Shown here: one piece after another, positions 1 to 64,000 of the stretch
How positions within the stretch are numbered: the stretch's first letter is position 1
Layout of the letters: the number at the start of each line of letters is the position of its first letter
DNA from: Gracilibacillus orientalis
Lineage (GTDB): Bacteria; Bacillota; Bacilli; Bacillales; Amphibacillaceae
Reading direction: 5' to 3'
Length of the DNA stretch: 64,000 bases
Assembly: GCF_900114645.1 (NCBI RefSeq)
Contig: NZ_FOTR01000001.1
Span: 62,001-126,000 of the forward strand
Program-made: the position numbers and the translations under genes
The notes under the pieces: model-generated
What the model was told of the DNA's origin: nothing
Databases searched by the model: none
What the model saw: the letters and a program-made list of their open reading frames with translations, nothing else

Positions 1-70
1 AGCGAAGTCAAAAATTCAAGTAGAGTGAACCAGCCATTGAGATATGAATTTAGGTTATAGAGGAGCAGTT

Positions 71-135
71 GCTTCCTTGTATTACTTGAAGTTTGAAGTG
101 GGGTGTTTACAGAAGTGTAACACGGTAATAAAAGT
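71..135. repeat. dispersed intergenic repeat, copy 1
   Basis: The stretch starting gcttccttgtattacttgaa and running through an agtgggg segment into aacacggtaataaaa is clearly similar to a second copy near 26.68-26.74 kb in this window. Both copies lie in gene-free DNA on the same strand. It carries no convincing reading frame. It is most simply a member of a dispersed intergenic repeat family; function unknown. Confidence 0.6.
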
Positions 136-191
136 TTACTCTTTTTAATGATAGCGTCTCGTATCAAAATTTCACTGATAATTTCATTACT

Positions 192-251
192 AAAAAATAA
201 AAATCTCTGGCCCGCCTCGCTAATGGAGATAAGCCACAGATTTTTATTTTT
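192..251. terminator. probable bidirectional terminator
   Basis: An AT-rich inverted repeat (aaaaatctctgg paired with ccacagattttt, about 23-nt loop) is flanked by A-rich DNA on one side and T-rich DNA on the other. It could end leftward transcripts from the small ORF and the nagB operon. Confidence 0.55.
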
Positions 252-315
252 ATACTCACATTATAATATAAAGATTTCTCTACTAGTTTGAAACAACCTC
301 CCCTCGTTTCATTTA

Positions 316-429
316 CTAATATATAAATTTATTCATTTCTTTGATTATAGTACTATAATTTAGAACGCTACAAGCAAGTTTATATTCCTTTAAAAACTTG
401 TTCAGTTTAGTGTTGACATACCCTTTCAT
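316..429 (-). CDS. small hypothetical protein, 37 residues
   Basis: A short open frame begins with ATG eight bases or so behind a strong Shine-Dalgarno (GGGAGGGG) and encodes 37 residues. The product is basic, starts MKGYVNTKLNKFLKEYKLAC, has one cysteine at residue 20 and ends in an amphipathic, Ile/Tyr-rich tail. A hairpin that can act as a terminator lies about 65 bases downstream, so the frame sits in a plausible small transcript, either its own or the tail of the nagB operon. No family is recognised. The good ribosome site is the main support; coding status is inferred. Confidence 0.4.
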   Translation of the reverse strand: MKGYVNTKLNKFLKEYKLACSVLNYSTIIKEMNKFIY

Positions 430-562
430 TTTTCCCCTCCCGTATTTCTTATACAGGGACTATAATATCATTATCACAAATAACGAGAGGGGAATTAGAA
501 AGAGTTTTCATACATATTACATTGATTTACGTTAATCGAGCTTAGTTATGACTTTGAAAAAA

Positions 563-1300
563 TCACTCCAGAAATGCATCTTCGTCCACAACTAATTGAA
601 AATCAGTATGCTTTCGCAATATACTCGCAGGGCATTGAGAGGATACCTCTTTATAGAGTAAAGATTCTACAGCACCTCTTTTTCTTCTACCGTTAGCAAT
701 CACCATTACTTTTTGTGATTTCATAATTTGATTAATACCTAAAGTGATTCCCATATGAGGGGTTTTTTGTTTCTCTGTGAAATATTTCTCTCCTACCTTC
801 TGCGTGACCTCATCTAGATGAATCACATGTGCATTACTAGAAAAATCTACACCTGGCTCATTAAAACCAATATGTCCATTAACACCAACACCTAAAATAG
901 CTAGATCTAGACCTCCTATTGCTTCAAGCTCCTCATTAATTCTATTGCATTCCCCTGTTAAATCTTCTGAGGTAGCATCGAAGCCATGGATTTGATCTTC
1001 GGTAATAGATAATGGTTCAAATAAGTTTTCATAAAGAAAAGACTGACAACTACCTTTATCCACTCGATCTAAACCTACCCATTCATCTAGTAAAAAAAAG
1101 TGACATCTTGATAAATCTATTTTTATTTGTTCTGTTAAATGTGATAAATAATTCAACATTCCTCTCGGTGTATCACCACCAGCAATACACAATACGGAAT
1201 TTGGTTTTTTAGCGATTTGCTCCACTAGCACATTTGCTGCTAATTGAGACATTTCATCATAATCTTTCATAACATTCAATACGGTAGTTCTACTTTGCAA
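563..1300 (-). CDS. nagB: glucosamine-6-phosphate deaminase
   Basis: The protein (245 aa) belongs to the NagB family, which converts glucosamine 6-phosphate to fructose 6-phosphate and ammonia in the cytoplasm. The phosphate-binding GGDTPRG loop is near residue 41, the catalytic Asp is in LDEWVGL near 72, and the GVGVNGHIGFNEPG motif spans about 137-150 with the key His and Glu. Asn precedes the GHI, as in the Bacillus enzymes. Length is normal. It is the last main gene of a leftward operon, 14 bases behind the large glycan-active gene, so the imported glycan very likely yields an amino sugar. Whether it acts on GlcN6P or a related sugar is not settled by sequence. Confidence 0.85.
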   Translation of the reverse strand: MQSRTTVLNVMKDYDEMSQLAANVLVEQIAKKPNSVLCIAGGDTPRGMLNYLSHLTEQIKIDLSRCHFFLLDEWVGLDRVDKGSCQSFLYENLFEPLSITEDQIHGFDATSEDLTGECNRINEELEAIGGLDLAILGVGVNGHIGFNEPGVDFSSNAHVIHLDEVTQKVGEKYFTEKQKTPHMGITLGINQIMKSQKVMVIANGRRKRGAVESLLYKEVSSQCPASILRKHTDFQLVVDEDAFLE

Positions 1301-1314
1301 AAAAGACCCCCCTC

Positions 1315-3828
1315 TTATTTATAAAAGTTAATATCGCCCTCAATCGTTCTGTTTTGTACTGTCATCTGTGTGTCATTTACTTTTAAATCATCATGCCAAC
1401 TAAATGAACATGTTCCGATATGAGGATCCTTCCAAAGAATCTTTTGCGAATTGCTTACCTTCATCTGTGCTTCGATCATCATTTGCTGAAAAGCATCAAA
1501 GCTACCAAATTCTTCGCTAGAGCCCATCCGTACTATCCACACATTATTTCTACCTGAAGAAATAACCTCTCGTTTTTTATTTATACCATCCTCAACAAGT
1601 TGTATGCCATTCTGAGCGAATAAACCAATATAACCATCACCTTTTTGTAAAAATATCCAATCATCAGCGATCAGAGAGTGGTCAAAAGCAAATAAAGGGG
1701 TATACGCATGTGTAAAATCTACATCATGTTCCTCTTCGATATTAAATATGGCAAATGCTATGGATTTATATTGAGCTACTTTAGGCAAATATCCATTCCC
1801 TGCCCAGTAACTAGGTCTGCCACTACTTTGAACCGATTTTTCTCCTGGATGATTGACCCATACATTCGCTTCTGGACCAATACTCGCTTGTAATACATGC
1901 TCCTGATAACCCTTTTCTCCTGGTTTAAACTGTAAAGCAGAAGAAAGCATGTATGCGGATGTTTTATAGGTGGACAGATTAGCAAAATCGTCTGGACCTT
2001 GTTTATGAAGATAGGAAAGAGCATTGCCATTGGAAACAGACAAAAATTTTGAATATTTCGCAGGTGGAATGTAATCAGAAAGAGATAAAGCAACAGAACC
2101 AAACGTTGAATAATTAAGAGCTCCTTCTCCCCAAGCAATCCAAGCCAGACTAGTAGTTTGGGTATTGTAATTTCCTTTTAACTCTTTTTCATATACACGT
2201 CCCTGTGAACATGTTAAATATCCATGGTAACTGTTAATCGCAAGCCATTTAAAAATTTGATCCAATGCTCTTTTTGCATGAACTTTCAATATATTGGAAT
2301 CTGTGAGATCATAAAGGATAGTTAATCCGATAACATTAATAGGTATATAAGGAGCTGAGTTCCATTCGGATAATCCTTCATCAAAAAAACGTTCGAACCA
2401 TGCATTCAATCTTGCCTCGCCTCTTTGATAATGCTCCCTCCCTGAAATTCCAGCATTTGTGAAATGTTCATCTGGATACATTTGACCTGCTAGTATTTCA
2501 CATGTATGGAACATAAGTGCATGATTTTCACTAAAAAACCACATTACATCATTACCCGGCTCATCCATCCAATATCTAAAATGAAGGATCATTTGCTTGA
2601 TTCGATCAATTGTTTTAGCTGTGACGATATCACTCTTGTGGTAATCATGTAGTAATCTAAAAAACATAATTAAGCTAAAATCACTACAATCATTACGTTC
2701 ATTAATTTTCTTCATTTCATCTTCCAATATATCGTGAAACATTTGCGGATCTAACTCATATGAGCCAATGTCCTCACTACAATACAAAATAGAAAGCAGT
2801 TTATGCATATTTGGTTCACCGTGTATAGAGGTAAAATCTAAAGCCATTCTTTTTCTATCCTCTATATGATCTGTTTGTAATTTCAAATAAACTTCTGGAT
2901 ATATTTCGATTCCAAAATGTTTTGTTATGCAAATATCGCCAACCATAATCTCCATTTCTATCGCTGTATAACCTATTTGAAAATCATGAATATTCCCCAG
3001 TACTACCTCTGTACTTCCCTGCTTCACATCACATTGAACAATTTGCTTTACACACCTTTCCACTTGCATAGTAGCTCGCGACGAAAAGTTTATTTCAACG
3101 ATACGATCAAATTGCAACACAACATTACCACGTTTGAAAGTATCAACTGGAAAATAAGCTCCGTCCAACAATTGTTCTAAATGGATAATTTCATTAGCAG
3201 AGTAATTTCCAATTGGTAGTTGAATTTCTAACTCATCTTTACCCAAATAATCCAACCTAAATGAGAATTTTGTATCTCGTTCTGCAAGGTCATCAAAATA
3301 CACTTCTATTTTATTGTTACCTTTTTTCAATGGCAAATGGATGGAAGTATAAGTTAATTGATTACGTGCAAAAGGTTCAAAATGAACTTCTGGATGGTTA
3401 TTCAACCATATTTTCAACCCGCCACATGTAGCCAATGAAAAGTGATAATCACCTTCTACTTCACAATAAATTTCTGTATATGCCCTTGATTCAAGGTGGG
3501 TAGGGACATTCCAAAAACCTTCTTTTTCCACCACCGAATTGTCAAATGGCATGTAAATCAACCACTGTTTAGGAACATCTTTAATTTTTTGCACTGCTCC
3601 TGGAAATATATTAGATGAATCTGTTACAAGTGGTTCTTGAGAACTCCTCTCTTTCAAAAATTGTTTTTTGCCTGGAAATTCATGAATGGCGTGTCCCTTC
3701 AACAACCAATCATTAATATTTCCCTCTTGGGTTGACTTGTCAAATTGCTTCTTGGTTTCTAGCATTTCAAGGATCAACCATCGATTTAATGACTCACCTT
3801 GCTTTAAAGAATATGTTAATTTATTCAT
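1315..3828 (-). CDS. large glycan-active protein, heparinase II/III-like toroid fold suspected
   Basis: This 837-residue protein has no signal peptide and is not firmly recognised. The N-terminal third is beta-rich (WLNNHPEVHF, YFDDLAERDTKFSF) like sugar-binding sandwich domains. The middle is helical with the conspicuous block WFFSENHALMFHTCEILAG near 460, which resembles the His/Asn/Tyr active-site helices of (alpha/alpha)-toroid polysaccharide lyases. The C-terminal part is again beta-rich. It lies between an ABC sugar importer and nagB, seven bases from the permease, so it probably cleaves an imported amino-sugar-containing oligosaccharide inside the cell. Two ATGs are adjacent; the second (used here) has the better spacing from GGGGG. 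Lyase versus hydrolase activity is inference. Confidence 0.5.
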   Translation of the reverse strand: MNKLTYSLKQGESLNRWLILEMLETKKQFDKSTQEGNINDWLLKGHAIHEFPGKKQFLKERSSQEPLVTDSSNIFPGAVQKIKDVPKQWLIYMPFDNSVVEKEGFWNVPTHLESRAYTEIYCEVEGDYHFSLATCGGLKIWLNNHPEVHFEPFARNQLTYTSIHLPLKKGNNKIEVYFDDLAERDTKFSFRLDYLGKDELEIQLPIGNYSANEIIHLEQLLDGAYFPVDTFKRGNVVLQFDRIVEINFSSRATMQVERCVKQIVQCDVKQGSTEVVLGNIHDFQIGYTAIEMEIMVGDICITKHFGIEIYPEVYLKLQTDHIEDRKRMALDFTSIHGEPNMHKLLSILYCSEDIGSYELDPQMFHDILEDEMKKINERNDCSDFSLIMFFRLLHDYHKSDIVTAKTIDRIKQMILHFRYWMDEPGNDVMWFFSENHALMFHTCEILAGQMYPDEHFTNAGISGREHYQRGEARLNAWFERFFDEGLSEWNSAPYIPINVIGLTILYDLTDSNILKVHAKRALDQIFKWLAINSYHGYLTCSQGRVYEKELKGNYNTQTTSLAWIAWGEGALNYSTFGSVALSLSDYIPPAKYSKFLSVSNGNALSYLHKQGPDDFANLSTYKTSAYMLSSALQFKPGEKGYQEHVLQASIGPEANVWVNHPGEKSVQSSGRPSYWAGNGYLPKVAQYKSIAFAIFNIEEEHDVDFTHAYTPLFAFDHSLIADDWIFLQKGDGYIGLFAQNGIQLVEDGINKKREVISSGRNNVWIVRMGSSEEFGSFDAFQQMMIEAQMKVSNSQKILWKDPHIGTCSFSWHDDLKVNDTQMTVQNRTIEGDINFYK

Positions 3829-3837
3829 CATAACCCC

Positions 3838-4662
3838 CTATTCTTTTACACCTGTAGCCATAATTCCTTGCACAAAGAAACGTTGAAAAAATAAGAAAAC
3901 GATTATCATAGGTACCATTGTGACAACTGCCATTGCTAAAAGTGGCCCCCAATCAACCGAATATTCTCCAACGAAGTTAGCAATTGCTAGCTCTAACGTA
4001 TACAAGCGTGTATCCGAAATAGCAATTAATGGCCATATATAATCTTGCCAACGCCACATTACAGAGAAAATGGTGAGCGTTGCAATAACAGGAGCAGATA
4101 GAGGAATAATTACTTTCATAAAAACTTGCCATTCATTGGCTCCGTCCATTTTTGCTGCTTCAATCATTTCATCAGGTAATGAAAGAATATATTGTCTAAT
4201 CAGAAACACGCCAGTTGGTGTTGCTGCTGGTGGTATAATAATCCCCCAAATCGAATTATACAATCCTAATGTTTTTAGAACGACAAACATAGGAATCATT
4301 AGTGCCTCTAATGGAATCATTAATGTAGATAAAAATAAAATCAGTATGACTGTACTCCCTTTAAACCGGAACTTTGCTAAAGCATAGCCAGACATAGTGT
4401 TAATGATTAGTGTAAGAGCGGTAGCCACTATCGTTACAAATACTGTATTAAACAAGTAACGACCGAAATTCGCCTCTTTGAAAGCACTAATGTAATTATC
4501 AAATGTAATATCATTCGGAAAAATAGTTGGTGGCCAAGAAAACAACTCTGTACCAGACTTGAGAGAGGAACTTAACACCCATAAAACTGGAAAAAGCATG
4601 AACACGGACAATATAATTAATATGGTATAAATGAGCCATTGGGATTTTTTATTTTGTGTCAT
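3838..4662 (-). CDS. carbohydrate ABC transporter permease, MalG type
   Basis: This 274-residue membrane protein has about six hydrophobic segments and the binding-protein-dependent permease EAA loop (EAAKMDGANEWQVFMKVIIPLSAP, near 165-190), which docks with the ATPase. It is one of the two membrane subunits of a CUT1-type sugar importer. It sits two bases behind its partner permease and just ahead of the large glycan-active gene. No ATPase gene is present in the operon, so, as is common for CUT1 systems in Firmicutes, a shared MsmK-like ATPase elsewhere is probably used. Confidence 0.9.
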   Translation of the reverse strand: MTQNKKSQWLIYTILIILSVFMLFPVLWVLSSSLKSGTELFSWPPTIFPNDITFDNYISAFKEANFGRYLFNTVFVTIVATALTLIINTMSGYALAKFRFKGSTVILILFLSTLMIPLEALMIPMFVVLKTLGLYNSIWGIIIPPAATPTGVFLIRQYILSLPDEMIEAAKMDGANEWQVFMKVIIPLSAPVIATLTIFSVMWRWQDYIWPLIAISDTRLYTLELAIANFVGEYSVDWGPLLAMAVVTMVPMIIVFLFFQRFFVQGIMATGVKE

Positions 4663-4664
4663 TG

Positions 4665-5534
4665 TTATACACGCCCCCCATCACTGATCTTCCATTGTAT
4701 TAAAGTAATAACTGCCATGATGATAAACAATATCAATGAAAGTGCACTACCAACTCCGAATTCACCTTGGTTGAAACCTACATCATACGTATATTGCACG
4801 TAATACTTGGTAGAATTAATTGGACCGCCTCCCGTTAAGGAAACAACTAACGCAAACGTCTTAAAGAATTCAATAAAGCTAAGAATAATAACTAGCAATG
4901 TGATGGGCTTCAGCATGGGGAAAGTTATCTTAAAGAATTTTACCCTGTCGCTTGCACCATCAATATCAGCTGCTTCATAAAGGGTTGGTGAAATATTTTG
5001 TAAACCCGCTATAAAAATAACCATAAAGAAACCTACACGTGCCCATATCGTGACAATGATTACGGATATATTCGCCATGACTGGGTCTAATAACCAATTA
5101 ATAGGATCAATGGATATCAGGGAAAGAAGATAATTAATTAATCCAGTGTCTACTTGTAATATCCAGTTCCACATTAGCCCTATTACAATGAAAGAAATCA
5201 TGACAGGTAAATAAAAAATGGTTCTAAAAAAATTGGCAAATTTAATCTTCCTTGTCAATAGCCACGCTAACCCAAGGGCACTAATTACTGTAAAAGGAAC
5301 AACTAAGACGACATAAATAAATGTACGTTTTAGCATATCCAAAAAGTTTGGATCCGTCAGAATGTGACGAAAGTTTTCCAATCCGATAAATACAGGACTT
5401 GAGATACCATCCCATTCTGTGAATGAATAGTACACTCCGTATATGGCAGGTAAACCAACAAATATACCAAAGATCAGCATATTTGGTAGAAGAAATGCAT
5501 ATGGAACCCACGAGCGTGTTTTCATAAATCTCAT
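4665..5534 (-). CDS. sugar ABC transporter permease, MalF type
   Basis: This 289-residue protein has six predicted membrane segments, begins with the typical RSWVPYAFLLPNMLIFGIFV first helix and contains the EAA motif YEAADIDGASDRVKFFKITFPMLKP near 195-218. It is the second membrane subunit of the importer. Its gene follows the lipoprotein gene after a hairpin-containing gap of about 90 bases and is immediately followed by the MalG-type gene, fixing the order binding protein, MalF, MalG. Confidence 0.9.
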   Translation of the reverse strand: MRFMKTRSWVPYAFLLPNMLIFGIFVGLPAIYGVYYSFTEWDGISSPVFIGLENFRHILTDPNFLDMLKRTFIYVVLVVPFTVISALGLAWLLTRKIKFANFFRTIFYLPVMISFIVIGLMWNWILQVDTGLINYLLSLISIDPINWLLDPVMANISVIIVTIWARVGFFMVIFIAGLQNISPTLYEAADIDGASDRVKFFKITFPMLKPITLLVIILSFIEFFKTFALVVSLTGGGPINSTKYYVQYTYDVGFNQGEFGVGSALSLILFIIMAVITLIQWKISDGGRV

Positions 5535-5565
5535 CTCCTAACGCTTGCTATCTCAGCTAGTATTT

Positions 5566-5605
5566 AGAAATATGCTTTTGCTTCTATCAGCAAAAGCATA
5601 TTTCT
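5566..5605 (-). terminator. intra-operon hairpin after the binding-protein gene
   Basis: A perfect inverted repeat with 17-base arms and a 6-base loop lies between the stop of the binding-protein gene and the start of the first permease gene. Such hairpins commonly give partial termination or protect the upstream mRNA, so that binding protein is made in excess of permeases; that role here is inference. Confidence 0.7.
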
Positions 5606-5624
5606 TAACCGTTACATCTTGCTA

Positions 5625-6887
5625 CTAATTTTCTAGTTCTACATTATCTACCAATTCATCCATCGCTTCTTGTGGTTCTATATCTCCTGATAAAACTTTT
5701 TGAACATTTTCTGTAATCAAAGTCTCTACTGACGGCATATTAGGGTTCTCCCAATCAAGTGTGGGAAGTTCAGAAGTAACTGCTAACTCATCTGCAAAAA
5801 CTTTCATTTCCTCACTTCTAACCTCGTAGTCTAATTCCGCGTTGTCTGCACGCGTACTTAGGAAAGAGGATTCTTTCACAAATTCAGCATTTACTTCTTG
5901 TGATGAAAAATATAATAAAAAGTCGGCAACTGCATCTTTATGTTCTGAATCATTAAATCCTACTATTTGTTTACCACCAGCTACTGAAGACCGTTGCGAA
6001 CCTTCCGGCATATAGGTAACACCCCACTCAAAGTCGGCATTTTCTTCATAGCTTTGGATATTCCAATTACCAGAGAAATGCATTGCTGCTTGGCCTGATC
6101 TAAACAATGAATTTGGATTTTCTCCACCCAACCAAATAGAACTAGGAATTAACTCTTGATCATGTAGATCTTTAAAATATTCCAGCGCCTCAACTGATTC
6201 CGAGTTGTTAATTACTAATGATTGTTGATCGTCGGAAAATATACTTCCACCATTTTGATAGATTAATGTAGAGTATCTGGAAGGTGACAAGTCATATGCT
6301 AAAGCAAAACGGGCATCACTATTTTCTTTCACTTGAGTCAAAGCCTGCTTAAATTCCTCCCAATTCCATACGTCTTCAGTAGATTGTGGAACCTCTACTC
6401 CTGCTTGTTCAAAGTGTTCTTTATTATAAAATAATCCATGAGCTGTTACATCAGTTGGTATACCGATAATTTTATCGCCTCTTTCAACCGTTGGTATCGC
6501 AACATCCACAAATTCATCCAAAAAAGCCTGTTTATCTTCTAAATAAGGTGACAAATCTAGCAAGGCCTCTTGGACATGATTGACACCTGAAATTCTTGCC
6601 AGGTCAGGCGCATCTCCCCCTGAGACCCTTGTTCTAATTCTCGTCATTAGATCGTCATACGGTGTGTCAATGATGTTAAACTTAATATTGGGGTTCTCTT
6701 CTGTATATTTGTCTGTTATTTCTTTAAACACTTCTCCCTCATTACCATCGCTAAACCAGATAACATCCAAAGTAACTTCGTCTTCACCTTCTCCATCTGA
6801 AGAAGTACTATCACTATTATCAGAGCATGCGGATAGTAAGATAAATAGTCCAAGAACCATAGACAATAAATAGATTTTATTTTTCAT
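5625..6887 (-). CDS. extracellular sugar-binding lipoprotein of ABC importer
   Basis: This is a family 1 extracellular solute-binding protein of 420 residues. It starts MKNKIYLLSMVLGLF and has a lipobox ending LLSAC, so it is a membrane-anchored lipoprotein outside the cell. The region after the signal (VTLDVIWFSDGNEGEVFKE) and FNIIDTPYDDLMTRIRTRVSGGDAPDLARI are typical of CUT1 binding proteins. An upstream in-frame ATG exists, but the start used here follows AGGAGGAAT at good spacing and gives a proper signal peptide. It is the first structural gene after the ROK regulator and captures the glycan for the two following permeases. Confidence 0.9.
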   Translation of the reverse strand: MKNKIYLLSMVLGLFILLSACSDNSDSTSSDGEGEDEVTLDVIWFSDGNEGEVFKEITDKYTEENPNIKFNIIDTPYDDLMTRIRTRVSGGDAPDLARISGVNHVQEALLDLSPYLEDKQAFLDEFVDVAIPTVERGDKIIGIPTDVTAHGLFYNKEHFEQAGVEVPQSTEDVWNWEEFKQALTQVKENSDARFALAYDLSPSRYSTLIYQNGGSIFSDDQQSLVINNSESVEALEYFKDLHDQELIPSSIWLGGENPNSLFRSGQAAMHFSGNWNIQSYEENADFEWGVTYMPEGSQRSSVAGGKQIVGFNDSEHKDAVADFLLYFSSQEVNAEFVKESSFLSTRADNAELDYEVRSEEMKVFADELAVTSELPTLDWENPNMPSVETLITENVQKVLSGDIEPQEAMDELVDNVELEN

Positions 6888-6943
6888 TTTTTTATTCCTC
6901 CTATTAATCGTCAATAATTAATCGTTTTCATTTCTTGCAAGGC

Positions 6944-6971
6944 GTAATAAGTATTTGAACATACTTATTAC
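6944..6971. promoter_or_regulatory. perfect inverted repeat upstream of the binding-protein gene
   Basis: Arms GTAATAAGTAT and ATACTTATTAC are perfectly complementary over 11 bases with a 6-base loop. There is no T-run on the minus side, so it is not a good intrinsic terminator for the ROK gene. Its place 57 bases ahead of the importer start suggests an operator or leader hairpin; this is inference. Confidence 0.45.
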
Positions 6972-6978
6972 ATTCCTT

Positions 6979-8115
6979 TTACAAAAGGTTATTTTCCTCT
7001 AATTCTTGATAAGCATAATTGACTGCCCCGATCGCCCCTGCCATACTACTCAAACTTGCTAATTCAATTTTGCTTTTAATTGGTGTTAGTTGATTGACCA
7101 AACTTTGAATATGAGGTAAAACAGTTCCCATAGATTCCGATACACCACCTCCTATAATAACTTTTTCGGGATTTAATAAGTTAATGCTATTTACAATTAC
7201 AACAACTAGTTCATCGATAAAGTTATTAATGATCTCAACTGCTTGTGAATGTTGATTCTCGTATTCTCTAAATAATTCTTTTGCTGTGTAGTTTGCTGAT
7301 CTTAATCCTTCACCAGAGGCTTTTTGCTCGAACAAACCAAACATACCAGGTTTACTTTTGTAGCCGGATCGAATATCCTTTTTTGAAATTTGATAACCGA
7401 TCTCGCCGCTTTTATAATCTGTTCCATAAACTAGTTTTCCATTTGAAATAATAGCACTCCCTATACCTGTTCCAATAGCGATGAAAAACATATCATCACT
7501 TTTATCACCAGATCCTAACCATCTTTCTCCAAGTGCAGCACAATTCACATCATTATTTATAAATACCGGAAAAGGAAAAGCGTTTTGCAAGGACTCTCGA
7601 ACATTTATATCATTCCATTGTAACGCTGGTGCATCAAACACAATACCAGTTTCAGGATTGGTGAAACCTGGTATCCCTGCTCCTAAAGCAATGATTTGTT
7701 CTCTGTCTACTTTAGATTCGATAATAGCTAATTCAATAAGCTCAATTATTTCTTCAAAATTATTTGTTGCTTCAACTCTTTTTTCATATACTTGATCACC
7801 AATTAAATCTGTCATTATGATTTGAATTTTCGTACCACCTATATCTACACCAATCCCAATTTTGGACTTTGGATTAAATCGAAGCATAGATCTTCTTTTC
7901 CCACCACGTTGAGTAGATTCACCCTTTCCTACTTCTTCTACAAGTTGTCTAGCTAATAGTTCTTCTACAACTGCAGACACAGTAGCCTTACTCAATTTCA
8001 AATCTTTTGCAATTTCTGTACGACTAATCATTTCTGTTGATTTTATTCTATCTAGAACTAAAGAACGATTAATCTTTTTAATCACATCAAATTTACTTAC
8101 AGAATTGTTTTCCAT
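6979..8115 (-). CDS. ROK-family transcriptional regulator (NagC/XylR type)
   Basis: The 378-residue protein has an N-terminal winged helix-turn-helix (RTEIAKDLKLSKATVSAVVEELL, about residues 30-52) fused to a ROK sugar-kinase-like domain with GVDIGGTKI near 93 and GTGIGSAII near 215. The usual ROK zinc motif CxCGxxGCxE is not present; the equivalent region reads KSKPGMFGLFEQKASGEGL. It therefore is more likely a sugar-sensing repressor than an active kinase. It is the first gene of the leftward glycan operon and carries a 10-base inverted repeat just upstream, which fits autoregulation and control of the importer by an amino sugar or its phosphate. Confidence 0.85.
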   Translation of the reverse strand: MENNSVSKFDVIKKINRSLVLDRIKSTEMISRTEIAKDLKLSKATVSAVVEELLARQLVEEVGKGESTQRGGKRRSMLRFNPKSKIGIGVDIGGTKIQIIMTDLIGDQVYEKRVEATNNFEEIIELIELAIIESKVDREQIIALGAGIPGFTNPETGIVFDAPALQWNDINVRESLQNAFPFPVFINNDVNCAALGERWLGSGDKSDDMFFIAIGTGIGSAIISNGKLVYGTDYKSGEIGYQISKKDIRSGYKSKPGMFGLFEQKASGEGLRSANYTAKELFREYENQHSQAVEIINNFIDELVVVIVNSINLLNPEKVIIGGGVSESMGTVLPHIQSLVNQLTPIKSKIELASLSSMAGAIGAVNYAYQELEENNLL

Positions 8116-8140
8116 ATAATTACTCCTAACTAAAACTTCA

Positions 8141-8173
8141 TAAGTTAGTTTGTTTTAAAATCTAACTAACTTA
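8141..8173. promoter_or_regulatory. ROK/XylR-like operator
   Basis: TAAGTTAGTT and AACTAACTTA form a perfect 10-base inverted repeat separated by 13 bases, with TTAGTTTGTTT spanning the left arm. This resembles the known TTAGTTTGTTT-type operators of XylR/ROK repressors. It lies 26 bases upstream of the ROK gene and is the best candidate for its own binding site. Confidence 0.65.
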
Positions 8174-8604
8174 ATAGTAACAGATTTTTTCTGAAATGCA
8201 AGTGCTTTCACTTTAATTTATTTGTCGTGGTAAGCATACAATTATGATAGCCCACCTCTTTCCAGTATTTAACTTTATCAACATTATTTCATTCCTTTTT
8301 GTTTACAAACGATAATACACAGAGGTGTAAACACCTCCAAGTAGTTGCATGTAGCACCTATAATACTAGCTCCAAAAAAGTTCCAAACTTTTTCTGAACA
8401 ACTATAATAAATCCTCCTCTCAAGTTAAATATGACCTCCTCTTTGGTTGCGCATACACTGTTTATCAAGCAAAATATTGGTTGATACCTAGAAAAGTGAT
8501 TATAAAATCCGTACGTCCCGCAGGCGAATTGTTGTATAAACATACTTTCCTAGTGATTCATTTAGTCGACTCTTTTATCCTGAGTGTATTGTCCTATTTC
8601 ATAA
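8174..8604. other. intergenic tract, no gene seen
   Basis: No reading frame with a credible start and ribosome site is present on either strand. A 16-base palindrome (GAGGTGTAAACACCTC at 8322-8337) is the only distinct element. The tract ends at the transposase fragment described next and is likely decayed DNA around an old insertion. Confidence 0.5.
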
Positions 8605-8712
8605 AAAAGAGGTGCGATGGAGAACTACATCAAGGAAGCTAAGAACGGTTTTGGTTTAGATAAAGTGAATAGCCATTCTTTCCGAGTCAATGACGGACTA
8701 TGCAAACAGTAG
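8605..8712 (+). pseudogene. IS1380-family transposase fragment (probable)
   Basis: A 35-codon open stretch bounded by stops reads KRGAMENYIKEAKNGFGLDK and continues VNSHSF. This resembles the C-terminal region of IS1380-family transposases, where a similar ENYIKEAKNGF segment carries the catalytic Glu. No start, no upstream domain and no terminal repeats remain, so this is a small relic. The identification rests on a short motif and is moderate. Confidence 0.55.
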
Positions 8713-8758
8713 CTCACACTGTTCGCAAGACTCCCCAAACAATAGAAGTTACCTTACC

Positions 8759-8797
8759 AAAAAAACCCCCTGACCACTCAAAAAGCAACCAGGGGGC
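8759..8797 (-). terminator. terminator of the nucleotide-sugar operon
   Basis: A GC-rich stem (CAGGGGG pairing with CCCCCTG, about 18-nt loop) is followed on the minus strand by a run of seven T. It lies immediately behind the UDP-glucose dehydrogenase stop. Confidence 0.85.
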
Positions 8798-8807
8798 AAT
8801 CCATATA

Positions 8808-9974
8808 TTAATCTCTACTAAACAAGTCCCTCGTATAAACCTTATCCGCTACATCTTTAATTTCATCTGTCAATCTGTTCGCAACAATAACATCTGATAT
8901 TTCTTTAAATTCGTTAAAATCGTTGACCACTCGTGAACCATAAAACTCTTCTTCTTCCAATACTGGTTCATAGACAACAATGTCTATACCTTTTGCCTTG
9001 ATTCGTTTCATAATACCTTGAATGGCAGATTGTCTGAAGTTATCAGAGTCTGTTTTCATTGTTAAACGGTAGATACCGACAACAGATGGATTCTTCGCTA
9101 GGATACTGTCCGCAACATGATCCTTACGTGTCCTATTAGCATCGACAATCGCTCCGATAATATTATTCGGTACATCCTCATAATTGGCAAGTAATTGCTT
9201 CGTATCTTTCGGTAAGCAATAACCACCATAACCAAAGGATGGATTATTATAGTGGTCGCCAATACGCGGGTCCAAGCCGACTCCTTCAATAATCTGTTTC
9301 GCATTTAATCCACGAACTTCCGAATAAGTGTCCAATTCATTGAAGAAGGAAACACGCATAGCAAGATAGGTATTCGCGAATAACTTGATCGCCTCTGCTT
9401 CAGTGGAGTCTGTATAAAGAATCTCAATATCCTCTTTGATCGCACCTTCTGCTAGAAGATTAGCAAACGTACTAGCACGCTCTGATCTTTCTCCAACTAC
9501 AATTCGTGATGGATACAAGTTATCATATAGTGCTTGTCCTTCACGTAGAAACTCTGGTGAGAAAATGATATTGTCTGTATTATACTTTTCTCGCAATTCT
9601 AATGTGTAACCAACTGGAATCGTTGATTTAATGATCATAACTGCCTCTGGGTTACTATCCAAAACGGTCTCAATAACATTCTCGACCGTACTGGTATCAA
9701 AATAATTACGTTCCGGATCATAGTTCGTTGGTGTAGATATAATCACATACTCAGCGTTCTCATATGCTCTACGTACATCTGTTGTAGCTACCAAATGCAA
9801 ATCTTTCGTTTCTAAATACGTTTGAATCTCTTCATCGACAATCGGTGACTGCTTGTTATTAATCATGTTGACTTTCTCTTCCATAATGTCAACTGCAATC
9901 ACTTCATTATGCTGTGCTAATAACACGGCATTCGATAGTCCGACATAGCCTGTCCCCGCTACTGTTATTTTCAT
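8808..9974 (-). CDS. ugd: UDP-glucose 6-dehydrogenase
   Basis: The 388-residue enzyme oxidises UDP-glucose to UDP-glucuronate with two NAD+. The N-terminal Rossmann motif is [10 protein letters not shown] near residue 7, and the catalytic cysteine lies in [13 protein letters not shown] near 258. Length equals the short Ugd class of enteric and other bacteria. It follows a sugar nucleotidyltransferase gene by 15 bases and is the last gene of the operon. The partnership points to uronic-acid nucleotide supply for surface polysaccharide. The UDP-glucose assignment is firm at family level; a related UDP-sugar dehydrogenase cannot be excluded. Confidence 0.88.
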
Positions 9975-9989
9975 TTTTTCTATTCACCT

Positions 9990-10718
9990 CTAATATAATT
10001 CTTGTACTTTATTATAACTGTCAATCGTACCAATATCATGTCGTAAGCCTTCAAATGTAAAAGCATATACTTCTCTTTGCTGAATCAGCCATGGAATAAA
10101 ATAACCCGGTGCATCAGGATTATTTCCTTCTGCCAAATATTGCTTAAATAATGGTAAAGTCTCCGCCTTGTATAGATAAAAAGGTGGTACAGCTAAGTTC
10201 GATTTCGGTTCTTCTGGTTTCTCTTCAAAAGATGTGACAACACCATCTTCGTTCACTTCAACTATACCAGTACGTTTCATTTCTTCAGGGTCATCTAATT
10301 CATGTGTCGTAATACTGTCTGCATTCACTTCTTGATAAAAGTGAACAAAATCAACCAATTCAAAATCAAAGAGATTATCACCAGCTAAGACCATAATGTC
10401 TTCGTCCACCTCATGCTGATCCAATACATGTTGGATATCAGCAATTGCACCTAATCGATTGTCATTGGTTGTTGTGTGGTCGTTAACAACACTTATTTTC
10501 TTAGTTCCTTGATAGTTTACTGCCCACTCTTGAAAACTTGGCGTGAACTTCTCATTGGTAACAATATATACTTCGTCTATTGAATCGACTTTTTCGACCT
10601 TTTCGATGATATGATTCAGAATCGGTTTCCCTGCTACTTCCAATAAAGGTTTCGCTTTATTCTTGGTTAAGGGATATAATCTGGTCGCATAGCCGGCAGC
10701 TAGTATAATACATTTCAT
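9990..10718 (-). CDS. sugar-phosphate nucleotidyltransferase
   Basis: The protein (242 aa from the start used) is a GT-A fold nucleotidyltransferase like RmlA/GalU. It opens with [18 protein letters not shown], the nucleotide-binding signature, followed by [13 protein letters not shown], and has LAGDNLFDF near 118 for the metal site. A longer frame exists upstream but the start chosen follows GGAGGG and places the signature at the N-terminus. The extra upstream codons derive from a decayed copy of the kinase 3' end. It probably makes a UDP- or dTDP-sugar from the sugar 1-phosphate produced by the kinase encoded at 13.3-14.5 kb. Confidence 0.82.
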
Positions 10719-10740
10719 CTTCTTCCCTCCAAAATAATGA

Positions 10741-10816
10741 TAAGGACAAGTTCCCGCTGTCCTCTTGATCCATGAGGTGGGCAACATTATTAGTTTTACA
10801 GAACTGAACTTTGTAG
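10741..10816 (-). pseudogene. duplicated 3' end of the uronate kinase-like gene
   Basis: This stretch matches the 3' end of the kinase gene at 13338-13411 at about 85 percent by hand alignment (two single-base gaps). Its minus-strand translation [18 protein letters not shown] parallels the kinase tail KVHFCKTNNGAHLVDQED. It sits directly upstream of the nucleotidyltransferase gene, as the true kinase end would in an uninterrupted operon. It is a relic of a duplication or insertion event that separated the kinase from its operon partners. Confidence 0.85.
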
Positions 10817-10918
10817 AATTTTTAAATAGATTTCTTACAACATTTACAATTATAACAGATTTTCACTGGGTTATCTTGCGTTACTATAGTAAAAAAATAG
10901 GTAGTGTGCCTTTATTAG

Positions 10919-11410
10919 TTAAAAGTATCCTTTTTCCACCAACACCTTTTGAATTTTCTTTCTAGCAAGCTTTCCCCAGTTTTTCACTGCATTTTCCGTT
11001 ACACCTTCTTCTTTCGCAATGGTTCTAACTGACTGGTCTTTCAACACAAATTTAAAGAACCAATGCCACTGTTTATCTGACAACTGACTTTGAATATCTA
11101 ATAGTAACTTTGTATCTATATGCAACTCATCCTCTATTAGCAAATCTTCTATTGTTACTTGATCCAACCAATTCTGAAATTGATCTCGTTCACGATTTTC
11201 TTTACGAATCTTATTAATGAACCTTCTTGTAATACAATAATAAGCATAGGTAGAAAATTTGGATTTCGATGGATCATAATTTTGAAATGCATGCCATAAA
11301 GCAATTAATCCTTCTTGATAAAATTCCCCTTCCACATCTCGAATTTGATATTTGTGCATGATGTGATAAATCATTTTTTCAGAATCCTTTAAAACATCTT
11401 CAAATCTCAT
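10919..11410 (-). CDS. sigma-70 family RNA polymerase sigma factor
   Basis: A sigma factor of about 163 residues with only regions 2 and 4. Region 2 is seen in EGEFYQEGLIALWHAFQNYD and STYAYYCITRRFINKIRKE; region 4 is the C-terminal helix-turn-helix DQSVRTIAKEEGVTENAVKNWGKLARKKI. A 36-residue longer frame exists, but MRFEDVLKDSEKM follows an AGGAG and gives the normal N-terminus. No anti-sigma gene is adjacent. It is divergent from an XRE/comK-like pair, which suggests a shared developmental or competence function. The exact class (ECF-like or SigH/ComX-like) is not settled. Confidence 0.8.
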   Translation of the reverse strand: MRFEDVLKDSEKMIYHIMHKYQIRDVEGEFYQEGLIALWHAFQNYDPSKSKFSTYAYYCITRRFINKIRKENRERDQFQNWLDQVTIEDLLIEDELHIDTKLLLDIQSQLSDKQWHWFFKFVLKDQSVRTIAKEEGVTENAVKNWGKLARKKIQKVLVEKGYF

Positions 11411-11788
11411 CACTAGGTGACTCCTATATGACAAGCACTTGCCGTTCGTATTCCGCGGTAAAGTGATCATATAAAAGTTCGAGATAGATGTCATATGAAG
11501 ATATTTTTTAATTAACATATGAAAATAAAAAAAGTTATGGTTGTTTAGTTATTTTATATCGTTAAAAACAGATTATCTAATAACTCGATGAAAATATGAT
11601 GGTATTTATATTTCAATAAATTTGTTTTCTGAAAAATTAACAAGTGACCTTAACCATATTCTCTTTGATCCACCTTCCGACCATTATGGTGATGCTATTC
11701 TTAAATTACATAATTTACTTAAACACGAAATATATTTCGTTCCAACCTCTTTTTTATTTTAGGAGAATAGTTAAGAGGTTGAATTATT
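11411..11788. promoter_or_regulatory. divergent regulatory region between sigma factor and XRE/comK-like operon
   Basis: This AT-rich 378-base gap separates two divergent regulator genes and holds no ORF. A perfect 16-base palindrome, ACGAAATATATTTCGT at 11725-11740, lies 49 bases upstream of the XRE start. It is a good candidate operator for the XRE protein or another local regulator; this is inference from position and symmetry. Confidence 0.55.
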
Positions 11789-12088
11789 ATGAATGAATTG
11801 GAAAAAGATAATTTTCTATACGTATTAGGAGAATATTATAAGAAACAGCGTATTACCATAGGCTGGACCCAAAGTGAAGTAGCCGAGACTTTACATATGA
11901 GCGTTCGTTCCATTCAGCAATTTGAGAAGGGTGAGCTTAATCTAGCAATATCCCGCTTTGTAGAATTAACAGAGTTATTAAACGTTCCCTATTCCTTTGT
12001 AGAAGAACAGTTCAAAGCATATGGCTACCAGTCCTTTCAAGAGCAAGTAAAAGAAGTAACAAATCGAAAGGAAAAGAAAAAGAGATGA
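11789..12088 (+). CDS. XRE-family helix-turn-helix regulator
   Basis: The 99-residue protein is a Cro/C1-type DNA-binding protein. The helix-turn-helix spans about residues 15-70 with TIGWTQSEVAETLHMSVRSIQQFEKGELN, followed by a basic tail. A purine-rich AAGAGG lies ten bases upstream. Its stop overlaps the start of the comK-like gene by four bases (ATGA), so the two are translationally coupled. It probably controls its own operon through the 16-base palindrome upstream. No known orthologue is recognised. Confidence 0.8.
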   Translation: MNELEKDNFLYVLGEYYKKQRITIGWTQSEVAETLHMSVRSIQQFEKGELNLAISRFVELTELLNVPYSFVEEQFKAYGYQSFQEQVKEVTNRKEKKKR

Positions 12089-12546
12089 TGAAAGATTATC
12101 GGATAACAAGAAAAACCTTAGCCATTATATCAAACAAAGATATATTTCATCAGTCTAAAATAGTTGAAATGGAGAAGGAAATTCACCATTCTTCTCCTCC
12201 ACTACAAATCATAAAAGAAAACTGTATGCATTACGGCGCTGCATATGATGGGCGTAAAAAATCCGTACAACACCACTTAGATTTCCACCAAAAAACACCC
12301 ATTCCTATTGTTGCATCCAAAGCAATTTATACCTTCCCTACCGAATCACCACAAAATGATAATTGTTGTTGGCTGTTTTTCCATGGAGTGAAAGATATCT
12401 TCACCGAGACGAAAAACAATATCACAAATACAGTTGTTCTTTTAATTAACGGGAAATTACTGACCTTGGATATTTCCATATATACTATAAAAGAACAATA
12501 TGATCGAACCGGAATGTGTAAGGTAGTGTTTGATCAATTATTATAA
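12085..12546 (+). CDS. ComK-family competence transcription factor, short form
   Basis: The 153-residue protein matches the ComK family, the master activator of DNA-uptake genes that binds pairs of AAAA-N5-TTTT boxes. The core PLQIIKENCMHYGAAYDGRK (residues about 38-57) and the later KAIYTFPTESP and CCWLFFHGVKDI segments align by eye with Bacillus ComK. It ends near residue 153, about 40 residues short of B. subtilis ComK (192 aa), and lacks the C-terminal FMLYP-type segment that binds the MecA adaptor for ClpCP degradation. It may thus be a MecA-independent paralogue; that is inference. It is coupled to the upstream XRE gene. Confidence 0.8.
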   Translation: MMKDYRITRKTLAIISNKDIFHQSKIVEMEKEIHHSSPPLQIIKENCMHYGAAYDGRKKSVQHHLDFHQKTPIPIVASKAIYTFPTESPQNDNCCWLFFHGVKDIFTETKNNITNTVVLLINGKLLTLDISIYTIKEQYDRTGMCKVVFDQLL

Positions 12547-12628
12547 TGCTTCAATATCAATCAAACATGATTGAACAAGAGGAAGAGTATTATCAATCAT
12601 TAGTTTCGTATTAGGCTCTATAAACAAA

Positions 12629-12802
12629 TTATGTATCTTTTTTCAATTTTTGATAAACTTTAATATACTCATCTAATAATTCACTATATTCTAAAGTAGA
12701 GGGTGCGGTTAAACCATCTCGAAATCCCTTATCCAATAATTCTCTTCGCATAACCTCAATTCGTTCTAATAATAATTCTACATCGATTTCCCTATTGCCC
12801 AT
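12629..12802 (-). CDS. Spo0E-like aspartyl-phosphate phosphatase
   Basis: A short frame of 57 residues follows AGGGGA at eight-base spacing. The product reads LLLERIEVMRRELLDKGF and then YSELLDEYIKVYQKLKK, the helical-hairpin pattern of Spo0E-family phosphatases, whose SxxLD motif is here YSELLDEYI. Members remove phosphate from Spo0A~P and thereby delay sporulation. It lies tail-to-tail with the comK-like operon, inside the same block of developmental regulators. The family match is good; the target is inferred. Confidence 0.8.
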   Translation of the reverse strand: MGNREIDVELLLERIEVMRRELLDKGFRDGLTAPSTLEYSELLDEYIKVYQKLKKDT

Positions 12803-12993
12803 ATTTTGAATCCCCTTTATCTACAAGCACAATAATACACCCTTAAACATAAGTTAGTTAACTTTAAATTGAATATACCATAGTATTAACATGTAAGTGG
12901 TACGTTATTTAGTACCAAATAATGATGTTTTCTTTGTGTTGTCTGTAATCACCATCTGAGTTTTGACGATTGCTTTTTTGTTAATGTCGCTTA

Positions 12994-13224
12994 GTGGATT
13001 TGGAAGGATGGATTCATAAAAAAGTGATTGTAAAAATTAATAGTATTTTAAATAAACACGATATTTCGTTAAGAGAGCTTACCCGAAGAACTGATATCAG
13101 ACATGCGACACTTAGTGAACTATCTAATCAAAAACGACAGAATATTAACTTTCAACATATTGAGAAAATTGCTGAAGCACTTGACATTCAAGATATTCGG
13201 GAAATAATTGATTTTACAGTCTGA
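12994..13224 (+). CDS. small XRE-family regulator
   Basis: This frame of up to 76 residues is almost entirely a Cro/C1 helix-turn-helix domain: INSILNKHDISLRELTRRTD then IRHATLSELSNQKRQNINFQHIEKIAEALDI, similar in layout to YozG-like small regulators. The start is uncertain. The GTG used here has no clear Shine-Dalgarno, and an internal GTG at 13024 is another choice. It is the last gene of the regulator block, convergent with the kinase gene. Its target is unknown. Confidence 0.6.
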   Translation: MDLEGWIHKKVIVKINSILNKHDISLRELTRRTDIRHATLSELSNQKRQNINFQHIEKIAEALDIQDIREIIDFTV

Positions 13225-13252
13225 AGAGAAAGATTGATAAGGATAATTATCG

Positions 13253-13288
13253 CAAAAAAATAATCCCAAGATACATTTCATCTTGGGA
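13253..13288 (-). terminator. terminator of the kinase gene
   Basis: The inverted repeat TCCCAAGAT/ATCTTGGGA is followed on the minus strand by TTATTTTTTT. It ends the kinase transcript about 45 bases after its stop, confirming that the kinase is now separated from the downstream operon genes. Confidence 0.8.
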
Positions 13289-13332
13289 CAACTATCATTA
13301 AGTACTATTTATAGAAATGGCCAGGCCGATTC

Positions 13333-14541
13333 TTATTTAAGGATAGTTCCCTTGTCCTCTTGATCCACGAGGTGGGCTCCATTGTTGGTTTTACAGAAGT
13401 GGACTTTGTAGACGTCTTTGTATGCTGGGTGTTGGGCCGGATAAATAGCGTCCATGTTTGCTTTGATTTGTTCTTTATATGCTGGATCAATTAACCCAAT
13501 ACAACAGCCTCTGTAACCTGCCCCACTAAAACGGGCTCCATATACACCTACTGTTTCTTTCAATACTTCATATATAGTGATCAATTCTGGGCAGCCTGAT
13601 TCATATTGATGAATCGAGCTTTCACCTGATTCAAACATCAATTTGCCGAACTGTTCAATATCCCCTTGTTCCCATGCTTCAATTCCTTGCCGTACACGGT
13701 CCTGTTCAGTAAAAAAGTGATTGAGTCGCTTACGGAATTTGCCTGGTACGTGGTCACGATACTTACGATAATGTTCTTCTGAAATATCCCTTAGTTTCAC
13801 ATCCTGCAAGGCGGTTCGTTCAAGACCAGCTAATTCTTCCACAATCCAGCCTGCCACCTTACATTCATCCACTCTATTATTATAATCTGTACCGATCAAT
13901 GCTTTACTTACACCTGAATATACGATCACTACTTCAACTTCCGGCATAGTAGTAGCTTTCTCTACTAATCGGTGTTCTTCTGTATGGCAATCCATCACAA
14001 GTAAATGATTATCTTTGCTTAATATGTTAGCCGATTGATCAAGAATACCGTTCTTTAAGCCGATAAATTCGGTTTCTACCCAGTGACTGTAGGAAATCAA
14101 AGCTTCCTTAGTAATAGTAAGTTTATTAGCTTTACATAAAGCCATCAAATAAGCAGTTGTTACGGCAGCAGAAGAACTTAGTCCGCCTATTGGTAATTTC
14201 CCGCTAATAACCGCACGAAATCCATTTTGCAGTTTATGGTCTCGGTGTAATGACAACACTGCTCCCCGAATATAGTTCCCCCAAAAGTGAGGTAGCATCA
14301 TAGGAACTTGATCAATATGGAAATATTCTTCATCAGGAAAGTCCATACTGCTAACCCTAATATAGCCGTCATCTGAAGGAGCAAACACCATTTCGACATT
14401 TGCATCAAGTGCCATACCTGTAACCAATCCATCTTGGTGATCTACATGTGCACCTAATGGACAAATACGAAGTGGTGAACGTACAAGATAGGCTGGGTTT
14501 TCACTGTATATTTGTTTAAATGTCTCAAAAAGCTCCTGCAT
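13333..14541 (-). CDS. GHMP kinase, galacturonokinase/galactokinase-like
   Basis: The 402-residue enzyme phosphorylates a sugar at C1 with ATP. The substrate motif is SPLRICPLGAHVDHQDG near 22-38, not the GEHTDYN of galactokinases; the RICPLGAHxDHQ form is that of plant galacturonokinase. Motif 2 is PIGGLSSSAAV near 117 and motif 3 GVYGARFSGAGYRGC near 339; ILDQSANILS and MDCHTEEH also parallel that enzyme. A uronic acid substrate is therefore likely. Together with the nucleotidyltransferase it would salvage uronate into a UDP-sugar. The gene is cut off from its partners by a 2.5 kb insert flanked by a copy of its own 3' end. Confidence 0.72.
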   Translation of the reverse strand: MQELFETFKQIYSENPAYLVRSPLRICPLGAHVDHQDGLVTGMALDANVEMVFAPSDDGYIRVSSMDFPDEEYFHIDQVPMMLPHFWGNYIRGAVLSLHRDHKLQNGFRAVISGKLPIGGLSSSAAVTTAYLMALCKANKLTITKEALISYSHWVETEFIGLKNGILDQSANILSKDNHLLVMDCHTEEHRLVEKATTMPEVEVVIVYSGVSKALIGTDYNNRVDECKVAGWIVEELAGLERTALQDVKLRDISEEHYRKYRDHVPGKFRKRLNHFFTEQDRVRQGIEAWEQGDIEQFGKLMFESGESSIHQYESGCPELITIYEVLKETVGVYGARFSGAGYRGCCIGLIDPAYKEQIKANMDAIYPAQHPAYKDVYKVHFCKTNNGAHLVDQEDKGTILK

Positions 14542-14817
14542 TTTAAATACCCCATTTACATGGATTACTCATGACTTTAAACTTCTTTTCCACACATAAA
14601 TTATATAATTTGAAGCTAAATACCATTCTTCATTATAACATATTTACCATATCAAGATTATTACATTTTCCAAATGATAGGGAATCTTTGAGTTATTTAT
14701 TAATAGTGAAAACTCAAATACCGCAAACACTTAGTGTGTTTTAACTAAATTAGAACATATATAGTTTGTTTCCCTAACATTCACCCTTTATTATGGTAAT
14801 TTTTTCTCAAACAGGAT

Positions 14818-15210
14818 GTGATGTTTTTGGAAAACAAACTAGGGTTACGATTAGAAAATCTTTGTGAACAATTTAATTATGACTACAAAACAATAAGTAA
14901 AAAACTTGGTTATTCAGAAAATACTTTTGGACATTATGTCAGAGGAGTTCGTACTCCTGATTACCATACACTTATAAAAATAGCTGATTTATTTAATGTT
15001 TCCTTGGATTATTTGTTACGTGGTAAAGAGTTTAGCTACAACAGAAAGGATCATTTAAATGACCTTTTACCGATATTAGACCGAATAGGCGCTCAAAAAG
15101 CGTCAATCCATCTATCAGAACATTGGGACTCACTGACTGATGATAACCTAAAAGAAGTAGTAAGCCATTTTGAATGGGTCTTAGATAGACAAAATTATCT
15201 AAAAAAATAA
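14818..15210 (+). CDS. XRE-family transcriptional regulator
   Basis: The 130-residue protein has an N-terminal Cro/C1 helix-turn-helix (YDYKTISKKLGYSENTFGHY to DLFNVSLDYLLRG, about residues 20-68) and a helical C-terminal region with LTDDNLKEVVSHFEWVLD. GTG and ATG are adjacent at the start; the ATG at 14821 is equally possible. The 276 bases upstream hold no gene. The regulated genes are not evident; the next gene encodes a small membrane protein interrupted by an IS. Confidence 0.75.
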   Translation: MMFLENKLGLRLENLCEQFNYDYKTISKKLGYSENTFGHYVRGVRTPDYHTLIKIADLFNVSLDYLLRGKEFSYNRKDHLNDLLPILDRIGAQKASIHLSEHWDSLTDDNLKEVVSHFEWVLDRQNYLKK

Positions 15211-15338
15211 ACCCTTCTCTAATAAATGAGTACATAAAATGTAGCGAACTTCATTAAAGAAGAAAATAGAATGATCAACATGTTTACTCCACCTTCTTCT
15301 TCATTTGCTCTCAACATATGGAAAGGAGGTGTTTTTTT

Positions 15339-15569
15339 ATGATGGCCATTTTAGAGTTAGTTGGTTTATTTGCTATTATTTTTTCTATTACTTATCTTAG
15401 CTTTCATTTTATTAAGAAAATAACAAACAAAGAAAGAGTACTATCTAAGAAAATCTTCTACTTATCATTATTGGGAGGAATAAGTTTGTTTGTCCTCGCG
15501 GTTATAGTGGATGATTCAACTGTTTATGCAGAACTAGATGAAGTAAAAACTCATAATGAAGAACTGTGA
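15339..15569 (+). pseudogene. small membrane protein truncated by an IS3-family element
   Basis: This frame starts at an ATG behind a strong AAAGGAGGT and encodes 76 residues. Two hydrophobic segments (LELVGLFAIIFSITYLSFHF and a second near 40-55) are followed by a charged stretch ending KTHNEEL. The TGA stop is formed by the first three bases of the IS terminal repeat, so the original protein was probably longer, with an extracellular C-terminal domain now lost. No continuation is recognisable beyond the IS. Family unknown. Confidence 0.6.
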
Positions 15570-15633
15570 TAAGCTCCCTTCTAAGTAGACAGATTAAAAA
15601 ATAAAAATCTGCTACTTGGGGGGAGATATTTTT

Positions 15634-16310
15634 ATGTCCAGAAAAGGTCATACTGCTGAATTTAAACGGACAGTATTGGATGCCTATGAAAATCAGGGAT
15701 AGCTTAAGTGAGATCCAGCGAAAGTACGGTGTACATAATACCACCCTTGTGCATTGGATGAAAATGGTGGACAAATACGGTGTGGAAGGTTTAAAGGGGA
15801 CTTCCCACAATAAAACCTACACAAAAGAAATGAAATTAGTTGCCATATCAGATTACCTGTCAGGTAACTATTCACAAAGAGATGTCATAGAAAAGCATGG
15901 GATTTCCAGCACATCTGTTTTAAGAAAATGGATGAAAGATTATAATGGTCATAGAGAAATAAAAGGACAACCGGAAGGAATGAGTCGCTCTATGACTAAA
16001 GGGAGAAAAACCACGTGGCAGAAACGTATTGAGATTGTACAAGACGCTTTAGCCAATCATAGGATTATCATAAAACGGCGGTAGCAAATCAAGTATCTTA
16101 CCAACAAGTCTATCAATGGGTGGAAAATATGAAGCTGGTGGATGGGATGCGTTAAAAGACCGACGTGGTCGTTCTAAAACAGAGGAAGAATTATAACCGG
16201 AAGAAAAAATGAAGTTAGAGATACGTCGGATGGAAAAAGAGAATGAACGGTTGCGAGCGGAGAATGCCTTTTTAAAAAAGTTAGAGGAGATCGAAAGGGG
16301 GCGGTCATAA
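15634..16310 (+). pseudogene. IS3 orfA, frameshifted
   Basis: The frame starts MSRKGHTAEFKRTVLDAYEN behind GGGGGGAG, then meets a TAG. The helix-turn-helix region SLSEIQRKYGVHNTTLVHWM continues in another frame. A further shift is needed near 16060-16130 to read KTAVANQVSYQQVYQWVE and KYEAGGWDALKDRRGRSK, and a stop interrupts TEEEL before the leucine-zipper end RRMEKENERLRAENAFLKKL. It once encoded the DNA-binding part of the transposase and is dead. Confidence 0.85.
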
Positions 16311-17194
16311 CCCGTGTTCGTTTAGAAAATCGCTATTTAGCGATTCAACAACTTTACGAGGAAGAAAATTTTTCTATTCTGTTATTATGCGAAATAGCAA
16401 AGGTGGCACGTGCCTCCTATTATAAATGGTTGAATCGAACACCAACAGATGAGGATAAACTAAATGAAACTTTATTAGAGGAGATGGAAAATCTTCATCA
16501 AAAAGTGAATGGGATTTATGGATACCGTCGTATGACCATGAATATGGAACGTCAATTTGACCGCCCGTTTAATCACAAACGTATTTATCGTCTCATGAAT
16601 ATAGCAGGGATACAGGCTGTCATTCGCCGAAAGAAAAAGCGTTATTCAAAGTCCACACCACAACATGTTGCAGACAATCTATTGAATCGAGACTTCACAG
16701 CGTCAAAACCAAACGAAAAATGGGTTACAGATGTTACGGAATTCAAATATAGCATGTCCAAAAAAGCTTATTTAAGTGCCATTCTAGACTTGTATGATGG
16801 ATCCATTATAAGCTATAAAATCTGTACTTCTAACAATAATCAATTGGTCTTTGACACGTTGAAACAAGCTTTAGAGACGTCATCAGATGCGAAACCTTTA
16901 ATCCATAGTGATCGTGGTTATCAATATACCTCACCTGGCTTTAAATATATCATTGATAATGCTGGGGTGAAGCATAGTATGTCGAGAGTGGGAAGGTGCA
17001 TTGATAATGGTCCAATGGAGTCGTTTTGGGGGACATTGAAATGCGAAAAGTATTATTTACATCAAAAAGACTATCACACGTACGAAGCGTTGGTTGAAGC
17101 CATTGAAGAATATATTCAATTTTATAATTACGAACGATACCAAAAACGACTAAATGGCCTAAGCCCCATGGAGTATAGGGCTAAGGCCGCCTAA
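16280..17194 (+). CDS. IS3 orfB transposase catalytic domain (intact)
   Basis: The frame is open from the slippery A AAA AAG at 16274-16280 (a -1 shift continues VRGDRKGAVITRV) to its stop, about 304 residues. The rve/DDE integrase triad is present: D in WVTDVTEF, D in IHSDRGYQY and E in MESFWGTLK, with the HTH_21 segment GIYGYRRM upstream. The first ATG is at 16403, so normal expression would need the frameshift from orfA, which is itself broken. The catalytic domain is intact but probably not produced as a functional fusion. Confidence 0.85.
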   Translation, partial: VRGDRKGAVITRVRLENRYLAIQQLYEEENFSILLLCEIAKVARASYYKWLNRTPTDEDKLNETLLEEMENLHQKVNGIYGYRRMTMNMERQFDRPFNHKRIYRLMNIAGIQAVIRRKKKRYSKSTPQHVADNLLNRDFTASKPNEKWVTDVTEFKYSMSKKAYLSAILDLYDGSIISYKICTSNNNQLVFDTLKQALETSSDAKPLIHSDRGYQYTSPGFKYIIDNAGVKHSMSRVGRCIDNGPMESFWGTLKCEKYYLHQKDYHTYEALVEAIEEYIQFYNYERYQKRLNGLSPMEYRAKAA

Positions 17195-17293
17195 TAAACA
17201 TTTTTTATTATTTCCACTGTCTACTTGACAGGGGGCAGTTCAGATTTCATGCGCTTTATTATTAGAATTTTTGTCCTATCTCATCAATCAGGT

Positions 17294-18511
17294 TCACCAT
17301 AATAAATCTTCATTCTCATCCATATACATTGATGAAACGTCCATAAATAAATATAAAGAGTCAGCTAATGGATAGGAAAAAGTACGAATCCTATCACCTG
17401 TTTCAATATCGTTGTATAGATCAGAAAGAATTCCAGACTGTTCTTCTTTCATACGAATCACATTTTCAATAAAGTATGGTCGCCAACTCCAGTTTTTCCC
17501 TTTTATTGTCTCATCCCATACCCATTCCTGCTCTAGATGAATAAAGTTAACGGTTTTTTGAAACCCATCTTCATCTGTTACATAAATTCGGAAAAAAATG
17601 TGTTCCATCTGCTTTGCTAGACTATCAACCTGTTCATCTAAACTCTTATTCTTCTTCACTAGCTTCCAGTGTTCCTGAACCTGTTGATTTAATGTAGCTG
17701 TCAGCTCAAATTTAGTAGACAGTTTGGCTCTTTCTACCTTAATAAATTGTTGAATATTCTGGCGAAAACGTTCTTTCAGTACATCTTTTGCCAAAAAAGC
17801 ATCAGAAGTTTCTGTCAAAAAACTTCCTTGATAAAATCGGCCATTGTTCCTCCATGCATAATGAAAGTGATAATTAGATGAAATACCATCAAATAATAAT
17901 TCTGCTCCAAGTTTACGTGCAAACAACGCTAAGGAATAAATAATGCCGTGAAAACCATTAGAATTCGATTCACTTTGAAGTGATTGCAAGTCTACTTTTA
18001 AAATATCAGGTTCCATGAGGCTAATCCGATCTAAATTACTCGTTCCTGTTCCTAGATCATCAATGGCTACTTTAACTCCCAGTGTTTTTAAGTATTTAAA
18101 TGTATGTGTCACTAGTTCAATATCTCCGCGAAAATGATGCTCGGTAATTTCGATTACAATTTTAGAAAGATCAAGACCTTTTTCCTGATACTTCAGCAGA
18201 TGATTAAGAAATAGATCTTCCTTGTCTAAGGCAAAGTAATTAGCGTGTACATTCAAATACAAATGCTCATCCATTTCTTGCTCGATATACTGCTTTAATG
18301 CCATGTCTTGTATCTTTTGATCAATTTCCATTTTAAAATCATCCGGCACATTCGTATCATGAAAAAATGAACCTAAATGAATAACTTTGTCATCTATTTC
18401 CAACCTACCTAAAACTTCATAACCGGTTACTTCATGGCTATCGGCACTATATATCGCCTGAAAATAGGGCTTCACTTTATCTGCATGCATCATTACATCT
18501 AAAGGATCCAT
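17294..18511 (-). CDS. ykuI: YkuI-type EAL-domain c-di-GMP protein
   Basis: The 405-residue protein begins MDPLDVMMHADKVKPYFQAI and has an EAL domain (about 15-250) followed by a PAS-like YkuI_C domain (WSWRPYFIENVIRMKEEQSG, DRIRTFSYPLADSLYLF). EAL-type motifs appear as YEVLGR, VIEITEHHF and KVAIDDLGTGTSNLDR. Bacillus YkuI binds c-di-GMP but activity is doubtful, so this may be a sensor rather than a phosphodiesterase. The start used follows GAGGGG; a seven-codon longer frame lacks this. It is transcribed alone, after the glnA terminator. Confidence 0.88.
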   Translation of the reverse strand: MDPLDVMMHADKVKPYFQAIYSADSHEVTGYEVLGRLEIDDKVIHLGSFFHDTNVPDDFKMEIDQKIQDMALKQYIEQEMDEHLYLNVHANYFALDKEDLFLNHLLKYQEKGLDLSKIVIEITEHHFRGDIELVTHTFKYLKTLGVKVAIDDLGTGTSNLDRISLMEPDILKVDLQSLQSESNSNGFHGIIYSLALFARKLGAELLFDGISSNYHFHYAWRNNGRFYQGSFLTETSDAFLAKDVLKERFRQNIQQFIKVERAKLSTKFELTATLNQQVQEHWKLVKKNKSLDEQVDSLAKQMEHIFFRIYVTDEDGFQKTVNFIHLEQEWVWDETIKGKNWSWRPYFIENVIRMKEEQSGILSDLYNDIETGDRIRTFSYPLADSLYLFMDVSSMYMDENEDLLW

Positions 18512-18561
18512 CTTGATTCCCCTCTCTTTCATTAATTGTAACTGTCCATAATCGTTTAATC

Positions 18562-18604
18562 AAAAAAATAGTCTGAATCCGATTGGAATTCAGACTATTT
18601 TATA
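18562..18604 (-). terminator. terminator of glnA
   Basis: A near-perfect stem (AATAGTCTGAATTCC with GGATTCAGACTATT) is followed on the minus strand by seven T. It lies just behind the glutamine synthetase stop. Confidence 0.9.
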
Positions 18605-18610
18605 CTTCAA

Positions 18611-19981
18611 TTAGAACTTCGCTTGATATCGATCTAATTCCCATCCTGTAACGGCTATACGATAACTGTTCCACTCATCTTGTTTCAATGATAAGTATTC
18701 ATTTAACGCATAATCCCCAAGAACTTTCTTACCAATTTCACCAGCTTCTAATGCTTGAATGGATTCACCTAATGTAGTTGGTAAGTTTTCAATACCATGA
18801 TCTTCTAACTCTTCATCACTCATGCTGAAAATATCATCAACTGTTTCTTTAGGTGCTTGTAGAGATTTTTCCACTCCATCAATACCAGCCGCTGCAATAC
18901 TAGCAAAGGCATAGTATGGGTTAGCACTTGGATCTGGACAACGGATTTCAACACGAGTCCCTGCTCCACGAGTTGCCGGTATACGAACTAGTGCGGAACG
19001 GTTTGAAGCAGACCATGCGATGTAACAAGGTGCTTCATAACCTGGAACTAGACGCTTATAAGAGTTTACTAATGGATTAGTAAACGCAACAAACGATGGT
19101 ACATGGTGTAACAAACCAGCGATAAACGAGTACGCTGTTTCTGATAACTCACGAGAATCAGATTCATCATAGAATGCATTTTTCCCTGCTTTTTCATCAA
19201 ATAAAGACATGTTAACGTGCATTCCGTTACCATTCTCTCCAAATACTGGTTTAGGCATGAATGTTGCGCGTAAACCGAATTGCTGTGCAACTGTTTTAAC
19301 AACCCATTTAAATGTAGTTGCGTTATCTGCAGTTGTTAGTGCATCACCGAATTTGAAGTTGATTTCATGTTGCCCTTCCGCAACCTCGTGGTGAGATGCT
19401 TCAATGGTAAAGCCCATTTTTTTCAATGTTTTATAAACTTCTAGACGAATGCGCTCACCTAAATCGTATGGTGCAGGTTCGAAATAACCACCTTTGTCAT
19501 GTACTTGCTGAGTAGGTTGGCCATTTTCATCTGCTTCAAATAAAAAGAATTCTAACTCTGGCCCTACATTTATGGAAAAACCTTTTTCTTTCGCTTCATC
19601 TACTGTTTTTTTTAGAATGTTTCGCGGGTCTCCCTCGAATAATGATCCATCAGGGTTTGTTACGCTACATAAAAAGCGTGCTTCTGAGTAATCTTCTTCT
19701 TCTGTCCAAGGTAAAACTGCAAATGAGTTTAGATCTGGTAATAAGTATAAGTCTGATTTATTAATCGGTGTAAAACCTGTAATGGATGAACCATCGAACA
19801 TTGTTTCACCTTCTACAACATCATCTAATTGTTCTGCTGTTACTGTTACCTGTTTTAATGTACCTTCGATATCAACAAATTGTAAATGTAGTAATTCCAC
19901 ATGTTTTGTTTTGATTTCCTCTTTAATCGTTTCTAATTGTGATACAGTGTCCACTGTTTTCTCTGGAGCAATTGTTGCCAT
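18611..19981 (-). CDS. glnA: glutamine synthetase type I
   Basis: This 456-residue enzyme makes glutamine from glutamate, ammonia and ATP. Signatures are FDGSSITGFTPINKSDL near 63, the ATP-binding KPVFGENGNGMHVNMSLFDE near 241 and the glutamate-binding NRSALVRIPATRGAGTRVEIRCPD near 325-350. There is no Tyr-adenylylation site of the enteric type, as in Bacillus GSI-alpha. No glnR lies next to it, unlike the usual Bacillus glnRA arrangement, so this may be a stand-alone or second GS gene. A GlnR/TnrA-type site overlaps its leader. Confidence 0.93.
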   Translation of the reverse strand: MATIAPEKTVDTVSQLETIKEEIKTKHVELLHLQFVDIEGTLKQVTVTAEQLDDVVEGETMFDGSSITGFTPINKSDLYLLPDLNSFAVLPWTEEEDYSEARFLCSVTNPDGSLFEGDPRNILKKTVDEAKEKGFSINVGPELEFFLFEADENGQPTQQVHDKGGYFEPAPYDLGERIRLEVYKTLKKMGFTIEASHHEVAEGQHEINFKFGDALTTADNATTFKWVVKTVAQQFGLRATFMPKPVFGENGNGMHVNMSLFDEKAGKNAFYDESDSRELSETAYSFIAGLLHHVPSFVAFTNPLVNSYKRLVPGYEAPCYIAWSASNRSALVRIPATRGAGTRVEIRCPDPSANPYYAFASIAAAGIDGVEKSLQAPKETVDDIFSMSDEELEDHGIENLPTTLGESIQALEAGEIGKKVLGDYALNEYLSLKQDEWNSYRIAVTGWELDRYQAKF

Positions 19982-20001
19982 TTTTCATTTCCCCTTTTCC
20001 A

Positions 20002-20018
20002 TGTAACTTTATTTAACA
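20002..20018. promoter_or_regulatory. GlnR/TnrA-type nitrogen operator
   Basis: TGTAACTTTATTTAACA matches the GlnR/TnrA consensus TGTNA-N7-TNACA at every fixed position. It ends 20 bases upstream of the glnA start, suggesting repression when nitrogen is plentiful. Confidence 0.75.
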
Positions 20019-20217
20019 TCTATTGTTATTAACAATGCTACAATAGTCTGAAAGATAACGTCATGACTTTTGTAAGAAAATCTGACAAACTTTTTGTGCT
20101 TTCTACCCAGCTATAATTGCTCCAAATAACCGTCAAATCGCGATAAAGGACTACTTGAATATGAATAAAAAAATTTAAAAATGTAGTAGAAACGACATAT
20201 TTCTCTGACTCCCTTAC

Positions 20218-20250
20218 AAAAAATCCCGGTTCCTATCTAAGGATACCGGG
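20218..20250 (-). terminator. terminator of the YdbC-like gene
   Basis: The stem AACCCGGTATCCT/AGGAACCGGG is followed by a run of T on the minus strand, right behind the small gene's stop. Confidence 0.8.
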
Positions 20251-20258
20251 TTTAATGG

Positions 20259-20474
20259 TTATGGTTGTTTGGTAAATGTTTTTAATGCTTGCCATTCCTC
20301 TGAAGTAAGGGTGACCCCTTTTCCCATTTTTTCGTGATCTGGTGCCCAGTCACGAATATCGTATTTTGGTTCACGGTCATTCCAACTAATAAGATTTACT
20401 TCTTTTTTCCATCCTTTTGGTGATTCAGACAGGACGGCCACTTGTTCAATGATCTCATATTTAATACCTGCCAT
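20259..20474 (-). CDS. YdbC-family PC4-like protein
   Basis: This 71-residue protein (MAGIKYEIIEQVAVLSESPK, then GWKKEVNLISWNDREPKYDI) matches the YdbC family. The Lactococcus member has a PC4-like fold and binds single-stranded DNA. The whole protein is the domain; WNDREPKYDIRDW and GVTLTSEEW are the conserved blocks. A strong AGGAGG precedes the start. It is monocistronic, between a chemoreceptor terminator and glnA. Cellular role is not known. Confidence 0.8.
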   Translation of the reverse strand: MAGIKYEIIEQVAVLSESPKGWKKEVNLISWNDREPKYDIRDWAPDHEKMGKGVTLTSEEWQALKTFTKQP

Positions 20475-20621
20475 GTCAATTCCTCCTACTCTTATTCTCC
20501 ATATTCCACTACGAAGATTAGTTGTCAGTCTTGATAAATTAATAACATATGGATTTTTTCAAATGCTAGTAGTTTTCTTTGCTAAAAAATCATGTAAATA
20601 ACTACCCAAAAATTGGTCACT

Positions 20622-20675
20622 CTAAAAATATCCCTCAGTTTCTTCTACACCTATTTTATGTGAAGAAACTGAGGG
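20622..20675 (-). terminator. terminator of the chemoreceptor gene
   Basis: The 14-base stem CCCTCAGTTTCTTC/GAAGAAACTGAGGG is followed on the minus strand by ATATTTTTA. Confidence 0.8.
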
Positions 20676-20702
20676 ATTCAATGTTTTTGTGAAATTAAGC
20701 CA

Positions 20703-22439
20703 TTATGATAGTTTATATTTTTCTAACAAATCACTTAAGTCTTGATTCAATCTTGTTAAAGCTTCTGCTGAACTTGCCACATTACTAACGGCATTAATCT
20801 GTTCATCAAGGGAAGAAGTGATTTCTTCAATGGAAGCAGCTGTTTCCTCCGAAACGCTTGAAATACTTTCTACATTTTCATTCATTTTTTCCGCTTCTGT
20901 TGTAATTCCACCTATTTCTGTTTTCACTACTGTAATAGCCGTAACAACTTCTTCTACAGCACTTTTCATATCCATGAATTTCGTTTCTGTTTGTCTTACA
21001 TCATGATCTAAACCTTCAGATGACGTACGATTCTCTTCGACAGCTTGTACGGTTTTGTCTGTTTCCGAGACAATCGTTGACACAACATTTTGCACTTGAT
21101 GTGTAGCTTCTTTTGACTGTTCCGCAAGCTTACGAATTTCATCTGCTACAACAGCAAAACCTTTTCCATATTCACCTGCTCTTGCTGCTTCAATACTTGC
21201 ATTTAATGCTAGAAGATTAGTTTCTTCTGCAATATGCTCAATCGTATCCATGACTGCCGTAATATCTTGTACTTTATGATGAAGGTGACGAATATCATTT
21301 GATATTTCATTAGCTCTTTTAACGGAATTTTGGTTTGACTGTTGAAGTTTTGATACAATCTCAATCCCTTCATTTGATAATGATTCAGATTGATGCGTGA
21401 TTTGGTCCATTTTATCTGTTTGTTCTCTCATCTGATGAATAGCTTCTGTTAACTTTTCCACACGATAATGGATATCCTCTAAATCATTTGCTTGCTCTTG
21501 TGTACCTTTTGAGATTTCATTCATAGCATTGCCAACTTCTTCACTGCTAGCTGATGTTTCCTCCGAAATCGCTGATAGATCTGTTGCGGAATCTAATAAG
21601 TGATCACTAGATTGCTGCACACTTGTAACAAGATTACGTAATTCTTTAGACATTTTATTAAAGGAATGAGCTAGTATACCAATTTCATCGCTTGATTCTG
21701 GTAAATAGGATTCAGTAATATTCCCATTTGATATATTGGTCGCTTGATTTGCAACATCTTTTAATAATTTTAATTTCTTTCGAGTTAAAACATAAAACAA
21801 TATGGAACTTACTATTATAATTAAGATTGTAATGACAAAAATAACAATTTGTAATACATGTAAATTTTCATAAAGTTCATCTTGAAATACTGTAATACCA
21901 ACTGTCCAATCCCATGGTTCAAAATATCTCATATAGGCTGTTTTATCACGATAGTTGCCATCTGATTGCTCATCACTATATTCGGCAAATCTATCAGATG
22001 GATCTGCTTCTGTTCCCGCTTCTACCAAGCGTGTACGATTATTTCTGTTTAACTCATCAGCCGGCTCACCACCAATTTTGGTCGGGTGAAGCTGCAAGAT
22101 TAAATCTTGATCATAAGCAAGTACATATCCATGATCTTTATAAACAAAATTTGTCTGTGTGTAATCATACTCATTATTTTCAACAGGGCCGTTTAATATT
22201 TCTCTTGCTCTATTTTTTGCTTCTTCCTCTGTTAAAATACCTGCTTCCACTTCTTCTTCCAATAATTCCAGAACAGTGTAAGCTCCATCTGTAATTTTTT
22301 GTAATTCACTTTCCCCTGACTCTAACAGCTGACCTTTTGCTACTTCATAACTAAAAATACCAATTATAATACCCGTAACAGCTGTAATTATTGTAATCAA
22401 TGCAATTAACTTAAATGATATACTCTGAGTTTTCTTCAA
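20703..22439 (-). CDS. methyl-accepting chemotaxis protein
   Basis: The 578-residue transducer has an N-terminal membrane segment (about 10-30), an extracellular single-Cache-type domain with [20 protein letters not shown] and [10 protein letters not shown], a second membrane segment near 190-212, a HAMP linker and a long coiled signalling domain. The hairpin tip [20 protein letters not shown] near 398-417 is the CheW/CheA contact. The start codon is TTG behind AAGGGGAG. It stands alone between terminators. The ligand is unknown; such domains often sense small carboxylates or amino acids. Confidence 0.92.
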
Positions 22440-22531
22440 GTTGTTCTCCCCTTCCCTCCCTTATATCGACAAAATTTTAAAAATTTCAATAAAGAAAGAA
22501 AAAGATAAAAAAACAACAAAGGATAATTATT

Positions 22532-23689
22532 TTATAACTTTTTATTTAAATAGATAAATATAAATAAAATTAGAAGCACAAAAATGGAAAGCAATGTAAA
22601 CATTTGTGAAAAACCTATATACTTAATTATCATACCTAAAATAAGTGAACCTAAAGCAATACCAGTATCATATAACGTATAAAATGTTGCGGTAGCATGT
22701 CCGCTACGATTCATTTTTACTTTTGAAACTGCTAATGATAAGAAAAATGGTAATAATGACCCATAGCCGACTCCAATCACACCGGCAGCAATTAAAAAGG
22801 CTACTGCATGGCTAGAAAAGCTTAATATCACTAATCCGAGAGAAAATAAAATCATACATGGAATAATTACGGGTTTTGCCCCTCTAAGATCAAATTGTTT
22901 GCCTAAAAATGGCCTTGAAATAAGCATTGTTACAGCAAACACCACAAAGAAATATCCTGACACATGATCAAGTCCCCTTGCGTTCGCATATACGGAAATA
23001 AACGAGACAATACTGGAATAAGCAAATGCAACTAATAATCCAATGAATGAAATCGATAATACTTCTTTCTCCAGCAATTCTTTCCACTTAAATGGAGATC
23101 CTTTTGATTTATCAGTATTCTTTACATCCTTTGTTTGAACAAAAAAGATAGAGACCACACTTAAAATGGTAAACAGATTAAGAATGATAAACAAGTTCGT
23201 ATAGGAAGTGAACTGAATAATACTTAATCCTAAAAAAGGTCCTAATACAATTGCTAAATTCATGGACATGGTAAAGTAGCCAAGTCCTTCACCTCTCTTT
23301 TTAGCCGGTATGATATCAGCTGCCATCGCATTTGTCGCTGTTGTTAAAATCGCAAAAGAAAAACCATGTATAAAACGAAGTAGTAGCATTGCGAGATAGG
23401 AATCGATAAATAAATAAAAAATCATGGTAATCGCAAAAAGAATACTACTGATTAATAGCACATTACGTTTTCCATATCTAGTAAGAATATTACCTGCAAA
23501 TGGTCTTAATAATATCGCGGCTAATAACATGACTGTAACGACTAGACCACCTTGAGCTTCAGATCCACCCCACTCATCTATTACGTACAATGGTAATGTC
23601 GTTAATAATGTATAAAAACTGATGAAAACAAATAAATTGACTACTGCTATACTGATAAAATTCCTCGTCCATATTTTTGACTCTGACAT
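22532..23689 (-). CDS. MFS transporter (drug-efflux-like)
   Basis: The 385-residue protein has about twelve membrane segments and the MFS loop motifs (GKRNVLLISS near 73, PAKKRGEGLGYFTMSMNLAIVLGPFLG near 128-154). It is a proton-driven exporter of the kind paired with MarR regulators. Its start lies two bases beyond the stop of the marR-like gene, so they form one operon. Substrate unknown; multidrug or organic-compound efflux is inferred from the regulator. Confidence 0.85.
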   Translation of the reverse strand: MSESKIWTRNFISIAVVNLFVFISFYTLLTTLPLYVIDEWGGSEAQGGLVVTVMLLAAILLRPFAGNILTRYGKRNVLLISSILFAITMIFYLFIDSYLAMLLLRFIHGFSFAILTTATNAMAADIIPAKKRGEGLGYFTMSMNLAIVLGPFLGLSIIQFTSYTNLFIILNLFTILSVVSIFFVQTKDVKNTDKSKGSPFKWKELLEKEVLSISFIGLLVAFAYSSIVSFISVYANARGLDHVSGYFFVVFAVTMLISRPFLGKQFDLRGAKPVIIPCMILFSLGLVILSFSSHAVAFLIAAGVIGVGYGSLLPFFLSLAVSKVKMNRSGHATATFYTLYDTGIALGSLILGMIIKYIGFSQMFTLLSIFVLLILFIFIYLNKKL

Positions 23690-23691
23690 AT

Positions 23692-24108
23692 TTATTCATC
23701 TCTTTCTATTGATAGTTTTTCTAAAAGTTGTTGTAAAGCTATTTTTTCCTGTTTCGAAAGTTGATTGAGAAACATTTCTTCTGTTTGTTTCACCGCCTCG
23801 ATAATATCCAGATAGGTTGATTCCGCTTTTTCAGTTAATGTGACAACTCGTTCTCGTTTGTCCGTTCCTACTTTCCTTTCAATCCATCCGTTTTTTTCCA
23901 ATCTCACTAATGTTCTGGTAATAGTCGGTGCTTCAACCTTAAGATATTGCCATATTTCGGTTTGTGTCATTTTTCCTTTTTGATAAAGGGTGTAGAGGAT
24001 TGTCCATTGGGAATGAAACAGTCCAAACTTTTTTAATGTTATATTTAATTCATTTTGAAACAACCGTAATTTTTGATTATATAAGTGCAGCAAATGACTG
24101 GTATCCAT
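23692..24108 (-). CDS. MarR-family repressor
   Basis: The 138-residue protein is a winged-helix MarR regulator. The recognition region is KMTQTEIWQYLKVEAPTITRTLVRLEKNGWIERKV near 50-84, followed by the wing KRERVVTLTEKAE. It heads a two-gene operon with an MFS exporter. A perfect 20-base palindrome lies 21 bases upstream and is the obvious operator. It probably releases DNA on binding an exported compound. Confidence 0.9.
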   Translation of the reverse strand: MDTSHLLHLYNQKLRLFQNELNITLKKFGLFHSQWTILYTLYQKGKMTQTEIWQYLKVEAPTITRTLVRLEKNGWIERKVGTDKRERVVTLTEKAESTYLDIIEAVKQTEEMFLNQLSKQEKIALQQLLEKLSIERDE

Positions 24109-24129
24109 GCTCTTACTCCCTTCCGAATA

Positions 24130-24149
24130 TTATTTACCTAGGTAAATAA
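24130..24149. promoter_or_regulatory. MarR operator palindrome
   Basis: TTATTTACCTAGGTAAATAA is a perfect 20-base palindrome just upstream of the marR-like start. Such sites are typical of MarR dimers; its use here is inferred. Confidence 0.75.
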
Positions 24150-24189
24150 ACAACTATACAATTGTAGTGTATTTTCAAGCAAAAGTAAA

Positions 24190-24214
24190 GAAGCAGCCGG
24201 TAACCGACTACTTC
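24190..24214 (-). terminator. terminator overlapping the symporter stop codon
   Basis: An 11-bp stem with G-U pairs (GAAGTAGTCGG/CCGGCTGCTTC, loop TTA) begins within the last codons of the symporter gene and is followed by TTTACTTTTG. Confidence 0.65.
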
Positions 24215-25677
24215 TTGTGTTTCATGCGTTCTTTTACATAATCAATGAATTCATTTGCTTTTTGTTCAGGTGGTTGAGTTGTTACACTAACCACGATAAA
24301 TAGAGCAGTAGACACTACAATCCCCCATATACCGGACTTCAAACCAAGTAATAATCCACCTGTTGCTTCAATGTAAATCACTAGAATACTACTGGTTGTA
24401 ACACTAATGATTACTCCAGCTGCTGTACCTCTCTTCCAGAAGAATGTCCCAATTATAGCCGGAACGACTACAATTAATCCGGCAGAAGAAGCAACAGAAA
24501 GTACAGCAATTAAGTCGAGCTCTAATTGAGCAAATAAAAATGCTAATACGGCAATTACCGGGATAACAATTTTACCGATTAATAATTGCTTGCGATCGTC
24601 CGCTCCCCCTTTTACATGACGATACACATCTCGTGAAAATAAGGATGATAATGTTAATAAAATCGAGTCAATCGTTGAAATGGCAGCGGCCATTATCCCT
24701 ACCATAACAATCACACCTAAAATCGGTGGAACGACATCAGAAGATAATAACATCGGAGTTGCTAAATCAGCATTTTCTAAGCCTGGAAACAAAATTGATG
24801 CTGAAAAACCCCATACAACAGATACGACTGTATAAATAAGACCAAAAACTAAAAAACCTAATAACATATGACGCAGACTTTTTAACGAAGCAGGCATAAA
24901 TAGTCGCTGGCTTACTTGTGGATTGGAAATACTGAAGAAAAACCATGGTATCGTCAATCCTAAAAATGTCCAGAAATTAAAAAATCCGTTACCTGGCACT
25001 GCTAAAGCCTGTGGATCATTTGCTTCAATTGATGCAAAAAAACCACTCACCCCACCTAGACTATTAACAATCAGAATCACGACTATTGTAGAGGTAATGA
25101 TCATGATTAGTGATTGTAAGGAATCAGTCCATACCACTGAACGAATCCCGGCAATGTAAGAGAAGATAAGTGCTAATACTGTTGCAATAATAACACCTGT
25201 TGTATATGGGATCGCATCATTCGTAACTCCCTGAAGCAAATATCCTATTCCTGTTAACTGAACAGCACTGTACGGAATTAAAAATAAACTACTTGCAACT
25301 GCCGCAACTACTGCCACTCCTTTATTTTGATAGCGATCACCTAACATTTCCGAAGGTGTAACGTAACCATACTTCTTACCAACTAACCAAAAGCGCGGAC
25401 CAAATATCGCAACAAGGGAAACCCCCATAAAATAAATAATTTCAAATCCTAATGCACCGACACCGCCATTGTACGTAAGTCCGGCTAGTCCGACTAACAT
25501 AAAAGCACTATAGGTTGTGGCACTATAACTTAAAGCAGATACAAAACCATTTAATTTTCTTTCACCTAAAAAATATCCAGACATACTGTTTTGTCTGCCA
25601 TTTCTTGATAAATAAGCAATTATTAGAGCAATAACAATATAGATAGCGATGGTTGACCAAACTAACGTTGTACTCAT
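24208..25677 (-). CDS. yhjB: sodium:solute symporter, YhjB type
   Basis: The 489-residue protein is an SSS-family transporter with about 13 membrane segments. Typical blocks are SATTYSAFMLVGLAGLTYNGG near 51-71, the GYVTPSEMLGDRY loop and AAISTIDSILLTLSSLFSRD near 331-350. It matches Bacillus YhjB in length and in its pairing with a small YhjC-like membrane protein. It probably imports a small organic acid or metabolite with Na+; the substrate is unknown. Confidence 0.85.
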   Translation of the reverse strand: MSTTLVWSTIAIYIVIALIIAYLSRNGRQNSMSGYFLGERKLNGFVSALSYSATTYSAFMLVGLAGLTYNGGVGALGFEIIYFMGVSLVAIFGPRFWLVGKKYGYVTPSEMLGDRYQNKGVAVVAAVASSLFLIPYSAVQLTGIGYLLQGVTNDAIPYTTGVIIATVLALIFSYIAGIRSVVWTDSLQSLIMIITSTIVVILIVNSLGGVSGFFASIEANDPQALAVPGNGFFNFWTFLGLTIPWFFFSISNPQVSQRLFMPASLKSLRHMLLGFLVFGLIYTVVSVVWGFSASILFPGLENADLATPMLLSSDVVPPILGVIVMVGIMAAAISTIDSILLTLSSLFSRDVYRHVKGGADDRKQLLIGKIVIPVIAVLAFLFAQLELDLIAVLSVASSAGLIVVVPAIIGTFFWKRGTAAGVIISVTTSSILVIYIEATGGLLLGLKSGIWGIVVSTALFIVVSVTTQPPEQKANEFIDYVKERMKHKK

Positions 25678-25871
25678 TCCTCATCACTCCAATCAGTCGT
25701 TAAAAAGAAATTCGCCACAAAGGTAATGATAGCTAATATCGACCAGATCAAAAAGCTGCCATACCATTTGGTTACATCGCTGAGGAATGCGTAAGGAATC
25801 ACATAACCGAGAATAACAATGATTAAAATAATAAGTCCCCAAAATTTTTCTTTTTGATTCACTTCTCTCAC
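25674..25871 (-). CDS. yhjC: small membrane partner of the symporter, YhjC type
   Basis: The 65-residue protein has two membrane segments (WGLIILIIVILGYVIPYAFL and SFLIWSILAIITFVANFFL). It overlaps the symporter gene by four bases (ATGA), which implies coupled translation. The same pairing occurs in Bacillus (yhjC-yhjB) and in the yhdT-panF genes of enterics. It probably assists assembly or activity of the symporter. Confidence 0.82.
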   Translation of the reverse strand: MREVNQKEKFWGLIILIIVILGYVIPYAFLSDVTKWYGSFLIWSILAIITFVANFFLTTDWSDEE

Positions 25872-25974
25872 CTATCCTTTCATGTCATGATTCTTATTAT
25901 ACAGATAATCATACATCTGTAAAGACACCTGTTAATCATCAGATATGTAATGCCACTATCTTACTTATAAGAAA

Positions 25975-26490
25975 AATGGGAAAGCCCATCCGGTCCTTAT
26001 CTTTAACCAGATGGTGTGCGCTAACTCCATGTAGTGATGTTGACATGTTTATCACGGTGCTAACCCCGCTTCGGCTGCCCACTCCCCCTTTCCGTGGGAT
26101 TTTTCCCGCAGCTAACTTTTTCGCGCCCAAAACCGCTCGAAAAGTGGATCTTCAGGAAAAACGAGTCCCACTGGAGTTGAAGTGGGCGGCCTACGCTGAA
26201 TCATGCTCTACAACATGTGTGAGACCTAGAAGCTTGGGTTATTATCCCTGTGGAAGTGCAAAGCTATGGCGTTGAAAATCACTAATAATGGTTATAAAAA
26301 CAATATGCTTTTTCTGATATTCGTTGTAGAAAAAGCTATAGTGGAGGCCGACCGTTTCGACTCCTGAGGGATTAGCATGATCTGAAGATCCACTTTTGCA
26401 GGAGCGACTTCCTCCTGCAAAAGTTAGCTGAAGAACATGCCCCTAGGAAAGCGAAAAGGTCAGCCGCAGCGGTCGGCTTGCACAAACTAT
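25975..26490. repeat. pair of inverted interspersed repeat elements
   Basis: This tract is richer in GC than its surroundings. The right copy (26341-26480) is bounded by GCCGACCG and CGGTCGGC. It contains ctgaagatccactttt, a perfect 11-bp hairpin (TTTTGCAGGAG/CTCCTGCAAAA), agttagctgaag and gcccctaggaaagcgaa. The left copy (about 25975-26160) carries the same landmarks on the other strand: ctgaagatccactttt, agttagctg and cccacggaaag. Both resemble the mobile intergenic repeats common in halotolerant Bacillaceae. No protein is encoded. Confidence 0.7.
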
Positions 26491-26590
26491 CTTTCAAAAT
26501 GACAAACAGGCGAAGTACACATCTTACTCCATCTACTTTTTTTCATAACATGTTTTGCATCAAGCTTTACCTATCTTATTTGCCTATAAA

Positions 26591-26745
26591 GTGAGACTAT
26601 GATCAGTGGGGGTTTTGATCCCCACTGATCATTAGCGAAACTTATCAGGATGTTAGTGTCTGTTATTCCCACACTTAGCTTCCTTGTGTTACTTGAAGCT
26701 TTAAGTGGGGTCGTACAAACACCGTGATAAAATTTGTGATACCAA
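26591..26745. repeat. dispersed intergenic repeat, copy 2, with hairpin
   Basis: A perfect 11-bp hairpin GATCAGTGGGG/CCCCACTGATC (26601-26630) is followed by a segment from 26678 that repeats the sequence at the start of the window (gcttccttgtgttacttgaa ... agtggggt ... caccgtgataaaa). It is a second, longer member of the same dispersed family. It lies in the gene-free 0.93 kb between the yhjC-like and BCCT genes. Confidence 0.65.
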
Positions 26746-26770
26746 TGGTTATATACTTTTTTTACTTGTA

Positions 26771-26802
26771 AAAAATACGATCAGCATCAATAGCTGATCG
26801 TA
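26771..26802 (-). terminator. terminator of the BCCT transporter gene
   Basis: TACGATCAGC/GCTGATCGTA with a 7-base loop is followed by TTTTTT on the minus strand, a few bases beyond the stop. Confidence 0.9.
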
Positions 26803-26806
26803 ACTT

Positions 26807-28435
26807 TTAATCATCCGGTGGATCTGGATTTTGGTCTTTTAATACTTCTAAGGGGGAACGTTTCTTCTTTTTCTTTTTCCCGCGTTTAATATAAATAGTA
26901 GGCGATTCATAATTATCCGATGCGTTGATATCATGGTTGGACGCCCGCATAAACGACCATGCTAACAGGAACATGATAAAAATTAATGGAAAACCGCCCA
27001 CAATACTAGCTGTCTGTAAGGTATCCAAACCACCCAGAAACATTAATGCAAGTGGCATTATACTTAATGTAAATGCCCAGAATAAACGATTCCATCTTAA
27101 TGGTTCATTTTCAACTTCTTTTTGGGCAACGGATGCTAAGATAAATGAGGATGAATCAAATGTCGTTGCTAAAAAGATTATCGCCAAAATGGTAAAAGCA
27201 CCAACCATTAATCCAGGGAATGGAAGTTGACTGATAATCGCGATAATCGTTGCAGGTGCCCCAAACTCATTAATATGACTCATCGCATCAAATTGACCTG
27301 TCAACTGTAAGTGCAGCCCGTAGTTTCCCATAATCCCGAAGAAAAGTACACACCCAAGCGTACCATATATCATTGTGCCAAAAATCATTTCACGAATCGT
27401 ACGACCTCTTGAAATACGAGCAACAAACAAACCAACAAATGGTGCATATACTAGCCACCATGCCCAATAAAAGACAGTCCATGCTTCCGGGAATCCAGTT
27501 TGCGTAAACTCGCCAATATCTCCGAATGGTTCTACCCATGTTGCCATTTTAAAGAAATTGTCTAACAAAATACCTAAGGAGTTGAATGTTGTTTCCAAAA
27601 TGAAACGAGTAGGACCAAATACTAGAATAAATGCTAAAATAAAAAGTGCTAACCATAAGTTTATATCACTTAAAAGTTTAATGCCTCGACGCAAACCGGA
27701 ATATGAACTCACCGCAAAAATGGCCGTGCAGACAAGCATAATAACTGCTTGCAGCCATAAGGTAACAGGCCATCCTGTTAAATAGGTAACCCCTTGTGCA
27801 ATCATTGGTGTTCCCAAAGCTAATGTAGTCCCTGCACCACCTAACAATCCAAAAATAAATAAAATATCAATGATTTTTCCTAATGGACCATCGATCAAGC
27901 CACCCAAAACCGGTCTAATTGCTTCACTTACTTTTAGTACAGGTCTCTTACGAACATAAAAAAAGTACGCAATTGGCAATGCCGGTAAGGTATAAATCGA
28001 CCAAGCTATTGGTCCCCAGTGAAAAATACCATAGGCAGTTGCCCACTGTATCGCTTCTGTTGATTCTCCTGCCAAACCGAATGGCGGACCTTGATAGTAG
28101 TATACCCACTCAATAACTGACCAGTACAAAATACTGGAACCAATACCTGCAGCAAATAACATCGCAGCCCATGAAAAAGAATTAAATTCTGGTTTTTGAC
28201 CCTCATCACCTAACTTCACATGGCCATTCTTACTAAATGCAACATATAAAAGAAAAGCAAATACAATGAGACCCATCGCTAAATACAACACACCAAAATT
28301 AGTAGTCATAAAAGTATTAGCCTTACCGACAATTTCTTTTCCTTCTTCCGGAAATAAAATGAGAGGTAAAGTTACTGCTAGTAACAGTAAAAACGCTCCA
28401 ATAAAAGTCGGCCAATCAATTTGTCGCTGCCTCAT
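26807..28435 (-). CDS. BCCT-family betaine/carnitine/choline transporter
   Basis: The protein (542 aa) is a BCCT osmolyte importer with twelve membrane segments. Substrate-site and family signatures are SILYWSVIEWVYYYQGPPFG near 100, the tryptophan-rich AWTVFYWAWWLVYAPFVGLF near 320 and ARISRGRTIREM. A very basic tail (KRGKKKKKKRSP) may act as osmosensor. The ATG used lies 11 bases from AGAGGAT; a GTG three codons earlier is too close. It probably takes up glycine betaine with Na+ under salt stress; exact substrate not determined. Confidence 0.9.
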   Translation of the reverse strand: MRQRQIDWPTFIGAFLLLLAVTLPLILFPEEGKEIVGKANTFMTTNFGVLYLAMGLIVFAFLLYVAFSKNGHVKLGDEGQKPEFNSFSWAAMLFAAGIGSSILYWSVIEWVYYYQGPPFGLAGESTEAIQWATAYGIFHWGPIAWSIYTLPALPIAYFFYVRKRPVLKVSEAIRPVLGGLIDGPLGKIIDILFIFGLLGGAGTTLALGTPMIAQGVTYLTGWPVTLWLQAVIMLVCTAIFAVSSYSGLRRGIKLLSDINLWLALFILAFILVFGPTRFILETTFNSLGILLDNFFKMATWVEPFGDIGEFTQTGFPEAWTVFYWAWWLVYAPFVGLFVARISRGRTIREMIFGTMIYGTLGCVLFFGIMGNYGLHLQLTGQFDAMSHINEFGAPATIIAIISQLPFPGLMVGAFTILAIIFLATTFDSSSFILASVAQKEVENEPLRWNRLFWAFTLSIMPLALMFLGGLDTLQTASIVGGFPLIFIMFLLAWSFMRASNHDINASDNYESPTIYIKRGKKKKKKRSPLEVLKDQNPDPPDD

Positions 28436-28495
28436 CGTCTTCACATCCTCTCATTCAATAGTATTTTTAACTTACCCATAATCGGCAAAAAAAAA

Positions 28496-28528
28496 CAAAA
28501 AAGAGAACAATTATTTCATTGTCCTCTT
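28496..28528 (-). terminator. terminator of the small membrane gene
   Basis: AAGAGGACAAT/ATTGTTCTCTT is followed by TTTTTTG on the minus strand, directly after the stop of the small gene and before the BCCT gene. Confidence 0.8.
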
Positions 28529-28529
28529 C

Positions 28530-28715
28530 TTACTTTTTCTTATTTTTATTATCTTGATTCGATACATTTCTGCGAATATAAATGTTATACCACAATAACC
28601 CAAGCACAATAATTAAAATAACAATCGCTGGAACTTGAATAACACCTGTTAAGTCTAAGATCATCATAATTACCAGTACTGTTAGCAACGGTATACGAAT
28701 TTTATTATAGTTCAT
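28530..28715 (-). CDS. small membrane protein, unknown
   Basis: A 61-residue protein with two hydrophobic segments (IPLLTVLVIMMILDL and VPAIVILIIVLGLLWYNIYI) and a charged tail rich in Asn and Lys. AAAAGGGGG precedes the ATG at good spacing and a terminator follows the stop, so it is a real short transcription unit. No family is recognised. Confidence 0.6.
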   Translation of the reverse strand: MNYNKIRIPLLTVLVIMMILDLTGVIQVPAIVILIIVLGLLWYNIYIRRNVSNQDNKNKKK

Positions 28716-28799
28716 GGTATCCCCCTTTTAACCGCTTCCATTAATTAATCCTACCATAAGCCGGTAAAAAAAGCATGTCACGAACTGAAATAAACCAAT

Positions 28800-29831
28800 T
28801 TAGAATTGAGTGCTGATTCTTCTATTTACTTCCGGTATCACTTTGTCCGCTAACAAGTCAATCGTTTCTTTTATTGACTCTATTGGTTGTCCACCAAAAT
28901 CTGCTTGTGCATAAAAACGATTATGGGCAAATAATTGATATTGATAAAGGATTTTTTCAACAATTTGTTCTGGTGTCCCAACAAAGAGCGTAGATTCTTT
29001 ACTTGTAATAAACGCTAAATCGGTTCTGGCTGCTCCCATCGCACCACCAATCCCTTGCTTCGTTAAGTGTTCCCAGTAATTTGCGTAATACAGATAAAAA
29101 TCTCGCTCCAGTTCTGTCTCCGTTTCGCGAATAAAGGTATGACCCGCGATAGCAACTTGTGGTTTATCTCCTTGGTAAACCTCACGATATCGTTGTACTA
29201 ATGGCTGATATTTTTTGGAAATACCACCAATCATCACCACTGTTAAACCACATCCATTGTATCCAGCACGCTCCGCACTTTCGATCGTCCCACCAACACC
29301 TATCGAAATGGGTAATCTGTCTTGCAAAGGTCGTGGCGCAATTTCTGCTTCAGCTAATGCTGAACGATACTTGCCGTTCCATGTGACTTTTTCCTCTTTG
29401 TTCATTTGTAAAAACAGTTGCAAATGCTCTTCAAAAAGTTGGTCATAATCCCTCTCGTTATAGCCAAACAAAGGAAAAGATTCAACAAAGGCTCCTCTAC
29501 CTGCTGTAAACTCAACCCGTCCACCTGATAATAAATCAAGCGTCGCAAAATCCTCAAATAAGCGGACTGGATCTGCGGTATTTAATAAGGTCGTTAATGC
29601 TGTTAATTTGATCTTACTTGTTTGCTGAGAAATCGCAGAAAGCAGCATTTGTGGTGAGGAAACTGCATAATCTAGGCGATGATGCTCTCCCACACCAAAA
29701 AGGTCTAATCCTGACCGATCTGCATATCGAGCCATTTCCACTAACATTTCCAATCGTTCTTTGGTTGTAATGGTTTGTTTTGTTTTTGGATTTTCTAAGA
29801 TTTCGGATAAGCTGTAAACCCCAAACTCCAT
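28800..29831 (-). CDS. LLM-class flavin-dependent oxidoreductase
   Basis: The 343-residue protein belongs to the bacterial-luciferase-like monooxygenases that use FMNH2. It opens MEFGVYSLSEIL and has the family blocks RSGLDLFGVGEHHRLDYAVSSPQ near 37-59, RLFEDFATLDLLSGGRVEFTAGRGAF and PISIGVGGTIESAERAG. It is a type-1 YhbW/luciferase alpha-like protein. It precedes the pseudouridine synthase's downstream end by 16 bases, so the two may be cotranscribed. The substrate is unknown. Confidence 0.88.
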   Translation of the reverse strand: MEFGVYSLSEILENPKTKQTITTKERLEMLVEMARYADRSGLDLFGVGEHHRLDYAVSSPQMLLSAISQQTSKIKLTALTTLLNTADPVRLFEDFATLDLLSGGRVEFTAGRGAFVESFPLFGYNERDYDQLFEEHLQLFLQMNKEEKVTWNGKYRSALAEAEIAPRPLQDRLPISIGVGGTIESAERAGYNGCGLTVVMIGGISKKYQPLVQRYREVYQGDKPQVAIAGHTFIRETETELERDFYLYYANYWEHLTKQGIGGAMGAARTDLAFITSKESTLFVGTPEQIVEKILYQYQLFAHNRFYAQADFGGQPIESIKETIDLLADKVIPEVNRRISTQF

Positions 29832-29847
29832 GATGTTCTTCCTCTCT

Positions 29848-30531
29848 CTATTTCATAAGTAATGCTTCCCATTTAGACCACGGAAATTGATCAGGTGGAA
29901 ATGATACTGCACTGACTTCCTCTTTACGAACCGGATGGGTAAATCGTAATTCGTGCGACCATAGCGCAATTTGCTGGCCAGGCTTGTTCACTTTTGTCCC
30001 ATATTTCTGATCACCATATAGCGGATATCCACGCGAAGCAAACTGAACCCGAATTTGATGGGGGCGGCCGGTACGTAAATTAATTTTCACTAAACTTAAG
30101 CCTTTATCACTTGCTAACAGCTGATAATCAAGGACAGCCTTTTTTGCTTGCGCATTATTTTTTGATGAGACCGTGACCACATTTTGACTTCGGTCTTTCC
30201 ATAAAAAATCCACCCAATCTCCTGTTAGTTCTGGAACCCCTCTGACTACAGCTAAATATGTTTTGCCTAATTCATTTTTCCTGATCGAATCTGATAATCG
30301 TGATGCAGCTTTTGACGTTTTCGCAAATACCATTACTCCACCAACCGGTCGATCTAAGCGATGGACTAAACCTAAATAAACATTGCCAGGCTTCTGATAG
30401 CGAATTTTGATATCTTCTTTCAAAATAGTGAGCAAATCCTCATCATTGCTTTGATCTTTTTGCACCGGTACATTGACCGGTTTTTCCACCATCAATAAGT
30501 GATTGTCTTCATATAACACACGGATACTCAT
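29848..30531 (-). CDS. RluA-family RNA pseudouridine synthase
   Basis: The 227-residue enzyme isomerises uridine in rRNA or tRNA. The catalytic motif is VHRLDRPVGGVMVF near 65-78 with the nucleophile Asp; GRPHQIRVQF near 166 and LYGDQKYG are the other family blocks. It has no S4 domain. The start used follows AAAGGGG at six bases; the longer frame does not. The gene lies 16 bases ahead of the luciferase-like gene. Confidence 0.9.
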   Translation of the reverse strand: MSIRVLYEDNHLLMVEKPVNVPVQKDQSNDEDLLTILKEDIKIRYQKPGNVYLGLVHRLDRPVGGVMVFAKTSKAASRLSDSIRKNELGKTYLAVVRGVPELTGDWVDFLWKDRSQNVVTVSSKNNAQAKKAVLDYQLLASDKGLSLVKINLRTGRPHQIRVQFASRGYPLYGDQKYGTKVNKPGQQIALWSHELRFTHPVRKEEVSAVSFPPDQFPWSKWEALLMK

Positions 30532-30621
30532 AAGAAACCCCTTTGTAAGTAGATAGTCCTCTTGCTTAACAGCAAGCATTTATTCATAATTTGCATTTCA
30601 TTTTCTATGTTATTCTAACAT

Positions 30622-30652
30622 AAAAAAGATCTCCTAAAGACTAGGAGACCTT
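30622..30652 (-). terminator. terminator of the cupredoxin lipoprotein gene
   Basis: The stem GGTCTCCTA/TAGGAGATC-type hairpin is followed by TTTTTTA on the minus strand, just behind the stop. Confidence 0.85.
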
Positions 30653-30661
30653 TATGCTTTA

Positions 30662-31033
30662 TTATTCTACAATTAATGTTGCCACCATATCATCGTGACC
30701 AGCTCCACACATAACTGAACACCTGATTGTATATTCCCCTGCTTCAAGTGTTGCAGTTGCGGAACCTTCTTCATCCAATGCAATATCAGTTCCTTCTATT
30801 TCTATACCGTGGAAACCTTCTTCATTTGTAAGATTTACTGTAACTTCACCTGCTGGTACAGTATATTCTTCTTGATCAAATTGCCAGTTAGAAGCAGTAA
30901 CGTCTACTGTTTCACCATCTCCGCTTGCAGTTTCTCCATCATTATTTGAACTTCCTTCATCATCACTGCCACCACAAGCTGCTAACACTAGTGCTAATGA
31001 TAATGTCATCATTCCAAAAAGTATTTTTTTCAT
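30662..31033 (-). CDS. CuA-type cupredoxin lipoprotein
   Basis: The 123-residue protein begins MKKILFGMMTLSLALVLAAC, a lipoprotein signal, then an acidic linker (GGSDDEGSSNNDGETASGDG) and a cupredoxin domain. The domain holds a complete binuclear CuA ligand set: His in EEGFHGIEIE and C-S-V-M-C-G-A-G-H-D-D-M (Cx3Cx3Hx2M), as in cytochrome oxidase subunit II. No oxidase subunit I gene is near. It could pass electrons to a quinol or cytochrome oxidase, or serve as a copper carrier to one. The start used follows AAGGGG and gives a proper signal. Confidence 0.85.
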   Translation of the reverse strand: MKKILFGMMTLSLALVLAACGGSDDEGSSNNDGETASGDGETVDVTASNWQFDQEEYTVPAGEVTVNLTNEEGFHGIEIEGTDIALDEEGSATATLEAGEYTIRCSVMCGAGHDDMVATLIVE

Positions 31034-31227
31034 GTTTATCTTATCCCCTTTCTGTTCCGTTAAGTATATTAATCTCTTACATCGAAATACGTTCGCCATT
31101 TATAGGATCACTTCTTCATTATAACAATTGGTTTCTTGGTTAATCTACTTTTACGTACATTCTTCACATAACATTCATATTTATTGACATGAGCAGCAAA
31201 AAATATCTTTATAGGCATTAAGAAATC

Positions 31228-31794
31228 CTAGAAGATCAAATATTTATAAAATGCCGGGAACTCACGAATCGTAGAGTAAATATCTCGCCATTCAAAATAC
31301 TCTGCATGTGCCCCGTATACTTCCGTAAAACCTTGCTGCTTCATCGCTAACTTAGTTCTAGTAATATGAAAAAATTGCGTAATAACGGTGATACTCTCTG
31401 TCGACAGATTTTTTTGATGTGCGATCTCCAAAGTGTTCTCTGCCGTCATTTCAGTATTATAGCCATTGCTATCCGTCACGATCGTTGCTTCAGGCACTCC
31501 TTTTTCGATTACATAATCTTTCATTACTTCCGCTTCATCAAACCCCTCAATGCCGACACCACCACTAACAATAATCTTTTCCAGTTTGTTATCCAAATAC
31601 AAACTGACCGCTTTATCAAGTCGTGCTTGCAGTCTGTCTGAGGGTGTGCCATCTTCATTGACTTTATTACCAAAAACAACACCAATCTCTGAATGTTCTT
31701 TTTCATCAGTTAATCCATCAATGGTGATAATAATCGTATGTATGATGAAAAAGGTGAATGCTAGTCCAATCAGTATGATTACTATCTTTTTCAT
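31228..31794 (-). CDS. YdcF/SanA-type DUF218 membrane-anchored protein
   Basis: The 188-residue protein has one N-terminal membrane anchor and a DUF218 domain with IGVVFGNKVNEDGTPSDRLQARLD near 37-60, IIVSGG near 75, and TAENTLEIA / VTQFFHITRTKLAM. This family includes SanA and ElyC, linked to envelope integrity. The domain faces outward. It lies divergent from the nuclease gene and is transcribed alone. Confidence 0.82.
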   Translation of the reverse strand: MKKIVIILIGLAFTFFIIHTIIITIDGLTDEKEHSEIGVVFGNKVNEDGTPSDRLQARLDKAVSLYLDNKLEKIIVSGGVGIEGFDEAEVMKDYVIEKGVPEATIVTDSNGYNTEMTAENTLEIAHQKNLSTESITVITQFFHITRTKLAMKQQGFTEVYGAHAEYFEWRDIYSTIREFPAFYKYLIF

Positions 31795-31901
31795 AGAATA
31801 CTCCTTTCCCCATCTATCTTAAACGAAAAAGATCTTTAAAACTATACCTCTTTATAGTAAACTGACTTTCAAAGTTTACTAACACAACAGGAGGAAACAT
31901 C

Positions 31902-32651
31902 ATGTTTATTGAAAAATGGCTGATCAGTTTACTTATCGTGTTTACTGTACTAGCTGGGTGTGGCACTGTAACAGTCGAAGATGAACTAACCGATGCGCCA
32001 TCTGCGGACAATGCTTCCGAAAAAACTATGCCACAGGAAAACGAGAAACCTGCAGAAACTCAAGAAGATGGAAATTTTTCCACAGCAACAGTCAGTCGCG
32101 TAGTCGATGGTGACACGGTCAATATTGAATTAGATGGTCAAGAAGAAACAGTAAGACTTTTATTAGTTGATACACCTGAAACGAAACATCCCAAACTTCC
32201 TGTTCAGCCTTTCGGTCAGGAAGCCTCTGATTTTGCAGTGGAAAAACTGACAGGCAAAGACATTCAAATCGAATTCGATGGACCGGAACGAGATAACTAT
32301 GATCGTCTGCTTGGCTATATTTGGGTGGACGGGGACAATTTTAATCAACTATTAGTAGAAAAAGGCTTAGCACGTTATGCTTATGTCTATGATCCTCCAT
32401 ACACCCATCAAGACGAAATGAAACAAGCCGAACAACAAGCACGTGAAGCAGGGATTGGAATCTGGAGTATCGATGGATATGTAACAGAAGATGGATTTAA
32501 TCATGAAGATGTGGAGGATGACCCGGACGAAGATATTCATTATGCTAATTGTACAGAAGCACGCGATGCAGGAGTAACCCCTCTATATGAAGGGGACCCT
32601 GGATATAACAGTGATATGGACCGCGATGGTGACGGAATAGCATGTGAATAA
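31902..32651 (+). CDS. secreted thermonuclease lipoprotein with Excalibur domain
   Basis: The 249-residue protein has a signal with lipobox (LLIVFTVLAGC), a low-complexity linker, an SNase domain (ATVSRVVDGDTVNIELDG near 63 and VRLLLVDTPET near 85, with the catalytic Arg and Glu in DGPERDNYDRLLGYIWV) and a C-terminal calcium-binding Excalibur motif (DMDRDGDGIACE). It cleaves extracellular DNA or RNA and may help scavenge nucleic acids. A perfect AGGAGG precedes it. Confidence 0.92.
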   Translation: MFIEKWLISLLIVFTVLAGCGTVTVEDELTDAPSADNASEKTMPQENEKPAETQEDGNFSTATVSRVVDGDTVNIELDGQEETVRLLLVDTPETKHPKLPVQPFGQEASDFAVEKLTGKDIQIEFDGPERDNYDRLLGYIWVDGDNFNQLLVEKGLARYAYVYDPPYTHQDEMKQAEQQAREAGIGIWSIDGYVTEDGFNHEDVEDDPDEDIHYANCTEARDAGVTPLYEGDPGYNSDMDRDGDGIACE

Positions 32652-32680
32652 TTAAGGATTTTAGTTTTATCTGACGATTC

Positions 32681-32743
32681 TAGACACTTGTTTTAATTAT
32701 CTGGACACTTTCTAGCATTTACTGGACACTTCTAATAAAATTA
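32681..32743. repeat. 21-bp phased repeat, three degenerate units
   Basis: Units beginning TAGACACTT, TGGACACTT and TGGACACTT start at 32681, 32702 and 32723, exactly 21 bases apart. They have the same layout as the six-unit array at 35054 (TGGCCACTTTT plus about ten variable bases). The position is the gap between convergent nuclease and TatD genes. Confidence 0.75.
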
Positions 32744-32748
32744 GCAAT

Positions 32749-32769
32749 GCCCGAAAAAATCTTTCGGGC
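32749..32769. terminator. bidirectional terminator between nuclease and TatD genes
   Basis: GCCCGAAA/TTTCGGGC with a five-base loop lies between convergent genes and is followed by T-rich DNA on the plus strand. Confidence 0.75.
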
Positions 32770-32781
32770 TTATTTATATAT

Positions 32782-33543
32782 CTAATTCTCGAATCGATAA
32801 AATAATTTCGTATTCTGTTCCACTTGGTCTACTACTTGCTGCATAGGTAAATTCTTAATATCTGTTATTTGTTTGATCACATCTTTTATCATATTCGGAT
32901 GTGTCATTTTTCCTTGAAAGGAACCTTCAAACGGCCATGGACCATCGGTTTCAGCCATCATCAATTCAATCGGATAATTTTTGATTAAATGCTGAATCTC
33001 CTTTTCATAAACACAATCTGGTGTCACGGAAATCATATAGTTTGATTCGATCATTCTCTGAACCGTTGCAGCATCTCCTTTAAACCAATGAAAATGAGCA
33101 CGTTTTACGCCATGTTTTGCTAATAAATCACAAACGATCTCCGCATCGTCATATACAGCATGCAATACAATCGGCAAATCATATTGCACAGCTAAAGCCA
33201 TAAATTGTTCTAGTATTTCGATATAGGCTTGAAGGTTAAGACCAGGATCCTCTTTTCTCATGTAAAATGGTAATCCTACTTCACCGATGGCAACTATGTG
33301 CTCATGCCGCTCATGAATCAATATTTCGATTTGCGCTATTTCTTGATCAGTTGGAAGCGACTGTTCCGGATGCCAGCCAAATGTCGGAAAAACGGTTGGA
33401 TGCTGCTTGGCTAATTGCCAGACTTTTTCACAGCTTTTCAGATCACTTGATACTGCAATCATCCCATCAACTTCTAACGTATCTATTATCTTTTCTTGTT
33501 CCTTTTGCTTATACCAATCCAAATGAATATGTGCATCAAACAT
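32782..33543 (-). CDS. TatD-family metal-dependent hydrolase
   Basis: The 253-residue protein is a TIM-barrel hydrolase of the TatD DNase family. Metal ligands are seen in FDAHIHLDW near 2-10, IGEVGLPFY near 90, IVLHAVYDDA near 122, and ETDGPWPF near 200. Members hydrolyse DNA ends or other substrates. It overlaps the thiamine-transporter ATPase gene by eight bases and is the last gene of that TPP-controlled operon, an unusual partner; a role in salvage of a thiamine breakdown product is possible but speculative. Confidence 0.85.
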   Translation of the reverse strand: MFDAHIHLDWYKQKEQEKIIDTLEVDGMIAVSSDLKSCEKVWQLAKQHPTVFPTFGWHPEQSLPTDQEIAQIEILIHERHEHIVAIGEVGLPFYMRKEDPGLNLQAYIEILEQFMALAVQYDLPIVLHAVYDDAEIVCDLLAKHGVKRAHFHWFKGDAATVQRMIESNYMISVTPDCVYEKEIQHLIKNYPIELMMAETDGPWPFEGSFQGKMTHPNMIKDVIKQITDIKNLPMQQVVDQVEQNTKLFYRFEN

Positions 33544-34279
33544 CTAATACACCTCGTAATGTTTGGTAGATTTCTTTTTTCGTTTCAAGAAATGCTGTCG
33601 ACAAGGTTAATTTCTCATTTCTCGGTCGTTCGAAATCAATGCTAAATTCCTTGATGACATTGGCTGGTTTCGAGCCTAAAACAAGAATTCGATCCGATAA
33701 AAAAATCGCTTCCTCAATGTTATGTGTCACAAATAAGACGGATGGCCGTTCTTGCTCCCAGATCGATAATAACCATTTTTGCATTTCTAACCTTGTGAAC
33801 TCATCTAATGAAGAAAAAGGTTCATCTAAACATATAAAAGATTGTGGACTTAATAAGCTGCGTACAAAGGCAACTCGCTGGCGCATACCACCTGATAATT
33901 CATGTGGATAGGCGTTGGCATAATCCTTCAAGCCCGCTCTTTCCAACATTTCAAGTGCTTTTTGCTTATCAGGTTTTTGATATAGTTCCACATTTAATAT
34001 GACATTTTCTAAAACCGTGCGCCACGGAAAAAGCGAAGGTGTTTGCGGCATATAACTGATGGAGCCTTTTTTTCCATTAATTGTTTCATTATCTAATCTA
34101 ATCATTCCTTGATCGGCTTGATAGAGCCCACCAATCAGATGAAATATCGTACTTTTTCCACTTCCAGACGGTCCAAGTAAGGAGACGAATTCGCCATCAT
34201 TCACTTGCAAATCCAATTTATCCAGAATCATTTGTTCACCGAATCTTTTGGTAATATTCTCAAGTACTAGTGTACTCAT
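33536..34279 (-). CDS. thiZ: thiamine-precursor ABC transporter ATPase
   Basis: The 247-residue ATPase has Walker A GPSGSGKST near 36, the signature LSGGMRQRVAF near 130, Walker B FICLDEPFSSLDE near 153 and the switch His. It resembles the NitT/TauT class and, from context, ThiZ of the ThiXYZ importer of formylaminopyrimidine or HMP. The start ATG overlaps the permease stop (ATGA) and follows AAGGAGG. The gene symbol rests on the TPP riboswitch and neighbours. Confidence 0.82.
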   Translation of the reverse strand: MSTLVLENITKRFGEQMILDKLDLQVNDGEFVSLLGPSGSGKSTIFHLIGGLYQADQGMIRLDNETINGKKGSISYMPQTPSLFPWRTVLENVILNVELYQKPDKQKALEMLERAGLKDYANAYPHELSGGMRQRVAFVRSLLSPQSFICLDEPFSSLDEFTRLEMQKWLLSIWEQERPSVLFVTHNIEEAIFLSDRILVLGSKPANVIKEFSIDFERPRNEKLTLSTAFLETKKEIYQTLRGVLDV

Positions 34280-35034
34280 CACTGATCCTCCTTACTCGGA
34301 TGCCATTTTAAGATGATTTTTTCAGCAGCAATGATAATCGCGAAAAAAATCAGACATAAAATCATAATAAATAAGATGGCCACAAATACCCTGTCCGTTC
34401 TGAACGATGAAGAAGCTAAGGTCATGTAAACACCAATTCCTTGATTAGCACCTAACCACTCCGAAATCACAGCCCCCATTACACTATAGGTAGCCGAAAT
34501 TTTTAATCCAGAAAACATTTGTGGTACTGCATAAGGCAATTCTAGTTTTGTGAAAATTTGCCTTTTCGATGCACCTGCCATTTTCATATAATGAATTAAT
34601 TCAGGATTTGTATGCCTTAATCCATCAATAGTAGATACTGCGATTGGGAAAAAACATACTAAAGTAATAATTAATAATTTCGGTGTGACACCAAATCCGA
34701 ACCAAATTACAAGCAGTGGCGCAAGCACAATAATCGGAATATTTTGCGACATAATAAGCAAGGGGTATAGTGCTTCACGAATTTTCGGTAAGATGTGAAG
34801 GACAATCGCAATAATCAGTCCTACACTTATACCGATTGCAAATCCACTTACAATCAACGTCACAGTCGATAATATATGATGCTGGTAATTGTCCCAGCCG
34901 CTAATAGCTTCCTGAATAATGACAGTGGGTGCAGGAAGAACCCATGTCGGAATATCAAAAAAGCGAGTGGACACTTCCCAAATTATTAAAATAATGATCA
35001 TCACGCTGATTGGTAAAATCGACTTTCTAAACAT
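34279..35034 (-). CDS. thiX: thiamine-precursor ABC transporter permease
   Basis: The 251-residue permease has six membrane segments and the EAA loop YMKMAGASKRQIFTKLELPYAVPQMFSGLK near 170-200. It is of the NitT/TauT type found in ThiXYZ. AGGAG precedes the start. The 140 bases upstream are filled by a six-unit 21-bp repeat, which separates it from the YkoF-like gene of the same operon. Confidence 0.83.
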   Translation of the reverse strand: MFRKSILPISVMIIILIIWEVSTRFFDIPTWVLPAPTVIIQEAISGWDNYQHHILSTVTLIVSGFAIGISVGLIIAIVLHILPKIREALYPLLIMSQNIPIIVLAPLLVIWFGFGVTPKLLIITLVCFFPIAVSTIDGLRHTNPELIHYMKMAGASKRQIFTKLELPYAVPQMFSGLKISATYSVMGAVISEWLGANQGIGVYMTLASSSFRTDRVFVAILFIMILCLIFFAIIIAAEKIILKWHPSKEDQ

Positions 35035-35053
35035 AGAGCATGCTCCTATTTAC

Positions 35054-35174
35054 TGGCCACTTTTTATTATTTAGTGGCCACTTTTCGTCACTTTCTGGCC
35101 ACTTTTGATGAGTTGCTGGCCACTTTTTTCCGTTTGCTGGCCACTTTTAAGCATTTGCTGGCCACTTCGCAAAT
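35054..35174. repeat. 21-bp phased tandem array, six units of TGGCCACTTTT-N10
   Basis: TGGCCACTT occurs at 35054, 35075, 35096, 35117, 35138 and 35159, an exact 21-base period. The first eleven bases (TGGCCACTTTT) are constant in five units; the next five or so vary and the end is near TTTGC. TGGCCA is itself a palindrome. The array fills the gap between two genes of a TPP-controlled operon, so it is transcribed. The period equals two helical turns. Confidence 0.9.
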
Positions 35175-35468
35175 TTAACGATATTTTTTTGTTAGTTCAC
35201 CCATCGAAGCTTCATGATCTTTACGAGAATAAATCTTCACCTGTGATATGACACTTGGGCATTCTAACTCATGCATACGTTGATTCATTTTTTCGATAAC
35301 AGATAATAATTCTGCGAGATCACCTTCCAATGTTGTCTCTAATGGATTAACCTGATATTTTACGCCCGCTTGCTCGATAATCTTGATCGCTTCATCGACA
35401 AAAGGGATCGAGTCTTCTCCATTTGCTGTCTTGGGAATGATTTGTACACTAACTAATGCTTCAGCCAT
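35175..35468 (-). CDS. MTH1187/YkoF-like thiamine-binding protein
   Basis: The 97-residue protein is a DUF77 (MTH1187) family member: ALVSVQIIPKTANGEDSIPF near 4-23, VKYQVNPLETTLEGDL and RMHELECPSVISQVKIYSR. YkoF-type relatives bind thiamine or its HMP moiety in the cytoplasm. It lies between the binding protein (13 bases) and permease genes of the TPP-controlled importer, consistent with handling the imported precursor. Confidence 0.83.
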   Translation of the reverse strand: MAEALVSVQIIPKTANGEDSIPFVDEAIKIIEQAGVKYQVNPLETTLEGDLAELLSVIEKMNQRMHELECPSVISQVKIYSRKDHEASMGELTKKYR

Positions 35469-35481
35469 TTATATTCCTCCA

Positions 35482-36456
35482 TTACTCTGGTAAAAATTCG
35501 TTGGTAAATGCTGCTTCGACGTCTAGTTCACGCTCTAATAAGTCATTTTCAAACATGAATTCAGCGTAATTACTCCAAACTTCTGTTGATTGTTCGCCCC
35601 ATCTATCCGCATCATCTTGATATTTTGGTGACACCCACTTCTGGCTTGCATGGACTAATTCTTCATCTAAATCAGGTACAGCTTCAGCTAAAATATCTGC
35701 AGCTTCACTAGGGTTGTCTATTGCATCCTGATATCCGCGACTTACCGCAGCCATAAATTTCTTAATGGTTTCCGGATTTTCTTCGGTCATGGTTTCATTC
35801 GTTGTGATAACTGGTGTATAATAATCCAGTTTTTCTGAATAGTCCGTGAGATAGATCATATCAATTTCTGTCCCACGCAGTTCTGCTTCGATTCCTGTCC
35901 AGCCATAATAAATCCAAGCAAAATCCACATCACGTTTTACTGCTGTAAAAAAATCAGTATTTCCCATATTCACGATCTCGACATCCTCTACTGACGTATC
36001 CTGTTGTTTCATTAACGCGTCGATAACGGCAGATTCAACAGGAGCACCCCAGCCGCCATAGGTTTTTCCGGCAAAATCAGCTGGTGATGTGATTTCTTTT
36101 TCCACCGGTGCGGCAAATCCGGAAGTATTGTGCTGGATTACTGCTGCAATCGATACGAGTGGGATATCTTGAGTTCGTGCTTCTGTTACTTGTTCTTGAT
36201 AACTAATTCCAAATTCCGCCTGACCGGAAGCTACCGTCTGATCTGCTCCCGCTTCACCCGGCATTACTATTTCTACGTCTAAACCTTCTTCTTCAAAATA
36301 TTCTTTTGATTCAGCTACATAAAGTCCGGTATGATTAGTGTTTGGCGTCCAATCTAATACTAATGTAACTTCCTCTAATTCCTCTTCTGTGTTTTCTTCA
36401 TTCCCACATCCTGCTAGTATAAACATAGCTATTATTACAAATAAAAATTTTTTCAT
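35482..36456 (-). CDS. thiY: thiamine-precursor-binding lipoprotein
   Basis: The 324-residue protein has a lipoprotein signal (MKKFLFVIIAMFILAGC) and an NMT1/THI5-like fold: VTLVLDWTPNTNHTGLYVAESKEYF near 29-53, GLDVEIVMPGEAGADQTVASGQAEFGISYQEQ near 56-86 and AWIYYGWTGIEAEL. This is the ThiY type that binds N-formyl-aminomethyl-pyrimidine. GGGGG precedes the start and a TPP riboswitch lies directly upstream. Confidence 0.88.
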   Translation of the reverse strand: MKKFLFVIIAMFILAGCGNEENTEEELEEVTLVLDWTPNTNHTGLYVAESKEYFEEEGLDVEIVMPGEAGADQTVASGQAEFGISYQEQVTEARTQDIPLVSIAAVIQHNTSGFAAPVEKEITSPADFAGKTYGGWGAPVESAVIDALMKQQDTSVEDVEIVNMGNTDFFTAVKRDVDFAWIYYGWTGIEAELRGTEIDMIYLTDYSEKLDYYTPVITTNETMTEENPETIKKFMAAVSRGYQDAIDNPSEAADILAEAVPDLDEELVHASQKWVSPKYQDDADRWGEQSTEVWSNYAEFMFENDLLERELDVEAAFTNEFLPE

Positions 36457-36503
36457 GATGAAACCCCCTATTATTTATCTTTTATAGAGGAACATATAAG
36501 AAA

Positions 36504-36530
36504 GCGCCCTAGACTTATAGCCCAGGGCGC
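36504..36530 (-). terminator. riboswitch expression-platform terminator
   Basis: GCGCCCTgGGC...AGGGCGC forms a GC-rich stem followed by TTTCTTAT on the minus strand, between the TPP aptamer and the thiY-like start. It should form when TPP is bound. Confidence 0.85.
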
Positions 36531-36552
36531 ATATAGATACTTTGATCTCATA

Positions 36553-36640
36553 TGTTCCCTACGCTGGTGCTAACCAGATCAGGTTCTAAGGGTCAGCATC
36601 TTACGGATACAGTCTCAACCGGCAACACCGGTCCCCCTAC
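36553..36640 (-). ncRNA. TPP riboswitch (THI element)
   Basis: Read on the minus strand the tract holds the conserved TPP aptamer parts: GTAGGGGGACCGG, GTTGAGACTG, then ACCCTTAGAACCTGATCTGG and TTAGCACCAGCGTAGGGAA. It precedes the thiY-thiX-thiZ-like operon and a terminator hairpin, so thiamine pyrophosphate should shut transcription off. Confidence 0.95.
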
Positions 36641-36702
36641 ATTAACTATTTAATTACTAACTTCCACTTTGCCATAATTTGCGGTTTTGTTCAAGTTTTG
36701 GC

Positions 36703-36742
36703 CTTTAAAAAACGAACCTCTGATCACAGAGATTCGTTTTTT
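36703..36742 (-). terminator. terminator of wrbA
   Basis: AAAAACGAATCTCTG/CAGAGGTTCGTTTTTT is a strong stem with T-tail on the minus strand right behind the stop. Confidence 0.9.
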
Positions 36743-36743
36743 A

Positions 36744-37343
36744 TTAACCATGAATTTTACTTGCTACTTCAACGACACGTTTTGCCTGATGTTTCACGGC
36801 AGCTTGACCATCCTCTATCATAGAGCCATCTTCCTGGCTTTGCGTAACACTTGTACCATAAGGATTACCACCAGCTGCAAATAGTGAATCATCGGAATAC
36901 CCTGGTGGAACGATGATTGTACCCCAATGCATCATGGATGTATAAAGACTTAAAATCGTTGCTTCCTGTCCACCATGCGGATTGGAAGCAGAAGTCATTG
37001 CACTTACTACTTTGTTTACAGTCTTGCCGGATGCCCATAAACCACCTTGTGTATCTATGAATTGTTTCATTTGGGATGCAACATTTCCAAAACGGGTTGG
37101 GGTACTGAAAATAATTGCATCTGCCCATTCCAAGTCTTCTGTTGTTGCCACAGGGACATCTTTTGTTTCTTCTACGTGTTTTTTCCAGCCTGGATTTTGT
37201 GCGATTGCTTCTTCCGGTGCAGTCTCGGCAACACGTACTACTTTTACTTCCGCTCCTGCTTCTTTTACTGATTCTGCTGCCCAATTCGCTAATTGATAGT
37301 TTATACCTGTAGAACTATAATAAACTACTGCTACTTTTACCAT
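36744..37343 (-). CDS. wrbA: NAD(P)H:quinone oxidoreductase, WrbA type
   Basis: The 199-residue flavodoxin-like protein binds FMN (YYSSTGINYQLANW near 8-21) and carries the WrbA signature FSTPTRFGNVASQMKQFIDTQGGLW near 79-103. It reduces quinones by two electrons and protects against redox cycling. Length is that of the WrbA family. It is monocistronic. Confidence 0.92.
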   Translation of the reverse strand: MVKVAVVYYSSTGINYQLANWAAESVKEAGAEVKVVRVAETAPEEAIAQNPGWKKHVEETKDVPVATTEDLEWADAIIFSTPTRFGNVASQMKQFIDTQGGLWASGKTVNKVVSAMTSASNPHGGQEATILSLYTSMMHWGTIIVPPGYSDDSLFAAGGNPYGTSVTQSQEDGSMIEDGQAAVKHQAKRVVEVASKIHG

Positions 37344-37499
37344 ATTGATAAAACTCCTTTGCTTATTAGATATTTTAGATTTACCCAGTTAGATATAATG
37401 TATACATTTATCTCGAAAGTGAGATATTTAAATTTACCATGTAATTACCTCGAATTCAAGATATATGCCTAATAAAAAACACGGAGCGTTACTCCATGT

Positions 37500-38483
37500 T
37501 TAATTAAATGTTAAACCAGCCTCAACAAAAGTATTATAGCGGATCACGTTCCCTGCTTCTTGATAATCAAAATGAATGGTTGCTTGTTTACCATACAAAA
37601 TAATTTCGCCTTCTGGTGCCTTCATGGTCATCGTCATCACGGAATGTGGTGTACCTTCACGTATTTTTGTGATTATCTCCTCTTTTTCGCTTTCCTCTGT
37701 TATATCCATTATAACTTCATCATTCACAATCACTTCGATACGGTGATATGTATCCTCAGGAACAATGATATTTGCAAAAGGTAGACTTGCTATTGCTAAT
37801 GTGCCACCATCCATGTCGCAATCTGTTAGTTCAAACATGATGTTTTGATCATCTGTTAAATAATATTCTAATTGTTGACAGGCAAATTCTTTTACTGTTT
37901 TAGTTTCGACAAAATCATCTTGGGTTGCATCCACTTTTACGGTATGTTCGCCATTGCGAAAAATATAATTGTTAAATACCGGATCGCCTTCTACTGTATA
38001 GTTTACCACTCGCATGATGGCATCTTCATTTTTTTCTACTTGTTGTATAAATTGTTCCAGAGTGACAACATTTATTGTTTCATCAAGCGGTATGACCATA
38101 TCATGTTCTTCGTCAACTATTCTTTTTATGGCAACGGCACTACTTTGCCCAGGATAGGATTCCGCCACTGCACCATGGGTAACTTGAATTTTTTCACCTC
38201 TGACTAGTGAATTAGCCATACTATCTTCTATATCTTCGAGACTAAAATAAATCGCATTTCCTGCCTCGTCATGTTGCTGTGGGTCGAATTCAGTTACAGT
38301 TGGATCTAATCGATTCTCGACAACTAATACACTATTGTCTTGTACATTTGCTACATAACCTTCCATTACATTTTGTGCATTCTTACTGGAATCACTTTGC
38401 GTTTTATTCCCGTTTTCAGAAGTTGTACCACAAGCAGTTACGAACAATATCATGATAAAACAGAGAAAATATTTCAACACCAT
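37500..38483 (-). CDS. YobA-like lipoprotein with DUF3221 and DUF4362-like regions
   Basis: From the start used the protein has 327 residues and a lipoprotein signal (YFLCFIMILFVTAC). The first part (GYVANVQDNSVLVVENRLDP, LVRGEKIQVTHGAVAESYPG) resembles DUF3221 (YobA); the second (VVTLEQFIQQVEKNEDAIMRVVNYT) resembles DUF4362. Both are small extracytoplasmic domains of unknown function in Bacillus. A much longer open frame upstream lacks a signal at its start. GGGAGG favours ATG 38483, or GTG/TTG two to three codons later. It is a single gene. Confidence 0.7.
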   Translation of the reverse strand: MVLKYFLCFIMILFVTACGTTSENGNKTQSDSSKNAQNVMEGYVANVQDNSVLVVENRLDPTVTEFDPQQHDEAGNAIYFSLEDIEDSMANSLVRGEKIQVTHGAVAESYPGQSSAVAIKRIVDEEHDMVIPLDETINVVTLEQFIQQVEKNEDAIMRVVNYTVEGDPVFNNYIFRNGEHTVKVDATQDDFVETKTVKEFACQQLEYYLTDDQNIMFELTDCDMDGGTLAIASLPFANIIVPEDTYHRIEVIVNDEVIMDITEESEKEEIITKIREGTPHSVMTMTMKAPEGEIILYGKQATIHFDYQEAGNVIRYNTFVEAGLTFN

Positions 38484-38542
38484 CGCCTCCCTTTTTCTAT
38501 TTGTCGTTGTTCTCATAAAAAGGTTACACTTTGGCGATGAAC

Positions 38543-38574
38543 AAAAAAGAATGGACCAACAAATGCCCATTCTT
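38543..38574 (-). terminator. terminator of the ars operon
   Basis: AGAATGG/CCATTCT with a loop and TTTTTTG on the minus strand follows the arsC stop by about ten bases. Confidence 0.8.
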
Positions 38575-38583
38575 TTCCTTCTC

Positions 38584-39003
38584 TTATTCACCTGTTTCAG
38601 CAAAACGCTTAATACGTCCTCCAATTTCATCACGTACTCGTTGGAAAACAGCCCATTTCTCTTCGTCTGTTCCTTCTGCTTTTGCCGGGTCATCAAATCC
38701 CCAATGTTCATTTCGTATACCAAATGGGATCACAGGACACTTATCACGTGCATCTCCACATAATGTAACAACCATATTAGCATTTCGCAGAATTTCCAAG
38801 TCAATTTTATCGGAAGTTTGGTTAGAAATATCGATATCTACTTCTTTCATCGCTTGGACTGCATTTGGATTTAAGCCATGCGTTTCTATTCCAGCACTGT
38901 AGACATTCCAATCATCACCTAAATATTCTTTTCCCCAGCCTTCTGCTATTTGACTGCGACAAGAATTACCTGTACATAAAAAGTAAATTGTTTTTTTCGT
39001 CAT
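38584..39003 (-). CDS. arsC: arsenate reductase, thioredoxin-coupled
   Basis: The 139-residue enzyme reduces arsenate to arsenite. It belongs to the low-molecular-weight phosphatase-like ArsC class: [15 protein letters not shown] near 10-24 is the P-loop with the first Cys, and [14 protein letters not shown] near 78-91 holds the redox Cys pair. A 50-codon longer frame overlaps arsB, but this start follows AAGGGGGA. It is last in the arsR-arsB-arsC operon. Confidence 0.95.
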
Positions 39004-39020
39004 TCGAAATTCCCCCTTAA

Positions 39021-40316
39021 TTAGAATAGTAATAATGTCAGATATAAGCCCACTAACGTAATAATCAAAATTGGTATGGTGAGAATAATCCCTGTCTTGA
39101 AATAAGTACCCCAGGAGATTTTTACACCTTTTTGTGATAAGACATGTAGCCATAAAAGGGTTGCTAACGAACCGATCGGTGTGATTTTCGGACCTAAGTC
39201 AGAACCGATAACATTAGCATAAATCAATGCTTCGCGTACGACACCGGATGTATTTGTCTCAGCAATCGCCAGTGCATCAATCATCACGGTCGGCATATTA
39301 TTCATAACAGATGAGAGAATAGCCGCTATAAAGCCCATGGCAACAGTGGCACTGAACAAACCTTGCTCTGCACTCCATTGAATCAGTCCAGCCAATACGT
39401 CGGTAAGTCCAGCGTTACGCAGACCATACACGACCACATACATACCTATTGAAAAGAATACAATTTCCCATGGTGCCCCTTTGACCACTGCTGTTGTGTT
39501 AACTGCTCTGCTGTTCCGTGCCATGATTAGAAAAAAGATAGCAATTATTCCTGCAATAATCGACACTGGAACTGCGATAAACTCACTTACAAAATAGCCA
39601 ACTAATAATATCGCAAGAACATACCATGATAGGTGGAACATTTTAATATCTTTTAACGCCTCAGCAGGCTTTTTTAAATGATCCATCTGATAGTTTTTCG
39701 GAATATTTTTTCTGAAGTACAAATACAATACCGCAATTGTGGCTATGATTGAGAATAAGTTAGGTATGATCATTCTAGATGCATACTCGACAAAACCAAT
39801 CTCAAAAAAGTCTGCCGAAACAATGTTCACCAAGTTACTGACGATCAATGGCAGTGAAGTTGTATCAGCAATAAATCCACTCGCTATGATAAAAGGAAAG
39901 ACCATTTTTTCACTAAATTGCAGATTACGAACCATTGCCAGAACAATCGGTGTTAAGATCAAAGCTGCTCCATCATTTGCGAAAAAAGCTGCCACTAAGG
40001 CACCTAATAAACTGACATAAATGAACATTTTGATACCATGACCTTTGGCTAGGCGTGCCATATGTAAGGCGGCCCACTCAAAAAAACCTATTTCATCTAA
40101 GATTAAGGAAATAATAATAATTGCCACAAAGGCCAGTGTTGCATTCCAAACAATTCCAGTTACTTCTAATACATCCTGAAATCCAACAACATCTACTAGC
40201 AGTGCTACTACTGCACCACCGATCGCAGACCAGCCAATCGATAAATTTTTAGGCTGCCAGATCACAAGTACTAACGTTGCTAAAAAAATTATAATAGCCA
40301 ATATAACATCAAACAA
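39021..40316 (-). CDS. arsB: arsenite efflux permease
   Basis: The 431-residue protein has about 11-12 membrane segments of the ArsB/NhaD family. Typical blocks are [20 protein letters not shown] near 73-92, [15 protein letters not shown] near 113 and [13 protein letters not shown] near 333. It expels arsenite. The start codon is TTG behind GGGGGACA. It lies between arsR and arsC. Confidence 0.93.
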
Positions 40317-40331
40317 AATATTGTCCCCCTA

Positions 40332-40679
40332 CTAACAACAAGTAATTCTTGTTCCATTTTTCTCTAATTCTATTAATTTGTCTTCCTGACTAGGTAATTG
40401 CTCTAAGATAGACTCAATTAGTGCATGCCATTCACTTTCCTGATGTAAGGAATAAAATACCCATTGTCCTTTCCGTTCTTCTTTGATCAGTCCGGCATCT
40501 CTAAGTTTACGCAAATGCTGGCTGATGGATGGTTGACTCATTTGAAATATTTCCACAAATTCGCATACACAACAGGTTTGATTTTCCATTAATTTCATCA
40601 TCGTAAGTCTCGTTTTGTCACCTAACACTTTAAAGATTGGTGCTGCTTTTTCTATCTGAAATTCCGTTTTAGTAATCAT
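40332..40679 (-). CDS. arsR: arsenical-responsive repressor
   Basis: The winged-helix repressor (115 aa) has the metal-sensing CVCEF segment in TCCVCEFVEIFQMSQPSISQH near 34-55, the counterpart of ELCVCDL in classic ArsR, and a further CC at the C-terminus. Arsenite binding would release it from DNA. The second of two ATGs has the right spacing from AAGGAGG. It heads the operon and has a symmetric operator upstream. Confidence 0.93.
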   Translation of the reverse strand: MITKTEFQIEKAAPIFKVLGDKTRLTMMKLMENQTCCVCEFVEIFQMSQPSISQHLRKLRDAGLIKEERKGQWVFYSLHQESEWHALIESILEQLPSQEDKLIELEKNGTRITCC

Positions 40680-40696
40680 TGCCATCCTCCTTCTTT

Positions 40697-40728
40697 ATAT
40701 ATAACCATATAACAATATACTTATATAT
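40697..40728. promoter_or_regulatory. ArsR operator candidate
   Basis: ATATATAA-CC-ATAT-AACA-ATAT-AC-TTATATAT is symmetric over 32 bases except the two spacer dinucleotides. It lies 18 bases upstream of the arsR start, where an ArsR imperfect dyad is expected. Confidence 0.7.
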
Positions 40729-40765
40729 TCAATACATCAAAATTATCTTTACAAAAAATTAATAA

Positions 40766-40842
40766 AAGGAAGAAGCTAAATCGCTTCTTCCTTTTAAAAA
40801 ACTATATATATATCAAAAGCGACGTGGCCTCATGCGCTTTTT
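40766..40842 (-). terminator. two hairpins after the zinc lipoprotein gene
   Basis: The first (40816-40842) pairs AAAGCG with CGCTTT; the second (40766-40796) pairs AAAAGGAAGAAGC with GCTTCTTCCTTTT and has T-rich DNA after it. They separate the leftward zinc gene from the arsR operon. Confidence 0.65.
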
Positions 40843-40845
40843 AGC

Positions 40846-41844
40846 TTAATAATCCAAGGCTTTCGCCAATACTTCTAAGTTACGCTCCATTAAGCTAAAA
40901 TATGTTTCTTTATTTTCGATATCTTCTTCAGTTAAAATAGATAAATTGTGTAAGTCCAATGATTCAACGTTTGTTTCTGCTTGAATAACCTCTGCTACTT
41001 TCGGTTCTACATTTTGTTCAAATAATAAATATTGAATATTGGTATCTTCCACATGATCCAGAATTCTCTCTAACTCTTTCTGAGAAGGCTCCTCCGATGA
41101 TGACAAACCAGCCAACGCAATTTGTTCAATACCGTAGCTTTGTTCCCAATAGCCATATGCAGCATGTGTAACAAGAATTTCATTATTTGCTGCAGTTTCT
41201 AATTGCTCATGAAATTCATCATCTAAAGCAATCAATCGATCTTCTAGATCACTGAAATTAGTTTCAAAGACTTCTTGTTGTTCCGGATTTAATTCAATTA
41301 AGGCATCCTTGATATTACGCGCTAGATCAATGGAACGGATAGGATCTAACCAAAGGTGTGGATCGGCATCACCATGGTCGTGGTCGTGTTCCTCTTCATG
41401 TGCATGTTCTTCCTCTTCATGTGCATGTTCTTCTTCTTCGTGTGCATGTTCTTCTTCATGTTCGTGCACATGCTCTTCTAGTGAAACCCCATCTGCTGCT
41501 TCTACCATTAATACATCCTCATCTACAAGTGCTTCTTCTATAGTTCCTGCATATGTTTCGAGATTAGCACCATTATATAAAAACATATTCGCTTCTGCGA
41601 TATCTACCATCATTTTAGAAGTGGGTTCAAAATTATGTGGATCAGAACCAGGTGGCAAAATTGTTTCTACCTCTACAGACTCCCCACCAATTTCTTCTGT
41701 AAAATAAGCTAAAGGATACAACGTTGCATATATTTGAAGTGTATCATGCTCTGATTCTTGTTGATTTGCTTGCGTATCTTCCTCAGCATTACAACCAATT
41801 AACAGAAAAAATATAGATAAAATTGCTAAACTTACTTTTTTCAT
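40846..41844 (-). CDS. znuA: zinc ABC transporter binding lipoprotein, ZnuA/AdcA-like
   Basis: The 332-residue protein has a lipoprotein signal (LAILSIFFLLIGC) and the cluster A-I metal-binding fold. Zn ligands lie in GSDPHNFEPT near 66 and ADPHLWLDP near 160, with HAAYGYWEQ later. Between them is a His/Glu-rich loop with several EEHAHEEE repeats, typical of zinc-specific members. No znuB or znuC is adjacent. Three Zur boxes upstream show zinc repression. Confidence 0.92.
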   Translation of the reverse strand: MKKVSLAILSIFFLLIGCNAEEDTQANQQESEHDTLQIYATLYPLAYFTEEIGGESVEVETILPPGSDPHNFEPTSKMMVDIAEANMFLYNGANLETYAGTIEEALVDEDVLMVEAADGVSLEEHVHEHEEEHAHEEEEHAHEEEEHAHEEEHDHDHGDADPHLWLDPIRSIDLARNIKDALIELNPEQQEVFETNFSDLEDRLIALDDEFHEQLETAANNEILVTHAAYGYWEQSYGIEQIALAGLSSSEEPSQKELERILDHVEDTNIQYLLFEQNVEPKVAEVIQAETNVESLDLHNLSILTEEDIENKETYFSLMERNLEVLAKALDY

Positions 41845-41878
41845 GTAAAAATTAACTCCCTTCAATTCTATGTATAGA

Positions 41879-41983
41879 AATAATAATGATTACGATTCAA
41901 CATAAAAAACAAACCGTAATCAATACGATTTAATAGTATTATAGACGATTATCTGTAAAATGTAAATAGTAATTGTTACGATT
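41879..41983. promoter_or_regulatory. three Zur boxes
   Basis: Sites AATAATAATGATTACGATT (41879), AACCGTAATCAATACGATT (41912) and AATAGTAATTGTTACGATT (41965) each fit the Bacillus Zur box AATCGTAATNATTACGATT at most positions. They lie between znuA and the divergent YtkA-like lipoprotein gene, and could control both. Confidence 0.8.
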
Positions 41984-42184
41984 TATTTTTTGTTTAGTTG
42001 TTTACCTTAAGCAAGTTATAGAAACCAGGATAAAGAACATGCCCTATGTTACAGTGTGTTTCTTGCGTTACAATAAATACTCACCCTATTTAGAAGTCCC
42101 CAAAATGTCATACATTGTTCATTGCTTATCATTGCAGCAAAGAGTATAGTATCATTAAATAATAGTATGAGACGGAGGATACAA

Positions 42185-42919
42185 ATGAAAAAACGATATA
42201 TATTAATCATTCTATTTACCATAGCACTTGCAGCTTGTTCCAGTGAAGAGGAAGTTAAAGGAATTCATGTAGATTTTGAGCTTCCTAAGGAAGCAGAAGT
42301 TGGTGAGTCCGTTCCGTTACAAACTACCATAACCTATGGGGAAGATGAACTGGTTACAGATGCCGAAGAAATGAAGTTCGAGTATTGGAACGTAGAAGAT
42401 GAAGACAATTCTGTTACTGTGGAAGCTACGAATCAAGAAGATGGTACTTATTCGACTGAAGTAACTTTTGAAGAACCTGGCACTTACGAAATTTATGCTC
42501 ATACGACTGCAAAAGCCATGCATATAATGCCTAAAAAGGCAATTACCATCACTGGTGAGCAACAAGAAAATCAGAATCATGAATCTCATGAAGAAACGGA
42601 AGATGCTGAACATGAGCATCAGCATGGATTTGAAATAAAGTTGAATCCATTAGAAAATATAACTGTTAGCCAGGAAGTAGACATAACTGTTGAGCTTTCA
42701 ATGGATCAGGAACCATATGAGAACGCAAGAGTACGCTATGAAATAATACCGAAAAACGGTGAGAAACATGACTGGATCGAGACAGAAGAAGTCGAACCTG
42801 GTGAATACGTGAATTCCTATTCATTTAAAGAAGCTGGACAAGCGGAAATGGTTGTCCATGTTACAGACGATACCGAATTACATGAACATGAAGAGTTCCA
42901 TTTTGAAGTCAGCAAATAA
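42185..42919 (+). CDS. YtkA/FixH-like lipoprotein with His-rich linker
   Basis: The 244-residue protein has a lipoprotein signal (ILIILFTIALAAC) and two similar immunoglobulin-like YtkA/FixH domains (about 25-115 and 140-235), each with a YxxxxxFxExGxYE-type block (GTYSTEVTFEEPGTYEIYAH; GEYVNSYSFKEAGQAEMVVH). They are joined by a His/Glu-rich linker (HESHEETEDAEHEHQHG), a probable metal-binding stretch. It is divergent from znuA across Zur boxes, so a role in zinc capture is likely but inferred. GGAGG precedes the start. Confidence 0.8.
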   Translation: MKKRYILIILFTIALAACSSEEEVKGIHVDFELPKEAEVGESVPLQTTITYGEDELVTDAEEMKFEYWNVEDEDNSVTVEATNQEDGTYSTEVTFEEPGTYEIYAHTTAKAMHIMPKKAITITGEQQENQNHESHEETEDAEHEHQHGFEIKLNPLENITVSQEVDITVELSMDQEPYENARVRYEIIPKNGEKHDWIETEEVEPGEYVNSYSFKEAGQAEMVVHVTDDTELHEHEEFHFEVSK

Positions 42920-42945
42920 AATACTTTGTCCTTAAAGGCAATTTT

Positions 42946-42999
42946 AAAAGTATACACACGTTCCATACTGTCTGGAAGACGTGTGTGTGTATACTTTTT
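42946..42999 (+). terminator. terminator of the YtkA-like gene
   Basis: A long stem (AAAAGTATACACACG with CGTGTGTGTATACTTTTT) is followed by ATTTTG. Confidence 0.9.
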
Positions 43000-43081
43000 A
43001 TTTTGCACTTCATTCAGCCATTTTTTAACCGTTTCAGACACATCTTATCTGCTTTAAGATCTAAATAAAAACACCGATGAA

Positions 43082-43405
43082 CTATTTTATAAAACGGATA
43101 ACAAGAGGGATTCGATATTCTTCTCCATTGAATGCTTTAAACAAGGCGATAAGGGTTAATATAAATGCCACAATACCAACTATTGGCAATAGTAGCAAAC
43201 CGATTAACACTACTACCAAAATCCCACTCACAATGGCATAAATCGTAAATGATATAAAGAAATTGAAGTACTCTTTTCCGTGATAGTCAATAAATGCAGA
43301 CTCCTCACGTTTGATCATCCAAATAATTAGTGGACCGATAATAGCAGTAAAAAAGCTTACTAAATAAATTAACATGGCAAATAAACGTTCATCATTATTA
43401 GACAT
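43082..43405 (-). CDS. DUF4870 small membrane protein
   Basis: The 107-residue protein has three to four membrane segments, beginning NNDERLFAMLIYLVSFFTAI, then WMIKREESAFIDYHGKEYFNF and a hydrophobic C-terminal half ending FKAFNGEEYRIPLVIRFIK. This is the DUF4870 (Tic20-like) pattern. Function unknown. GAGGAGG precedes the start; a ten-codon longer frame lacks one. Confidence 0.82.
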   Translation of the reverse strand: MSNNDERLFAMLIYLVSFFTAIIGPLIIWMIKREESAFIDYHGKEYFNFFISFTIYAIVSGILVVVLIGLLLLPIVGIVAFILTLIALFKAFNGEEYRIPLVIRFIK

Positions 43406-43519
43406 ATTTTGCACCTCCTCTCGATATTGTACCATATATAGTCAGTTCAAGTTATTAAATAGATATTTTTTCGTGGAACGTATATAATAATAGAAAATGA
43501 CTGAAAAAGAGGGAAATCT

Positions 43520-44812
43520 ATGGAACAATATGATGTTATTGGGCTAGGGATTGGTCCTTATAACCTGGGACTTGCAACTTTAACGACTGAAAAATCTAAT
43601 TTAAAAACAATCTTTTTTGATCAAAATGGACAATTTGCCTGGCACCCAGGAATGTTAATTGAAGGAACAGATCTGCAAGTTTCTTTTCTGGCAGATCTTG
43701 TGACATTCGCGAATCCCACTAGTAAGTATACGTTCTTAAATTATTTACATGAACATAATCGCCTATATAAATTTTTCTTTTTTCATAAATTCGAAATGCC
43801 TCGAGCGGAGTATGCATCTTATTTAAAATGGGTCGTCGAGCAACTGCCAAATTGTCACTTTAAATCAGAAGTCAAAGATGTGATTGATCATGATGATCAT
43901 TACGAAGTAGTTGTCAATCACTGGGGCGAACAAAAAGAGCGCTCTTATTTCACAAAGCATGTCGTACTTGGCACCGGGAGTACTCCGATGATTCCATTCG
44001 AATTAGATAACATCGGTTCAGAACATGCCCATCATTCCAGTCAATATGTGTATCTTAAGGATCGGACAATCAAAGCGGATCATATTACAATTGTCGGATC
44101 AGGACAAAGCGCTTCAGAAATTTTCTATGACTTATTCAAGCTTCAAGAGCATTTCAATTATCACTTGTCCTGGTATACAAGGTCTCCTGGATTCTTGCAG
44201 TTAGATAACAGTAAATTAGGCCAAGAAGTATTTACACCAGATTATGTAGATTATTTCCATTCGTTATCATTTCAAGAACGACAAGATTCTCTTGATCACC
44301 TTGGGCAGCTACGAAAAGGGATTGACCGTAACACAATACATAGCATTCATGAACTGCTTTACCATCGTTCAGTTGATAATAAAAAACTGCCAGTAACCAT
44401 TCAACCCTTAACAGAGATTCAAAAAGTTGTGAAGAACGGCTCGCGCTTAAAAGTCAAGGCAAGACAATGGCAAAAAGACGAAGATGTTTCTTTTGAAACG
44501 GAAAAAATTATACTTGGTACAGGATATAAACCAAACATTCCAGACTGGTTTTACCAACGTTTTGAGGACAAAATTGAATGGGAGGATGACAAGCGGTTTA
44601 AAGTAGATGGAAATTTCAGGCTTGTTTTTAAAAATGGGCATAGAGATCATCACTTTTATACTTTAACTAATTTGGAACATTCACATGGAACAGGAGCAAC
44701 GAATTTAGGATTGGCAGTAGATCGCAATATCCAAATTATTAACGAAATTGCCGGAGAAACCATTTATGAAGAAAAAAGAGAGACGATTTTTACACAGTTT
44801 GATCCGGAGTAG
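43520..44812 (+). CDS. lysine/ornithine N-hydroxylase family protein
   Basis: The 430-residue flavoprotein belongs to the IucD/SidA/PvdA family, which N-hydroxylates lysine or ornithine for hydroxamate siderophores. FAD motif GLGIGPYNLGLA is near 8-19, FDQNGQFAWHPGM near 33, NADPH motif IVGSGQSASEIFYDL near 191 and the C-terminal NLEHSHGTGATNLGLAVDR near 380. All motifs look intact. No IucA/IucC synthetase or siderophore exporter lies nearby, so it is an orphan here. Confidence 0.88.
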   Translation: MEQYDVIGLGIGPYNLGLATLTTEKSNLKTIFFDQNGQFAWHPGMLIEGTDLQVSFLADLVTFANPTSKYTFLNYLHEHNRLYKFFFFHKFEMPRAEYASYLKWVVEQLPNCHFKSEVKDVIDHDDHYEVVVNHWGEQKERSYFTKHVVLGTGSTPMIPFELDNIGSEHAHHSSQYVYLKDRTIKADHITIVGSGQSASEIFYDLFKLQEHFNYHLSWYTRSPGFLQLDNSKLGQEVFTPDYVDYFHSLSFQERQDSLDHLGQLRKGIDRNTIHSIHELLYHRSVDNKKLPVTIQPLTEIQKVVKNGSRLKVKARQWQKDEDVSFETEKIILGTGYKPNIPDWFYQRFEDKIEWEDDKRFKVDGNFRLVFKNGHRDHHFYTLTNLEHSHGTGATNLGLAVDRNIQIINEIAGETIYEEKRETIFTQFDPE

Positions 44813-44909
44813 TGCTATAAGCGGACATTCGTTCCGCTATATCACAGAAAAAGGGTTAATTTAAGCTTTTGCCGGACAAACACAACTGTAAAAAACACCT
44901 AGTGAAGAA

Positions 44910-45698
44910 CTAAATAAAATCCAACGAGTGTAAATATTTTTCCATCTCATGCCTTGTTTTATGAAAATACTTGTTATTATGTCTGCCATAGTTAAAATAG
45001 CCATGTTCCATACCTTCAACTGTTTTAAAAATTATATCATTTCCCTTTTCTTTCATTTGCTTAATAAATTGGTCATTTTGTTCAAACAGATCGTCAGTTG
45101 TTCCGCAAATCCATAATGTAGAGGGCAAGCATTTTTTAACGTTATGAATGGGTGAAAATCGAGTAGCTTCTTCGAGTAATAGCGGGTATCGCCTTCTCAT
45201 GATGTCAATACCATCCATTCCAGCAGCAAAAACAATTAAGAAATTGGGTATATGGTCGACACTTTCAACATCATACTCAGGATCATCATTTATTTCCTTA
45301 AACATAATCGAAGAAACGGTAATGTATCCGCCTGATGATGAACCACATACTACTATTTTATTAGGATCGACTCCCAACTCAGAGGAATTTCTCCTTATCC
45401 ACCGGACAGCGGATTTAACATCACATATTGCTTGAGGTGGTAAAAAACCTTCATCAGATCCATTTCTGTAATCAACACATATTGCCACCATGCCTTTAGA
45501 TGAAAAATATTTTGCTTGATGTTGGAACTGTGCTGGGGACTTGGGATCCTTTGTAAAGCTACCTCCATTAAAAAATAATATAGCTGGCCTGTTTTCTTGG
45601 TGTGTTTTCGGTTCAAATATGTACAATATTAAATTTCTATCCTGTATCATTTTATAAGTTCTTTCAGCTACCGGGAAATCAAACTTGATATTATTCAT
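44910..45698 (-). CDS. alpha/beta hydrolase, esterase-like
   Basis: The 262-residue hydrolase is of the HSL/acetyl-esterase type. The oxyanion region reads LFFNGGSF (N in place of the usual first His of HGG), the nucleophile is in VVCGSSSGGY near 113, Asp in WICGTTDDLFEQND near 202 and His in GMEHGYF near 238. It follows no other gene closely. Substrate unknown. Confidence 0.82.
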   Translation of the reverse strand: MNNIKFDFPVAERTYKMIQDRNLILYIFEPKTHQENRPAILFFNGGSFTKDPKSPAQFQHQAKYFSSKGMVAICVDYRNGSDEGFLPPQAICDVKSAVRWIRRNSSELGVDPNKIVVCGSSSGGYITVSSIMFKEINDDPEYDVESVDHIPNFLIVFAAGMDGIDIMRRRYPLLLEEATRFSPIHNVKKCLPSTLWICGTTDDLFEQNDQFIKQMKEKGNDIIFKTVEGMEHGYFNYGRHNNKYFHKTRHEMEKYLHSLDFI

Positions 45699-45806
45699 CG
45701 GACAACCACCTTAAAATAAAAATTCATTTTTTAAACCTATTATTTAATGCTCTACTCTCTCCGATAATCCTTCTTTAGCCAATACATGTTCACTAATATA
45801 TCCTAA

Positions 45807-45908
45807 TATTTTGCATGGTTAACATATGATTTAGTTGAAAACATCAAACCCGAATTAGATTATTATGAAAATGACGAACCTGAAAAATTCTGTTCTCCCG
45901 TCGAATAG
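45807..45908 (+). pseudogene. unrecognised gene remnant
   Basis: A stop-bounded stretch of 33 codons reads WLTYDLVENIKPELDYYEND and then EPEKFCSPVE. Its composition is that of coding DNA, but there is no start or ribosome site. The 265-base gap around it holds nothing else. It is probably a decayed gene fragment of unknown family. Confidence 0.3.
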
Positions 45909-45963
45909 ATTGCATCTAAACAACGACCCACCTTAAAATATCCACTCTCCCGTCGACTTAAAA

Positions 45964-46473
45964 CTATGCTTTATCATTCAATGCTACTTGAACTATTTGT
46001 TGTTCCCCATTTTTCTCAAATACTTTATATTTCTGCATTCCTATTTTCTCTGCCACCTTTTGTGACGGGATATTTTTAATTGTCGTGTATGAAAATACCT
46101 TGGGGTAATTTAAAACCTTGAATGCATGTTCCTTACAGGCAATTGCAGCTTCTGTTGCATATCCTTTATTCCAATGGTCCTTAATAATATGAAAGCCGAT
46201 CTCTGGTACTGTTTCTTCATCAATTATTTGCATTGTAATTCCACAATCTCCAATGAATATCTCTTCATTTTTTAAAACTACTGCCCATAATCCATGATTA
46301 TATTTTTTATAGTTATCAATATTCCATTGAATCCACCTTTCCACCTCTTTTACATTAAGCGGTTTTGGATAGTATTGCATTGATTCTGGATCAGTTAAGA
46401 CCTTTGATAACCTTTCTGTATCGTCAAATACTAATTCCCTTAAGTAAAGTCTCTCTGTTTCAATTATTTTCAT
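45964..46473 (-). CDS. GNAT acetyltransferase, RimJ/RimL type
   Basis: The 169-residue enzyme opens ETERLYLRELVFDDTERLSKV, typical of RimJ/RimL-like acetyltransferases, and has the acetyl-CoA site EIGFHIIKDHWNKGYATEAA near 91-110. It acetylates an amine of a protein, peptide or small molecule. It lies in a run of three short leftward genes (with the transglutaminase-like protein and another GNAT), about 36 bases from the next. Confidence 0.88.
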   Translation of the reverse strand: MKIIETERLYLRELVFDDTERLSKVLTDPESMQYYPKPLNVKEVERWIQWNIDNYKKYNHGLWAVVLKNEEIFIGDCGITMQIIDEETVPEIGFHIIKDHWNKGYATEAAIACKEHAFKVLNYPKVFSYTTIKNIPSQKVAEKIGMQKYKVFEKNGEQQIVQVALNDKA

Positions 46474-46509
46474 GAATTTCTCCTTCTCTCTTAACTTTAC
46501 ATCGTATAT

Positions 46510-47118
46510 TTATAAGTAATCAGGCAGCTGATGTTTATACATTTCTATAACATTTGTATTTGCTTGTAAAGTAGCAATTGTATTGCCATTTGGTTTCGTA
46601 TAAATAGTAGTGTAATCTTTCTCATCGCACTCTTCACGAACTGAAAATGCTAATTTTTCTTCATCTAAAGAAAATTCTGCTTGTACTCCTGGTTTATTTC
46701 CCCGAGCATCTATCCTTATCCAACGATTCAATGAACTGAGAAAAACTCCATTTAGTGCATGTAATGAGTAACCCTTATCTGGTGTATCAAATATCATTAG
46801 CCTTTGATAACAGAAGCCGGTAGGAATTCCTTCAGCTCGTAATATTGCAGCTAATAAATTAGATTTTGCATAACAAATACCTTCTTTTAATTGAAGAACA
46901 TCTGACGCTTTACAAGTAACCTTTGTGCCTTGAATATCCCAAGAATGAGAAACTTCATCCCTTACAAATTGAAAAGCTTTTTTAACCTTTTCAATTTCTG
47001 TCTGGTCTGTGTAGAATAATTCATTTACTTGTTCTTGAATTACAGCATGTGAATAATCAACAACATCTAACTCTTCTAGATACTCTTTCATGCTATAAGA
47101 TTCCGGTATTAATTTCAT
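46510..47118 (-). CDS. transglutaminase-like cysteine protease fold protein
   Basis: The 202-residue protein carries a transglutaminase-like triad: Cys in LKEGICYAKSNLLAAILRAEGIPTGF near 74-99, His in YSLHALNGVFL near 117 and Asp in RWIRIDARGNK near 133. There is no signal peptide or membrane segment, so it acts in the cytoplasm, probably as a peptidase or amidase. It sits between two GNAT genes. Target unknown. Confidence 0.83.
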   Translation of the reverse strand: MKLIPESYSMKEYLEELDVVDYSHAVIQEQVNELFYTDQTEIEKVKKAFQFVRDEVSHSWDIQGTKVTCKASDVLQLKEGICYAKSNLLAAILRAEGIPTGFCYQRLMIFDTPDKGYSLHALNGVFLSSLNRWIRIDARGNKPGVQAEFSLDEEKLAFSVREECDEKDYTTIYTKPNGNTIATLQANTNVIEMYKHQLPDYL

Positions 47119-47222
47119 CTAATCCATCCCCCTTTAATTTTGTATAATTATACAACGAAATGGAATTTTATTCAATTGTGATTAAAGAATGACAGGCTCC
47201 TTTCGTACAACAAACAGATAAT

Positions 47223-47705
47223 TTACCCCCCTAAATGTTTCTTAAATAAAACTCTTCCTTGATTGGTTCCGTCATAATTGCTGTGAATTGAAACACCATT
47301 CACTTCTATATCGCCTTTCTCAATTTCAAATCCAATGTTGCTATGATAGGCCATTGATACTTTATTAACCGGTGATGTAACTGCACGAACAATATTTCTA
47401 TCAAATTCTTTAACTACTTTAAAGAATTCATGATAAAGTTGTTTTCCAATACCAGCCTTCCTGTAATCAGGATGTACACCAACGAAATGAATATATGCTT
47501 CATCACAATGGGATTGGGATAGAAAGCCAATTAAAAAACCGACTATCTCACCATTTTTCTCAACAATAAAACTTGTGTTATTGAAATGAATAAAAAATAA
47601 TTTCGGCAACATATCAGACATTTGTCTACCGCCCCACCATTCGTTTATTAAAGGAGATATAACGTTATAATCAGAGCTTGTCACAGTACGTATTTCCACT
47701 TTCAA
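47223..47705 (-). CDS. GNAT acetyltransferase
   Basis: The 160-residue enzyme has the acetyl-CoA motif AYIHFVGVHPDYRKAGIGKQLYHEFF near 72-97. The N-terminal part reads IRTVTSSDYNVISPLINEWWGGR. It is the first of three short leftward genes. Substrate unknown. Confidence 0.86.
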   Translation of the reverse strand: MKVEIRTVTSSDYNVISPLINEWWGGRQMSDMLPKLFFIHFNNTSFIVEKNGEIVGFLIGFLSQSHCDEAYIHFVGVHPDYRKAGIGKQLYHEFFKVVKEFDRNIVRAVTSPVNKVSMAYHSNIGFEIEKGDIEVNGVSIHSNYDGTNQGRVLFKKHLGG

Positions 47706-47780
47706 CCCCCACTTTGTTTTTTACTTAATTTTACCATATCTAATCCTGAACTACCCAGCACTTAACTATCAAATTAAAAA

Positions 47781-47815
47781 AATGAAGGGTTCTGGAGTTA
47801 ACAAAACCCTTCATT
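47781..47815 (-). terminator. terminator of the MFS gene
   Basis: AATGAAGGGTT/AACCCTTCATT is followed by TTTTTTTAATTTG on the minus strand directly after the stop. Confidence 0.85.
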
Positions 47816-47822
47816 CTAGTTT

Positions 47823-49028
47823 TTATCCGGTAACATTTCTAATAAACAATTGCTTATTTTTATAAACGATTGTACTTACAATTGCGAGCAATAGTCCTGA
47901 AACAATAAATACAACTCTAATCCCTAACAGGTCTGCTAATATTCCCATCATCAGAGAACCAACGCCAAACATTCCCGTTCCAATAGCATCTAAAGAGGTA
48001 TAAACAGTTGACAATTGTTCTTTTGATACACTGGTTTGAATAACCGTTTGTTGCGGAATGTTTTTTATTTGTCCAAACAAGCCCACACAGAGTGATAAAA
48101 GTAAGGCAAAGATTGCAATACTGTTTAGGCTAAACAATATTGTGATAACGAAACTTACAAATGAACCCACAAGAATGAAAGAATCTAGTTTCCTTTCAAT
48201 ATAAGAGACGTATTTGATACAATAAATACTTCCTAAAATCAAGCCTAAAAAGAAAGCACCATTGATAAAACCCCACCATTTTTCATCCACATTTAAAGCA
48301 TCACTAACAAACACATACAAAATAGCAGCGATCCACACCGTTCCTGCAATGGTTTCGAAAAAGTCTATCCAAGCAATCCTTTTCAAAACTGGAGTACTAG
48401 ATAAAGTATTCCATCCTTCTTTAATCTGATCTAATTTCCCTTTCGGCTCAGTTGTTTGGTGACTTACGTTTTCTAAAAGACATAACAAGATACTTGAGAA
48501 AACAAATAAACATCCAACTAACCAAATAATTATATATGAACTTAAAATGATTAACAATAAACTACCTACAAACCACATGACTGCTTGAATAATTTGAGTA
48601 ACTGTTTCAGCAATTCCATTAGCATATAATAACTGTTCTGGTTCGACATAATGCGGAATCAACGTCTGTCTTATCGGATTTGCACAGCCGTCAAGGAAAG
48701 CAATCAATCCTATAATGATAAAAATCAAATAGTAGTTAGTTACTGTTATACCAATCAATATAAACCCCAGAAATACAAGCAAAATAGTTTTTCCAATTTG
48801 GGACCCAGCCAATAACCACTTTAAATTTACTTTCCCAATTAGAAGTGGTGTTAATAGGCTACTGAAAAACATAGATGAAGTAATAGTAAATGCAACAAAG
48901 GATGTAACCGTTGCGGAACCTGTCAAAACGAAAATTGTACTGATAACGCTTACCACATATAATACATCGCCCATATTAGCGAGAGACTGACCAAACAATA
49001 ATAAAGAAAAGTTTTTATTCAATTTCAT
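47823..49028 (-). CDS. MFS transporter, MacrolideEfflux-type
   Basis: The 401-residue protein has about twelve membrane segments in the MFS_3 pattern seen in macrolide-efflux MefA and enterobactin-exporter-like proteins: NFSLLLFGQSLANMGDVLYV at the N-terminus, DGCANPIRQTLIPHYVEPEQLLYANG near 125-150, and FGQIKNIPQQTVIQTSVSKEQLSTVYTS later. The start used follows GGGGGAT. Substrate unknown; siderophore or drug export is possible. Confidence 0.82.
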   Translation of the reverse strand: MKLNKNFSLLLFGQSLANMGDVLYVVSVISTIFVLTGSATVTSFVAFTITSSMFFSSLLTPLLIGKVNLKWLLAGSQIGKTILLVFLGFILIGITVTNYYLIFIIIGLIAFLDGCANPIRQTLIPHYVEPEQLLYANGIAETVTQIIQAVMWFVGSLLLIILSSYIIIWLVGCLFVFSSILLCLLENVSHQTTEPKGKLDQIKEGWNTLSSTPVLKRIAWIDFFETIAGTVWIAAILYVFVSDALNVDEKWWGFINGAFFLGLILGSIYCIKYVSYIERKLDSFILVGSFVSFVITILFSLNSIAIFALLLSLCVGLFGQIKNIPQQTVIQTSVSKEQLSTVYTSLDAIGTGMFGVGSLMMGILADLLGIRVVFIVSGLLLAIVSTIVYKNKQLFIRNVTG

Positions 49029-49265
49029 ATATATCCCCCAACATTTCAATTGAATTTGAATTTTAGCTGGAGATTAAATTGGACTATTCATCTAATTACT
49101 CCTTTCCAATATGGATAAATCTGGGGGATGTAGATTTATCACAGATTTTCATCATCCATAAAATACTCTATGAACTTTAACGCATTGAAATAACTTTAAA
49201 TTCAAAATCACTTTTTTTCTAGTTTACCTGTCTAATTTTTCATCTTCTCCTGTGTAGACACCAAA

Positions 49266-49292
49266 AGACCAAATCTTCTAGCGATTTGGTCT
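49266..49292 (-). terminator. terminator of the que operon
   Basis: AGACCAAATC/GATTTGGTCT with a seven-base loop is followed by TTTTGG on the minus strand, about 30 bases after queE. The 295 bases from here to the MFS start hold no gene. Confidence 0.75.
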
Positions 49293-49323
49293 AAACTGAG
49301 TAAGGTAATTTATTTTTCTTTTT

Positions 49324-50052
49324 TCACACGCCTCTTTTATTACCCCATACCAATGTATGAATCTGCGGAAGCACACGCACATCATTTAAAGCACTAGAGT
49401 TCATCACCTGATCAATTAACCACTCATATTTAGTTAATAAATGACTGGCTAATTCGTTTGGTGCTACTTCTTCCAAATCATCATTACCTACTTGTAAGAA
49501 AAAAGGAACCCCCGGATACCTTTGATGAACGTTTTTTGCATAATCCAAGTCATGGTCATCAAAAATAACGACTTTCAAACTTGTCTGTGTGAGACGACCA
49601 TGCTTCTCTAATTGTGCTATGATATCATCAAGCATCATCCAATTTGTTTTCATCTTGGAGCTTGGAGGTTTAGGTGAGATCGTTAAATCGTCTACTTCTA
49701 AAAACCAATCCTGCCAACGACTTCCTTGTGTTTCCAGTGCTACTTCCATATCATTTGAATGCAATATGTCTATTAACTCACCTATATGTTTGAGAAGTGC
49801 TGGGTTCCCACCAGAGATCGTCACATGATCAAATTTGTCACCACCCGCTTCTTTTAACCGTTCAAAAATTTCTACACTTGTCATTTTTACAATATCTTCT
49901 TTAGCACTACCATCCCAAGTAAAGGAAGAATCGCACCATGCACAGCTATAATCGCAACCAGCAGTACGAACGAACATCGTTTTACGGCCGATTACCATGC
50001 CTTCCCCTTGAATAGTTGGACCAAATATTTCTAAGATAGGGAGCTTATTCAC
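49324..50052 (-). CDS. queE: 7-carboxy-7-deazaguanine synthase
   Basis: The 242-residue radical SAM enzyme makes 7-carboxy-7-deazaguanine, a step to preQ0 and queuosine. The cluster motif CDYSCAWCDSSF is near 33-44 (Cx3Cx2C), followed by VTISGGNPALL near 97. It overlaps queD by eight bases. queF does not follow, so preQ0 reduction must be encoded elsewhere or preQ0 used otherwise. Confidence 0.95.
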   Translation of the reverse strand: MNKLPILEIFGPTIQGEGMVIGRKTMFVRTAGCDYSCAWCDSSFTWDGSAKEDIVKMTSVEIFERLKEAGGDKFDHVTISGGNPALLKHIGELIDILHSNDMEVALETQGSRWQDWFLEVDDLTISPKPPSSKMKTNWMMLDDIIAQLEKHGRLTQTSLKVVIFDDHDLDYAKNVHQRYPGVPFFLQVGNDDLEEVAPNELASHLLTKYEWLIDQVMNSSALNDVRVLPQIHTLVWGNKRGV

Positions 50053-50512
50053 TGATCATCCACTCCCGTCTTGCTTCCGCATAGCTTGTTGGTGTTTCGA
50101 ATAAACGGACAAACTCTACTCGGCATTGATTCAGCAAGTCATGTAAAGCTTCTTCCATCTTTTCAAAAATCCAAACGACCATGTTCTCTGCCGTTGTATT
50201 CATCTTTGGTAATGTTTCGTTTAAATAACGATGATCGAGATGGATTTCAATTTCTTCCTTCCAGATTTGTTTGATATCGCCAAAATCAATTACTATACCA
50301 ATTTCATCAACCAATCCACTGATACCAAATACAACTTTATATGTGTGTCCATGCAGATTTTTACATTTTCCTTCATAACAATGCAGGTGGTGTGCTGCAT
50401 CAAAGGTAAATTCCTTACTTACCATCACACGTTTTTGATGATATTTTAATTGATGCCGTTTAATATCCTGATCTATCTTTTGTAAATTCTCAACAATTTG
50501 AAAGCCGTACAT
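50045..50512 (-). CDS. queD: 6-carboxy-5,6,7,8-tetrahydropterin synthase
   Basis: The 155-residue zinc enzyme converts dihydroneopterin triphosphate to carboxytetrahydropterin. Zinc and catalytic residues are in FDAAHHLHCYEGKCKNLHGHTYK near 37-59 and DHRYLNE near 107. It overlaps the queC stop by one base and queE by eight, so the three are coupled. Confidence 0.95.
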   Translation of the reverse strand: MYGFQIVENLQKIDQDIKRHQLKYHQKRVMVSKEFTFDAAHHLHCYEGKCKNLHGHTYKVVFGISGLVDEIGIVIDFGDIKQIWKEEIEIHLDHRYLNETLPKMNTTAENMVVWIFEKMEEALHDLLNQCRVEFVRLFETPTSYAEARREWMISE

Positions 50513-51180
50513 TAATTATTCACTCCATTACGCTTGGCTAAATAGGTGTCTAACCCATTTTGTCTTAAGTGACATGCTGGACATTCACCACAACCTGTTC
50601 CTCGAACACCGTTATAACAGGTTAATGTTTTTTCTCTTATATAATCAAAAGCATCTAATTGATCTGCCAATTCCCATGTTTCTGCTTTATCCATCCACAT
50701 CAAAGGCGTATGCACCACAAAGTCATCATCCATTGATAAATTCAAGGTAACGTTTAATGATTTAATAAAGATATCACGACAATCTGGATAACCACTAAAA
50801 TCTGTTTCACAAACACCTGTGATAATATGTTTGGCATCAATCTGTTTGGCTAGAATAGTTGCGAATGACAAGAATAATAGATTTCTTCCCGGAACAAATG
50901 TGTTGGGAAGTTCGCCATCTTCCCCATCCGCTACTTCAATATCATCTCTTGTCAACGCATTTGGCGCTAATTGATTTAACAATGACATATCCAAAATATG
51001 ATGTTTGAGACCTTGTTCTGCTGCAATTTCTGTTGCTACCTCAATTTCTTGCTGATGACGCTGATTATAATCAAATGTTACTAATTCAACATGATCAAAT
51101 TTTTCTAACGCCCAAAAAAGACATGTGGTACTATCCTGACCACCACTAAATACGACTACTGCTCGTTTATTTTTATCCAT
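50512..51180 (-). CDS. queC: 7-cyano-7-deazaguanine synthase
   Basis: The 222-residue ATP-dependent enzyme turns CDG into preQ0. The PP-loop [18 protein letters not shown] is at residues 8-25 and the zinc site [16 protein letters not shown] near 195-210. A 26-codon longer frame exists, but this start follows AAAGGGGA. A preQ1 riboswitch lies upstream. Confidence 0.95.
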
Positions 51181-51230
51181 AAAAAAATCCCCTTTCACAC
51201 TGAAAAAAGAGAATTCTATACACCCAAAAA

Positions 51231-51262
51231 CAAAAAAATCATACCTAAGGCTCGGCATGATT
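51231..51262 (-). terminator. preQ1 riboswitch terminator
   Basis: AATCATGCC/GGTATGATT forms a stem followed by TTTTTTTG on the minus strand. Its left side overlaps the CTAAGG...CCTTAG antiterminator pairing next to the aptamer. Confidence 0.75.
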
Positions 51263-51300
51263 ATCCTTAGTTTTTTATAGAGGGTGTAGCTAGAACCTCT
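51258..51300 (-). ncRNA. preQ1-I riboswitch
   Basis: The minus strand reads AGAGGTTCTAGCTACACCCT followed by CTATAAAAAACTAAGG, which is the known class I preQ1 aptamer of Bacillus queC leaders almost base for base. It should end transcription of queCDE when preQ1 is abundant. Confidence 0.95.
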
Positions 51301-51527
51301 CCTGCTTGATTAGCAGACTTGTATGTAATTTAAGCACAATGTGTAGTATAGCATATTCACCTGCATAAAAGGAAGTCAAAATCCCTTTAATATAATTTAC
51401 ATTTATTTCTTGTAAAGTATAATCAAGCCAATATATAATGGTAATGTAATATATTGGCCAATTATTACAAGCGGGCAACCTTGAGTAGTTTTCAACACAT
51501 TCTAAAAATAATGAAAGGATGTAAAAA

Positions 51528-52637
51528 TTGAAAAACAAATTCTTATTTTTGGTAGCGCTTACCTTGTTGTTTGTCGGTATTTGTCTTACGGAAAATGTAG
51601 AAGCTGCCAGCCTGGACGCTAGTAAAAGTTACAAGATTATTAATAGGTTTAGTGGTAAAGCATTAGAGGTTTACGAGTGGTCTACTTCGGACGGTGGCAA
51701 TGTGGTGCAATATGATGACCTCGGAGGAATGAATCAACAGTGGAGAATTATTGATGTTGGAGAAGGTTATCAAAAAATCGTTAACATCCATAGTGGAAAG
51801 GCACTCGAAATATACGATTGGTCTACAAGTAATGGTGCTAACGTAGCTCAATGGACTGATTGGAATGGGACAAGTCAGCAATGGGATATCGTAGATCTTG
51901 GCAATGGCTACTATAAAATATTAAACAGATATAGTGGTAATGCATTGGAAGTATTTGAGCGATCCAATGAGAACGGCGCAAACGTTGTCCAGTGGGATGA
52001 TACAGGAGGAGAAAACCAACAATGGCAAATCATAGAGGTTCCACCAACGGACACTATTACAGTGAATGAAACAATTGTCGTGTCAGAAGGAGATACTTTT
52101 GATGGACAAGGCAACAGATATGTAGCCAATCCAGATACATTAGGTGATGGAAGCCAATCGGAAAATCAACAATCAGTCTTTAGATTGGAGAACGGTGCCA
52201 CTCTTAAAAATGTTGTATTGGGATATCCGGCAGCAGATGGCGTCCATACCTATGGTGATGTCTTAGTAGAAAATGTAGTTTGGGAGGACATTGGTGAAGA
52301 TGCTTTAACCATAAAAGATGAAGGACATGTAACCATTCGTGGTGGTTTGGCTCAAAACGGTGATGACAAAGTCTTTCAAGTTAATGCACCTTCCACTTTT
52401 GAAATTATTAACTTCACTGCAAGAAATGCCGGTAAGATGATTCGCCAAAATGGTGGTACAACCTTTAAAACAAGTATCTTTATCGAAGGAAGTGTTATCA
52501 CCGATATGAATGAAGCCATCTTCAGAACAGATAGTAGTTCAAGTGAAGTAACCATGACTAATACTAGATATTCTGACGTTGGCACAAAGTGGTACAACGT
52601 CCAAAATATCTCTGAAAGTAATAACTACGAATTTTAA
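51528..52637 (+). CDS. secreted pectate lyase (PL3) with ricin-type lectin domain
   Basis: The 369-residue protein has a signal peptide (FLFLVALTLLFVGICLTENVEA), a beta-trefoil RICIN domain of three similar units (each with G-K/N-ALEV/I-Y/F...NVVQW...QQW) over about 30-175, and a PL3 pectate lyase domain (VNETIVVSEGDTFDGQGNRY, NVVLGYPAADGVHTYGDVLV, EDIGEDALTIK, GDDKVFQVNA). It cuts polygalacturonate by beta-elimination outside the cell. The start codon is TTG behind AAAGGATG. TGGTAGCGCTTACC at 51550-51563 resembles a cre site, hinting at carbon catabolite control. Confidence 0.9.
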   Translation: MKNKFLFLVALTLLFVGICLTENVEAASLDASKSYKIINRFSGKALEVYEWSTSDGGNVVQYDDLGGMNQQWRIIDVGEGYQKIVNIHSGKALEIYDWSTSNGANVAQWTDWNGTSQQWDIVDLGNGYYKILNRYSGNALEVFERSNENGANVVQWDDTGGENQQWQIIEVPPTDTITVNETIVVSEGDTFDGQGNRYVANPDTLGDGSQSENQQSVFRLENGATLKNVVLGYPAADGVHTYGDVLVENVVWEDIGEDALTIKDEGHVTIRGGLAQNGDDKVFQVNAPSTFEIINFTARNAGKMIRQNGGTTFKTSIFIEGSVITDMNEAIFRTDSSSSEVTMTNTRYSDVGTKWYNVQNISESNNYEF

Positions 52638-52648
52638 GTGAACAAAAT

Positions 52649-52690
52649 GCGTTTAACTAGTACTCTTACTAGTTAAACGCACTTTTTTAC
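52649..52690 (+). terminator. terminator of the pectate lyase gene
   Basis: GCGTTTAACTAGTA/TACTAGTTAAACGC is a perfect 14-bp stem with a four-base loop followed by ACTTTTTTAC. Confidence 0.95.
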
Positions 52691-52798
52691 AAGATCTGTA
52701 TACTTAATAATTCGGCATCTATTGCTTCTTGATAAAACTTAACTGCCTCTTGTCCATCTCCAATTCGTCACCATATAAACATAGATATTCTTAATCAT
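52687..52798 (-). pseudogene. PhnB/VOC-family gene remnant
   Basis: A good ribosome site (AGGAGAGG) precedes an ATG that encodes MIKNIYVYM and then shifts frame. The second frame reads GDGQEAVKFYQEAIDAELLSIQIL and stops, the beta-alpha start of PhnB-like glyoxalase-fold (VOC) proteins. The rest of the domain is missing. It is a truncated, frameshifted gene, directly behind the AraC-type gene's stop. Confidence 0.6.
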
Positions 52799-52841
52799 AT
52801 TTTCCTCTCCTATTTTGTTAACTCTATTATTTTCAACCGAT

Positions 52842-53651
52842 TTAATCGGAAATTTCTTCTAAATTGTCATCTTCTATGTTGGATGATAAATATTGCTGCA
52901 TTAATACAGCAATTGAAATCAAGACTGGTGGGTCATCTATTAGTGGCGGCCGTAATGTGACGTTTAGTTGTGGAGATTCTTGATGAGGCTGGACAATGAT
53001 AGGCTGCTTCAATTTCGCTCTAAGTGTTGATTCTGTTAATAATATTTCGGAACTATTCATCCCCATATTAACAGTAGTAGCAAGTAAATAATATGTCCCT
53101 GCTTTCACATTTTTAAATACAAATTCCCCTTCTGATTCAAGTATGGTTCCATACAAGGGTAATCCTTCAGGGATAGGTTTTGAAAATAAACCTACTAGTA
53201 TAATGCCATTAATCGGATAAGGCGAGGTAATCTTGCCTCTAACCGCTTGAATGGTATTTCTATTACATGCATTCAACGTTATATCATTTTTACATTGAAT
53301 TTGTTGCAGATGTTGCGTGACATCAGTTGTGGAGTGACGAAAGACAGACGGCGACACGCCTACTTTTTGCGTGAAACGAGTAGTGAAGGTGCCCAGGCTC
53401 TGTTGACCAATTTCCATTCCTATATCACGTATGGGTAAATTAGTTTGAATCAATAATTCTTTCGCTCTTTGTAAGCGGAGTGCAGCTAAATAGTAGTGTG
53501 GCGGTATACCGATTTGATCTTTGAATATTCTTGAAAAGTGATAGGGACTGTAAGCTACATGGTTTGCTACTTGATGGAGTGTGATCTCTTCATGTAAATT
53601 CAACTTGATGTATGTTATAGCAGCTTCAATTTCAGGAAAGTTATGAACCAT
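52842..53651 (-). CDS. AraC-family transcriptional regulator
   Basis: The 269-residue protein has its DNA-binding domain at the N-terminus: two helix-turn-helix units in EITLHQVANHVAYSPYHFSRIFKDQIGI and LPIRDIGMEIGQQSLGTFTTRFTQKVGVSPSVFR, about residues 17-107. The rest is beta-rich (YPINGIILVGLFSKPIPEG, FVFKNVKAGTYYLLATTV) and may bind a ligand. Such HTH-first AraC proteins are common in Bacillaceae. It sits between the pectate lyase gene and GMP reductase; regulation of either is not shown. Confidence 0.85.
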   Translation of the reverse strand: MVHNFPEIEAAITYIKLNLHEEITLHQVANHVAYSPYHFSRIFKDQIGIPPHYYLAALRLQRAKELLIQTNLPIRDIGMEIGQQSLGTFTTRFTQKVGVSPSVFRHSTTDVTQHLQQIQCKNDITLNACNRNTIQAVRGKITSPYPINGIILVGLFSKPIPEGLPLYGTILESEGEFVFKNVKAGTYYLLATTVNMGMNSSEILLTESTLRAKLKQPIIVQPHQESPQLNVTLRPPLIDDPPVLISIAVLMQQYLSSNIEDDNLEEISD

Positions 53652-53788
53652 AAAAACACCTCATGACTATTTTCTACCATTTTACTAAAATTACATGAGG
53701 GAATCTAGTGTAACTATCATCGGTCACGAGAAAAGATAGAATGAACATAGGCAAAGAGCTTGATGTACTTCATTCCTTACCAATAAAA

Positions 53789-53821
53789 AAGAAGAAACCC
53801 CAAAGTATTTTGAGGTTTCCG
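53789..53821 (-). terminator. terminator behind a gene remnant
   Basis: GGAAACCTCAAAA...TTTGGGGTTTC with TTCTTTTTT on the minus strand follows the remnant at 53.83-53.94 kb. Confidence 0.7.
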
Positions 53822-53826
53822 ATTCT

Positions 53827-53943
53827 TTAATATATATCTTTCCACTCATCGATATTATCCTGATCAAACTGGAATGGTTCTCCTAATAGGATTTCTATAC
53901 CATCATCACTTTCTGTTATTTCAAATGGCCCTTCAAGATATTA
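53827..53943 (-). pseudogene. unrecognised C-terminal gene remnant
   Basis: A stop-bounded stretch of about 38 codons reads LEGPFEITESDDGIEILLGE and then PFQFDQDNIDEWKDIY. It ends in a stop followed by an intrinsic terminator but has no start. It looks like the tail of a lost gene, possibly the C-terminus of a sugar-binding protein; the family is not certain. A rightward promoter for guaC now follows on the other strand. Confidence 0.45.
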
Positions 53944-53969
53944 CTAGCTTGTTAAAAATGACGTTTCCA

Positions 53970-53998
53970 TTGACATTTTTCTTTTTCTATATTATATT
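53970..53998 (+). promoter_or_regulatory. sigma-A promoter of guaC
   Basis: TTGACA, exactly 17 bases, then TATATT is a near-consensus sigma-A promoter 62 bases ahead of the guaC start. Confidence 0.8.
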
Positions 53999-54059
53999 AC
54001 CTAAGGCGAATATTTATGAACAACCACTACAAAAACATTCGTCTTCAGGAGTGATATAA

Positions 54060-55034
54060 ATGGAAAATGTATTTGATTACGAAGATATTCAATTAATTCC
54101 CGCGAAATGCATCGTAAATAGCCGTAATGAATGTGATACATCGATTCAGTTCGGAAAGCACACATTCCGTATTCCGGTTGTTCCTGCTAATATGCAGACA
54201 ATTATTGATGAAAAAATTGCTACTTTTTTAGCAGAACGTCATTATTTTTATGTGATGCACCGCTTTGAGCCAGAAACAAGAAAAGATTTTATTATATCTA
54301 TGAAGGAAAAGAAATTAATCGCTTCCATTAGTGTTGGTGTAAAAGATGAGGAATATAGTTTTATCGAAGAACTTGCGAATCAAGCACTCGTACCAGACTA
54401 TATAACCATTGACATTGCACACGGACATTCAAATGCAGTGATTGAAATGATTGAACATATTAAAAAACATTTACCTGACAGTTTTGTGATTGCAGGTAAT
54501 GTTGGTACTCCAGAAGCTGTCCGCGAATTGGAAAATGCAGGTGCTGATGCTACCAAAGTAGGAATCGGTCCCGGAAAAGTTTGTATCACTAAAGTTAAAA
54601 CAGGCTTTGGTACTGGTGGATGGCAACTAGCTGCATTAAGATGGTGTGCGAAAGCAGCAACGAAACCAATCATTGCAGATGGTGGTATTCGTACACATGG
54701 AGATATCGCCAAATCGATCCGTTTTGGCGCATCCATGGTAATGATCGGTTCTCTTTTTGCCGGTCATGAGGAATCACCAGGTACGACGGTAGAAGAAGAT
54801 GGCAAGCTGTACAAAGAATACTTTGGCTCCGCATCTGAATATCAAAAAGGTGAAAAGAAAAATGTGGAAGGCAAAAAAATGTATGTAGAGTATAAAGGCG
54901 AACTCCAAGATACATTGACAGAAATGGAGCAAGACCTGCAATCATCTATTTCCTACGCAGGTGGAAAAACATTAAACGGTATCCGTACTGTGGATTATGT
55001 GGTAGTAAAAAACTCTATTTTTAATGGGGATTAA
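54060..55034 (+). CDS. guaC: GMP reductase
   Basis: The 324-residue enzyme reduces GMP to IMP with NADPH in purine salvage. It is an IMPDH-like barrel with the catalytic Cys in [17 protein letters not shown] near 171-187, [27 protein letters not shown] near 205-231 and the C-terminal YVEYKGEL. Length and motifs fit Bacillus GuaC rather than IMPDH, which has CBS domains. It is monocistronic with its own promoter and terminator. Confidence 0.95.
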
Positions 55035-55037
55035 TAA

Positions 55038-55073
55038 GCAAGCACACCTGTAACTAAGGTGTGCTTCTTTTTT
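55038..55073 (+). terminator. terminator of guaC
   Basis: AAGCACACCT/AGGTGTGCTT with TCTTTTTTAC follows the stop. Confidence 0.95.
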
Positions 55074-55425
55074 ACTGAAGAATTGCTGCAGAATCTAAAA
55101 TCTCTTTTACTTTTGAAGATCATGAAAAAAGTAATATCCCCACCCAAATGTACGATGAAACTTCCCACTTTTGCAAACTACAACTGGTATCTAAAAAGCG
55201 AGTAATGTCAAGAATCTCTTAACCCCATTTTAACCACTGTTCAATTAATAATTAAAAACGGAAGTGTTTTCCAACACCGAATAGTTATATTTGCCTATTT
55301 TTTTAAATAAATTGAAGGATATCACCATTAAGATGACGAATTATAAATATAAATAAGTAAAAAGTAACAATTAAACAATTATTTTATAGTTATTTAGAAT
55401 TATCCTGCATTAAACTTTAGATGAA
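55074..55425. other. intergenic tract, no gene seen
   Basis: About 350 AT-rich bases between the guaC terminator and the PilZ gene hold no reading frame with a ribosome site. The PilZ promoter should lie in the last part, but no clear -35/-10 pair can be singled out. Confidence 0.5.
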
Positions 55426-55974
55426 ATGGAGGTGTTTACTATTGAACTGATTGTCATTTCTCAAATTATCACATCTGTAATTGCTCTTATTGTTATCTTT
55501 GCATTTTATTATAGGTATTTAAAACGGAAGGAGTCTAAAAGGATTTCTCGTACTTCTACTGATTCTGAAAAATCTGAGCCTAACGCACGAGATCATTTTC
55601 GAATCACTCTATATCAACAACCCTGTTTAATTACTCTCATACACTTGGAAAATCCTCATCTCTCACAACTAAAAAACAAACAATTTTATGGCTATGTGGA
55701 TAATGTCAGTACTAGTGGTTTAAAGTTTCTATGTAATTTTAATTTTCCAGTAAAAGATCGAGTCATGATCAAATTAAATATTTCAGTCAAATCGTACCAT
55801 TTCACTTTAAAAGGAGAAATTATTCGAAAAGAGGAACATAGACAAAATAAACAAATAGCGTACGGCGTTCTATTTGAAAACATGACAGAGAAAGAAAAAA
55901 TTCGTATCACTAAAGTATTAAATAAAGTGATGATGGAAAAGAAGAAAAAATCAATTAGGTATGGAGTACGTTGA
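55426..55974 (+). CDS. membrane-anchored PilZ-domain c-di-GMP receptor
   Basis: The 182-residue protein has one N-terminal membrane segment (ISQIITSVIALIVIFAFYYRYL) and a PilZ domain. Both c-di-GMP motifs are seen: RDHFR (RxxxR) near 55-59 and DNVSTSGLKF ([D/N]xSxxG) near 92-101, so it should bind c-di-GMP. The start is odd. The ATG lies inside the ATGGAGGTG that looks like the Shine-Dalgarno, and the best-spaced in-frame codon after it is ATT at 55441. A GTG at 55432 is another option. It pairs functionally with the EAL and HD-GYP proteins of the window. Confidence 0.8.
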   Translation: MEVFTIELIVISQIITSVIALIVIFAFYYRYLKRKESKRISRTSTDSEKSEPNARDHFRITLYQQPCLITLIHLENPHLSQLKNKQFYGYVDNVSTSGLKFLCNFNFPVKDRVMIKLNISVKSYHFTLKGEIIRKEEHRQNKQIAYGVLFENMTEKEKIRITKVLNKVMMEKKKKSIRYGVR

Positions 55975-55983
55975 AATTAGTCA

Positions 55984-56017
55984 AAAAGAGGAGTTACCAC
56001 TTGAGAATGGCAACTCC
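55984..56017. terminator. terminator between PilZ and copZ genes
   Basis: GGAGTTgCCA/TGGtAACTCC is followed by TCTTTTTG on the minus strand; it ends the copper operon. Confidence 0.75.
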
Positions 56018-56032
56018 CCCCATTATTTCTAC

Positions 56033-56239
56033 TTATACAATATCATAGCCTTGCCCCTCTACTGCTTCTTGCATTGCTTCAATCGTTACATTTGCTTCTT
56101 CATAAGATATATTCACTGTACCTTCTTCTAGATTTACTTCTGCGTTGGATACACCTGCTAATTCTTGTAATGCTCCCTCTACAGATACTTTACAATGACC
56201 ACATGTCATCCCTTGTACTTTTAATGTTGTTTGTGCCAT
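56033..56239 (-). CDS. copZ: copper chaperone
   Basis: The 68-residue ferredoxin-like HMA protein has the Cu(I) site GMTCGHCKVSV near 10-20. It delivers copper to CopA, encoded 30 bases upstream in the same operon. Confidence 0.95.
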   Translation of the reverse strand: MAQTTLKVQGMTCGHCKVSVEGALQELAGVSNAEVNLEEGTVNISYEEANVTIEAMQEAVEGQGYDIV

Positions 56240-56269
56240 TTATATCTCTCCTTTTCAGTTTTATTGCGT

Positions 56270-58639
56270 TTATATTTTCACTCTTTTCAATCGTAGAGCA
56301 TTTGTTACAACACTTACAGAACTAAATGCCATTGCTGCACCGGCAATCCATGGTGCTAATAAACCAGCTGCTGCAATCGGAATACCAACACTATTATAAG
56401 CAAATGCCCAAAATAAGTTTTGACGAATATTACGAATCGTTGCATGACTTAATTTAATAGCTTTTGGTATCAATAATAATTCGCCACCTAAAATGGTAAC
56501 ATCAGCTGCTTCGATTGCCACTTCTGTACCAGTTCCAATTGCAATTCCGATATCTGAAATCGCTAATGCGGGTGCATCATTAATACCATCACCTACCATC
56601 GCCACGGTTTTACCTTGTAATTGAACTTCTTTTACTTTATCCGCTTTTTGTTCTGGCAATACTTCCGCAAACACCTGGTCAATATCAACCTGCTTTGCGA
56701 TTGCTTGAGCAGTGGTTTCATTATCACCAGTTAACATGATTACTTCTAAGTCTTGTGCTTTCAATTGCTGGATTGCTTCAATAGCAGTAGGTTTTATTGT
56801 ATCTGCAACAGCTATCACACCCGTAAGCTCTCCATCTACAGCAATTAACATTGCAGTTTTACCATGTTCTTCATAACTTTTTAATGTCTCTTCCTCTTCT
56901 TTCGTTTCGATACCATTATCTTGGAGTAATTTTCGATTACCAACTACAATGGCTTTTTTGTTCACTTTTGCTTTTATACCATGCCCGGGTATTGTTTCAA
57001 ATGAATCAGCTTTATCTAATTGAAGTTGTTTCACTTCAGCATACGTGACTATAGCTTCTGCTAACGGATGCTCGGAACCCTTTTCAGCACTGGCAAGTAA
57101 TTGCAACGAATTTTCATCTCCGGTAAAATCGGTCACTTCCGGATTTCCTTTCGTTAATGTACCCGTTTTATCAAAGATAATTGCATCCAGCTGATGAGTT
57201 TTCTCCAGGTGTTCCCCACCTTTAAAAAGGATACCTGATTCTGCTGCTTTTCCTGTACCAACCATAATCGATGTCGGTGTAGCAAGACCTAATGCACATG
57301 GACAAGCAATTACTAGCACAGCAATTGTAGCTACTAGCGATGCCTCTATATTTCCTGGAGATACAAGTGTTATCCAGATAAGAAAAGTGATGACCGCAAT
57401 GCCTACCACTATCTGCACGAAATAACCTGAAATCACATCTGCCAGACGTTGGATTGGTGCTTTGGATCCTTGTGCATCCTCTACAGCTTTAATAATCGAA
57501 GCTAATGCAGTATCTTTACCTACCTTAGTTGCTTCCATTGTTATCGATCCGTTCTTATTCATTGTTGAACCGATAACCGTATCGTCGGTTGTTTTCTCAA
57601 TCGGAATGGATTCCCCTGTTATCATTGATTCGTCTACTGCAGTCTGACCATCCATAACGATACCATCAACAGGTATTTTTTCACCAGGTTTAACAATTAG
57701 TTGTTCACCAACTTTTACTTGTTCAATTGGAATCATTACTTCCTTGTTGTCACGAAACACTCTTGCTTCTTTTGCTTGTAAATGAAGTAATTTCGAAATC
57801 GCCATCGTTGTTTTACTTTTGGCAGCAACTTCTAAATATTTTCCGAAAAGGATAAGTGTAATGATAACTGCACTTGTTTCAAAATAAAGATGAGGTGTAC
57901 TGCTCATCAGCATTTCATATACACTATAAAAATAAGCTGCACTAGTGCCTAAAGCAACTAATACATCCATATTTGCCGTTTTGTTTCGTAAGTTTTTATA
58001 AGCACCTCGATAGAATTGCCAACCAATAATAAATTGAACAGGTGTAGCTAATACAAATTGGAACCAAGGATTCATGAATATACTAGGTATACGTATGTTA
58101 AATAAGTGAATAAGCATTGTTGCAAAAAGCGGTAAGGTCAATATGACAGAAATAATTAGCTTTTGCTTCATTTTTTGACGTTGTTTTTCTTTTTGTGAAT
58201 CTTGTTCCTGATTATCTGCCTTTCGTTGTGCATCGTACCCTAGTTTCTGAATCCGACTGATCATATCTGCTTCTTCAATAAAAGAAGGATTGTATTCAAC
58301 AGAGGCACTTTCTGTCGCCAGATTAACCGTCGCTTCTTGAATGCCTGCTTGTTTGTTTAATACTTTTTCAATACGATTAGAGCAAGCGGCACATGTCATG
58401 CCATATACATCAAAATCGATTCGTTCTGCCTGAACCCAATACCCGAGCTTTTCAATTTTTGCTTGGATGTCTTCCATTTTCACATTTTCTGGATCATAAG
58501 TTACACTAGCTTTTTCTGTTGTTAAGTTAACTTGTGCATCTAAACCTTCCGTTTTGTTCAGCACTTTTTCAATGCGATTCGAACAGGCAGCACATGTCAT
58601 TCCCGTTATGCCTAAAGTTATTTTTTTTTCGTCACTCAT
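56270..58639 (-). CDS. copA: copper-exporting P1B-type ATPase
   Basis: The 789-residue pump has two N-terminal HMA domains ([10 protein letters not shown] near 13 and near 80), eight membrane helices, the CPC copper channel motif in [15 protein letters not shown], the phosphorylation site DKTGTLTKG and the hinge [10 protein letters not shown]. It exports Cu(I). It is the middle gene of csoR-copA-copZ, 13 bases behind csoR. Confidence 0.96.
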
Positions 58640-58652
58640 AAACTGACCTCCT

Positions 58653-58961
58653 TTATTTGGAGAATTGTTTCATTACTTCCATCAACTCTTCAATCGTTTC
58701 ATCACCATCCCCAGAAAGAATAGCGTCACTGACACAATGTTTGATATGTCTTTCCGTGATGGAATAGCCTACTTTTTTTAGTGCAGCATTAATCGCACTT
58801 ATTTGTACAAGGACGTCTACACAATAACGATCTTCTTCAATCATTTTTTGTATACCACGAACCTGACCCTCTATTCGTTTTAAACGATTAACGGTAGTTT
58901 GAATTTCATCTTTCGATCTCGGTTTACTTGGGTGTTGGTGCAAGGATTCATTCACATTCAT
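58653..58961 (-). CDS. csoR: copper-sensing repressor
   Basis: The 102-residue helical repressor is of the CsoR/RcnR (DUF156) family. The Cu(I) ligands fit C in [10 protein letters not shown], then H and C in [12 protein letters not shown]. With copper bound it leaves the operator and frees copA-copZ. ATG after GTG is chosen for spacing from GGAAGGGA. It heads the operon. Confidence 0.95.
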
Positions 58962-58988
58962 CACATCCCTTCCTTATCTCTAACTATA

Positions 58989-59007
58989 CTATACCCCCCT
59001 TAGGTAT
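58989..59007. promoter_or_regulatory. CsoR operator candidate
   Basis: TATACC-CCCCTTA-GGTATA is an inverted repeat with the C-rich centre of known CsoR sites, 28 bases upstream of csoR. Confidence 0.75.
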
Positions 59008-59059
59008 AATAAGTCAACTTATATGTTTTAAAAAATGAATATACATTATTTTGTACATC

Positions 59060-59716
59060 CTAAACAGGGTCTATTATTGATTTATCATTATTACTCGGAT
59101 TATTTACTTTTTTGGAAACAGGGTAGGCTTTCATTATAGAAGAATCGAGCGGTACCAGGAGACTCTTTAAGAAAGTTTTATCAGTGATGGTGGGATCAAT
59201 CCAATTATTTTGGTTCTTTTCTTGTAAAATAACAGGCATCCTGTCATGTATCGATTGCATTAGGTGATTTGGTTTTGTTGTTAAAATCGTACAAGTGACC
59301 AGTTCTTGGTCTCTCTTTATCCATCGATCCCATAATCCCGCAAAAGTAAACAAACGACCATCGTTAACGGTAATTCGATATGGTTGCTTATCCTTCTCTT
59401 TTCTTTTCCATTCATAAAAACTATCTGCCACAATTAAACAGCGTCTACGTGATAATAATCGTTTGAAAGAAGGCTTTTCATCAACTGTTTCACTTCTTGC
59501 ATTAATCATCTTGCTTCCAATTTTTAAGTCTTTGGCCCAGCTTGGCACTAGTCCCCATTGTAAATATCCAGATTTTCTTCCTTCTTTTGTACCTACAATA
59601 GATAGCACTTGTTGCGTTGGAGCTATATTATAACTCGGTTCAAATTCTGTTAATGCAATACCTAATTCACTTTCCAACACTTCTATCGATGTATCTAAGG
59701 TAAATCTACCACACAA
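59060..59716 (-). CDS. SOS response-associated peptidase, HMCES/YedK type
   Basis: The enzyme crosslinks to abasic sites in single-stranded DNA through Cys2. A longer frame reads MIKLCGRFTL, but a TTG start at 59716, six bases behind AGGTGATC, gives M-CGRFTL with the catalytic Cys at position 2. Other residues are EPSYNIAPTQ, WGLVPSWAKD, INARSETV and the active-site His in HDRMPVIL. The product then has 218 residues, normal for the family. Confidence 0.93.
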   Translation of the reverse strand: MCGRFTLDTSIEVLESELGIALTEFEPSYNIAPTQQVLSIVGTKEGRKSGYLQWGLVPSWAKDLKIGSKMINARSETVDEKPSFKRLLSRRRCLIVADSFYEWKRKEKDKQPYRITVNDGRLFTFAGLWDRWIKRDQELVTCTILTTKPNHLMQSIHDRMPVILQEKNQNNWIDPTITDKTFLKSLLVPLDSSIMKAYPVSKKVNNPSNNDKSIIDPV

Positions 59717-59948
59717 TTTGATCACCTCATATTAGAAAATAGGGCATTTCTCCTGTTCATATTCGTTATTTCGGCATTTCCCAGGAAATATGCTTATAAT
59801 TAGTATACTATTTTTTCCATTCTTTATAAGCTCCTTGAGCATTAATAGGTATTAGTACTCAAAAAGTATAATCAATGTTTAATCACACTCATAACGGTAA
59901 GAGGTTAACTAGAAATGATTATACTAAAAAAGGAGCGTGTAACACTTT

Positions 59949-60755
59949 ATGGATATCAATAAAGAGATTAAAAAATTAGAAAGTGTTAATTTAGAAAAAC
60001 CTCAACGCGTATTTAGTATGTACTTAAACACTGATCAATCTGATCCTGAACAACAAGGTAGCAAATGGAAACTGCATGTAAAAAACGGATTGAATAGTTT
60101 TGAAAATTATCTGCAAAAAGATGGTGATAGTGAAGAAAAACGAAATTATTGGGCAGTGAAAGAAATGGTTGAGAAATATATGCATGATAATGAACACAAC
60201 TTGGCAAAAAGTGTTGTGATTTTCGCAACAGGTGATAAATCAATTTGGTTTGCTGAAAAATTTCAAATGCCTGTTGAAACAGAATTCTGTTGGGAAGAAA
60301 CACCAAAATTAGACCAGATTAAAGAAATGATCCATCAGTTTCCGGAAACAGGTATCATCCTTACTCAGAAAGAATCAATAAAAATATTGGACACTGAACT
60401 AGGGACCTTAAAAGATTCTAGATTTTATGAATTAGACCTTGATACGGAAGATTGGAGGGAACATACAGGACCACATCGAGCTCAGCCATCGATGGGCTCT
60501 GGTGGAAAGAATACAAAACAAGAACAATTCGAAGCACGTTTTGAAGCAAACCGCTATCGTTGGTATAAAAGTATCGCTACGACAATTGACAAATTAGCTA
60601 AAAATAAAGAATGGAAAAAAATTATTATAGTTGGTCATAAGGAAGAAGCGGAAGATTTATCTGGTAATATGAATAAAGAAATAACTAAAGTGATTCCTAA
60701 GAACATGTTAGAACAAGAGAAAATGAAGGTAATCAATGAGGCTGTCTTCAGCTAA
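59949..60755 (+). CDS. aeRF1/VLRF1-type release-factor-like protein
   Basis: The 268-residue protein matches bacterial aeRF1-like proteins of the VLRF1 group: RVFSMYLNTDQSDPEQQGSKW near 20-40, VVIFATGDKSIWFAEKFQMP near 90 and HTGPHRAQPSMGSGGKNTKQEQFEARFEANRYRWYK near 172. The GGQ of true release factors is not present; the loop reads GSGGKNTKQEQ. Relatives act on stalled ribosomes or peptidyl-tRNA; activity here is inference. A terminator follows. Confidence 0.75.
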   Translation: MDINKEIKKLESVNLEKPQRVFSMYLNTDQSDPEQQGSKWKLHVKNGLNSFENYLQKDGDSEEKRNYWAVKEMVEKYMHDNEHNLAKSVVIFATGDKSIWFAEKFQMPVETEFCWEETPKLDQIKEMIHQFPETGIILTQKESIKILDTELGTLKDSRFYELDLDTEDWREHTGPHRAQPSMGSGGKNTKQEQFEARFEANRYRWYKSIATTIDKLAKNKEWKKIIIVGHKEEAEDLSGNMNKEITKVIPKNMLEQEKMKVINEAVFS

Positions 60756-60760
60756 AAAAT

Positions 60761-60785
60761 CGAGCTCGTAAGCTCGTTTTTTTAT
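60761..60785 (+). terminator. terminator of the aeRF1-like gene
   Basis: CGAGCT/AGCTCG with a loop of CGTA and a run of seven T follows the stop by a few bases. Confidence 0.9.
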
Positions 60786-60797
60786 ATCTTGTAAAAC

Positions 60798-61982
60798 TTA
60801 AGTTGAAGCAGATTTTTTCTTTTTTCTAATGGAATAAATCAATAAACTTATCATTAGAATAAATTGAGCAACGATTACCAGTGCATCCCAGAAGAATGGA
60901 TTCCCAACCGGGTTCATTAAGTGTGGTAATGTATTAACCATTAAATAAATCATTTGCGGAATGAAATAAATTATAAATAAACTCATTGTTAATAAAACCC
61001 CGATGAAGGTAAATACACCATACAATTTAACTATTTTTTCTTCCCCTTCAAAAGTAGTGGTAGTTTTATCTACTTTGACAAATGGTACCCACTTTGCCAA
61101 GTAATTTTTTCCGTTTTCCATTAAATTATAGCAACCTGTTACATTTTCTACTAGGTAATATAAATCTGTCTTCATATAAAAACAGCACTGATAAATGGTT
61201 TTGATTAATATATCAAGAACCACTAAGGATAATATTCCGTTAATAATGAACTGATCAATAGGTACTATCAGTTTAATTAATAAAACTATAGTTAAGATCA
61301 CTTGATCTATGAACATACCACCTAAAAATAATAGATTCCTTTGTTTAGAGGGAAGTTTCCAAGCTGCCGTTAGGTCTGTTTCTACAACTATTAAAAACAA
61401 ACGATTACCTATTTGAACATTTGCCGGTAAGTCATAGGATCTTATAGCTAAGATATGACCAAATTCATGCAAAGTGATTAAAATTAATGATAACAGCATA
61501 TAAGTCAAGATGTTTAATACCATAGAATCGAATAAAAATATGTCTGTATAAGTAGGTAGCAATTCGGTGTAGATAGCAAAGATACTAAGATTGAATACAA
61601 TAAGTATAATAAATACGTGGACAGTAAGTCGATTAAAAAATAATGCGGCAAAAGTAGATGAAATGCTTGTAAAACCTGTTGCTGACTGATCTTTTGTACG
61701 AGTGATTATTTCCTTACCGTTGACCTCTTTCACAAGACCTAAATCGATTAACTGCTGTAGAAAATCTAATAAATCAACCTCTTCTTCTTTGTAATTTTCA
61801 ATCAATTGTTCTTCAATAGTTGCCAACGATTCATGATTATTAATTTTCTCTATTGCCTCTATGCAAATTTCGGGCATTTCAAAAAATTCACCAGAATTAG
61901 GGTTTTCTACTATAAAATGATTCCTATCTTTTCTAATTTTTAGAGGTTGTAAGCTTATTTGAGATTCTAAGCTTATTTTCAT
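60798..61982 (-). CDS. M50-type membrane zinc metalloprotease with PqqD-like N-terminus
   Basis: The 394-residue protein has a soluble PqqD/RRE-like N-terminal domain (about 15-95: NPNSGEFFEMPEICIEAIEKI, then DLLDFLQQLIDLGLV), then about eight membrane segments. The M50 zinc motif HEFGH is at 172-176 and a third ligand is likely Asp273 in MKTDLYYL. Similar proteins, such as YydH, occur with ribosomally made peptides and are thought to cut them. A 21-residue Cys/Trp peptide gene lies 70 bases upstream in the same orientation, separated by a hairpin. AGGGGGGGA precedes the start. Peptide processing or export is inferred. Confidence 0.82.
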   Translation of the reverse strand: MKISLESQISLQPLKIRKDRNHFIVENPNSGEFFEMPEICIEAIEKINNHESLATIEEQLIENYKEEEVDLLDFLQQLIDLGLVKEVNGKEIITRTKDQSATGFTSISSTFAALFFNRLTVHVFIILIVFNLSIFAIYTELLPTYTDIFLFDSMVLNILTYMLLSLILITLHEFGHILAIRSYDLPANVQIGNRLFLIVVETDLTAAWKLPSKQRNLLFLGGMFIDQVILTIVLLIKLIVPIDQFIINGILSLVVLDILIKTIYQCCFYMKTDLYYLVENVTGCYNLMENGKNYLAKWVPFVKVDKTTTTFEGEEKIVKLYGVFTFIGVLLTMSLFIIYFIPQMIYLMVNTLPHLMNPVGNPFFWDALVIVAQFILMISLLIYSIRKKKKSAST

Positions 61983-62010
61983 TATTGTCCCCCCCTGTAC
62001 TTAGTCCTAA

Positions 62011-62039
62011 AAGAAAAGGATGCTATTAAACTAGCATCC
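62011..62039 (-). terminator. attenuating hairpin between peptide and protease genes
   Basis: GGATGCTA/TAGCATCC with a six-base loop is followed by TTTTCTTTTA on the minus strand. It lies 13 bases after the peptide stop and 29 before the protease start, so it should limit protease relative to peptide transcripts. Confidence 0.75.
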
Positions 62040-62051
62040 AACAGACGAAAA

Positions 62052-62117
62052 TTACATAAAAATGCACCACCAACAATGATCAGTAGCACGTAATTTGTTT
62101 AATTTTTTTACCTTCAT
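62052..62117 (-). CDS. 21-residue Cys/Trp-rich candidate precursor peptide
   Basis: An ATG eight bases behind GGGAGG opens a 21-codon frame. The N-terminal half is basic (MKVKKLNKLR) and the C-terminal half is ATDHCWWCIFM, with two cysteines around a Trp pair. The gene lies between the HD-GYP gene (18 bases) and the PqqD-like/M50 metalloprotease gene, all leftward, with an attenuating hairpin behind it. This is the layout of a ribosomal peptide with its maturation protease. It is too short for usual gene callers. No known peptide family is recognised; no radical SAM or other modifying enzyme is seen here. Confidence 0.65.
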   Translation of the reverse strand: MKVKKLNKLRATDHCWWCIFM

Positions 62118-62135
62118 TATTTAAACCTCCCTTCA

Positions 62136-63308
62136 TTAGTAGTATTTATTTAATAATTCATGGTAATTATTATGATATTCTACCCAATTAGGATAAACCT
62201 CTTGGAAAATGGTAATTAGCTCAGGATCAAATTGGGTTCCACTTCCATTCAGCAAATTTTGATAAGCCATTTCTATAGGTAGTGCAGCACGATACGACCT
62301 TGAAGAAGTCATTGCATCAAAAGCATCTGCAATCGATACTACTCTTGCCAAATAATCAATTTGATTTCCTGTTAGACCATCAGGGTAACCCTTACCATCC
62401 CATCTTTCGTGGTGATGCTTTATCACATTAATGTTTTCGGCCATTCCTTCAACTTCTTTGATCGCTTGTGCACCTACCGTAGGATGTGTTTTAATTATCT
62501 CAAATTCTTGATCTGTTAATTTATCAGGTTTGGTTAAAATCGAATCTGGTATATTAACTTTTCCAATATCATGTAATAAACAAGAATAATAGAAAGTTTT
62601 TAACTCTTCATCAGCAAATTCTCCTGTGGCCTTAGCTAATGTTAGGGCATACTCTGCAACTCTTTCACTATGACCTCGTGTATAAGGATCCTTTAATTCT
62701 AATGTTGTAATAACACCTTTCACAATTCCTTCCATTTGCTTATCGTAAGAACGTTGAATAGCATTGACATAGCCAATAAAACGATACAAAAGAATCCAAG
62801 CAACAATTGAAAATATTATAACTAGAAACAAGGGTATTGCAACAACTGAGTCTGTCAAAATTATCCCCAATATTAAATATTTAAAAGCAGTTCCTAACAA
62901 GACTAAGTAAAAAAAACGTTTATTCACAAATATCGGTGAAAACATGATTATTACTAGTTCAATTATATTTCCAGTTGCATATGTTTGATTAGTTCCATAG
63001 TAAGTGAAAGTATCTAAAATAAGATCTGAAAATGTTAATACTATAAAAAATATATATTTTACAGGAGATGGGTTCCTTTTTTTTAGATAATAGTAGCTAA
63101 TAGGAAGAAGTCCAAATATGACAAAATACTTGATGTAAGAAAGGCCATCCTTATCTAAACCAGGTTCTGCTTCCCATGGTATTGCTGGAATTAACACATA
63201 ATAAATTATTTCGTAAGCAAAGTAAATAACGTAAACCAACCACAAAAACCATACAGTTGTTCTTTTTTCTTCATTTAGTAGATTCGAGTACCTATATGTA
63301 TTTTTCAT
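62136..63308 (-). CDS. HD-GYP domain c-di-GMP phosphodiesterase-like protein
   Basis: The 390-residue protein has about six to seven N-terminal membrane segments (about 20-185) and a C-terminal HD-GYP domain: HSERVAEYALTLAKA near 215, LLHDIGKVNIPD near 244, HHHERWDGKGYPDGL near 290-304 and SIADAFDAMTS. All HD-GYP metal and signature residues are present, so c-di-GMP hydrolysis is likely. The start used follows AAAGGG. The small peptide gene starts 18 bases after its stop, so both may share a transcript. Confidence 0.88.
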   Translation of the reverse strand: MKNTYRYSNLLNEEKRTTVWFLWLVYVIYFAYEIIYYVLIPAIPWEAEPGLDKDGLSYIKYFVIFGLLPISYYYLKKRNPSPVKYIFFIVLTFSDLILDTFTYYGTNQTYATGNIIELVIIMFSPIFVNKRFFYLVLLGTAFKYLILGIILTDSVVAIPLFLVIIFSIVAWILLYRFIGYVNAIQRSYDKQMEGIVKGVITTLELKDPYTRGHSERVAEYALTLAKATGEFADEELKTFYYSCLLHDIGKVNIPDSILTKPDKLTDQEFEIIKTHPTVGAQAIKEVEGMAENINVIKHHHERWDGKGYPDGLTGNQIDYLARVVSIADAFDAMTSSRSYRAALPIEMAYQNLLNGSGTQFDPELITIFQEVYPNWVEYHNNYHELLNKYY

Positions 63309-63586
63309 TGCTAAACCCTTTCTAATCATATTATACTATACCAAAAACAATATTTCTACAATTTTCCTGTGTTATTTTAAATAAATTTACATATTCTATT
63401 TAAAGTATAAGCTGTATGTCGAGACCTGTAAATAAATCCATAAAGTAACTAAGTATTTCTTCATATTACTATAGTAATACCAAAAAAAGAGATGACCATC
63501 ATTGCATGTTAAAAAATATGACAAACGAATCATATTCCTTTGGATATTACTATAAAATGATTAATAGAATGGAAGGAGGAAGCAAA

Positions 63587-64000
63587 ATGAAGGAAGAATT
63601 TATGAAATATGCTTTAAAAATTGCTTACGAGAATATAGAAAAGACAAATGGTGGCCCATTTGGTGCTGTGGTTGTTAAAGACGATAAGGTTGTAGGTAAA
63701 GGGACAAATGTCGTTACAACGACTAATGACCCATCGGCACATGCTGAAATCAGTGCGATAAGAGATGCTTGCAAGAACCTTAACGATTATCAATTAACAA
63801 ATTGTGAGATTTATACAAGTTGTGAACCATGTCCGATGTGTCTGGGTGCAATTTATTGGGCTCGTCCTAAAGCGGTTTATTATTTCAATACAAGAGAAGA
63901 AGCAGCCAAAATCGGATTCGATGATCAATACATATATGATCAAATTGCGTTGAATGTCGAAGCAAGAAAGTTAATAATGAAGAAACTGGATTTTAATAGT
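63587..64000 (+). CDS. guaD: guanine deaminase (3' end beyond window)
   Basis: The frame starts at an ATG behind GGAAGGAGG and is open for 138 codons to the window edge. It is a CDA-fold deaminase: NGGPFGAVVVKD near 21, zinc motif SAHAEISAIRDA near 51 and TSCEPCPMCLGAIYWARPKAVYYF near 77. The size and the TREEAAKIGFDD segment fit Bacillus GuaD (about 156 aa), which converts guanine to xanthine; the final residues are cut off. Confidence 0.88.
   Translation, partial: MKEEFMKYALKIAYENIEKTNGGPFGAVVVKDDKVVGKGTNVVTTTNDPSAHAEISAIRDACKNLNDYQLTNCEIYTSCEPCPMCLGAIYWARPKAVYYFNTREEAAKIGFDDQYIYDQIALNVEARKLIMKKLDFNS

Follow-up and report, generated by a model that had tools for sequence, protein, structure and literature searches.

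Peptide signalling systems of the Agr and ComQXPA type combine a peptide with a conserved leader and a variable core, a membrane protease or modifying enzyme, and a receptor that co-varies with the signal. In the DSF/RpfC/RpfG system, a cell–cell fatty-acid signal of Gram-negative bacteria is passed through a two-component relay to an HD-GYP phosphodiesterase. To our knowledge, no ligand has been assigned to MASE12, which is an orphan sensor domain. For the epipeptide EpeX of B. subtilis, cleavage and export are attributed tentatively to the M50 protein EpeP (PMC10885120), which serves as a model for the M50 step proposed below.

The window, i.e., the whole stretch of 64,000 nucleotides that was analysed, sits in a 4.6 Mb genome of 29 contigs and carries on its reverse strand three genes in the order MASE12–HD-GYP gene, 21-codon CWWC peptide frame, and M50/PqqD-like gene (Table 1). 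From comparative sequence data, we consider it probable that these genes constitute a peptide signalling module in which a pheromone made up of CWWC and tail is matured by the M50 protein and read by MASE12 receptors. An initial annotation had drawn attention to the RBS, the ATG, and the 21-codon frame, all of which were recovered at 62052–62117 with the translation MKVKKLNKLRATDHCWWCIFM, 18 nt past the stop codon of the HD-GYP gene. It had also placed a hairpin with a T-tract between peptide and protease, which is present, and an M50 gene next to the peptide, which adjoins it indeed but starts after 69 nt and not 70 nt. Absent from that reading were the MASE12 input domain of the HD-GYP protein and the conservation of the three genes as a unit.

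The locus resembles EpeX/EpeP (YydF/YydH), as described in PMC10885120, in joining a short ribosomal peptide to an M50 intramembrane protease. In contrast to that system, it features an HD-GYP partner and no conserved radical SAM epimerase or ABC transporter, and it differs from the daptide system in that no daptide genes occur among the clustered neighbours of CWWC loci. Compared with DSF/RpfC/RpfG, the HD-GYP endpoint is shared whereas a peptide signal and a one-protein MASE12–HD-GYP are proposed here. Unlike in Agr and ComQXPA, no AgrB, ComQ, or ComP homologue was seen, and the proposed receptor and output are MASE12 and c-di-GMP hydrolysis, respectively. A ribosomal precursor with leader and core, as expected of a RiPP, is present in the form of a conserved and selected frame; since a neighbour clustering of 70 loci, which covers linked genes only, revealed no modifying enzyme, the module is sorted with peptide signalling rather than with RiPPs in the strict sense. 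Searches of the open-licence literature, with subscription papers and bioRxiv outside their scope, returned nothing on a CWWC peptide/M50/MASE12–HD-GYP system and nothing joining HD-GYP to a signalling peptide, quorum sensing, and Firmicutes. On balance, we lean towards an undescribed class of pheromone, in which MASE12 would recognize the peptide directly, a single protein would couple recognition to c-di-GMP hydrolysis, MASE12 kinases would act as second listeners, and the tails would serve as private codes.

Table 1. Features of the three-gene locus (positions refer to the window).
Feature	Position	Strand	Basis or remark
HD-GYP gene, 390 aa, proposed receptor/effector	62136..63308	(-)	Pfam HD_5 1.6e-35, MASE12 1.1e-34
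MASE12 domain, residues 13-174 of HD-GYP protein	62787..63272	(-)	Pfam profile
HD_5 / HD-GYP catalytic domain, residues 201-364	62217..62708	(-)	Pfam profile
Peptide RBS GGGAGG, 8 nt 5' of ATG	62126..62131	(-)	
CWWC peptide gene, 21 codons plus stop	62052..62117	(-)	Conserved, selected frame
Basic leader MKVKKLNKLRAT, conserved part, proposed target of PqqD-like domain	62082..62117	(-)	
CWWC core	62064..62075	(-)	Exact CWWC in 80/83 loci
Variable tail IFM	62055..62063	(-)	
Hairpin GGATGCTA-GTTTAA-TAGCATCC, then T-rich stretch; probable attenuator	62018..62039	(-)	
M50-type membrane metalloprotease, 394 aa, proposed to mature the peptide	60798..61982	(-)	
PqqD-like (RRE-like) region, residues 27-84 of M50 protein	61731..61904	(-)	Sub-threshold Pfam
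HEFGH metal site, residues 172-176 of M50 protein	61455..61469	(-)	

Conservation and codon-position diversity indicate that the peptide frame is a real gene. It follows the pattern of an RBS and MKIRKLxKxKxT-CWWC-tail. An RBS-preceded MKIRKLKKIKVT-CWWC-tail frame lies ahead of the M50 gene in all 39 loci L032–L070, and 28 of the 29 loci L003–L031 contain the frame within a 400-nt scan; in the remaining one (L018 of genome G064, also L152), the peptide lies 683 nt upstream of the M50 gene, as opposed to 42–95 nt in relatives. The 683-nt gap looks like an inserted stretch. Among the 159 genomes searched in the window's own family, the 36 with a full-length M50 gene are the same 36 that carry the peptide, for which the search was run independently of M50 (matches at E <= 1.1e-8, the next ones at E >= 0.013). 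A 37th family genome, G022, has only M50 fragments and broken HD-GYP pieces, and gave no peptide match. The 397 genomes searched in the order repeat this picture, with 42 genomes harboring this type of M50 (E <= 9.1e-119) and the same 42 harboring the peptide (E <= 9.6e-9). Conservation of the frame beside M50 homologues in related genomes, to which the initial annotation had looked for corroboration, is thus borne out in 36/36 family and 42/42 order genomes. Both searches yielded one strong peptide match per genome, i.e., the peptide is single-copy, and three further carriers (G701, G775, and G799) lie outside the order. All 84 distinct CWWC-type M50 loci contain the frame—83 as detected by a regular expression and one, L177, by eye since its peptide starts with MN and was hence missed—but the genome counts are the unbiased figures because part of the 84-locus set was retrieved using the peptide itself. 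Relatives of the M50 protein occur in Gracilibacillus, Virgibacillus, Aquibacillus, Sporosarcina, Oceanobacillus, Ornithinibacillus, Solibacillus, Neobacillus, and others.

Across 80 loci with standard spacing, nucleotide diversity in leader codons 2–12 amounts to 0.205, 0.093, and 0.469 at the three codon positions, pN/pS is about 0.13–0.23, and pN at the CxxC codons is as low as 0.01–0.04, which points to purifying selection on the frame. A chance frame is ruled out by conservation together with the codon test. None of 27 peptide members matched NCBIfam at E <= 10, and Pfam offers no model for the peptide, two zinc-finger models each matching a single member of the 27 (E 0.022 and 0.037); likewise, Rfam gave no match at E <= 0.5 in 60700–63600. 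The three loci deviating from the exact core carry CWFC, CFWC, and CYWC, one each, and both cysteines are retained in 83/83 loci. The leader is basic, is not a signal peptide, and measures 12 residues in 80/83 loci. In contrast to the leader and CWWC, which hardly vary, the tails are hypervariable (78 distinct ones in 83 loci, 2–9 residues), the second tail residue being aromatic in 63 of the 83. The peptide encoded in the window departs from the usual form by two additional residues ahead of CWWC.

By a strict rule, a hairpin followed by a T-tract is found in 49/80 of the stretches between peptide and protease genes as compared with 8% of mononucleotide shuffles, a count that leaves out three loci with longer gaps; in 52/80, the stem is better than in all 20 near-dinucleotide shuffles of the same stretch. 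A GGRTGY...GCAYCC-type pair occurs in 69/83 loci, several others having different self-complementary stems, and no second copy of the window's exact palindrome occurs in the genome. Judged from its structure, the hairpin is probably an attenuator that would raise peptide output relative to protease.

The residues H172, E173, H176, and D273 (within MKTDLYY) of the M50 protein are invariant in 26 homologues. As is characteristic of M50 proteases, the HExxH motif and a distal aspartate are found in membrane segments, hydrophobic segments being present. The Pfam M50 profile matches 24/26 members at E <= 0.1 and the window protein itself at E 0.11. Of the claims made previously for this protein, the HEFGH site stands, whereas for the PqqD-like N-terminus the Pfam match is weak (E 0.0017 and 19.1 bits, below the cut-off of 23.4). 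The PqqD signal is weak across members as well, with 4/26 at E <= 0.1 and 8/26 weakly matched by the WgkC PqqD model. The best NCBIfam match, to NF041824 (daptide protease), extends over 319 residues (22–340) and scores 24.9 bits, short of the cut-off of 300. NF058609 (YydH/LiaK) matches 6/26 members at E <= 0.1 (best 7.6e-5), the window protein not being among them, and PDB sequences yielded nothing convincingly related to the M50 family (best E 0.31). C266 and C267 were considered as redox partners and dropped since they are near-invariant only and replaced in some members. A mobile element was considered and set aside; a tblastn search of the M50 protein against plasmids returned 27 records, all below 60% identity, the best at about 26% in Streptomyces. 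Other plasmid-borne relatives were seen on Macrococcus and Priestia.

In the HD-GYP protein, H246 D247, H275, H299 H300, and G307-Y308-P309 are invariant in 25 homologues. Both the HD and the GYP motif of c-di-GMP phosphodiesterases are present and c-di-GMP hydrolysis is predicted. The MASE12 and HD-GYP parts are complete in 82/83 loci, L057 being cut by a contig start. When the flanking ORFs of 70 loci (55 distinct) were clustered, with flanks of 4 kb at most of L032–L070 and of 1.5 kb at the majority of the remaining loci, no families besides HD-GYP and M50 proved generally conserved; no conserved immunity, transport, modifying-enzyme, or response-regulator gene emerged. Because the HD-GYP gene is part of the module, the tie to c-di-GMP is stronger than the initial annotation, which had mentioned it as a possibility, supposed. 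A convergent gene of 268 aa at 59949–60755 (+), downstream of the M50 gene, is found in 8/70 loci and lies outside the module.

MASE12 (PF20971) is present in 39/159 family genomes, namely in all 36 with the peptide and in G014, G022, and G069, i.e., in 36/36 peptide genomes versus 3/123 others. In the order, it occurs in 51/397 genomes, comprising 41/42 with the peptide versus 10/355 without (Fisher p 4e-45); in the one peptide genome lacking it, G221, the locus is cut by a contig start. This co-occurrence partly restates the shared operon. A sharper control is provided by the 16 order genomes whose only M50 relatives are of a more distant, ThiF-linked type, in none of which MASE12 was found (0/16). 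The 46 places of MASE12 in the family consist of 36 at the module, one in G069, the broken locus of G022, and 8 kinases, and the MASE12 of the window is the only one found in its genome. In 23/42 order genomes (counted by eye), another MASE12 protein is encoded no more than about 3 kb from the peptide, and 8/8 of those scanned with Pfam are HisKA/HATPase kinases, i.e., the input domain is shared and the output differs. The MASE12 proteins inspected elsewhere than at the module are without exception kinases (19/19), including those of ten order genomes and of G014 that lack a peptide match. These peptide-less kinases speak against strict pairing, and they may be relics, listeners to the peptides of others, or sensors of something else. 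The sporulation kinase KinD is the third or second best score for the kinase parts, far under the cut-off, which leaves a link to sporulation a matter of guesswork.

The variation of the tail follows that of MASE12. In partial Mantel tests across 82 loci, the tail correlates with MASE12, given HD output and M50, at r 0.19–0.20 (p 5e-4), with the HD output at r 0.09–0.12 (p 0.002–0.014), and with M50 at r 0.04–0.08 (p 0.02–0.13). The leader is uncorrelated with MASE12 (-0.05, p 0.79), and its correlation with the HD output is slight (0.13, p 0.044). For 41 disjoint nearest species pairs, the partial r between tail and MASE12 is 0.60 (Spearman 0.56, p 1.6e-4), as against -0.13 for the HD output and -0.12 for M50; the value for MASE12 is 0.56 when squared controls are used (Spearman 0.44, p 0.004). 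If the pairs are formed by M50 alone or by MASE12 alone, the partial r values for MASE12 are 0.51 and 0.63, respectively, and the leader controls in the pair tests range from 0.22 to 0.28 and are not significant. Within MASE12, residues 41–110 co-vary most strongly in pairwise comparison under two of the three pairing schemes. MASE12 is the fastest-changing part (mean distance 0.576; 0.515 for M50 and 0.326 for the remaining part), and part of the co-variation may reflect a better resolution of divergence through its faster evolution. M50 changes nearly as fast, yet the pair tests give no signal for it. Joint change of a variable signal and its receptor, a mark of pheromone systems, is observed here for the tail and the candidate receptor MASE12, subject to this caveat of evolutionary rate.

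The leader can be compared with that of another peptide family. The more distant M50 relatives mentioned above occur as the only type in 16 order genomes and as second copies in G263 and G300, and have a ThiF/E1-like gene beside them in 18/18 loci. Their M50 proteins are homologous (HMM E 1e-51 to 4e-81) and the leaders of their MKI.VKK.EKL..T peptides similar to those of CWWC loci. In contrast to the latter, a ThiF-type adenylyltransferase replaces HD-GYP, the cores read, e.g., FIPYGG, up to four peptides stand in tandem, and MASE12 is absent from the 16 genomes with only this M50 type. Of 17 ThiF loci scanned, 13 contained between one and four short frames, MKIEVKKTEKLKPTFIPYGG being an example. 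When 12 such frames were scored against the CWWC leaders, all ranked above most of their own shuffles, with 0/100 shuffles as good for seven and 1–6/100 for the others. This resemblance suggests that the CWWC leader probably serves for recognition, as the leaders of the ThiF system would. In G069 (L237, 925–2160), a genome without an M50 match, the MASE12–HD-GYP gene is intact and followed by MMARIFSCWWCFFVPKK, complete with RBS and the usual hairpin, in which the leader is lost and the CWWCFFVPKK core kept. This would fit a leader serving the M50 protein and a core serving the sensor; being a single case, it could also represent early decay. The earlier idea of a compact peptide system that relies on leader recognition and M50 processing, lacks a nearby modifying enzyme, and is tied to c-di-GMP is backed by conservation, selection, leader resemblance, and co-occurrence.

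According to the proposed model, translation would yield a pre-peptide composed of a fixed basic leader, the CWWC core, and a species-variable tail, and the hairpin after the peptide gene would lower read-through to keep the peptide in excess over the protease. The PqqD-like N-terminus of the M50 protein would bind the leader, its intramembrane HExxH site would cut near the border between leader and core, and a short CWWC-tail peptide would be released. MASE12 domains would read this peptide outside or within the membrane, as suggested by the co-variation of the tail. The MASE12–HD-GYP protein, whose domains are seen, would then alter c-di-GMP hydrolysis and, where present, the MASE12 histidine kinase would alter phosphorylation.

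The main rival to a released pheromone, which we regard as unlikely, is a membrane-internal regulator, i.e., an unsecreted CWWC peptide that binds MASE12 as a subunit in the same cell and is destroyed by the M50 protein to end the signal. The fixed operon, the co-variation of tail and MASE12, the protease, and the very small hydrophobic core would all fit such a regulator, as would the loss of protease and leader together in G069. However, the leader resembles those of the ThiF-linked peptides, for which a maturation role is likelier, and 78 distinct tails in 83 loci suit a signal between cells better than a private subunit.

An antimicrobial function, with the M50 protein maturing a CWWC bacteriocin and the HD-GYP protein timing its production, is suggested by the role of M50 proteases in the maturation of the epipeptide EpeX (PMC10885120) and by the weak matches of the M50 protein to the daptide and YydH/LiaK protease families. 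We deem it improbable, as the clustered neighbours include no conserved immunity, transport, or modifying gene, the peptide is single-copy, and the tail tracks the sensor domain. The strict conservation of both cysteines (83/83 loci) would also agree with a redox or metal sensor in which they form a disulfide or metal site reporting to the HD-GYP protein, but this very improbable reading leaves the variable tail, its co-variation with MASE12, and the pair of leader and protease unexplained, and the Pfam zinc-finger matches are single and weak (E 0.022, 0.037). A bacteriocin or metal ligand, as considered in the initial annotation, has therefore become less likely in view of the missing conserved immunity or transport gene among the clustered neighbours and the co-variation of the tail with the sensor domain; that interpretation as a whole is partly supported. 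If the pheromone reading holds true, the CWWC peptides would be candidate ligands for the orphan sensor domain MASE12, c-di-GMP would be seen to respond to a peptide signal with no relay in between, and the family would offer dozens of natural pairs of signal and receptor for testing specificity. The standing question of what MASE domains in c-di-GMP enzymes sense would thereby become directly testable. Genes of about 20 codons that fall outside Pfam and NCBIfam models can form the centre of a conserved operon.

In three loci with a different layout (L147, L148, and L149), a ThiF-like gene is followed by an ORF of ~470 aa, the M50 gene, and an ORF of 412–415 aa. The ~470-aa ORF, broken into two frames in L148, resembles an oligopeptide-binding protein by eye, and the short peptide was not found in two scanned loci of this layout. 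The ThiF proteins scanned had no NCBIfam match over the cut-off, and a ThiF/M50 peptide system was not located in print. The ThiF/E1-like and M50 loci L134–L146 and L150, preceded by one to four tandem short peptides with cores like FIPYGG, TANVYGG, and CPGLGSC, look like a peptide-maturation system. The C-terminal GG of ThiF-locus peptides recalls ThiS/MoaD.
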